IMG/VR virus record: IMGVR_UViG_3300013126_000139
Location: 1-32,001 of that record
Source of the DNA: a virus
Reading direction: 5' to 3' (one strand)
Length of the DNA stretch: 32,001 nt
A program made the position numbers and the translations under genes. Shown piece after piece: positions 1 through 32,001 of the stretch; positions within the stretch are counted from its first letter, which is position 1; the number at the start of each line of letters is the position of its first letter. The notes beneath the pieces were generated by a model. That model searched no databases. It had not been told where the DNA came from and saw nothing but the letters and a program-made list of their open reading frames with translations.

Positions 1-1
1 G

Positions 2-217
2 GAATTGCTTGACAGCATTTTCTCTACTATTTACGGAGATGATGTGTGGCTCGTGGAAGATGTAGACGATACACGCAAAATGTACAAGGCTTGTCACGAG
101 TTGCTCAATGCACCTGAGAAACCGTGGCAGGAGTACGAAAAACACATGAAAAAATTTGACAAGCAACTAAAGAAATTTGTTGCTCAAATCAACAGACTGA
201 AAGCAGACAACTCATGA
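2..217 (+). CDS. hypothetical protein, 5' end cut by window
   Basis: The frame is open from the window edge to a TGA at 215-217, and no convincing ATG lies inside, so the gene most likely starts upstream of this window. A TTG at position 5 is the only candidate start and has no visible ribosome binding site. The visible 71 residues are acidic at first, then Lys-rich and helical (EKHMKKFDKQLKKFVAQI), with no domain I recognise. The stop overlaps the ATG of the next gene (ATGA), which marks it as a member of a translationally coupled plus-strand operon. Confidence 0.6.
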   Translation, partial: ELLDSIFSTIYGDDVWLVEDVDDTRKMYKACHELLNAPEKPWQEYEKHMKKFDKQLKKFVAQINRLKADNS

Positions 218-387
218 CCAGTAGTTACATCAAGATGCAACTCAAGCAAATCAGAGCAACATTGGATAACGCTGAAGCAGATATCCAATTATTGCAAGAA
301 GAAAACAAGCGTTTACGCAAGCAACTTGACGAGTTGCTATTTGCTATGCCAAAGTCGGGTGATATTCATTCCGAACAGGTTGCGTAA
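214..387 (+). CDS. small coiled-coil protein, 57 aa
   Basis: This short frame starts at an ATG that overlaps the previous stop (ATGA) and ends at TAA 385-387. The central part has spaced Leu/Ile residues and charged positions (ADIQLLQEENKRLRKQLDEL), so a single coiled coil about 35 residues long is likely, perhaps mediating dimerisation. It has no cysteines, no membrane segment and no motif I recognise. The 4-bp overlap with the gene before it supports real translation. A dyad repeat follows 13 bases after the stop, so this may be the last gene of its transcription unit. Function is unknown. Confidence 0.6.
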   Translation: MTSSYIKMQLKQIRATLDNAEADIQLLQEENKRLRKQLDELLFAMPKSGDIHSEQVA

Positions 388-400
388 GCAATGCTCATAC

Positions 401-424
401 AAACTGATACTGCGGTATCAGTTT
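401..424. repeat. dyad repeat copy 1 (AAACTGATAC-TGCG-GTATCAGTTT)
   Basis: A perfect inverted repeat with 10-bp arms around a TGCG loop; with the closing C-G pair the RNA loop is of the UNCG type, which is unusually stable. Related copies sit at 1584-1606 and 5052-5077, and the left half-site ACTGATACTGC is identical in all three. Each copy lies at or just after a stop codon and before a new leader. No U-run follows this copy. It could be an operator, a transcription terminator or an RNA processing site; sequence alone does not decide. Confidence 0.75.
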
Positions 425-425
425 G

Positions 426-479
426 CGTGGGCGAGAGTGCATCAGAGTTCCCCCATACTTTGGTGCATTCTCGCTCACG
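426..479 (+). promoter_or_regulatory. 16-bp leader hairpin before the amidoligase gene
   Basis: The arms 426-441 and 464-479 pair over 16 positions around a 22-base loop. Two of the pairs (430 with 475 and 437 with 468) are G-U in plus-strand RNA but would be C-A mismatches in minus-strand RNA, so the fold favours a plus-strand transcript. It sits right after the dyad repeat and about 50 bases before the amidoligase start. It may be an attenuator, a stability element or a small structured RNA. The rest of the 388-527 gap is an A/C-rich leader. Confidence 0.65.
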
Positions 480-527
480 GGTAATACTGTGAGAAACCAT
501 ATACACATACAAACAGAAAGGGCTATC

Positions 528-1589
528 ATGCCACTCAATGAAAATATAGATTATGTCGATTGCTACGACTGTGGTGAAACCATGGATGCAGACGACATGT
601 ACACAAACGAATACGACGACAACTTGCGTTGTTGTGATTGCCACGCTGACTACGAGCATGCTTGTGAGCGTGAGCAAGAAGAAGAAGAATATGTGAACGA
701 CAGTCCAATCAACTGTTATTCACACAAGCCTTCTCCAATCTTCCTCAACGACGACGGTCACAAGTCGTACTATGCAACCGTCATTGACCAAGAAACATCA
801 TTGAACCGTACACAGTTGTACATGGGCTTTGAGTTGGAATTGGAGGCAAGCGGTCGTGTCAGTCGTAATGACTGTGCAGAGTTTGTACTCAACACAATCA
901 ACACGACAAGCGAAGACATTGTGTATCTCAAGGAAGATGGTTCACTTGACCATGGCTTTGAGATTGTTTCACACCCAATGACATTGGGCTTTGCAATGGA
1001 ACACTTTGCATGGGACGGTATCTCTGGTCTCATCAAGAAAGGTTGCAAGTCGTGGGACACAGGCACTTGTGGTCTGCACATTCACTTGTCACGCTCAGCG
1101 TTCAAAGATGAGAAGCACTTGTTCAAGTTCTTCAAGTTGATACTTGACAACGCTAGTGATGTGAAGCGTTTCGCTGGTCGTGATAGCCAGCGTTGGGCTA
1201 ACTTTGACAAGGGTTACTTCCTCAATTCATGGAATGATTATGATGTTGATGGCAACTATGTCACTCGCACATCATCTTCGTTGATGAAGTTTGCCAAGAA
1301 CGAAGAGCGTAACAACGAGCGTTACTGTGCTGTCAATTTGCAGAACCGTCACACCGTTGAGTTGCGTTTCTTCAAGCCTTCACTCAACCCCAAGACTGTG
1401 CAGTCTGCATTGCAGTTCTGTGATGCAGTCTTCACCTACACCGAGACAGAGTGTGACACTCAGCGTGTTATGTCTGGCAACGCTTTGGCGTTCCGTTCAT
1501 TCCGTTCTTGGGTCAAGACCCAAGAGCGTTATTCCATTCTGTCTGACCGTATCGCTGAGCGTTGCTCATCTCACGGCGACGATAACTGA
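528..1589 (+). CDS. amidoligase (phage COOH-NH2 ligase family) with N-terminal zinc ribbon
   Basis: Residues from about 97 on match the phage amidoligase family (glutamine-synthetase-like fold): GFELELE (100-106), KEDGSL (135-140), EIVSHP (145-150), CGLHIHLS (181-188) and, near the C terminus, AVNLQN and TVELRFFKPSLN. Family members are predicted to use ATP to form an amide bond between a carboxyl group and an amine; acidic and His residues in these motifs would bind metal and ATP. The N terminus carries C12-x2-C15 and C35/C36-x2-C38, a zinc-ribbon-like module, followed by a Glu-rich linker. ATG 528 is preferred over in-frame codons back to 423 because those lie inside the leader hairpin, and AAAGGG precedes 528. 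The next gene encodes a glutamine amidotransferase that could supply ammonia. The target (peptidoglycan, protein or metabolite) is not known. Confidence 0.85.
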   Translation: MPLNENIDYVDCYDCGETMDADDMYTNEYDDNLRCCDCHADYEHACEREQEEEEYVNDSPINCYSHKPSPIFLNDDGHKSYYATVIDQETSLNRTQLYMGFELELEASGRVSRNDCAEFVLNTINTTSEDIVYLKEDGSLDHGFEIVSHPMTLGFAMEHFAWDGISGLIKKGCKSWDTGTCGLHIHLSRSAFKDEKHLFKFFKLILDNASDVKRFAGRDSQRWANFDKGYFLNSWNDYDVDGNYVTRTSSSLMKFAKNEERNNERYCAVNLQNRHTVELRFFKPSLNPKTVQSALQFCDAVFTYTETECDTQRVMSGNALAFRSFRSWVKTQERYSILSDRIAERCSSHGDDN

Positions 1590-1606
1590 TACTGCGATAT
1601 CAGTTT
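1584..1606. repeat. dyad repeat copy 2, overlapping the amidoligase stop codon
   Basis: AACTGATA (1584-1591) and TATCAGTT (1598-1605) form an 8-bp stem around CTGCGA. The stop codon TGA of the amidoligase gene is embedded in the left arm. The half-site and loop start match the copies at 401-424 and 5052-5077. Only about 40 bases of A/C-rich leader separate it from the next start codon, so a role between these two genes (terminator, operator or mRNA processing) is plausible but unproven. Confidence 0.7.
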
Positions 1607-1645
1607 CCAAACACACACAAACAACAAACAAGAAAGGAACACAAT

Positions 1646-2659
1646 ATGTGTTTACTAACATTCATTCCTGATTATGTCTCACCAGACATGGACAGGTTCA
1701 GAGTTGCAGCCAAAGCCAACCCAGATGGTTTTGGTTTCGCAATATCAACTGGCAAAAAAATCATCACATGCCACAGCATGGACTTTGATGAAGTTGCAAA
1801 CAAGTTCATTGACTTGCGACCAACACACAACGGTCCTGCTGTGTTTCACTTCCGTTGGGCAACTCACGGTAGCGAGACAGTCAGCAACTGTCACCCATTC
1901 TTCTTGGGCAAAGATAGTCAGTCTGTTGTTGGTCACAACGGCATTCTGCCTGTTGCAATTCCTAAGGGTGATGTGCGTTCAGATACCAAAATCTTTGCGC
2001 AAGACATCATGCCATCTGTCGGTGGCATTGTGTCTCTTGATGATGATGAGTACTTCAAGAAACTCGAAGCATGGGCTAAGGGTTCTAAGTTGGTATTCCT
2101 CACTACTCACGAAGATGCAAAGCAAGACTGGTACATACTCAATGAGAAGTCTGGTCATTGGGATAAAGATATGTGGTGGTCTAACTACTCATACGAGCAG
2201 TTCACCTACACCTCTTACACCAAGCCAAGTACTGGCAGTCTTTGGGGTTACGACGACGACTGGGATTACAGTTACGGTCGCACTTCGTATGTATCATCAT
2301 GGGACAAGAACGACAAGGGTCTAATCATTCCTGATTACGACGACGAACTTGAGTATCTTGCAGAAGAACAAATGGGACAGTTTGATGTGTTCACTACACA
2401 CATTGACGACAACACACAACTCATTGAGTGCTACAACTGTGCTCACGCACACAAGACACCATCTGGTGTAATGGAAACTCATTGTGATGAGTGTGGTGCT
2501 TGCCACTTCTGTGGTGCAGACTACCCTTGCGCATGTTGGTCAGCCATCTATCAGGTCTACGACCTTGATGGCTTCAATGATGACATTTACGCTGCAAATG
2601 CAGTAGTTGTTCCAGCCAATCCACAATCACAATCAACCACACACCCAAGTTATTACTAG
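1646..2659 (+). CDS. class II glutamine amidotransferase with Cys-rich C-terminal domain
   Basis: The protein begins Met-Cys, so removal of Met would expose Cys2 as the N-terminal nucleophile typical of Ntn-type glutamine amidotransferases, which release ammonia from glutamine. Supporting motifs are NPDGFGF (25-31), FRWATHG (69-75), NCHPF (81-85), GHNG (96-99) and SDTKIF (112-117), the usual order for this family. The Ntn domain takes up about 170 residues. A Tyr/Asp/Trp-rich linker and a C-terminal Cys-rich segment follow (CYNC, then CDECGACHFC and CAC), probably zinc-binding. The leader has AAGGAAC before ATG 1646. It lies directly after the amidoligase gene, and comparative genomics has linked such pairs in phages; the pair would ligate ammonia or an amine to an unknown carboxylate. 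Confidence 0.87.
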   Translation: MCLLTFIPDYVSPDMDRFRVAAKANPDGFGFAISTGKKIITCHSMDFDEVANKFIDLRPTHNGPAVFHFRWATHGSETVSNCHPFFLGKDSQSVVGHNGILPVAIPKGDVRSDTKIFAQDIMPSVGGIVSLDDDEYFKKLEAWAKGSKLVFLTTHEDAKQDWYILNEKSGHWDKDMWWSNYSYEQFTYTSYTKPSTGSLWGYDDDWDYSYGRTSYVSSWDKNDKGLIIPDYDDELEYLAEEQMGQFDVFTTHIDDNTQLIECYNCAHAHKTPSGVMETHCDECGACHFCGADYPCACWSAIYQVYDLDGFNDDIYAANAVVVPANPQSQSTTHPSYY

Positions 2660-2669
2660 GAGGTAATAA
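2650..2669 (+). promoter_or_regulatory. hairpin presenting the AGGAG ribosome binding site in its loop
   Basis: TTATTAC (2650-2656) and GTAATAA (2663-2669) are perfect 7-bp arms around TAGGAG, so the Shine-Dalgarno core lies in the loop and overlaps the stop codon of the amidotransferase (TAG 2657-2659). The right arm runs into the ATG at 2669. The stem is AT-rich and weak, so it may modulate rather than block translation of the small gene downstream. Confidence 0.5.
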
Positions 2670-2830
2670 TGACACCACAAGAAATGCGTGCTCACTACTA
2701 TGTTGCTCTGTTTCAGAGAAACTTTGCAAAGCACAACATTCGTCTGACTGAGGTCACGCTTGATGACCTCATTCCAGATGCGCTCAAGAAAGAAACAAAC
2801 AAACAAACAAAAACAGGAGATAACAAATGA
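2669..2830 (+). CDS. small hypothetical protein, 53 aa
   Basis: ATG 2669 follows a strong AGGAGG at a good distance, and the frame ends at TGA 2828-2830, overlapping the next ATG (ATGA). The first 40 residues look like a short helical domain (MRAHYYVALFQRNFAKHNI) and the tail is hydrophilic (ETNKQTKTGDNK). The tail codons coincide with a CAAACAAACAAAC tract that doubles as the leader of the next gene, so the C-terminal sequence may be shaped by the need for an unstructured leader. No known domain is recognised. It sits in the amidoligase/amidotransferase operon. Confidence 0.65.
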   Translation: MTPQEMRAHYYVALFQRNFAKHNIRLTEVTLDDLIPDALKKETNKQTKTGDNK

Positions 2831-2958
2831 ATTGCAAGAAATGCAATGACGAGTTATACACACTTCACGAAATGGATGAGTATCAAATGTGTGATGCTTG
2901 TTATTGTGAAGTATTTGACCCAACAAACAAACAAACAGAAACAGAGGAAGCAAAATGA
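2827..2958 (+). CDS. standalone zinc-ribbon mini-protein, 43 aa
   Basis: The ORF uses ATGA overlaps at both ends. It encodes C3-x2-C6 and C22-x2-C25 plus C27, a minimal zinc ribbon, with an acidic tail. The pattern and spacing resemble the N-terminal Cys module of the amidoligase two genes upstream: CxxC, an acidic/aromatic stretch including a D/NEY step, then CxxC. This could be a detached copy of that module acting as an adaptor or partner, but simple convergence of short ribbons is possible. The tail again carries the TNKQT repeat-coded segment seen in the preceding gene. Confidence 0.65.
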   Translation: MNCKKCNDELYTLHEMDEYQMCDACYCEVFDPTNKQTETEEAK

Positions 2959-3113
2959 AAACAAGAAAGAAATTCATTGACGGGTATGAGTTCCGTACAG
3001 AATTGGCGAAACTTATACCCGATTACAGCATTGATGTAGACAACGACGGTCAAGTCATTATCTACACCAACCTCAAAGAAACAACATACGACAACTACAC
3101 AGAAATGGACTAA
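2955..3113 (+). CDS. small hypothetical protein, 52 aa
   Basis: ATG 2955 overlaps the stop of the zinc-ribbon gene (ATGA) and is preceded by GAGGAAG. The frame ends at TAA 3111-3113, two bases before the next ATG. The protein starts basic (MKTRKKF) and then has alternating hydrophobic residues (QVIIYTNL), suggesting a small alpha/beta fold. No motif is recognised. Support comes from tight packing on both sides rather than from homology. Confidence 0.6.
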   Translation: MKTRKKFIDGYEFRTELAKLIPDYSIDVDNDGQVIIYTNLKETTYDNYTEMD

Positions 3114-3115
3114 CC

Positions 3116-3637
3116 ATGACAACAATCAAACTAATCCCATCAGTAATGGAATTTGATGTAGCACTTGACAGCGCATCAATGCCATCACTATTCAGTCAAT
3201 CACTAGAGACAACAATCATTGAGGAGGTAGAGCGACATGTAAACGGTCGCATACCAACTCATGAATCAGTTGTTCAGTCTGTTGCAGAGACAATGATGGA
3301 GAGCCGGGACTACACACGCAAGGTGCGTAACTGGGTTCTTGAAAGCATTGACTACTCTCAAATTTCTAGAGAAGTTAGTGACAGCATTGACTTCTCTGAA
3401 CTTGTAGACCTATCAGCACCATTGTGGGAGAACGAAAGTTTCTTTCGCCATCTACTCAGCAACAGTCGTTTCAGGAACATGGTGTCACAGCAGGTGACTG
3501 CAAGCATTGACAACAACACAATCAAAAACATGGTTGAAGACAAAGTTGAGTCAATGACTTCCAATCTGTCTAACGAGATTGCAGAGAAAGTGCTCAAGGT
3601 TATTCAGAACCGATTGACATTGGGTTCAGATGTTTGA
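3116..3637 (+). CDS. hypothetical helical protein, 173 aa
   Basis: This protein is predicted to be almost all helical, with many Ser, Glu and Asn residues and no cysteines. It carries loosely repeated short elements in the middle (ESIDYSQI and DSIDFSELVD), and later TASIDNNTI, spaced roughly 20-45 residues apart. The repeats may reflect an amphipathic or oligomerising helix array. It has no membrane segment and no domain I recognise. Its stop overlaps the start of the WhiB-like gene by 8 bases, so the two are probably translated together. Function is unknown. Confidence 0.7.
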   Translation: MTTIKLIPSVMEFDVALDSASMPSLFSQSLETTIIEEVERHVNGRIPTHESVVQSVAETMMESRDYTRKVRNWVLESIDYSQISREVSDSIDFSELVDLSAPLWENESFFRHLLSNSRFRNMVSQQVTASIDNNTIKNMVEDKVESMTSNLSNEIAEKVLKVIQNRLTLGSDV

Positions 3638-3881
3638 GCCTGTGGCTGTAGACTTTACGAAAGCAAATTGTAAAGACCAGCCCACGATTTGGTGGTTTCC
3701 AGAATGGCCACCAACAAGAGAAAAAACAAGGCAATGGAAGCAAGCAAAAGCAATCTGCTCTGAATGCGATATGAAGAAAGAATGTTTGGCTTACGGTCAA
3801 TCAACTTATTCATATGGCATTTGGGGTGGTGTCACATTACAAAACGGAAGAATCGACAAAAGAAAGAAGGAACAGAAATGA
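3630..3881 (+). CDS. whiB-like: WhiB-like iron-sulfur transcription regulator
   Basis: Four cysteines (C14, C43, C46 and C52) have the WhiB arrangement Cys-x28-Cys-x2-Cys-x5-Cys that binds a 4Fe-4S cluster. The hallmark turn GIWGG follows at 63-67, and a basic tail (KRKKEQK) could contact DNA. At 83 residues it is a normal size for a phage WhiB. WhiB proteins are confined to Actinobacteria and their phages, where they bind sigma region 4 and alter promoter choice, so this gene is the best host marker in the window. It overlaps the preceding gene by 8 bases and the next by 4. It may switch host or phage promoters during infection; a role in superinfection control is possible. Confidence 0.9.
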   Translation: MFEPVAVDFTKANCKDQPTIWWFPEWPPTREKTRQWKQAKAICSECDMKKECLAYGQSTYSYGIWGGVTLQNGRIDKRKKEQK

Positions 3882-4411
3882 CAAATCCAATCAACTACTC
3901 AGAGAAGTTTGAACAAACTTTGAAAGAGATTGACTATGCAATAGCAAGCAAAGTAGACAAAGAAGCAAGCAACCCATTCGAGTTAGGCAACGCAATATTA
4001 TTTGCTGTTGATTACATTCGTGGAGAAGTTCCAGCAATCAAAAAGATTGCAGAACACGCTGATGTGTACGAAATGCTTGACGACACAATCAACGCTGTGT
4101 TGTTGTTTGACTCTGGTTACAATGGCTTCGCTATTGTTACTTGTGGTTGGGCAGCACCAAGACCCGAAAACGGAAATGACGATGACGAAGTAGCACCTTC
4201 GCAACACCCTGAGCGTAGGCGTGTTCGTCTAATGACAATGATGCACAACGGAAAAACGGGTTCTTCTATCCGATTTACGGACGAAGAAAGCGTTACATAC
4301 GACGAAGGTAACGCAAAGGGCTCATTAGCAAGTGCCATGCAAGACATGTACGACGTAGTTCGTGCACTAACAGTCTCATCAGCAAAAGCAAATGAAAGGC
4401 AACTACCGTGA
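3878..4411 (+). CDS. hypothetical protein, 177 aa
   Basis: ATG 3878 overlaps the WhiB stop (ATGA) and follows AAGAAGGAAC, so it is preferred over an in-frame ATG at 3764 inside the WhiB gene. The N-terminal half is helical; the middle has a hydrophobic strand segment (GFAIVTCGWAAP), an acidic loop (ENGNDDDE) and an Arg-rich patch (PERRRVRLM). The mix suggests a small alpha/beta globular protein, and I recognise no family. It lies between the WhiB gene and a small helical protein gene in the same operon. Its role is unknown. Confidence 0.75.
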   Translation: MTNPINYSEKFEQTLKEIDYAIASKVDKEASNPFELGNAILFAVDYIRGEVPAIKKIAEHADVYEMLDDTINAVLLFDSGYNGFAIVTCGWAAPRPENGNDDDEVAPSQHPERRRVRLMTMMHNGKTGSSIRFTDEESVTYDEGNAKGSLASAMQDMYDVVRALTVSSAKANERQLP

Positions 4412-4629
4412 GTAATCGCAAAGATGAACCAACACTTGATGTAACACTAACTCTTTCTGAGTTACGTGCCGTTGTGAAGTCTCTCGCTATCGGCGTAGAC
4501 CAACTGGCTAAGAAAACCCAGCGTCTCGGTGATGGTCGTAGAGCCGACTCAACTCATGCAGAGTTGGAAGAACTTCTATCTGCCAAGCAGGAGATGGAAG
4601 AAGTCCTATTGGAAGCACTAAGGGGGTAA
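4408..4629 (+). CDS. small helical hypothetical protein, 73 aa
   Basis: Translation is taken from GTG 4408, which overlaps the stop of the previous gene as GTGA. The product is helical with heptad-like spacing in both halves (SELRAVVKSLAIGVDQLAKK and ELEELLSAKQEMEEVLLEAL), so a helical hairpin or coiled-coil dimer is likely. No cysteine, membrane segment or recognised domain is present. The last codons form the AGGGGG that serves as the ribosome binding site for the lysozyme-like gene three bases downstream. Confidence 0.65.
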   Translation: MSNRKDEPTLDVTLTLSELRAVVKSLAIGVDQLAKKTQRLGDGRRADSTHAELEELLSAKQEMEEVLLEALRG

Positions 4630-4632
4630 TCC

Positions 4633-5052
4633 TTGATAGCAAAAATAGCAATATCAATCTCAGTAATTGTGGGGGGCTTTGTGCCCCCCGCTTCTTTTAT
4701 CAAGCACGACATTCCAGAACCAGTAGATGTTTCTGCATCTGCTCGCTGTCCTCAATGGTGGCAAACTGCCGTTGATGCAGGCTGGCGTGAGTCGCTACTA
4801 CCGACATTGGATTATCTGATGTGGCGTGAAAGCAGGTGTGACCCTACTCAGCACAACACAGACGACCCAAATGGGGGTTCTAGGGGCTTGGTGCAGGTCA
4901 ATGGCTTCTGGACACCGTGGCTGGCTTCTAGAGGCATTGTGAAGCGTTCTGAGGGGCTATTTGGTCCTTACCGCAACCTGAGGTCAGCCCTTGCTATTTA
5001 CAACTACGCAGACGCTCGATACGGCAACGGTTTCGGTCCGTGGGGTCTGTAA
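4633..5052 (+). CDS. secreted lysozyme/transglycosylase-like (SLT fold) protein
   Basis: TTG 4633 is chosen because AGGGGG at 4621-4626 sits six bases upstream and no other start precedes the domain. Residues 1-22 form a signal-like stretch: a Lys, then a hydrophobic run up to Pro-Pro-Ala-Ser. The rest resembles the transglycosylase/lysozyme fold, with WRES containing the likely catalytic Glu66, the GGSRGLVQVN step, and a C-terminal LRSALAIYNYADARYG helix ending in GFGPWGL. At 139 residues it is a minimal version. It would cut peptidoglycan glycan strands outside the membrane. Because it lies with early-side genes, far from the M15 endolysin, a role in modifying the cell wall during infection is as likely as lysis. 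A GC-rich hairpin overlaps the signal-peptide codons. Confidence 0.8.
   Translation: MIAKIAISISVIVGGFVPPASFIKHDIPEPVDVSASARCPQWWQTAVDAGWRESLLPTLDYLMWRESRCDPTQHNTDDPNGGSRGLVQVNGFWTPWLASRGIVKRSEGLFGPYRNLRSALAIYNYADARYGNGFGPWGL
4671..4689 (+). terminator. terminator-like GC hairpin inside the lysozyme signal-peptide codons
   Basis: GGGGGGC (4671-4677) and GCCCCCC (4683-4689) make a perfect 7-bp all-GC stem around TTTGT, followed by GCTTCTTTTAT. This resembles an intrinsic terminator, but it lies 40 bases inside the coding region of a protein with a good downstream domain. It may act as an attenuator, slow translation to help secretion, or reduce expression. The U-run is interrupted, so termination may be partial. 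Confidence 0.5.
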
Positions 5053-5077
5053 AAACTGATACTGCAATATCAGTTTT
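5052..5077. repeat. dyad repeat copy 3, at the lysozyme-like gene stop
   Basis: AAAACTGATA (5052-5061) and TATCAGTTTT (5068-5077) form perfect 10-bp arms around CTGCAA. The A-rich start and T-rich end give this copy the look of a bidirectional terminator more than the other two copies. It begins at the last base of the lysozyme-like stop codon and closes the first part of the plus-strand arm. Confidence 0.75.
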
Positions 5078-5214
5078 CTAGCACCCCTGCATTCCCTCTC
5101 ATTGTCTGTCACAATGGGGGGGAAAGGGGGGGTCTAGCCAGTAATCGTGCGACCGTTGCTCTGGCAACGGCGCACACATGTACGGTCACAAAAACACACA
5201 AACAAAGGAAAAAA
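5078..5214 (+). promoter_or_regulatory. structured, G-rich leader region before the nuclease gene
   Basis: This gene-free stretch holds, in order: a small inverted repeat (CATTGT 5095-5116 region, CATTGT-CTGTC-ACAATG at 5100-5116); two runs of seven G separated by AAA (5116-5132); and a hairpin at 5147-5175. The hairpin pairs GTGCG and CCGTTGC with GCAACGG and CGCAC, leaving one bulged A (5152) and a TCTG loop, 12 pairs in all. An A/C-rich leader and AAAGG before ATG 5215 follow. No clear -35/-10 promoter was recognised. It may be an mRNA leader that controls the replication genes, a small RNA, or a quadruplex-forming element. Confidence 0.55.
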
Positions 5215-6084
5215 ATGCGATTAGATAACAACAACGGACATGATGTTACAAAAGTATTTGTTCGTCAGTCATGGCTAGGTGATGCTCTGATGTGTCCAGA
5301 GCGAGCAAGACTCACCGCACTACACCCCGAGACACGAAAAGAAAACGACTCAGCAATGATGGGTACTGCTGTTCACGCAGGAATTGAGGGTGTTCTGCGT
5401 GGAGAAATAACCACATCAGAGATTGGTAACTTTGCTGTGAACGCATTCCGTTCCAAGCAGAAAGAACTTCTCTCTACTGGAAAGAACATCAACATCACCA
5501 ACACAGACCCAAAGCATTGGGACAAGCACATCAACTCAATGGCTGAAGCATGGGCACGAGACATTATGCCTAGCGTTCCAGAGGGTGGAGACTGTGAGTG
5601 GAAGTTTGAAACCAAAGTTGCTCATGTTGATAACGAACTCTTTGAGTACGAACTGTGGTTTGAGGGAACAATGGATTACTTTCACCCTCAAGGCATCTGG
5701 GACTGGAAGACTGCGGCTCGAAAGTATTACCAAGCAGAAAAGCAAACACAGAATGTGCAATCTGCTGTGTACGCAGAAGCAGCGACTACAATGGGACTCA
5801 TGGATTATCCAGTTGATTTCAACTTTGGTGTGATGATTAGAAACGCATCATCAACTGGACAGATTGTTCAAGTATCACGAACACAAGAACACGGTCAATG
5901 GATAGTTGACCAAACAATCGCACTCGTCAACAACCTGTTGACGGTTCAAGCGAAAATGCCATCATCAAGATGGATAGTAAATGACCAGCACTACCTCTGC
6001 TCACAGCGTTGGTGTCCTGTCTGGTCAATGTGCAAAGGCTCGTACATCACGAGCGAAACAACAAATGCCGAGGAGGCAAACTAA
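5215..6084 (+). CDS. PD-(D/E)XK nuclease, RecB/Cas4-like with predicted Fe-S cluster
   Basis: The protein follows the RecB/Cas4/AddB nuclease layout: an N-terminal Cys27 and GTAVHAGIE (50-58, with His54), then E150-G-T-M-D154 and D163-W-K165 of the catalytic core, then a QNVQSAVYAEA helix supplying the motif-Q residues. Near the C terminus are Cys262-x4-Cys267-x5-Cys273. Together with Cys27 these would hold a 4Fe-4S cluster that staples the nuclease domain. Family enzymes are metal-dependent exonucleases that resect DNA ends or make single-stranded DNA for recombination. The gene heads the replication module and is followed with 1-base overlaps by an unknown protein and a helicase-type ATPase. 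It is start-supported by AAAGG six bases upstream. Its start in a structured leader suggests separate regulation. Confidence 0.85.
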   Translation: MRLDNNNGHDVTKVFVRQSWLGDALMCPERARLTALHPETRKENDSAMMGTAVHAGIEGVLRGEITTSEIGNFAVNAFRSKQKELLSTGKNINITNTDPKHWDKHINSMAEAWARDIMPSVPEGGDCEWKFETKVAHVDNELFEYELWFEGTMDYFHPQGIWDWKTAARKYYQAEKQTQNVQSAVYAEAATTMGLMDYPVDFNFGVMIRNASSTGQIVQVSRTQEHGQWIVDQTIALVNNLLTVQAKMPSSRWIVNDQHYLCSQRWCPVWSMCKGSYITSETTNAEEAN

Positions 6085-6536
6085 TGGATAAAGATAGAGC
6101 AATCATCACACAAGTCTCAGCAAAAATTGCTGCAGACCTTACCAACAAGACAACAGATGTAGACGCCCGTTTGGGTGAGTTTGCAACCCTGTTTTCATCA
6201 ATCAACGAAATCATGATGGACACCATTTACGGTGGCTCAACAAACAGTCAGGCAGTACAGCAGAACACCGCTGTAATCAAAATGCTGAAAGAAGAATTGG
6301 GTGCTGAAGAAATTCAAACACCAAGTCAAAACATTTCTTCTTCCTCATCAAACGGAACTGTGACCGTAAAGGGAACACAACATGGTCCACTTCCAGACTG
6401 GCTCATCAAGGCTTGCAAGCGTGACGGTGTAACCGTTGTGTACGACAACCGTGATGGTCTTGCTGAAAATCCAAAGCGTCCTTCATTCCGTGCAGTTGAT
6501 GCGGAGAAGGCTTACTGGCCACCACGAGCCAAGTAA
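6084..6536 (+). CDS. hypothetical protein of the replication module, 150 aa
   Basis: ATG 6084 shares one base with the previous stop and follows GAGGAGGC, a strong ribosome binding site; the in-frame ATG at 6009 lies inside the nuclease gene and is rejected. The N-terminal 80 residues are helical; a Ser/Asn-rich linker (QNISSSSSNGT) then leads to a compact C-terminal part with LPDWLIKACKRDGVTVVYDN and a basic-aromatic end (AYWPPRAK). The linker separates two folded parts. Its position between a nuclease and a helicase suggests a DNA-binding or loader role, but no family was recognised, and this is inference from context only. Confidence 0.75.
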   Translation: MDKDRAIITQVSAKIAADLTNKTTDVDARLGEFATLFSSINEIMMDTIYGGSTNSQAVQQNTAVIKMLKEELGAEEIQTPSQNISSSSSNGTVTVKGTQHGPLPDWLIKACKRDGVTVVYDNRDGLAENPKRPSFRAVDAEKAYWPPRAK

Positions 6537-7561
6537 TGCGATTATCAGCAGAAGAAATCTCTGCTGGCTGGGAGAATGTGGGGCGACAGACACCTGTCGC
6601 CTCACTCTCCGAGTATCGAATGTACACACCACTTTCAGAAGCAGCGGACTCATTTGTTCGCTGGGCACAATCTCCACAAGAGCGTGTACATCTAGGTATC
6701 AGTCGCATTGATAAAGAACTACGAGGCATTGCACCGGGCGAAATTGCCATGATGTTGGGATTTGCACACGGCGGTAAGACACTCTTACTGCTTCACGCAC
6801 TTCGCAACAACCGTGACAAACACATTGCAATGTTCATACCTGACGAGCCACGCCAACTCGTATTGACCAAACTCACCTGTATGCATCATGGAATTGATGC
6901 ACGAGAACTGGAAGCACGAGTAGCATCAGATGACCAAGAAGCCATTGAATTGCTACGCCGAACAGCAGAGGAAGATTTTCCAAACCTCGCTGTGTTTGAC
7001 CAGCCACTAACAAGTTCCGACATGGAACGTGCTTACGGTGAAGTTTGTGATGTGTGGGGCAGAGTTCCTGAACTGGTTGTGGTTGATTACCTAGACCTAG
7101 TTGAAGCAGGTGAAACCGTTCCCGACAAAGCAACCTTCCTAAAAGGCTTTGGTCGTCGTCATGATGTTCCGATTCTTGTGTTGCACCAAACATCACGCCA
7201 TGCTGGCGCTGATGGTGCGAAACTCACAATGTCTTCGGGTTCATTCGGTGGAGAACAGCAAGCAACATCAATCATTGGTGTTCGTCGCAAGAAGTACCAG
7301 ATTGCGCATGAGATGAATGAACTGATTGAGAAACTTGACCGTTCACATTCAGAGCGAGCACAAGACAGACTCGAATTCCTACGCCATGAGCAGAGAGTTC
7401 ATGAACATACTGTGACCGTAAGTTTGTTGAAGAACAAACGACCAGCAGGTCAGTTGGTAGACGACATTGACTTTGAGTTAGACCCAGCAACTGGTCGTCT
7501 TCGTGAACTAGACGGAGAACTTCCTGCTCAGTATTTGCAGATGGGAATGGTTTATGACTGA
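6536..7561 (+). CDS. DnaB/RecA-like replicative helicase ATPase
   Basis: The RecA-type core is clear: Walker A GFAHGGKT (75-82), Walker B VVVDYLD with Asp184, a sensor-like HQTS (217-220), a glycine-rich GSFGGEQQ loop (235-242), and an NKRPAG segment (300-305) in the place of the arginine finger region of DnaB-type helicases. At 341 residues it is shorter than full DnaB because the N-terminal primase-interaction domain is absent or replaced by about 50 residues. It would use ATP to unwind DNA as a ring; a RecA-like recombinase is less likely given the order of motifs. It overlaps the next gene, a primase, by 8 bases, which fits a helicase-primase pair. Confidence 0.82.
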   Translation: MRLSAEEISAGWENVGRQTPVASLSEYRMYTPLSEAADSFVRWAQSPQERVHLGISRIDKELRGIAPGEIAMMLGFAHGGKTLLLLHALRNNRDKHIAMFIPDEPRQLVLTKLTCMHHGIDARELEARVASDDQEAIELLRRTAEEDFPNLAVFDQPLTSSDMERAYGEVCDVWGRVPELVVVDYLDLVEAGETVPDKATFLKGFGRRHDVPILVLHQTSRHAGADGAKLTMSSGSFGGEQQATSIIGVRRKKYQIAHEMNELIEKLDRSHSERAQDRLEFLRHEQRVHEHTVTVSLLKNKRPAGQLVDDIDFELDPATGRLRELDGELPAQYLQMGMVYD

Positions 7562-8453
7562 CCTAGAGATGTTTCACTCTCTGTTTCAGGGTCGCACAGA
7601 TGCATACGGCACATGGGAAGGTGGCTCTGTTCGTTCAGCAGTCACCATTGAAACATTTGCTAATCACATCAATGGTAAAGAACTAATTGGTATCTACCCA
7701 CTCTCGCTTGGCAACACAGTCAAGTGGGGCTGTTCAGATATTGATGTTGATGACATTGACTCTGCACGAAACCTACAAACAGCACTCAAGGTGAAAGGTA
7801 TACCATCATTCGTTGAGAAAACCCGTAAGGGTTTTCATGTGTGGGTGTTTGCTAACGACTGGGTATCGGGTGCAATCATGCGTAGAGCATTTTTGTCTGC
7901 ACATGAAGCAATCGGTTTGCCAGCACGAGAAGTAAACCCCAAGCAAGAGGAAACAACAGGGCTTGGTAACTACGTTCGTTTGCCGTATCCAAACGGTCTG
8001 AATGTAATACCAGAGAACCGTTATGTTCTCTTTGAAGAGTCTGATGAGTCGGCTATGACATTGCATCAGTTCCTGATTACAGCAATGGACATGAGAGTGC
8101 CAGCAAACAAGTTGTTGCCACTAGCAGAAATGCACAGACCACGAAACAAAGCGCATCTCGAATCGCTTGATGTTTCAACATCTGTACAAGAAGCACTTGA
8201 CCATGTTGATGCATATGTCGCAACCATCTGGAGGAATGGTCCTCTACCCGGAAGCGACAGGTCAAACACGCTTGTGCGAATGGTTCACTACATGCACAAC
8301 AAGGCAGTACCAATGAACTTTGCATATGTCATACTTGTTGATGCAGACAAAAGATGGGGCAAGTTCCATCTCCGTCATGATGTAGTAGAGCAATTAACCA
8401 AGATAGTTGAAGATGTGTACTCAACAGAAGTAACAGGAGTGTTTAGACCATGA
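7554..8453 (+). CDS. archaeo-eukaryotic-type primase (TOTE-like AEP)
   Basis: Motifs in order match the AEP primase-polymerase superfamily, and most closely the TOTE-type primases: LIGIYPL (44-50), the catalytic D62-I-D64, GIPSFVEKTRKGFHVWVF (82-99) with the nucleotide-binding His95, EVNPKQE (126-132) and LGNYVRLPYP (137-146). The C-terminal third is helical and lacks a recognised domain. AEP primases make RNA or DNA primers and some extend DNA. At 299 residues this is a single-domain form, unlike TOTE proteins where the primase is fused to a helicase and a nuclease; here a helicase gene lies directly before it and a resolvase after it. It starts at ATG 7554, overlapping the helicase end by 8 bases. 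Confidence 0.8.
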   Translation: MTDLEMFHSLFQGRTDAYGTWEGGSVRSAVTIETFANHINGKELIGIYPLSLGNTVKWGCSDIDVDDIDSARNLQTALKVKGIPSFVEKTRKGFHVWVFANDWVSGAIMRRAFLSAHEAIGLPAREVNPKQEETTGLGNYVRLPYPNGLNVIPENRYVLFEESDESAMTLHQFLITAMDMRVPANKLLPLAEMHRPRNKAHLESLDVSTSVQEALDHVDAYVATIWRNGPLPGSDRSNTLVRMVHYMHNKAVPMNFAYVILVDADKRWGKFHLRHDVVEQLTKIVEDVYSTEVTGVFRP

Positions 8454-8806
8454 ATAAGTTTCATCAAATGATTGCCCTTCGCCCAAGAGCGAAAGGCAGA
8501 CCACGAGTAACCAAGACTGGTCACGCATACACCCCAAAGGAAACCCTGAAGTACGAGCAAGAATTTGCTGAACTGTACGAAGGTCCGTTATACGAGACCG
8601 AACTACTATCAGTAAAACTTGCGTTCACAATTCACGGAACAGAACTACTCATTGAGCCAGTTCAACCAAATGTGAACGTAGAACAACCAAAGGGCAAATT
8701 AACTGGAGACATTGATAACTACGCAAAGGCTGTACTTGATGCACTCAACGGCGTAGCGTACACAGATGACAAACAAATAGTTTGTCTGTACTTGGAGAAA
8801 GCATGA
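8450..8806 (+). CDS. rusA-like: RusA-family Holliday junction resolvase
   Basis: The protein has the RusA layout: a basic N-terminal strand (RPRAKGRPRVT, 11-21) followed by HAYTP, and the acidic catalytic block GDIDNYAKAVLDALNG (86-101) with Asp87, Asp89, Lys93 and Asp97, then a DDKQI step (106-110). RusA dimers cut four-way DNA junctions symmetrically and help resolve phage replication or recombination intermediates before packaging. The length of 118 residues is normal. It overlaps the primase gene (ATGA) and the tiny membrane-peptide gene (ATGA), so it is part of the replication operon. Confidence 0.88.
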   Translation: MNKFHQMIALRPRAKGRPRVTKTGHAYTPKETLKYEQEFAELYEGPLYETELLSVKLAFTIHGTELLIEPVQPNVNVEQPKGKLTGDIDNYAKAVLDALNGVAYTDDKQIVCLYLEKA

Positions 8807-8868
8807 GCATGTCAATTGCATTATTCATAATGGGTGGGGCTGTCTTAGCAGTCATCTTCTTCACATGA
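8803..8868 (+). CDS. 21-residue predicted membrane peptide
   Basis: A 22-codon frame uses ATGA overlaps at both ends, with RusA upstream and the nuclease-like gene downstream. Nearly the whole product is hydrophobic (ALFIMGGAVLAVIFF) and long enough to cross a membrane once. Because both junctions follow the rule used by neighbouring genes, it is likely translated. It may be a small toxin-like or membrane-altering peptide, or its translation may simply couple its neighbours. It was found by reading the gap between the two larger genes. Confidence 0.55.
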   Translation: MSMSIALFIMGGAVLAVIFFT

Positions 8869-9290
8869 AACCAATATCCAAACCGTTTGACAGAAATCTG
8901 TATAACGCAGATGATTCAGTAAAAGAAATACTTTTGGATTGGCTTCATTCCAAAGGATATGAAGCACACATCAATCCAGATAAATATGGAATTGATATCT
9001 TGTCAAACTGGTTTGGTGATGATACGGGAATTGAAGTGGAAATAAAACACAATTGGCGTGGAGAAAATTTTCCATACGATAGTGTTCACTTTGCTTCACG
9101 TAAGTTCAAGTTTCTTGAAGGCAATGAACATGTCAAGTTTGTTATGTTCAATCATGAGAGAACACACATACTTATTGTTGATGCCAAAGAGTTCAACAAA
9201 ATAGTTACAAAGAACACCATCTATACAGATGGTGAATCATTTTTTGAGATACCAATTGAAAATACAAAGATTGTAAGTCTTGAAGAATAG
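8865..9290 (+). CDS. PD-(D/E)XK nuclease-like protein, 141 aa
   Basis: The first half shows a helix, then YGIDILSN with Asp44, and GIEVEIKHNW with E57, E59 and K61. The Asp-x(14)-Glu-x-Lys pattern is the catalytic signature of the PD-(D/E)XK endonuclease fold, as in small Holliday-junction or restriction-like enzymes. The rest alternates strands and helices (HVKFVMFN, HILIVDAKEF) as that core does. Its exact substrate is unknown. The gene has lower GC-type codons than the helicase and primase next to it, which may point to a separate origin. It is coupled by ATGA to the tiny membrane-peptide gene. Confidence 0.6.
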   Translation: MKPISKPFDRNLYNADDSVKEILLDWLHSKGYEAHINPDKYGIDILSNWFGDDTGIEVEIKHNWRGENFPYDSVHFASRKFKFLEGNEHVKFVMFNHERTHILIVDAKEFNKIVTKNTIYTDGESFFEIPIENTKIVSLEE

Positions 9291-9300
9291 AGAAGTAGCC

Positions 9301-9663
9301 ATGACTCCGTTCCACGAAGCAAACCTTCGTGGAAACAGGAGACCTGAAACGCCGATAGAGGCGTTGATGATGGCTGGTATTGGAGAAAACGCTGTTGAGT
9401 CTGTTATAGAACTCCAGCCACTCCGTGAAGCAATTGCTGAATGTATTGAGAAACTCAGCGACCAAGACCGCTTTGTTGTTGATGCGGTCAATTCTGAAAT
9501 GATTTCACTTGAAGAACTTGGAAAAAGGCTTGGCGTGTCTAAGCCACATGCTTGGAGACTACGCAACGCTGCTTACGAGCGGTTACGCTTGCACCTCTTA
9601 GAGAATCCAATTATTAGAGAAAGGCTCGGACTTGAAGACACGACAGATAACGGTGGGTTTTGA
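9301..9663 (+). CDS. sigma-region-4-like helix-turn-helix protein
   Basis: Residues about 50-105 look like sigma-70 region 4 or a related HTH: a LSDQDRFVVDAV helix, then ISLEELGKRLGVSKPHAWRL with the turn GVS, then RNAAYERLRLHL. Region 4 binds -35 elements, so this could redirect transcription or act as an anti-sigma-like or DNA-binding factor; there is no region 2, so it is not a complete sigma factor. ATG 9301 is preferred to a TTG at 9280, which lies inside the previous gene and lacks a binding site. With WhiB, which is known to act through sigma region 4, it makes a second candidate for host transcription takeover. Confidence 0.65.
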   Translation: MTPFHEANLRGNRRPETPIEALMMAGIGENAVESVIELQPLREAIAECIEKLSDQDRFVVDAVNSEMISLEELGKRLGVSKPHAWRLRNAAYERLRLHLLENPIIRERLGLEDTTDNGGF

Positions 9664-9808
9664 TGTTGAGGTCAGCCCGAAAGCAATTGCTACGCTTCTT
9701 GCTTCGGTTTACGGTGACGTTGTGGTGGGCGAGGGAATACAGGAAAATGGTTTGCCCTTCGGGAGTATATATGTTGCTAATAAGAAAAGGAAGAAAAAAA
9801 ATGTCTGA
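9632..9808 (+). CDS. small hypothetical protein in a third frame, 58 aa
   Basis: TTG 9632 follows AAAGG by seven bases and opens a frame that runs to TGA 9806-9808, filling the stretch between the HTH gene and the next gene. The product looks like a real protein: TVGFDVEVSPKAIATLLASV, then GDVVVGEGIQENGLPFGSIY and a Lys-rich tail. The competing frame over the same DNA is Arg/Trp/Leu-rich and less convincing. GTG 9653 is an alternative start. Overlap with the HTH gene is 32 bases and with the next gene 8 bases. Function is unknown. Confidence 0.5.
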   Translation: MKTRQITVGFDVEVSPKAIATLLASVYGDVVVGEGIQENGLPFGSIYVANKKRKKKNV

Positions 9809-10079
9809 CGAAGCCGATTGGATTTACAGCATTATTCCTCAAGAGCAAGCAGACTCTCTGAATGCAAACATGGAACGCATTGAAAAGCGTTCACAAAATG
9901 GCGTGACAATAGTTCTCAGCGCAAATGATGAATCCGCTGTTGAGATGTGTCGCACATGGCAAGAAGCATTGCATGGTGACAATCTTGCTTGGATAAAAGT
10001 AAGTTCGTTTATGGCTGGAATTATTGGAACTATCGAAATGCATTTAGAAGAAGAAGGGATAAATCCTTATGAAGAATAA
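9801..10079 (+). CDS. hypothetical protein, 92 aa
   Basis: ATG 9801 is preceded by AAAAGGAAG, so it is chosen over an in-frame TTG at 9660 whose extra residues are Arg/Trp-rich and overlap the small gene in another frame. The product is mainly helical and acidic, with a possible strand (GVTIVLSAND) and a helix ending in GTIEMHLEEEGINP. No domain is recognised. It overlaps the next gene by 11 bases. Confidence 0.65.
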   Translation: MSDEADWIYSIIPQEQADSLNANMERIEKRSQNGVTIVLSANDESAVEMCRTWQEALHGDNLAWIKVSSFMAGIIGTIEMHLEEEGINPYEE

Positions 10080-10485
10080 AGAAGTCAAATCGGAATGGTC
10101 ATTAGTTGTTATCCATTGGCGTGATGCATTTGATGGAGAGAACGGCTGGACAGATTTAGATAAGTACACGCCAGAAGAGACAACCGTCGTTACCGTCGGT
10201 TGGCTCGTTCCTGACATGCTTTCTGGTTATGTAACTATTGTGAACTCTTACTTCCCTGATGAAGTAGATGACCCAAAGACAGTTGGTATGCCCGTTCACA
10301 TTCCTGTTGGAATGGTGATTAAGACCGTGACCTTACATCAACCCACTGTTACTCTTCCTGACCATTCTGAGAGTCATCAGGAATCACCAAGTTCGCAAAC
10401 GCTTCCCTCATTTTTGCCGGGTTATCAGCCATTTCGGGTGAAACCTCAAAATGAAGCCAGTCACCAGAACCTCCCCCATGAATAG
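10069..10485 (+). CDS. hypothetical protein with tail overlapping the endolysin gene
   Basis: The first 90 or so residues look like a beta-rich domain (SLVVIHWRDAF, TTVVTVGWLV, MPVHIPVGMVIKTVTL). The last 46 residues are Pro/Ser/His/Gln-rich and are coded by DNA that is antisense to the end of the M15 endolysin gene, so this tail is probably an unfolded read-through extension. ATG 10069 follows AAGGG. It is the last plus-strand gene, and the 137-base overlap with the opposing gene leaves no room for a normal terminator between the arms. Function is unknown. Confidence 0.65.
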   Translation: MKNKEVKSEWSLVVIHWRDAFDGENGWTDLDKYTPEETTVVTVGWLVPDMLSGYVTIVNSYFPDEVDDPKTVGMPVHIPVGMVIKTVTLHQPTVTLPDHSESHQESPSSQTLPSFLPGYQPFRVKPQNEASHQNLPHE

Positions 10486-10864
10486 TTTCTTTCTTGTAGT
10501 TTGACCAAGCAGCACGGTCGCACATCCACGCACGTCCGTGCGGTTTGACAATGTAATCAAAAATTGCTTCAACGCCTAATGCATCAGCGTTAGCAACAAT
10601 AATCTTCAACACTCTCAACGCTTCTAAGCGACCGTTCTTTACACCCTTCTTTGGTGGCATATGTCTGAACGAGAGGTCTACTGCTCTTCCAGTTGCGTGA
10701 ACGCTCAATGACTCTTTTCCACGCATTGGGCGAACACCCCAGTCTCCGTTGTTCCAGAGCGCACCGTTAGACAACTTGATTGTCTCCTCAATGAACACCT
10801 TCATGCCGGGGCGCAAACCTTTTGCAGCCCCGTCTTTGTTTCCTGTGTACTTACGCTTTGCCAT
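10349..10864 (-). CDS. M15-type peptidase, probable endolysin
   Basis: The zinc-peptidase signature of the M15/VanY-like family is visible: SVHATGRAVDLSFR (54-67), giving zinc ligands His56 and Asp63, and GDWLHFEVSP (134-143), giving His138 with Glu140 nearby. Such enzymes cut peptide cross-links or D-Ala bonds of peptidoglycan, so this is the likely lysis enzyme, made late with the virion genes. The start follows AAGGAGA at a proper distance. It has no signal peptide and would need a holin for release. The last roughly 45 codons overlap the opposing plus-strand gene. It is the last gene of the minus-strand arm. Confidence 0.82.
   Translation of the reverse strand: MAKRKYTGNKDGAAKGLRPGMKVFIEETIKLSNGALWNNGDWGVRPMRGKESLSVHATGRAVDLSFRHMPPKKGVKNGRLEALRVLKIIVANADALGVEAIFDYIVKPHGRAWMCDRAAWSNYKKETIHGGGSGDWLHFEVSPEMADNPAKMREAFANLVIPDDSQNGQEE
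10355..10383. repeat. inverted repeat within the convergent gene overlap
   Basis: TTCCTGA (10355-10361) and TCAGGAA (10377-10383) are perfect 7-bp arms around 15 bases, starting three bases inside the endolysin stop. No U-run follows in either direction, so it is a weak bidirectional terminator candidate at the point where the two arms meet. Confidence 0.35.
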
Positions 10865-10873
10865 AATTTCTCC

Positions 10874-11773
10874 TTATTTCTTGTTGTTCTTATTGTTGAA
10901 ACCCAATACTGGTTTTGCTGCAACAAATGGTGCTATCGCCGTTCCAGCAGTAGCACCACCAACGACAGCACCTCTTCCTACTGATTTAACTTTTTCAAGT
11001 GATTGTTGTTTGGAAATAAACTTTGCTAATTCATTTTTTAATTTATCATTAAGTACATTTCCTTCTTGAAATGAATTAATAGTTTTTGAACCAATAACTT
11101 TTTGAGATGGTGTCATTCTTGCATTAAGCGAACCGGGAAAACCTATAGCACCATTTTCATACATATCTAAAAAATACTGATGCTCTGGGTCTAATAAACC
11201 TTTAGCGCTTTTTGTTATGTAAATATTTTTATTACCCATTGGATTTAATTTAACGTTTGGAAGATAATTTTCAACTGAATCAAGTAATTCATTTGGGTTT
11301 AATTTTTGATTATATGCATTTGTTGAAGACAATTTATATGTTTGTCCTTCAATCAATGGAAAACCGGGAATTTCTCCAGCACCTTTATTTGCATTTATAT
11401 TTGGCAATATATTTTCTAAATCGTCAAATGGAGATATGTGAACGCCGATATCTCTAGGCTTAATCCACTGCTTTAGCGCTTGAAGTTTTGGAGAAACATA
11501 TTCAGCACCTCTAGCAAGTCCAGAACCAACGCCTGCACCAGCAAGCATTAATGCGGCATTTAATGCAATCTGACGAGACAATGCATCTGGTCCACGCAAA
11601 GCGGCTTGACCCATGCCACCACCAATATATGTATCAGCAAGACGACCAGTATTCTTGATAACTCCTTTAGCGCTATTAAGTGCTGGTGATGTAGTTGGGT
11701 TGTCCTTCTGCCAGAAGGCAACCTGATTAGCAAGTGTGTTTAACAGTTCGTTGAAATCCATATTATTCGCCAA
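10874..11773 (-). CDS. putative virion-associated protein, 299 aa
   Basis: The N-terminal 100 residues are Ala/Gly/Leu-rich with a possible membrane-active helix (IALNAALMLAGAGVGSGL), like internal virion proteins. The centre changes style, becoming Asn/Lys/Ile-rich (NILPNINANKGAG, NKNIYITKSAKG). The C-terminal part again holds a Gly/Ala/Val-rich hydrophobic segment (GAVVGGATAGTAIAPFVAA). No cysteine is present. The central DNA (about 10980-11430) is clearly more AT-rich than its neighbours, suggesting an inserted or exchanged domain. VHISPFDDLENI recalls the start of some phage ADP-ribosyltransferase-like modules, but I could not find the other motifs, so this is only a hint. The gene overlaps the giant gene upstream by 11 bases and probably works with it in the virion. 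Confidence 0.7.
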   Translation of the reverse strand: MANNMDFNELLNTLANQVAFWQKDNPTTSPALNSAKGVIKNTGRLADTYIGGGMGQAALRGPDALSRQIALNAALMLAGAGVGSGLARGAEYVSPKLQALKQWIKPRDIGVHISPFDDLENILPNINANKGAGEIPGFPLIEGQTYKLSSTNAYNQKLNPNELLDSVENYLPNVKLNPMGNKNIYITKSAKGLLDPEHQYFLDMYENGAIGFPGSLNARMTPSQKVIGSKTINSFQEGNVLNDKLKNELAKFISKQQSLEKVKSVGRGAVVGGATAGTAIAPFVAAKPVLGFNNKNNKK

Positions 11774-14700
11774 ATGCTTTTTCTCGTGATGCTATTTTTG
11801 CTATCTCGCCTTTTCTTCGTGCAAGTTCTGACTGAATTTCCTGTTCCTTCAATTGACGACCCGGAACGCCTAGGAATCCGAGTAGCGGATTCACATAACC
11901 ACGTTGCTGGTATGTATCAATTGATGGTGTCAGTCGTTCAGCAGTTCCTAAGAATGGAATCAAGTTGCGAACCGCATAATATGCTTTGTCGTTCACAAAC
12001 TGTTTTCCATCTCGTGTCTCTCCGTAACCAGCAGCAGCCAAGAATGGTTGCAGGACTGCGCCTGCACCATTACCAACTTGTACTGGCTTATCAGAGAACT
12101 GACGATTGTTATAAAGTTGTCTTCCACCCATAAGTTCAATTGGAACTCGTAGCAATGGGTTTACGTTTGACAACAAACGCTGTGGGTCTGCCAACTCTTG
12201 AATCTGTTGCCCAACACGGTTGAATCCAAAGTCTGGTGTTGCATACAAGTTGTTTCCAAATGGCAACTTGAATGCACCAATCTCACGCATCCATTGTGGA
12301 ACAACATCACCTTCTTTATCTGAACGAACATTTCGTTTGATGGTGTTATAGATTGCATAAGCACGTGGGTTCAACCACATGTTACCAATTTGCAATGGAA
12401 GGTTTCGAGAAGTCCACATCCAGAACGGAACAATCTGACGCATAACTTGGTCAGCAGTTGAAACATCTGCGTAGTCAATTAGATACTTGCGAACACGAGT
12501 TGCTGCAGCATCAAAGTCCATTCCTTTTGATACACCGTCCCAAGCCAATACGAAACGTGAATGGTTTTCCACCCATCTACCAAGTTCCTTTGAACGCTTA
12601 GTTCCCTTTGGAAGACGACCAAGGTCAAAGAAGTCACTAGACATACCACCACCAGAAGCCATAAACGCATCCATTGCAGTCTTTGCTTTTGTCTGCATTG
12701 CTTGCGGTAGTTCTTTAATCCACTCATCAACATTGAGTCCACGCTTAGAAGCATTCAACCAAGACCTGCTCATCTCCAAGCCTTCGTTCATATACTTCAA
12801 TTCTCCACCTGCTGCGAAAATCATGAATGCGTTAGACATGGCGTTGCGAGCATGAAAGCCAGGCGAAAGCGTTGCATACGCTTTGAAGAACTTGGTGTAC
12901 TTGCTTGTAAATCTTCCAAACTCACGAACAATCTGTGGCTCGTTGAATCTGTGAACGGACTTAACAATTGATTCGAGTTCTTTCTTTACGCCAATATTTG
13001 GGAAGTATTTACTGAGTTGTACAAAGCCTTCGTCAAACATTGGAACAATGCTGTATGCCTCTTCAGGAACACGACCACGCAAAGCAATTGGCATCTTTGA
13101 GCCAAGGTTTGCCGTGTACTCCATTCCCTTCAATCCATCAGCAAACAATTTCTCAACCTTGGCATCATCAAGGCGTTGAACCTGTTTGAAGTATTCAGCC
13201 TTCTTTGAAGCAAAGTCTGTGACCGCAGCACGAATGTGGTTTGGTAGTTCATCACCGTCAATTGAATTGAGAAGCGTAGACGCTTCCTCAATGAAATTAT
13301 CAACGTCAGACACCCATGCATCAGTTCCAGCCTTGACAGTCTTCTTGACCTTAGTTCCCTTCATCGCCATATCTTTAAGGTCGCTCACAACCTTGCGGGC
13401 ATCTTCAAGAGCATCTGGTGCCCAAGTTGCATAGTTGACAGCACTATCGTAAGCAGCCTCTGCTTCACTCATTACCTTCTGTGCGTCTGTCAGAACCTGC
13501 CTAGACTTAGCAGCCTTACCACCAAGAGTTTTAGCACCAGTTTGAGTTTCAAGTTTTTGACCTGCCTTCATTGCTTGTTCCAACTCACGAGAAGTCTGCA
13601 ACTTTCTAGCAATAATAGAACGTTGCTCAGTTGTCATCTTGCTTAGCGCATCAAGAACTTCTTGTTGACGACCTTCAATCACAATCTTTCTAAGATTGAG
13701 ATTGATAACTTCTTCAGCAAGTGAATCTACTCGTGCTTTTTCTGCAGCAATCTCAAGTTGCTTAGGCGTAGTACCAGCCTCGATAGCACCACTATCTGGT
13801 CTGAAGTACTTACCATCAACACCAGCACCCTTGCTTAGTGGTAGTCCACCAAGTTGCTGTTCAATCTGTGCATCAGTAAGTAACTCACCCGGTATTGCCT
13901 CCGCTGGACGTGCACGAACATCTTCAGCACGACGGAGTGTTTCATCAGCAAGAGCCTGACCACCCTTGGCACGAGGCTTGATGTTTGCAGATTGCAACTC
14001 ATCAAGAATCTGAGCCTCAAGGTTTGCAATTTCATTGGCATTATCAACGCTATTGCCCCTGAGTTGTGAGACCTTCATTCTAATTCTGTCTTGGAAGTTG
14101 ACAATGTTAGAACGCTCGTTAGCCCATTGCTGTTGCATCTTTACGCTGAGTCTTCCCTCAGTCTCTTTATAATTACGCATGAACTTATATTCGTCACTAT
14201 TGAGACGAATTTTCTGCAAGTAATTGGTTCGTGCTTTTACATCTTCTTCAAGAGCCTTTACACCATACTTATCAACAAGTTGTTGTAATGCATCTTCTGG
14301 AAGCAATGGCTGTGGACCATTAGGACCAGTCTTAAACTTGAATGCAAATGAAACACCAGCCTCTTGCTGTCTAGCAAAGTCTGCAAAGTTGTCATGTATT
14401 ACAGTCAACTTTTCAAGCGCAGAACGTGAAGACCTGTACTCAAGAACTTGCTTCTCAACATCAAGCAAAAGGTCTTCAACCTTTTGTAACTGACCATCAA
14501 TAGCGGTTGTATCTGCACGCTTTACCAACAAGTTTTTTCTTGTAGAACGAAGACGAGCATGTGTCTTTTCAAGAGTGTTCAACTGTGATTCGAGTCTGTT
14601 GATTTCAATTGGCTTTAATGGGTCATTCCATAAAGCATTGAACTCTGCTGGAGTAAATCCAATCTGTTCTGCTGTTGCCTCATCAAACTTGGCAAGAACA

Positions 14701-17700
14701 TTCAAGAACCTGTGTTCGCTTTCACGACGAGCAGCACGAGCATATTCTGGTGTTGAAGCCAACTCATCAAGTTGAGCCTGAATCAATTCATTATCAACCT
14801 GCTCACGAACAACTGAGCGCATGGACTTACCCTGAGCAGGTATCTCCATAACAACATCTTCGTTCAACTTGGCTGTGAACGGACGTGTGGTTGGCTTTGG
14901 TGGACCAATCTCTGGAACAGCACCCTCAAGGCGCAATAACTCACGCTGAGATGCTTTCTCAGCCGTGTTAATTTCTTTTCTGAGACCAATACGCCTATTC
15001 AATTCATTGGCATACTCTTCTAGGAAGTCAGCAAGGGAGTTTGCGCCACGCAACTCCTTGCGCATGAGCCATGCACCCGGGATGTATTTACCGTCAATTG
15101 AACGACCCTCAACACCCTGAAGCAGTTTGTCTAATGGAAGACTTGTCTCTTCGGTAAGAACACGAAGTCCTTTAATACGATTAGCGTTCCTTTCGTAAAT
15201 CAAACCAAAGTAAGAGTCACCAGCATTGATGGTTCGATACTGTCTTGCAGCACGAGTACCTGAGTACTCGTACAAATCTCCACCAAGCAATTCAGCAAAC
15301 AATTGAGTTACATGCTTATCGCTACCATTCAAGGCAGAATCAATGATTCCAGAGTATCCAAACTCTTTACCATTTCTAATTGCTCTGTTAATTACCTTGT
15401 TGATTTCTTTCATTGAACCTTTACCAGTTAGACGCTTACCAGCCTCCAATGCAATCTTTTGGTCTTGTTCAATTTCGGTCATAATCTTTGCATAAAGTTT
15501 TTCAAGTTCATCAATCTTTTGTCTTACTGGATTGATTTTTTTTGCAACATATGGAACTTCTATTTGCTTTAATCTTGCAATTGATTCTTGAATGTTTCCA
15601 CGAAGTTTGTCATACTGACCGGCAGAACTAACTGACGATAGTCTAAAGCCACTCAAATCTTCAGTTTGATTAAACCCACGCATATCAACACTACGTGCAC
15701 GACGAGTTAATGGTCTACCCCATACTGGATTTTCCCCACGCTCACGAAGAAGTTTAAGAACTTCTTCTTCAAGATATATTGCTTGTGGGTGTCGATAAAA
15801 AACACGGTTGACTTCTGCAAGTTTGTCCTGCATGAGAACTGATTCAAGTTCTGGAAGATGCTTACGAATGAGTTCCTGAATGCGTAATGCATCAGTAATC
15901 TCTTTCTTCTGGAAACCTTTACCAACTTTTTGTACACGGAAAATCTTTGCCAGTTCTTCACGCAAAGTAATTGAACGTGTTATGTCCTGTGAACGTGTTG
16001 TTTGCCTCTGGAGAATTTCTTCCTTTCGTGGACCCCACTCACCAGCCTTCTCAGTAATCTTTTTCCCAGTTGGCTTATACGTTTTACCCTGCATTGTATT
16101 TCTTGGGTCAAAACCTTTTTTATCAGAAAAAGTAGATGCAAGTTTGTTGTATTCTTCTTGAATTACTGATGCTTCTGGTTTTACTTCACCAGAATTAAGT
16201 TGGACTAATTTCTTATTCCAAAGTTTATTAAACTCTTCGTTTAATGAACCACTAACTTCAACCATTTGTGGATAGACAACTTCTTCTTCAAGTAAACTTT
16301 GACGAATAGCCTCAACCTGTTGTTTGGTTGGCTTTCTATCCGGGATAGATTCGACACGCTTACGAACATTTGTAAAGAAATCTTGTAGTTCAATCAAACC
16401 ATTCTGATGCTCAATAGTTGCTTTAAGTTCTGGTCTAGCAACATTGGAGAGAATTTTGTTATAGTTCTGTTGGTCAACAACACGACCAACATGTGTCATT
16501 GCATCTTGCAATGAACGCAATTGGTTATACGACTCACGGTGTAGGTAATACTCTGATATGCCAGCACCAAGGTCAGCAACAACTTCACGGAAACCATTTA
16601 TCTTGTTTGCATTCTCAATAGCACCACGAGCATATTCATTCTGACCTTTTGTAAGGTTCTTCAACCTTTTTTCATATTCAGCAATCTTTTTGTTTTGTTC
16701 AGCAATCTTCTCTGTAATCAATTCCTCTGGAACAATTCCAGCGTATACACCATTTTCCATACCAGCATCAAGTGCTTCTAGCATGTCGTCTCTAAGTACG
16801 GTTGCGTTGTAAATATTGTCATTTATTTTCGCAACAGACCTAGCCAACCGTCCTTCGGTATCACGGAACATAAATGTTTCTGTTGCATCAGCCTGACGAA
16901 GCAACTCAACAAGGTTTGAATAACGTGAACGAGTAGCACCCTGCATTGCACCAGCACCACGAATGTCATTAGCCAAAGCAGTAGCAAACTCTGGGTCATT
17001 CATTGCGTCACGAACAATCAGCCATACTCCAGCCTCACGCAGTTCCTTGAGGCTCGCACCACTTGCACCTGATGTGACCGCATTGGCAACACGAGACTTA
17101 ACATCTTCAATAGTCAAACGTGACAAAGCAGCGTTTGAGATGCTTCCAGTTGGGTCAATCGTTGACTTAATCACCTGCATATCAGTACCAATAATTCTTT
17201 CATTGGTCCACAAAGGACCAATGTTCTTTGGAGTCATTGGTTTGTAACCCTGAATATGAATATCTTCTTCAGCCAAAGCATGAACAATGTTGTCCCAAAT
17301 ATCATCAGACTCAATAACTTTAAGGTGTCCACCAGCAATACCATTAAGCACATTGTCAAGTCTGGTTATTTTTGCAAATTGGTCTTCTGCTTCTTTCAAT
17401 GCTTCAGCAGCACGTTGACCTTTCAAATCAAGACTTGCAATTGCACTATCAATGCTTCTCATTTTTCCGTCAAGCATTACCATTGCTTGACCTGCAGGTT
17501 GGTCAAGAGTTACACCCAATTCAGAAATAATCTTTGGATGGTTCATCACCATCTCATCAAGTGATTTTGTCAGGTCATTCCAAGCAACATCAAGGTCATC
17601 AAGAACAGACTGAAGCATGTCAACAACAGCAGTATTTTCTGCACGTGCGTTCACAAACTTAAACCATGCTTGCTTCTGTTTTTCTGCAGCACGAGCAACT

Positions 17701-19844
17701 AGTTGTTGTGCAGCCTCAAGTTTCTTGAGCATTTCTTCTGGAGTGCCAACTTCTTTCAATCCTTTTGTGAGAGCCTGCACTTCTTCTTTTGCAAATCCAC
17801 CCTCTTTAGTGAGAACAGTCATGTAGTCTTTCAATGCAGTAATTGCAGCACTACCACTTTGGCGCATCTCTGAGTGCGCCACCTTCATGGCTTGTTCAAC
17901 TCTCTTGGCATAAGCAGCGGTTTCTTTCAACCACTCTTTAGAGACAGTACCCATCTGCTTTGCTTCTGCAAGAATGCCACCCTCAACTGCAAGACGCATA
18001 AACTCTGCAGTACCAAACTGCTGTGCATAATGCTGACCATACTTGGTCATAATCTTGTCAAGGTCTGTCTCAAAGAACTTACCAGCAAAACCATCAGTTG
18101 CCTGATTAGCAATCTGATTCAATCTTTCAACACCACCAAGAACATCATCTTTGGTCAATTCTTTTCCAAAGAAGTTTGCACCCTCAATCAAACCACGTGA
18201 CTTAAACGAAGAAGCAGGGTCAGTCATGTTTAACTTCAAGTACTGACGAATCTCTTCAGCACGAGCAGTAGTCAAACTATTCAACCAGTCACGAGCCTCA
18301 TCAGTCATCATGTGAGGCAAGTAGTTTTCCTGTGCGTTCAATGTGAACGCCTTATCAACCAACTGGTACTTTGCTTCTACTTCTGTATGGAAGTCTTTGA
18401 ATATCTGCTTGACCTTGTTGTATGCAACCTCTTCAGTTGGTGTCATCTCACGTGCCCAGTTAAGGGTGATTCCATCAGCCTTGAACTTTGGTGTGTCCAA
18501 GAACTTATAAAGTTCTGGACCAGCAGCCTTAATATCTGCCTGCTCCAAGAATGGTGCAACACGCTTTGCATATGCATCCATCATGATGTTTTCTAATGCA
18601 CGAGCAGAATTATCCATTGTCTCCATGCGTACTGCATAACGTGCAAGTTCAGCATCCATTCTCTGCAACTTTCCATCAACAACAAGTTTGCCAGTACGCA
18701 AACCACGACGAAGTGGTTGCATATTACGAGCAGCAGAAGTTCCCTTGGTTGTAAAGTTTTCAGCAAGCCACTCACCACCACGACTACCAGCAACAGCAAT
18801 TCGAGAACGAACAATTCCACGCTCAAGCATTTCCGCAATCGGACCTGTGAACGGAACTTTTACTTTAGTTCCAACAACATAAAGACCACTCTCTGGTAAG
18901 CCAATACGTTTCGCTAAAGCAATACCTTCTTCAGTTCTTCCCAATGCGGTACGACCACGCAACGCAATGTCTTGTACGAGTTCAGCAGATGCACCCATGC
19001 CATCTGCAAGTTTTGCAAGATTGGTTGCAAAGCCACGACCACTCTGTCTACTACCAAGAAGTTTTGCAAGTTTGACACCCTCTTGACTTGCAGCACTACG
19101 AGCAACTTCTTCTGCAGCCATTCTTGCAACAGCCTCTGGACCAAGAGCCGCAAGTTCTTCTGCGGCCATACCGGCACCACGCATCAATGCAGATTCACCT
19201 GCACGAAGTGCAAGGTTCTCTGGAATAGAAGCACCAAGTGTCAACCAGTTAATTGGGTCAAGAGCCAAGTCGCCAAACAAACCTAATGCACGACCCCAAT
19301 TGCCTTTAACTGGAAACGCTGTACCAAATCCATATGAAACATCTTTGGTCTGATTGAACCAGTCGGTAAGACTTGCTTTGGTATTTTTGTCATGGTCAAG
19401 AATGTCAACAACTTCACGAACAGTAGAGATAACTGCACGACGACCAGTATCAAGAACTTCTAGAGGCTTGAGTACTGTCTTGGCAATTGGATTATCAAGA
19501 ATGTGTGCAAGTACACCCAAAGCACCCGATGGCTTTACTTGACCTGCAGCAGCAGCCTGAATTTCATCAAGAACATTCGGATACTTCATTCCTTGTGAAC
19601 GTGCATAAGTGTTGAGACCTTGCTGTGCAGCACGGGTCTTCTGGCTCAATGGATTCAAAGGAACCGTATTTGCCTGCTTGACAATTGTGTCAAGAACATT
19701 GGGAGCACCACTCGCACCCATTCTGGGTGGCGAGGCGGTGCGTGTAGTAGGGGCTACAACAACTGGCTGTGGTGCTTTAGTTGCGTAAGCCTGTTGTGAT
19801 AAACCTTGGAGAGCAGAAAGTAAATCTTGCTGAGAAGCCATCAT
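11763..19844 (-). CDS. giant internal virion / ejection-type protein, 2693 aa
   Basis: This single frame takes up a quarter of the window. The first 60 residues are Pro/Ala/Gln-rich; a LDPINWLTLGAS element near residue 200 and Ala/Gly-rich helices follow. The middle 1500 residues are long charged helices with many coiled-coil-like stretches (KIAEQNKKIAEYEKRLKNL). The C-terminal 500 residues contain aromatic, membrane-like elements (RQIVPFWMWTSRNLPLQIG, VRNLIPFLGTAERL), as seen at the ends of large polyvalent phage proteins. I found no cysteine anywhere and no polymerase, protease or nuclease motif. Its place after the nozzle and ejection-type proteins suggests it is packed in the head and injected. 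It starts by ATGA overlap with the gene before it. Whether any segment is enzymatic remains open. Confidence 0.8.
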   Translation of the reverse strand: MMASQQDLLSALQGLSQQAYATKAPQPVVVAPTTRTASPPRMGASGAPNVLDTIVKQANTVPLNPLSQKTRAAQQGLNTYARSQGMKYPNVLDEIQAAAAGQVKPSGALGVLAHILDNPIAKTVLKPLEVLDTGRRAVISTVREVVDILDHDKNTKASLTDWFNQTKDVSYGFGTAFPVKGNWGRALGLFGDLALDPINWLTLGASIPENLALRAGESALMRGAGMAAEELAALGPEAVARMAAEEVARSAASQEGVKLAKLLGSRQSGRGFATNLAKLADGMGASAELVQDIALRGRTALGRTEEGIALAKRIGLPESGLYVVGTKVKVPFTGPIAEMLERGIVRSRIAVAGSRGGEWLAENFTTKGTSAARNMQPLRRGLRTGKLVVDGKLQRMDAELARYAVRMETMDNSARALENIMMDAYAKRVAPFLEQADIKAAGPELYKFLDTPKFKADGITLNWAREMTPTEEVAYNKVKQIFKDFHTEVEAKYQLVDKAFTLNAQENYLPHMMTDEARDWLNSLTTARAEEIRQYLKLNMTDPASSFKSRGLIEGANFFGKELTKDDVLGGVERLNQIANQATDGFAGKFFETDLDKIMTKYGQHYAQQFGTAEFMRLAVEGGILAEAKQMGTVSKEWLKETAAYAKRVEQAMKVAHSEMRQSGSAAITALKDYMTVLTKEGGFAKEEVQALTKGLKEVGTPEEMLKKLEAAQQLVARAAEKQKQAWFKFVNARAENTAVVDMLQSVLDDLDVAWNDLTKSLDEMVMNHPKIISELGVTLDQPAGQAMVMLDGKMRSIDSAIASLDLKGQRAAEALKEAEDQFAKITRLDNVLNGIAGGHLKVIESDDIWDNIVHALAEEDIHIQGYKPMTPKNIGPLWTNERIIGTDMQVIKSTIDPTGSISNAALSRLTIEDVKSRVANAVTSGASGASLKELREAGVWLIVRDAMNDPEFATALANDIRGAGAMQGATRSRYSNLVELLRQADATETFMFRDTEGRLARSVAKINDNIYNATVLRDDMLEALDAGMENGVYAGIVPEELITEKIAEQNKKIAEYEKRLKNLTKGQNEYARGAIENANKINGFREVVADLGAGISEYYLHRESYNQLRSLQDAMTHVGRVVDQQNYNKILSNVARPELKATIEHQNGLIELQDFFTNVRKRVESIPDRKPTKQQVEAIRQSLLEEEVVYPQMVEVSGSLNEEFNKLWNKKLVQLNSGEVKPEASVIQEEYNKLASTFSDKKGFDPRNTMQGKTYKPTGKKITEKAGEWGPRKEEILQRQTTRSQDITRSITLREELAKIFRVQKVGKGFQKKEITDALRIQELIRKHLPELESVLMQDKLAEVNRVFYRHPQAIYLEEEVLKLLRERGENPVWGRPLTRRARSVDMRGFNQTEDLSGFRLSSVSSAGQYDKLRGNIQESIARLKQIEVPYVAKKINPVRQKIDELEKLYAKIMTEIEQDQKIALEAGKRLTGKGSMKEINKVINRAIRNGKEFGYSGIIDSALNGSDKHVTQLFAELLGGDLYEYSGTRAARQYRTINAGDSYFGLIYERNANRIKGLRVLTEETSLPLDKLLQGVEGRSIDGKYIPGAWLMRKELRGANSLADFLEEYANELNRRIGLRKEINTAEKASQRELLRLEGAVPEIGPPKPTTRPFTAKLNEDVVMEIPAQGKSMRSVVREQVDNELIQAQLDELASTPEYARAARRESEHRFLNVLAKFDEATAEQIGFTPAEFNALWNDPLKPIEINRLESQLNTLEKTHARLRSTRKNLLVKRADTTAIDGQLQKVEDLLLDVEKQVLEYRSSRSALEKLTVIHDNFADFARQQEAGVSFAFKFKTGPNGPQPLLPEDALQQLVDKYGVKALEEDVKARTNYLQKIRLNSDEYKFMRNYKETEGRLSVKMQQQWANERSNIVNFQDRIRMKVSQLRGNSVDNANEIANLEAQILDELQSANIKPRAKGGQALADETLRRAEDVRARPAEAIPGELLTDAQIEQQLGGLPLSKGAGVDGKYFRPDSGAIEAGTTPKQLEIAAEKARVDSLAEEVINLNLRKIVIEGRQQEVLDALSKMTTEQRSIIARKLQTSRELEQAMKAGQKLETQTGAKTLGGKAAKSRQVLTDAQKVMSEAEAAYDSAVNYATWAPDALEDARKVVSDLKDMAMKGTKVKKTVKAGTDAWVSDVDNFIEEASTLLNSIDGDELPNHIRAAVTDFASKKAEYFKQVQRLDDAKVEKLFADGLKGMEYTANLGSKMPIALRGRVPEEAYSIVPMFDEGFVQLSKYFPNIGVKKELESIVKSVHRFNEPQIVREFGRFTSKYTKFFKAYATLSPGFHARNAMSNAFMIFAAGGELKYMNEGLEMSRSWLNASKRGLNVDEWIKELPQAMQTKAKTAMDAFMASGGGMSSDFFDLGRLPKGTKRSKELGRWVENHSRFVLAWDGVSKGMDFDAAATRVRKYLIDYADVSTADQVMRQIVPFWMWTSRNLPLQIGNMWLNPRAYAIYNTIKRNVRSDKEGDVVPQWMREIGAFKLPFGNNLYATPDFGFNRVGQQIQELADPQRLLSNVNPLLRVPIELMGGRQLYNNRQFSDKPVQVGNGAGAVLQPFLAAAGYGETRDGKQFVNDKAYYAVRNLIPFLGTAERLTPSIDTYQQRGYVNPLLGFLGVPGRQLKEQEIQSELARRKGEIAKIASREKAFGE

Positions 19845-21028
19845 CCACCCATTGTTTTTTGGAGAATAATCCTGCTAAGCATGTCCTGATTAAACGGTGT
19901 TTCTCCTCTGGCTTTCAATCCCTCCTGAACTTTCCTTTGTACCAAATCAATTAACTTCTGTTGCTGTTGAACTGGGTCACGAAGATTATCTACAGGAATC
20001 TGCGTGACAGCACCACCAGTAGCACCAACCTTATGTGCGGTCACAGGTGCGCCAGCGAGTTCTAACTGGTAGTTCATCTGAGCCTGCTTCATACGCTCAT
20101 CACGAGGCGTTACAGCGCCAATAGAGCGTTGCTTATTTGTTATTTGGTCTTCAATAGTGTTTGGAAGTTTGACTTTAACTCCAGTTGTATCTTCCAATTG
20201 CTTAACCATTGCCATAAAACTTTCGTCAGTCATAAACTCAGACTTACCAGTAGTTCCAATTTGAACAGCCTTGCCCTTTACGTAATCATCAATACGATGT
20301 GCAAGAACCTTTGACCAGTTCTTATCTTGCTGTGTTGGCTTAAGGTTCTTTCTACCCGGAACCTGAATGTCAACTTTGCCTTTTATGAAGTCCTCAATAG
20401 TTGCAGACTTGTAAACACCAGTTGGCATGTTGTCTTCAGGCTTTGCATACTGGTCACGAATAGCCTTGAGTTTTGGCTCCATGCTTTTCTTGATTGATTC
20501 CTTCTGTGCTTCCAAACCAGAGAATACTTCAGGGAATAATTGTTTTGCATCAAACTCTTCGTTTGGATTGCGCATACCATACTTTTCGTAGATGGTGTCT
20601 TCATTGGCAATCTTGTACCGTTGTTCATCAACCGATTTGCTTTCAGCAAATAGGTCATCAACCAACTTGTTGTACATGGTAATTTCGTTTGGGTCATTCA
20701 ACTGGATTGTTCCAGTCTTGTTTACACCGTCACTAAGAATTTTCTTAATCTGAATTGCTGGATAACCACGGTCAATGTAGTCAAGAATTGATGTAGCAAT
20801 TGGGTCATCACTAGAACGAATGGCATTGGTCTGAGGAGCATAAATTCTTTGGATTTCTTCATCAGTCATGGTCTGCGGTGCTGTGTACGAATTCGAGAAT
20901 AGACCCATAATTGGGTTAAGAATGTTACTCAAATCGCCAGAATTTCCACCGCCCTTGCGGTTGGCATATGTAGCCAAAATAGGCAAGAAAGCGTTGTAGT
21001 CGGGTTGCCCAATCGGTTGCGGTGCCAT
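19841..21028 (-). CDS. putative internal virion protein, 395 aa
   Basis: No family is recognised. The protein is mostly helical, Gln/Lys/Asp-rich, lacks cysteine and has a Gly/Asn-rich early loop (RKGGGNSGDL). The C-terminal part is Gln-rich (DPVQQQQKLIDLVQRKV). The start follows AAAGGAC, and the end overlaps the giant gene by four bases (ATGA), so synthesis of the two is probably coupled. Based on position between two other low-complexity helical proteins and the giant protein, it is probably part of the injected internal complex of a short-tailed phage. Confidence 0.72.
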   Translation of the reverse strand: MAPQPIGQPDYNAFLPILATYANRKGGGNSGDLSNILNPIMGLFSNSYTAPQTMTDEEIQRIYAPQTNAIRSSDDPIATSILDYIDRGYPAIQIKKILSDGVNKTGTIQLNDPNEITMYNKLVDDLFAESKSVDEQRYKIANEDTIYEKYGMRNPNEEFDAKQLFPEVFSGLEAQKESIKKSMEPKLKAIRDQYAKPEDNMPTGVYKSATIEDFIKGKVDIQVPGRKNLKPTQQDKNWSKVLAHRIDDYVKGKAVQIGTTGKSEFMTDESFMAMVKQLEDTTGVKVKLPNTIEDQITNKQRSIGAVTPRDERMKQAQMNYQLELAGAPVTAHKVGATGGAVTQIPVDNLRDPVQQQQKLIDLVQRKVQEGLKARGETPFNQDMLSRIILQKTMGG

Positions 21029-21048
21029 ACCTATAAGTCCTTTGTTAC

Positions 21049-22236
21049 CTAGTAACCAATTTTGATTTGAGCCAACTCGTCAAGAACGTCTTGGCTTGGA
21101 TTGTTGAAATCTGGAAGTGTCTGGGCAACATTGGCTGGATTTGTAGATACCTGAGGGATACTTCCACCAGCCGCAATAATGGCATCAACAATGCTTTGGT
21201 AACGATTTCCAGCAGCCTGTTCTTGTTCAAACTTGGCTTGAGCAATTTGTTGAGCAAGTGAAGCCAAAGCCTGTTGCTGTGCGCTAGCAGCCTGAGATTC
21301 ATAAGCAGCCCTCTGAGCACCAAGACCAGAAGTACCCATAGTACGAGCCATTTTTGCTTCAGCAAGACGTGAAAGGTCTCCCCGCTTGGCGTTAGCACTC
21401 AGCACATCAATCAAACTTTGGAATGCACCAGCACCCTGCTGACCAGCCAACTGTTCAGCCTGAACCTGACCAGCAACATCAGGAGACATTGCGCCATAAG
21501 CGTTAAGGTAATCCTGCATCGGATTTGTGACCGCAATATTTGCAGCCGACAATCCAGCATATGGATTGTTCGGATTCTGTGACAAATAATTTTCAAGATT
21601 TGTATAACCAGTATCCATCAAACCTTGTGCGGTATTATAACCAGCACCAATATTGCTCATAGCGTTTGAGTAGATATTTCCAATGTTTTGTTTGCCAGTT
21701 GTTTCCATCTGACCAATTTGACCAAGTAGGTCGTCAATATTTCCACGGTAACTACCAGAAGTAATTTGGTTAATCATGCCTTGTAAAGCACGTTGCTTTG
21801 CTTCGGCAGCAGCAGCGTCTTGTTCTTTTTCATATTGCCATTTTTTATTAGCAAGTATGTCTGATGCTTTCATCCCACCACTAGAACTAGAACCACTCCC
21901 ACCTCCACCACCAAGCAATTGCAATGCCTGTTGCATTGGTGTTGTGTACGCCATTCCGCCAGTTCCCATTTCTGTTCCAAGAACTTGGCTAGCAATAAGT
22001 TGTGCTTGTTGTTCTTGTTGTGCTGCTAAATCTTTTCCAGAAACATATGGAGCAGGGTTTGCTTCTGCTGCTCGAATGTTCTGTTGAACGTTGTAACCAG
22101 ATGATGGACCTGCATAACTAGCAGTTGGTGTTGGCTGTTGTGCTGTAGCAACAACACGCCGACCACCAGAACCACCCGGAGGACCCCAAGTGCGAACACG
22201 GGAATTATATGCGTTAGGGTTTGCTTCGTTAACCAT
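21049..22236 (-). CDS. putative internal virion protein, Ala/Gln/Gly-rich, 395 aa
   Basis: The N-terminal third is low-complexity (QQPTPTASYAGPSSG, and a Gly/Ser run near residue 110). A long helical region follows, rich in Ala and Gln (AQQQALASLAQQIAQAKFEQ), without cysteine. Such composition is typical of podovirus ejection proteins, which are unfolded for passage through the tail and reassemble in the envelope. It has the same length as the next gene product, but I saw no sequence similarity. It shares one base with the gene upstream (TAATG). Confidence 0.72.
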   Translation of the reverse strand: MVNEANPNAYNSRVRTWGPPGGSGGRRVVATAQQPTPTASYAGPSSGYNVQQNIRAAEANPAPYVSGKDLAAQQEQQAQLIASQVLGTEMGTGGMAYTTPMQQALQLLGGGGGSGSSSSGGMKASDILANKKWQYEKEQDAAAAEAKQRALQGMINQITSGSYRGNIDDLLGQIGQMETTGKQNIGNIYSNAMSNIGAGYNTAQGLMDTGYTNLENYLSQNPNNPYAGLSAANIAVTNPMQDYLNAYGAMSPDVAGQVQAEQLAGQQGAGAFQSLIDVLSANAKRGDLSRLAEAKMARTMGTSGLGAQRAAYESQAASAQQQALASLAQQIAQAKFEQEQAAGNRYQSIVDAIIAAGGSIPQVSTNPANVAQTLPDFNNPSQDVLDELAQIKIGY

Positions 22237-22667
22237 TAGAAACCACTCCTCAATCTCATCAACTCAAGAGCATCCTGCTCAATCTGTCTTGCCTTCTCTG
22301 CTTCCAAATCTTGCAATCCAACGTTATAGTTGGATTCAAGTTGTCTTTGACCTAAATCAAACATGCTTTTCTGTTGCGCTAAATCCTGTTGAGCCTGCGC
22401 AGTTTGACTAATGCGTTCACGAGCAAAGTCCTGAAGTGCTTTTCTAAAAGCACCAGACTGAACATTTGGACCATAAAGACCACGCTTGACATAACCGGTT
22501 CTAACTTGAGGCAAAGCCTTCTCATAACCCTTTGACATATCAGCAAGGTTTCTCTGACCCCGTTGCTGTGAAAGAAAATTAGAATAAGCATTAGCAGCAC
22601 CAGTAGATGCATACTGGTCCATAAGACCTCTACGACGTGCTTCATAAGCACCTGCATCATACGCCAT
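22236..22667 (-). CDS. putative internal virion protein, helical, 143 aa
   Basis: A helical protein rich in Gln, Arg, Ala and Tyr with a long C-terminal helix (SNYNVGLQDLEAEKARQIEQ) and no cysteine. The opening (MAYDAGAYEARRRGLMDQYA) resembles the start of small internal proteins of short-tailed phages, but no named family can be given. It lies first among the four proteins leading to the giant one, with an 11-base overlap at its start and one base at its end. It is probably part of the same injected complex. Confidence 0.68.
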   Translation of the reverse strand: MAYDAGAYEARRRGLMDQYASTGAANAYSNFLSQQRGQRNLADMSKGYEKALPQVRTGYVKRGLYGPNVQSGAFRKALQDFARERISQTAQAQQDLAQQKSMFDLGQRQLESNYNVGLQDLEAEKARQIEQDALELMRLRSGF

Positions 22668-22839
22668 ATTGTTTTACAGCCTTTCTATTTTCTTGAGCCT
22701 TTTTTCGATTGGCTTCCATGTCATCAACTTTTTTGTTTAACTTTTCAATCTCCATTACCAATGACGACACAATCTGACGGATTGCTGTCGCATCCGTTGA
22801 CTTCAATGCTGTCAATGCTGGGATTGAAAAAGAATCCAT
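22657..22839 (-). CDS. small coiled-coil protein, 60 aa
   Basis: The second half is a clear coiled coil (VMEIEKLNKKVDDMEANRKK) ending in a basic, Gln/Asn-rich tail. The first 25 residues are Ser/Thr/Ala-rich. ATG 22839 shares one base with the stop of the fibre-like gene. It may trimerise and belong to a tail appendage or be an assembly factor; the position after the fibre-like gene suggests a fibre-linked role. Confidence 0.65.
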   Translation of the reverse strand: MDSFSIPALTALKSTDATAIRQIVSSLVMEIEKLNKKVDDMEANRKKAQENRKAVKQYGV

Positions 22840-23108
22840 CAGCCAAATACCTGTCCAGCCAAAATGATTTGGTCATTCACTGGAACATCTGTGCTGTCCA
22901 ACTTTGCGTAAGTCACAGAACCATCAGCAATCTTTAGAGTGCTTACGGCATTAGTTGCAAGTTTTGCATTTGTTATAGCCGAAGAATTAATGTTCGAACC
23001 ATCAGACAAACCATCAACATACAACTTAAACTCAGTAAAGTTTGCATTTACTTCTGATGCTTCAGCGACATTTCCATTAGTAAAACTGTGTGGAATTGTA
23101 ATTGCCAT
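22839..23108 (-). CDS. short tail-fibre-like protein, 89 aa
   Basis: The N-terminal FTNGNVAEASEVNANF segment and the later repeats ITNAKLATNAV and LKIADGSVTYAKL are typical of phage fibre and appendage proteins, in which short Gly/Asn/Ala/Asp repeats form a trimeric beta-prism. At 89 residues there is room for little more than a shaft, so it may be a fibre adaptor or one part of a split fibre rather than a receptor-binding protein. It lies directly after the nozzle gene, with one shared base. Confidence 0.7.
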   Translation of the reverse strand: MAITIPHSFTNGNVAEASEVNANFTEFKLYVDGLSDGSNINSSAITNAKLATNAVSTLKIADGSVTYAKLDSTDVPVNDQIILAGQVFG

Positions 23109-24724
23109 TATCCAGTTACCTTTCGTGTATTGAATTTGTATGAGATACTGTCAATACCCCACGACAGACCATCTGGTCCAGTAAATAAGAGTTGAACAGA
23201 ACGTGCAAGACCAAGATTTGAACCTCGCACTACTTGCGCACCTTCTGCTTGTAAACCCCACTCACCAACACCCCAACGACCTTCACCCCATAACATTCCA
23301 GAAGCGGAGGCATCAATTGCAATACTGAACGCTTTGCGTTCATTACCATTTGCTTCTTCAAAGTTATGGAATACTTTTACGTTGATTGTTCGTGCGGTAT
23401 CAGCCTGTTTAATAACAATATCTGGTCTACGCCACATTTTCTTTTGTGAATAAGAACGACCATCAACCCAACCAGTTCTGTAGTACGAAGAAAAGTTTGT
23501 TTCAACAGTTGCAAGTAAATCGGTTTCCGATTCAAATGCATCAACCTTTAATACTCGTGGTATTGCCGGGTGAATAACCAAACCATATGTAACTCCAGTT
23601 GACGCTGTAAAGTCACATCCACCAACAACACCATAGTCATCACTAGTTGAAAACATTGTGAACGCACCACGAGAACCAATGCTTGGGTCATACACAAGAT
23701 TGACTGTTGCATTTGAAACACTTGTTATCTTTGAGTATGGCAAAGATAACCAAACACGACGATTTACATACGATACAGATATGGTTGAAGTTGCAGCATC
23801 ATTAACATAATTGTTTGGATAAATTGAGTTAAAGTTATCCGACAAGTCAACGATGGTCGAACCATTGTAAAAGAACAAACCATTTGGATGTGAATAGAAA
23901 TAAATACCATTCTCTGCAGTGGCAACTTTGGCTGATGAGTCAACGCCAAGTCGTGAAGTCAATTCAACTACAGCAAAGTCTGCTGTCTCGTATCCATACA
24001 CAATATAAATTGAGTTTTGCTTAAAAACAATTAATTGACCAGCATAAACCGCAAGAGCGGTTATGCGACTGCCACCACCTAGGAAATCAATAAAGTCTTC
24101 TGTAGCCCAGTCTTTTGGTTCTGCTTCGTGCGACCATCTCAAACGGTTTGGATAAACCGTACCTGCATCATTTGTACCTGCTGCAAACATTTTGTTTGCA
24201 TGCACAATAATATGTTCGCATCTTGGGAAGTGGTTTCGTGTTGGTGAGTTGTAGTTATCGTTCCAGTCACCTGCAGTAGCAATTGTGCTAATTGCTGATG
24301 CATATGTATTACCTGTTTCCCAAGTATAAACATTTGAACCAGATGTGCCAGTTGCTGTGTACAGAACTTGACCCCAGTTGGCAAAAGAAGCACCAAAAGT
24401 ATTTGAAGCCACAATGTTATTACCAGATGAATACGCAAGTTGTGTAAAGTTTGTTCCAGATGAATGCCACACACCTGTGTTGTTAGCGAGCATCACTCTG
24501 GGTGATGCGCCGTAAAACGAATGCAAACGATACGGATTCCAAGTACCTGCTATTGCCGTAGAGTTAATCTCACGCATTGCACCACGAGTAAACAAACCAC
24601 CACGTGGGTCAATTTCGACATTCAACATGTCAGGTGACTCATTGCGAGCCAACTGAAACTGGTCAGCCCTAAGGTTTAGACCACCAGTAAAGTCGTCGTA
24701 GCGTTCAACGGATACATTGCTCAT
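23108..24724 (-). CDS. tail nozzle / head-completion protein (beta-propeller-like)
   Basis: The start DDFTGGLNLRADQFQLA, followed by ESPDMLNVEIDPRGGL, is the standard opening of podovirus nozzle or stabilisation proteins (T7 gp12 / P22 gp10 type). Later come alternating beta strands with regularly spaced blades (ITALAVYAGQLIVFKQNSIY, GIYFYSHPNGLFFYNG), as expected for a propeller. The length of 538 residues suits the family. Such a protein forms the lower tail tube through which DNA and internal proteins leave. It overlaps the adaptor gene by 4 bases (ATGA), and this order (adaptor, nozzle, fibre) is usual for short-tailed phages. Confidence 0.8.
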   Translation of the reverse strand: MSNVSVERYDDFTGGLNLRADQFQLARNESPDMLNVEIDPRGGLFTRGAMREINSTAIAGTWNPYRLHSFYGASPRVMLANNTGVWHSSGTNFTQLAYSSGNNIVASNTFGASFANWGQVLYTATGTSGSNVYTWETGNTYASAISTIATAGDWNDNYNSPTRNHFPRCEHIIVHANKMFAAGTNDAGTVYPNRLRWSHEAEPKDWATEDFIDFLGGGSRITALAVYAGQLIVFKQNSIYIVYGYETADFAVVELTSRLGVDSSAKVATAENGIYFYSHPNGLFFYNGSTIVDLSDNFNSIYPNNYVNDAATSTISVSYVNRRVWLSLPYSKITSVSNATVNLVYDPSIGSRGAFTMFSTSDDYGVVGGCDFTASTGVTYGLVIHPAIPRVLKVDAFESETDLLATVETNFSSYYRTGWVDGRSYSQKKMWRRPDIVIKQADTARTINVKVFHNFEEANGNERKAFSIAIDASASGMLWGEGRWGVGEWGLQAEGAQVVRGSNLGLARSVQLLFTGPDGLSWGIDSISYKFNTRKVTG

Positions 24725-25416
24725 TGACCAAGCGTTGCTCCAAGCGTCTGCAACCAGCGACGCATAGTTGGGTACTGACGACCAGCAGACATGATAACCG
24801 GCTGTGCGCTTGATGCTTTCATCAAGTCACGACGAGCAAGACCAACACCTTCTTCAAATGAGTTCATGTACATCTGTGATAACTGTGCATCTTCTTGGCG
24901 TTGATACACTCTTGCCAATACGAAGTATGGCAATAGTGCATGAAACCACTCATCAATGTCAATTGTTTCGTTCACATCTGTTAACCATGTGTAGACAGGG
25001 TTTCTGTAAGCACGAACTGTAATTGGGTAGATTGCATCTGGTTTAGCCCACAACTGCAACTTCTTATCCCAGAAAGAATAGAAGTATGGTCGGCTTGCAA
25101 CATCTGTGTTGCCAAGCCAAATCTCTTCAGCATTGTCATATGGAATCAAAGTAAGACGAGCACCAGAAGTACTTGTATCAACAACGGAAATGATTTCTCG
25201 AATATCCCCAATGGTAGAAATTGTATATTCACGTTGGTCGGCTACAGTATTAAATGTGTAGGTTTCTTGCAACCACGGCCATCTACGCTCAAGTGAGTAG
25301 ATTCGTTGAAATCCTTCACGAGCAAACTGGTCAATAACAGAATCAGGCAAATCCACTTCATCAAGGTCAGCCATGCTCCTTACTTGTGAACGCAAAGTGG
25401 TTAGCGTTATGCTCAT
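24721..25416 (-). CDS. head-tail adaptor (podovirus-type gatekeeper), 231 aa
   Basis: The protein opens with helices (TTLRSQVRSMADLDEVDLP, then VIDQFAREGFQRIY) and the RRWPWLQETYTFNTVADQ segment that marks adaptor proteins of the T7 gp11 / P22 gp4 kind. Beta strands in the middle (YFYSFWDKKLQLW) and a C-terminal helical bundle follow. The length is normal. It would bind the portal ring from below and receive the nozzle. It is coupled by ATGA overlap to the genes before and after. Confidence 0.78.
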   Translation of the reverse strand: MSITLTTLRSQVRSMADLDEVDLPDSVIDQFAREGFQRIYSLERRWPWLQETYTFNTVADQREYTISTIGDIREIISVVDTSTSGARLTLIPYDNAEEIWLGNTDVASRPYFYSFWDKKLQLWAKPDAIYPITVRAYRNPVYTWLTDVNETIDIDEWFHALLPYFVLARVYQRQEDAQLSQMYMNSFEEGVGLARRDLMKASSAQPVIMSAGRQYPTMRRWLQTLGATLGQ

Positions 25417-25625
25417 TTAGCCTGCCCTTTAGACCTTAGGTGTCCAATGCAATAATCCGTACCCCGAGCCTTTGGACCCTCACAGGTGTCCTCATTTGCT
25501 ATACAGCGGTTGCGACCAATATAAGGCGCAGATGGAGCAGCAATCTTTGCTCCCGCTGTCGGGGCTAGGCGGATGCCAGATACTGGCTGTCCGTAATAAG
25601 AGTGGGCAGGTACGGCATTTTTCAT
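25413..25625 (-). CDS. small Cys/His-containing protein, 70 aa
   Basis: The first half is Pro/Ala/Gly/Tyr-rich and likely extended. The C-terminal part carries C-x6-C-x11-C-x2-H (RNRCIANEDTCEG, TDYCIGH), a possible small zinc-binding knot, and a basic end. ATG 25625 follows GGGGTAG and is preferred over TTG 25631, six bases further upstream. It sits in front of the adaptor gene with an ATGA overlap. Its role is not known; a head-tail or DNA-end binding protein would fit the position. Confidence 0.6.
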   Translation of the reverse strand: MKNAVPAHSYYGQPVSGIRLAPTAGAKIAAPSAPYIGRNRCIANEDTCEGPKARGTDYCIGHLRSKGQAK

Positions 25626-25648
25626 ATACAACTACCCCAATTTGTTAC

Positions 25649-25688
25649 ATATCCCCCATCAGAAAATAAATATTCCGACAGGGGATAT
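25649..25688. repeat. inverted repeat in the 25.63-25.70 kb gap
   Basis: ATATCCCC (25649-25656) and GGGGATAT (25681-25688) are perfect 8-bp arms around a 24-base AT-rich loop. It lies between the stop of the Lys/Ala-rich gene and the start of the small Cys/His gene, and may be a weak terminator, an attenuator or an operator. No U-run follows it in the minus direction. Confidence 0.45.
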
Positions 25689-25696
25689 AAGGTTAT

Positions 25697-26032
25697 TTAT
25701 GAAGTGCGACGGTTCAAGTCCCGTGCACCGGTTGGCTTGCCAGCCGTGCGTGGTGGCTTGCTTGCAGTTTTTGCTGGAACCATCTTTTCTGCTGCACGAA
25801 CAGATGCACGTGCATTGCCACCTGCTGCAGAACCACCCTTGGTGCTAGCAACATAACGTGCCTTTGTAATCGCTTTTGCTGCTGCTTTCTTTTCTGCAGC
25901 ACTTTTAGTTGCAGCCTTCTTTCGTGCTGCCGACTTAGCAAGTGCTTTATTAACAATTTTTCCAGCCTTCTTCACATTTCCCTTACGGGTTGTTGCGCCG
26001 GCTGCGTATTCACCTTCACGGTACATTGGCAT
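25697..26032 (-). CDS. Lys/Ala-rich basic protein, histone H1-like, 111 aa
   Basis: The sequence is dominated by Lys, Ala and Arg, with repeats such as KSAARKKAATKSAAEKKAAA and late Pro/Thr/Gly-rich stretches (KTASKPPRTAGKPTG). Strongly basic and mainly unordered, it resembles the tails of bacterial H1-like or HupB-like DNA-binding proteins. I saw no globular HU domain. Being coded between the decoration and adaptor genes, it could be a virion protein that neutralises packed DNA, or an early-injected nucleoid binder. Gene 3' codons coincide with a small hairpin at 25704-25728. It follows the small basic gene after a two-base gap. Confidence 0.65.
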   Translation of the reverse strand: MPMYREGEYAAGATTRKGNVKKAGKIVNKALAKSAARKKAATKSAAEKKAAAKAITKARYVASTKGGSAAGGNARASVRAAEKMVPAKTASKPPRTAGKPTGARDLNRRTS

Positions 26033-26034
26033 AA

Positions 26035-26190
26035 TTAACTCATCTTTCCGTATTCTGAAATACGTTCTGCTTTTGATTCGGTTTTTTCGTGTTTCTTACT
26101 TTCCTTTTTTGGAGGGTAGTTAGAAGTCTTTGTGCCAGCCTTAGGACTTGCATCCGCATGACTGGAAAGAATTGAATACTTGTAAGGCAT
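26035..26190 (-). CDS. small Lys/Ser-rich protein, 51 aa
   Basis: ATG 26190 is preceded by AAGGGAG at a fair distance and is chosen over a frame start at 26232, which would lie inside a terminator-like hairpin. The product is hydrophilic and unordered, rich in Lys, Ser and Glu (PPKKESKKHEKTESKAER). No domain is recognised. It lies two bases before the start of the H1-like gene and may share its role, binding DNA or acting as an assembly factor. Confidence 0.55.
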   Translation of the reverse strand: MPYKYSILSSHADASPKAGTKTSNYPPKKESKKHEKTESKAERISEYGKMS

Positions 26191-26207
26191 TGTTGCTCCC
26201 TTGAAAT

Positions 26208-26238
26208 AGGGGAGTGAGCCAGAAACGCCCACTCCCCC
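26208..26238 (-). terminator. terminator-like hairpin after the capsid/decoration genes
   Basis: On the minus strand GGGGAGTGGGC pairs with GCTCACTCCCC over 11 positions (one G-U pair, which is a wobble only in minus-strand RNA), with a further G-U at the base and a 7-base loop. It is followed by UAUUUC. It begins just after the decoration gene stop. This is where phages often put a partial terminator so capsid genes are made in excess over tail genes. Confidence 0.62.
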
Positions 26239-26245
26239 GATTCAA

Positions 26246-26659
26246 TTACTTGCGGTAAATGCTTACCGTGTTTGCTGCGGTGAATACTGCAACAAACGAT
26301 GCTGACGATGCTGCTGCAACAGTTGCCGAACCGACAAGAGTTACGCCAGATGCACCAGCGGTCAAGGTGATTGCGTGAGTTGAACCAGCAAGGTTCACAA
26401 CTGAGAATCGGAAACTTGAACCGACACCTTCGTCTGTAAACGCTGCACCCAACTCAGCACCAGTTGGAGTTGTCAACGCACGACCCGTAGTTGGGGTCAT
26501 GGTGTAAACAACTTCTGCTGCTCCAGCAAGTGTTGCTGCTGCCTGAGTTGTAGCAGCGTCAGTTGCTGCAACTACAGTCACCTTTTCTTCTTTTGCTGCC
26601 CATTCTTCAATGCGCTTGCGGGTTACTGCACCCTGTGTGTCATTTGCTAATAGTGGCAT
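26246..26659 (-). CDS. capsid decoration / head-fibre-like protein, 137 aa
   Basis: Residues 1-30 form a basic-acidic helical start (TRKRIEEWAAKEEKVTVV). The rest is rich in Ala, Thr, Val and Gly, with strand-forming repeats (GSTHAITLTAGASGVTLVGS) and no cysteine, resembling phage head decoration or head-fibre proteins. The gene lies directly after the major capsid gene, the usual place for a decoration protein, with its own AAGGAG. Many copies per head would be expected. The family cannot be named with certainty. Confidence 0.65.
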   Translation of the reverse strand: MPLLANDTQGAVTRKRIEEWAAKEEKVTVVAATDAATTQAAATLAGAAEVVYTMTPTTGRALTTPTGAELGAAFTDEGVGSSFRFSVVNLAGSTHAITLTAGASGVTLVGSATVAAASSASFVAVFTAANTVSIYRK

Positions 26660-26686
26660 GTTGATTTCTCCTTATTGGTAGTTAAC

Positions 26687-27631
26687 TTAGGCGGTCTTTG
26701 CCGTGAGTTTGCCCTGCTTCGCACGGTTGCGACAGGTGAGGTTGCCGTAGCACATGATGAGCGCATAGCGAGCATCAACGTCTTCTGGCTTAACAAAGTC
26801 CGTCTGAGCGAACCACTTGCTGCTGTGACCGACGAGGGTGAGGTACTTCGTATTGAGGAAGTAGAACACGCCAGCGGTGCAATGCACGTCGTACATTACA
26901 GGAGCAGCCTTGAACAACAGGTTCTGGAATCCAGCATCTGCAGTCTTGGTGTCGGTGTAACGCAGGTTTGGCTGAAGAAGTGCTTCATACTTCTCAAACA
27001 AAGTCTGAGTGGTCAACAGGGTGTCTGGGTGGTCGTTACCAACCGAAACGCTGTTGTAAGCGGTGCTCATTTGTGCAAGGGTCAACGCAGTTGCGGTGTT
27101 TTCCTCGTATGAACGCCAGAACTCGTTGCCTGTGGTTGCTGAGTTGATTCCACCAACGGTGTTGCCGGACTCAACCAAGTTACCAAGGCCGTTCCAGTCT
27201 TTTCCGCTGTTGCCAGTTCCGTCAGCAAAGAACATCTGGTTGAACGATTCACGCATTGACTCTTCAGCCTGCATGATTTTTGCTTCAAGCAAGTTGATGA
27301 TTTCTTGTTCACCATTGTTCTTGGCTTCTTCAATACCGCTGATTGCGATTGAAGCAGCGTACTGCTTCCATTCGTACTCAGCAGCCGAGATGCCTTCTTG
27401 TGGTGTCAACGAGAGTGACTCGTAACCGCTGTATGAACCAACAGTTGAGTTCTTTCCGTAGATGAGAGGTTCAACAATCTTCGTACCGCCGTTAAGCATG
27501 CGAATGCGACCCTTGTCCATAAGTGCATATGTCAAAGGACGTGCGGTGAATACGTTGTCCGTGAGTTGCGAACGGTAGTTCGCAAGGGTGGTCGAAAGCA
27601 ACTGGTCAAAGTTGCTGTTGGCTGATGCCAT
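26687..27631 (-). CDS. major capsid protein (HK97-like fold)
   Basis: The opening NFDQLLSTTLANYRSQLTDNV followed by ARPLTYALMDKGRIRMLNGG is the usual N-terminal arm and start of an HK97-fold capsid protein. IVEPLIYGKN and a Tyr-rich turn (YSGYESLSLTP) lie in the E-loop region. A helix (EQEIINLLEAKIMQAEESMR), the PDTLLTTQTLFEKYEAL segment and a C-terminal set of strands (GVFYFLNTKYLTL) follow. At 314 residues it has a normal size and no obvious pro-peptide, so a separate scaffold is needed; that gene lies just upstream. AAGGAG precedes ATG 27631. It would form the icosahedral shell. Confidence 0.86.
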   Translation of the reverse strand: MASANSNFDQLLSTTLANYRSQLTDNVFTARPLTYALMDKGRIRMLNGGTKIVEPLIYGKNSTVGSYSGYESLSLTPQEGISAAEYEWKQYAASIAISGIEEAKNNGEQEIINLLEAKIMQAEESMRESFNQMFFADGTGNSGKDWNGLGNLVESGNTVGGINSATTGNEFWRSYEENTATALTLAQMSTAYNSVSVGNDHPDTLLTTQTLFEKYEALLQPNLRYTDTKTADAGFQNLLFKAAPVMYDVHCTAGVFYFLNTKYLTLVGHSSKWFAQTDFVKPEDVDARYALIMCYGNLTCRNRAKQGKLTAKTA

Positions 27632-27654
27632 GATTTTTCTCCTTAGTTAGAACG

Positions 27655-28440
27655 CTAAACGCTTAGTTGCCGTTTGGCGGCTTCAAAAGCATCTCGCAAT
27701 GATTTAATGGGTTGTGCTGACACATCCGCACTTCCAGCCGAAGAAGTGGTTGAAGCAACTGACGCTTGACGCTTTGAGTCCGTAATTTGCTTTTGCTCTT
27801 GCGCCCTCTTCTCACGAAGTTGGCGAACAGTCAAAGCATCTTCGTATACCTTGTCAAACGCAATCTGCTTGTACACCGCTTCCAAATCAGATGAGCCAAC
27901 GGCTAAAGCCTTTGACACAACTTCATTGGCATCGAAGTCCGAGCCGTATCGTGTTTGAAGCGACTGAATTGTTCGCTCAAGTTCCTGCCTTGCCTTTTCT
28001 TGCTCAAAGGCTTGAACCCGACCTTCCAACTGCTTGTACTGCTTTTCAACTGGGTCCATGTACAATTCCTCTTCTTCAGAGGGTTGTTGTCCAACGCCAT
28101 AATGCTGTGAAAGCAGACTTAAAGTACCCTGTGGGTCGTTTTGCAAGGCTTCTTGCAAAGCGGCACCAAATTGCACCTGTCGCCTTTGCTCGCTGAGTTC
28201 CTGAGTCTTACGGGTGTAGTCCGCTTGACGCTGGTATCCAGAAAGCGCCTCTTTGAGTGGCACTCTGATTTCTTCACCGCCAACAGATACGGAAACATAT
28301 TTGTCTCCGAATTCATCAACTGGAAGCAAGTCAATTTGCTCTTCGGTTAAGGCATCAACTACATCCGCAACTTCTTGAGATTGTCCTACATCTTGTAGGG
28401 TCTCTTCAGCCGTGACTTCATTGCTATTTATATCGCTCAT
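27655..28440 (-). CDS. capsid scaffolding protein, 261 aa
   Basis: An acidic, helical protein with no cysteine. GGEEIRVPLKEALSGYQRQA followed by DYTRKTQEL is a recurring element of phage scaffolds. Long charged helices (EQEKARQELERTIQSLQTRY) and a C-terminal helix (SLRDAFEAAKRQLSV) that could bind the capsid protein follow. Its place between portal and major capsid genes is standard. No protease motif was seen. The start has AAAAGGA before ATG 28440. Confidence 0.82.
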   Translation of the reverse strand: MSDINSNEVTAEETLQDVGQSQEVADVVDALTEEQIDLLPVDEFGDKYVSVSVGGEEIRVPLKEALSGYQRQADYTRKTQELSEQRRQVQFGAALQEALQNDPQGTLSLLSQHYGVGQQPSEEEELYMDPVEKQYKQLEGRVQAFEQEKARQELERTIQSLQTRYGSDFDANEVVSKALAVGSSDLEAVYKQIAFDKVYEDALTVRQLREKRAQEQKQITDSKRQASVASTTSSAGSADVSAQPIKSLRDAFEAAKRQLSV

Positions 28441-28486
28441 TTTTTAGGAGTCCTTTTCGGGTTGCTCTATATGTGGGGTTTATTCG

Positions 28487-30304
28487 TTACATGCCTTGTG
28501 GTGGCATTCCTCCGCCCTGCATGAGTTGCATGAGCAACTCTGGTGGCAATCCTGCAAGTTCAGGTGGTAAACCTGCTGGTGCTCCACCTTGTGGTGGTGC
28601 ACCTTGCATCATTGCTTCTGGTGGAGGTCCCTGTGGTGGCATACCCGGCTGACCACCCATTTCTGGTGGCATTGGGGGTGGAGGTGCGGTCACAAATGAT
28701 GCTGCACTCTTGATACCAAAACCATACTGAAGAACATACGTAGCCAACTTTGGCATGTCAATAATTCCTGCTGAAGCAAACGGTGCCATTGCATCAACTA
28801 CCTGCAATGCCATTTGACGACGGAATGATTCATTGACTGGCTGTGTTGAGCCACCCTCTACTTCAAAGTCAAAGTCACCTTGAATGTAGTCACGGTCAAA
28901 GTTTACCCAAATTGGTTGTGCGTCTTTTCCAGCAACACGGATTGCACCTTCTGCTGTCATATATTGCTGTGCAAGCATTACTAGACGACGAGCACATTCT
29001 CCAATTCCACGTTCAATGATTGCCAACTTATCGGCTGAACGAGCATTAGATGCATCTTGTGAAATTGCTGCTTCTGTTGCTGTGCGACGAATCTCCGGCA
29101 TTCCGCCACGCTGGTATTCAGATACACCTGATACACGGTCAATATCTCCAGAGATAAGGTTTGACTGGTTGTAAAACTCTGGTGGACTGATAACTGCCGG
29201 CATTGGCGTAATAACATTGCCAAGACCTTCTTCTGAAATAACCGGCACCATTACGTTGTCGTCATCTGACTCCAACGCTGCACGACCATCAGCATCAAAT
29301 GCTGATTCCTTGTACAACCATTTGCGTGAGAAACGCTTACGGTGATTCATCATCTGTGTACGTGTTTGGTTTAATTCCATCTGCAATGGTTCAATTGCTT
29401 CCAACTCTCCCATTGGATAGAAGTGCTCTGGCACTTCATAGTTACGCAACATTACAAATGGATGACCAAATGCAAATGGAATTACGGTTGGATTAACAAG
29501 GAACTTATCTCCACCGTCACAGAACACAGACATTTTGCCTGATTCAATGTCGTAGTATTCCCATATTTCAACATACGAATCTTCTTCGCTTTCGCTACGA
29601 CGTGGACGTACAGTTCCACGCCAGTCATCAATACCCCATTTTGAGTAATGCGAAGGTGCTGCCTCATTTCGTGCAGCAGAGTTATAGCGCTTATCTTTTT
29701 TTACATCTTTTAATGGACGACGAACACGCTGTGCAATCCAACGAATGTCCTGCATTGAAGTTGCATCTGCGTCAACAAAAATATCAAATGGTGAGATTCG
29801 CTCAACAAACGGTCTGTCTTCGGTGATAATAAAATCTGACTCAGTAATTGATTCAGGTGCTGCCGAAGCGAGTTCGTCAGACACCTCATGGTCGCCAGTT
29901 TGTTTTTCAACAAAACGATAACCAGTCTTCAAGAATCCGTGACCAATAACAAGCATGTCTTTTACGGCTGTACGGAATTCTTTCTGACATTCATAATGTC
30001 TCCACCAATAGTTAACTACCGCTTCGGTCACAACCGCACGTGGAGCATCTTCGTACTTACGAGCATTAACCATAATCTTTGGATAGTTAACTGAAACGCT
30101 TGGCGAAATTACGTTGATTGTTGCAAATGCAATGTTTACTAAGAGTCGGTCTTCTTCTGTCTCTGTTTTGAAATGTTTACCACGATACATGTCAATCATT
30201 CGTGCCCAAAGGTCGTCATAACGTTCTTCACGCCTCCAACGCTTTGACTGTTCAATCTTTGACCTGTATCGAGAAATGATTTCAGAATTAGATGTACGTG
30301 CCAT
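28487..30304 (-). CDS. portal protein, 605 aa
   Basis: The order and layout fit podovirus-type portals: a helical N terminus (RYRSKIEQSKRWRREERYDD), DMYRGKHF, VNIAFATINVISPSVS, a conserved IGHGFLKTGYRF element, FVERISPFDIFVD, MGELEAIEPLQMELNQ, then GGMPEIRRTATEA and a crown-type C-terminal helical part. The final 60 residues are a Pro/Gly/Met/Gln-rich tail. The portal ring of 12 subunits sits at one head vertex, binds terminase during DNA entry and the adaptor afterwards. It shares one base with the membrane-protein gene (TAATG). Confidence 0.87.
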   Translation of the reverse strand: MARTSNSEIISRYRSKIEQSKRWRREERYDDLWARMIDMYRGKHFKTETEEDRLLVNIAFATINVISPSVSVNYPKIMVNARKYEDAPRAVVTEAVVNYWWRHYECQKEFRTAVKDMLVIGHGFLKTGYRFVEKQTGDHEVSDELASAAPESITESDFIITEDRPFVERISPFDIFVDADATSMQDIRWIAQRVRRPLKDVKKDKRYNSAARNEAAPSHYSKWGIDDWRGTVRPRRSESEEDSYVEIWEYYDIESGKMSVFCDGGDKFLVNPTVIPFAFGHPFVMLRNYEVPEHFYPMGELEAIEPLQMELNQTRTQMMNHRKRFSRKWLYKESAFDADGRAALESDDDNVMVPVISEEGLGNVITPMPAVISPPEFYNQSNLISGDIDRVSGVSEYQRGGMPEIRRTATEAAISQDASNARSADKLAIIERGIGECARRLVMLAQQYMTAEGAIRVAGKDAQPIWVNFDRDYIQGDFDFEVEGGSTQPVNESFRRQMALQVVDAMAPFASAGIIDMPKLATYVLQYGFGIKSAASFVTAPPPPMPPEMGGQPGMPPQGPPPEAMMQGAPPQGGAPAGLPPELAGLPPELLMQLMQGGGMPPQGM

Positions 30305-30501
30305 TAGTCGTTCTGCCCTTCGTGCCAGCCAATATGCTGGTCTAACTTAGTTCCAATTTTGTCAACCTTATTGCCAATCATTTTGAGGAGGATTCGTCCT
30401 TCGGCATGTTGTTCCGTATTTTCTTTACGCAACTTTTGCAAGATGACAACGAGTGGTCCCGAGATGATTGCAACCAAAATCGGTACCACGACCATCTCCA
30501 T
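30304..30501 (-). CDS. one-pass membrane protein, possible holin, 65 aa
   Basis: Residues 3-22 form one clear membrane segment (VVVPILVAIISGPLVVILQ), followed by a Lys-rich turn and a polar helix with coiled-coil character (KMIGNKVDKIGTKLDQ) ending in HIGWHEG. ATG 30501 starts one base after the upstream stop and puts the segment at the N terminus; ATG 30534, which would add 11 residues and overlap the zinc-ribbon gene, is the alternative. The size and shape resemble small phage holins or holin-like membrane proteins, but placement between terminase and portal is not diagnostic. Confidence 0.6.
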   Translation of the reverse strand: MEMVVVPILVAIISGPLVVILQKLRKENTEQHAEGRILLKMIGNKVDKIGTKLDQHIGWHEGQND

Positions 30502-30502
30502 C

Positions 30503-30730
30503 TCAAATCCAACGACTTCCGACAGGCTCGGCATTGATGCCGGCTTCTTTGGCTACACGAACCTGCTCATCAGCCCGTTCTTTAACGGTTGGTCCGTGAA
30601 AGTCTTCCTGACCGTAGGTAAACCCTAGGCGAATTGTTTTGACATGGCATTTGAAGCAAATTGAGCCACGACGGGGCAATTCATCTGACTCAAAGGTTGA
30701 CAAACACTCCAAACAGCGAAATTCTTTCAT
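30503..30730 (-). CDS. small zinc-ribbon protein, 75 aa
   Basis: Cys6-x2-Cys9 and Cys25-x2-Cys28 form a zinc ribbon within the first 30 residues (FRCLECLSTFE and SICFKCH), followed by a helical acidic part (GPTVKERADEQVRVAKEAG). Small Cys4 proteins near the terminase gene are common in actinobacterial phages and may assist packaging or bind DNA, but no function is shown. It lies 17 bases after the terminase stop. Confidence 0.68.
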   Translation of the reverse strand: MKEFRCLECLSTFESDELPRRGSICFKCHVKTIRLGFTYGQEDFHGPTVKERADEQVRVAKEAGINAEPVGSRWI

Positions 30731-30747
30731 AAAGATACACCTATCCG

Positions 30748-32001
30748 TTACCCACGGATATTAAATGCTCCAATTGGCAAAGATTTCTCTTTTTTTTCTT
30801 TGATTAGATGCTGTTCCCACCACCCCAAAGTATTCTTTGGTGGTGCTGGGTCGTACCTATATTCTGGAAGCCAAACATACTTCAGCATTTGATTGGCAAT
30901 GGCTAAAGACATAACACGGTCGTCATGTGGAGAACCATGCATCTTTCCGTTAGCCTCACGCACAAATGAACGAAGTTCACCAATAGTCTTGAAGTCATAC
31001 AGCAATATGGATTCATCACGGATTGAGGCATTCAACTCGTCAATTGCTAACGGTTTAGAAACGGCTGTGGTTCTCCAACCCATAGTTTCACTAGGGGTTG
31101 GATTTCTGGCATTCATTTTGCGTTGACGGTATGTGTTCCTGTAGCCAACACGTTGAAGACCTTTAATTGTTGTTAACCCATGGTTGTTTGACTCAACACC
31201 AATTAGGGCATGATTGTAGTAATAACCCAATGCCTTGAGCACCTGTTCTCCAAATAAGTCTGCGTCAATGTGACCGTGCCAATGGGCTACAACTAAACCT
31301 GTGTCCGCAGAAATGACATGTGCGGAACTGTAGTCTCCGTGACCAAGACCTTCAGCAACGTCAGCACCAATGACATAGTTTTCGTTTAATGTTGGAAAGT
31401 CCCATATTGACAATTCACCACCGTCATTGATAAATGTAAACACATTTTTCCCAATCTCATTTTTCAGATAACCACATTCTGGGTCAACAACATTTATTTG
31501 TCTCAGAGCCTCTAGGTCAAAGACTGGACGACCAGAGCGGATAAAGGCTTCTTCTGGATTATCCGGGTATTCCTGTGCCAATTGCCAGTCAGGTAGGTCA
31601 CGTTTCTTGGCTTCATACCAATCTTGGTCACGGTCTCCAGCAGACCAAGGAAAGAAAATTCCAGTAAATCGGTTTGTCCCAGTCTGAGAGCCAGCCCACA
31701 ATTGATGAAATATATTGCCCTCGCCATTGGCTGTACTTAGACAAATAACACGACCACCAACGTCTGCAATTGGTTCAATTGATGCCCACGCTTCTTCAGC
31801 GTTGGGCAAGAATGCCATTTCGTCAATGATTACTCGATATACGGATTCACCACGAGCAGGGTCATTTCCAGATGGCAAAGACTCAATGGCAGAATCATTA
31901 GCAAATACCATTTTTAGTTGGTTGTCTGATAGTAGGTCTGGTCCACGCACACGCATCCACGCAGGAAGCATTTTGTAGCCGTATTTGGTTTTCTGTAGCA
32001 A
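30748..32001 (-). CDS. terL: terminase large subunit, N terminus cut by window edge
   Basis: The frame runs off the right edge, so only the C-terminal 417 residues are seen. They include the Walker B VIIDEMAF and the coupling motif LSTANGEG of the packaging ATPase, then the RNase-H-like nuclease: GADVAEGLGHGDYS with the first Asp, IGVESNNHG with the Glu, and SPHDDRVMSLA with the last Asp. The Walker A region lies outside. The enzyme cuts concatemeric DNA and pumps it through the portal. The gene opens the visible minus-strand structural operon, so its promoter should lie further right. Confidence 0.9.
   Translation of the reverse strand: MLQKTKYGYKMLPAWMRVRGPDLLSDNQLKMVFANDSAIESLPSGNDPARGESVYRVIIDEMAFLPNAEEAWASIEPIADVGGRVICLSTANGEGNIFHQLWAGSQTGTNRFTGIFFPWSAGDRDQDWYEAKKRDLPDWQLAQEYPDNPEEAFIRSGRPVFDLEALRQINVVDPECGYLKNEIGKNVFTFINDGGELSIWDFPTLNENYVIGADVAEGLGHGDYSSAHVISADTGLVVAHWHGHIDADLFGEQVLKALGYYYNHALIGVESNNHGLTTIKGLQRVGYRNTYRQRKMNARNPTPSETMGWRTTAVSKPLAIDELNASIRDESILLYDFKTIGELRSFVREANGKMHGSPHDDRVMSLAIANQMLKYVWLPEYRYDPAPPKNTLGWWEQHLIKEKKEKSLPIGAFNIRG

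Follow-up and report, generated by a model that had tools for sequence, protein, structure and literature searches.

Cysteine-rich, putative zinc modules conserved on a phage amidoligase and its adjoining class II glutamine amidotransferase

An amidoligase (AL) and a class II glutamine amidotransferase (GAT), encoded side by side in a phage genome fragment, are probably the two subunits of a glutamine-dependent amide-forming enzyme with appended zinc modules. The window, meaning the whole stretch of DNA that was analysed, is an entire IMG/VR record of 32001 bases with a G+C content of 44%. Cysteine-rich modules lie at the N terminus of AL and at the C terminus of GAT, and both are conserved across many related phages rather than peculiar to the window. 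A third Cys-rich product encoded nearby, a 43-aa protein, is unrelated, dispensable and no part of the enzyme pair. The features discussed below are collected in Table 1.

Table 1. Positions of the features discussed, in the window unless a related locus is named.
Feature	Position	Strand	Basis or remark
AL, 353 aa, COOH-NH2 ligase / glutamine-synthetase-like fold	528..1589	+	PF12224, AF2 model, Foldseek, invariant columns
AL N-terminal zinc module (predicted), residues 9-54	552..689	+	Cys conservation, AF2 secondary structure
GAT, class II glutamine amidotransferase, 337 aa, Ntn-hydrolase glutaminase, N-terminal nucleophile Cys2	1646..2659	+	profiles, motifs, fold
GAT C-terminal 8-Cys module, residues 262-297, C-x2-C-x14-C-x2-C-x2-C-x2-C-x5-C-x-C, two zinc ions predicted	2429..2536	+	invariant Cys
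53-aa gene after GAT, no family	2669..2830	+	in most close relatives, not in L002
43-aa Cys protein, CxxC-x15-CxxC, separate accessory gene	2827..2958	+	among close relatives, in L002 and the window only
WhiB-like Fe-S transcription factor	3630..3881	+	PF02467, E 1.6e-11; syntenic with the pair
Lysozyme-like / SLT-domain protein	4633..5052	+	SLT_3, E 1.7e-5, slightly under cutoff
AEP-TOTE (archaeo-eukaryotic) type primase	7554-8453		adjoins DnaB-like helicase gene
2693-aa protein	11763-19844	-	no Pfam match at E 0.01
Palindrome copies	401-424, 1583-1606, 5053-5076		
Second amidoligase of relatives	L007 4736-5542, L008 3134-3940, L010 4841-5491, L011 4732-5547, L074 3145-3957		

AL matches PF12224 (Amidoligase_2) at E 4e-7, with 30.6 bits against a cutoff of 22, and 44 of its 45 aligned relatives match the same family at E<=0.01. 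Residues of the G-x-E-x-E, DGS, E-I-V-S-H-P, G-L-H-I-H and E-L-R motifs are conserved, and those of catalytic type are invariant across the 45 relatives, most of which are ~32% identical. When the AF2 model of AL (pLDDT 86.9) was compared using Foldseek, YbdK (2.1e-5), Dop/PafA (~2e-4), GCL and GS were retrieved at probabilities of 0.99-1.00 with TM-scores of only 0.3-0.4, and because these scores are low the enzyme class is supported by families and motifs as much as by the fold. All eleven close IMG/VR loci (AL identity 77-85%) encode both AL and GAT and keep every Cys of the AL module; the eight Cys of GAT are likewise kept in all except one contig, which ends inside GAT.

Five of the relatives encode a second amidoligase of 216-271 aa, ~27-37% identical to AL and located ~0.3-0.5 kb upstream of it (the window's left end stops short of the matching place). 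Since this paralogue has neither a Cys module nor a GAT of its own, the AL core appears to be usable without either.

By motif and fold, GAT belongs to the class II glutaminases. The window protein carries Cys2, RWATHG and GHNG, while HxR, TxG, HNG and DT are invariant in the family; residue by residue, M1, C2, R70, T73, G75, H97, N98, G99, D113 and T114 are invariant in an alignment of 39 sequences. The match to GATase_4 (PF13230) falls slightly under the cutoff of 23 for the window protein itself (20.8 bits, E 2e-4), and at E<=0.01 GATase_4 is matched by 38 of the 39 family members and GATase_6 by 28. Additionally, GAT matches phrog_25883 at E 1.2e-36, and NCBIfam covers its GlmS glutaminase part only. 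The GAT model, in which residues 1-180 have a pLDDT mostly >90, matches the GlmS glutaminase domain (Foldseek, 6.9e-8). The adjacency of an amidoligase and a class II glutamine amidotransferase, as read in the initial annotation, is borne out by the AL profile and the GAT motifs, and the survey below extends it to related phages.

The AL N terminus contains C12, C15, C35, C36 and C38; across the 45 relatives C12 and C35 never vary, and conservation at C15 and C38 is at least 90%. In the AF2 model, in which zinc is not included, residues 9-54 form a CxxC knuckle, a beta hairpin and a second CxxC where a helix begins, with a pLDDT of 86-93 over residues 11-40. This is the layout of treble-clef and LIM-like domains, and the module is predicted with high confidence to be a treble-clef-like finger. 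The best solved relatives of the Cys array are LIM domains (PINCH1, E 4.5e-4), and one AL family member matches Pfam LIM at E 3.9e-7. The AL module has in common with LIM and treble-clef zinc fingers the spacing of the CxxC pairs and the predicted knuckle-hairpin-knuckle-helix order. However, the AL of the window has a single finger and most family members fall below the LIM model. The number of CxxC motifs in the module ranges from 1 to about 8 among relatives, the window clade having roughly one finger.

The C-terminal module of GAT is defined by C262, C265, C280, C283, C286, C289, C295 and C297, each invariant in the 39 sequences, a diverse set in which most members are ~37% identical to the window GAT. 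In this alignment the eight Cys are equal in invariance to C2, N98 and G99. The family-wide pattern, C-x2-C-x~14-C-x2-C-x2-C-x2-C-x~6-C-x-C, fits 63 of 69 GATs, and no Pfam family recurrently covered the module when the members of the 39-sequence alignment were scanned. The model of this region shows knuckles and no helix at moderate confidence (pLDDT ~75), so that its fold looks, with the same moderate confidence, unlike the treble-clef-like AL module. Together the conservation in 45 and 39 sequences places the Cys-rich modules at both termini far beyond chance. They had been noted as real features, which they are, and as unusual in this phage, which they are not.

The survey of this architecture drew on the best 80 of 444 confirmed IMG/VR relatives of one AL profile, using catalytic-core search patterns, on 80 further loci from a second, more distant AL profile, and on named phages. 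In total 149 non-identical ALs were scored, and the counts use the 141 with an uncut N-terminus and room for a neighbour. A module was called where at least two CxxC and at least four Cys lie within the 160 residues before the ExE motif. By this measure 127 of the 141 ALs carry the N-terminal module, a proportion that probably overstates the figure for PF12224 as a whole because the sample was ranked by similarity to Cys-rich queries; the remaining 14 lack it under a conservative threshold, some of them having one CxxC and 4-8 Cys. A GAT adjoins AL on the same strand in 126 of the 127 module-bearing cases, and 11 of the 14 module-less ALs also have an adjoining GAT. The LUZ24 AL, with 302 matching phage records, is without the Cys module.

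The two modules are distributed differently. Full-length GATs beside module-bearing ALs include 62 with a C-terminal Cys module and 56 without, and LUZ24-type phages present the reverse case, an AL lacking the N-terminal module next to a GAT with a CxxC tail. When 84 AL cores were placed on a tree, GAT modules of the 8-Cys type clustered in one supported clade (37 rows, SH-aLRT 98), whereas AL modules are spread across almost the entire tree; co-variation of the two across this tree comes down to 3 independent pairs only. Based on the survey counts and the tree, we conclude that the AL module is the older and wider of the two, that the GAT module is a trait at clade level and that neither requires the other. 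A profile match between the modules was obtained with hhalign (probability 42-64%), which scored above all 100 composition shuffles and above 99 of 100 shuffles with the Cys columns fixed. This likeness is suggestive only; the modules may be distantly homologous or may have converged on a pattern of LIM-like type. Thus the proposal of docking between like modules keeps a weak resemblance between AL and GAT, while it is weakened by the many pairs with one module and by the difference in predicted folds.

From family membership, the chemistry of the pair would run as follows. GAT would hydrolyse glutamine by means of its N-terminal Cys2, releasing ammonia, and AL would activate a carboxylate with ATP and join the ammonia to it, giving a carboxamide; formation of a complex and transfer of ammonia between the subunits would go with such a division of labour. 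The AL finger, in relatives often a LIM-like array, would be an appended zinc-binding module that most likely binds substrate or partner. The GAT module would be a clade-specific zinc domain that stabilises or attaches the glutaminase.

What the modules contribute is a matter on which several readings compete. The best placed of the rivals, though on balance less likely than not, is that they recognise a macromolecule which the pair amidates, either a protein of host or phage or a nucleic acid, with the number of fingers tuning target choice. LIM and treble-clef domains commonly bind protein or nucleic acid, the AL arrays vary in length as described, and Dop and PafA, enzymes that work on the side chains of proteins, are among the closest matches by fold; on the other hand, the fingers may be structural. 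A bolder and rather improbable extension is that a class of amidating enzymes guided by zinc fingers is widespread among phages. The LIM-like array of AL would select one particular macromolecule of the host, and a glutaminase bearing an uncatalogued 8-Cys zinc domain would supply glutamine nitrogen for amidating the carboxylates of that macromolecule, in the service of host takeover or immune evasion. Amidoligase/GATase pairs are common in phages, with at least 444 IMG/VR relatives of one query profile, and no substrate of such pairs is reported in the literature surveyed. The substrate question can be put to the test with the help of the conserved zinc modules, the ribbon-less paralogue that some relatives have by nature, and the Marvin-like mycobacteriophages, which share the architecture and can be cultured.

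It is doubtful that the pair instead amidates the stem-peptide carboxylates of peptidoglycan, or their precursors, and so alters the wall, for example against superinfection. Iyer 2009 is reportedly the founding amidoligase paper. Alteration of the cell wall (peptidoglycan) against superinfection has been proposed for the amidoligase/GATase cassettes of RIO-1, LUZ24 and phiEco32-like phages (PMC5498523), and PMC10580990 and PMC11318856 carry the same conjecture, citing Iyer 2009. In the Giles yeast two-hybrid paper, amidoligase and GATase domains are mentioned solely for prey proteins from the host and not for phage proteins. However, neither ATP-grasp, gamma-glutamyl cyclotransferase (GGCT) nor second COOH-NH2 ligase genes were found by phmmer or by a Pfam scan of 77 neighbour proteins within a few kb of the pair in window-clade loci (the window being cut at its left end), and AL and GAT look like cytoplasmic enzymes.

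The lysozyme-like gene nearby had been taken as a further hint of a peptidoglycan target. It belongs to a family that, together with a second lysozyme-like family, occupies a similar place in 44 of 79 loci. The WhiB gene is present in 46 of these loci, about 2-4.5 kb after AL, and a sigma-70-like protein family in 30, ~4.4 kb after AL; together these two regulatory families make up a block in synteny with AL and GAT. Because the lysozyme-like gene is syntenic together with the WhiB and sigma-factor genes, its nearness carries no special weight and the hint falls away.

An equally doubtful reading is that the Cys modules serve structure alone and contribute neither to docking nor to the choice of target. 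The AL array varies freely in length, the clade of the window having about a single finger, and the GAT module is missing in other clades that keep the pair, both as expected of structural elements, but within its clade the eight Cys of GAT match catalytic residues in invariance.

The 43-aa gene exists and is coding, with 9 synonymous against 2 non-synonymous codon differences in 34 codons relative to its homologue. That homologue, in L002, was the only one returned by an IMG/VR scan. The gene is absent from 9 of the 10 close relatives readable past GAT, all of which keep both enzymes and both modules. In L002 it lies directly 3' of GAT, where the 53-aa gene is missing, and it thus behaves as a mosaic small gene. 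The claimed resemblance to the AL module was not recovered (blastp E 1.3; hhalign probability 1.2%), and no homology to the GAT module was found; a common origin with the AL module was rejected, and the protein would play no part in the AL-GAT machine. That the three Cys modules are one shared docking module of a three-part complex is accordingly very improbable: all three are of CxxC type within 2.4 kb and the AL-GAT profile match exceeds Cys-spacing-preserving shuffles, but the 43-aa protein is neither retained nor related, and the two enzyme modules occur apart elsewhere and differ in predicted fold.

Besides the pair, the window encodes WhiB, a P22/SU10-like portal, a DnaB-like helicase and a sigma-70 region 4 protein, and it is a tailed-phage fragment, actinobacteriophage-like in character. 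WhiB is an actinobacterial family, and because of this gene an actinobacterial host is most likely. The 2693-aa protein takes up a quarter of the record and is possibly an internal virion or ejection protein, and a primase of AEP-TOTE type is also encoded. No defence families were matched by PADLOC. Copies of the palindrome AAACTGATACTGCGGTATCAGTTT lie in gaps that follow genes, and one of them overlaps the AL stop codon. The same palindrome is found in L001-L011 and L074, with 4-6 copies in close relatives. Nearly throughout, each genome has one variant of the arms, ACTGATA..TATCAGT or ACTGAGA..TCTCAGT, both arms being changed jointly (L003 is mixed), a pattern suggestive of an operator or RNA hairpin whose copies evolve in concert.

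As in the window, a PF12224-type AL lies beside a class II GATase in the amidoligase-GATase-ATP-grasp cassette of LUZ24, phiEco32 and RIO-1. That cassette has ATP-grasp, GGCT and COOH-NH2 ligase genes alongside, unlike the window-type pair, and the 510-aa GAT of LUZ24 has a different, shorter CxxC tail. The OM43 phages MEP401 and MEP402 resemble the window in an AL with a CxxC module N-terminal to the catalytic core and an adjoining GAT, but this GAT is without the C-terminal 8-Cys module and identity is ~26-29%. The same architecture is seen in the pair of the Marvin-like mycobacteriophages (e.g. JoieB gp113/gp114, annotated 'glutamine amidotransferase domain protein'). There AL is extended at its C terminus, which makes it longer, and has additional CxxC motifs, and the pair lies in other gene surroundings with no 43-aa gene; the adjoining AL and GAT are 33% and 40% identical to those of the window and share the N-terminal CxxC modules of AL and the 8-Cys C-terminal pattern of GAT. 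The pair of the window is a zinc-finger-bearing variant of a known phage cassette.
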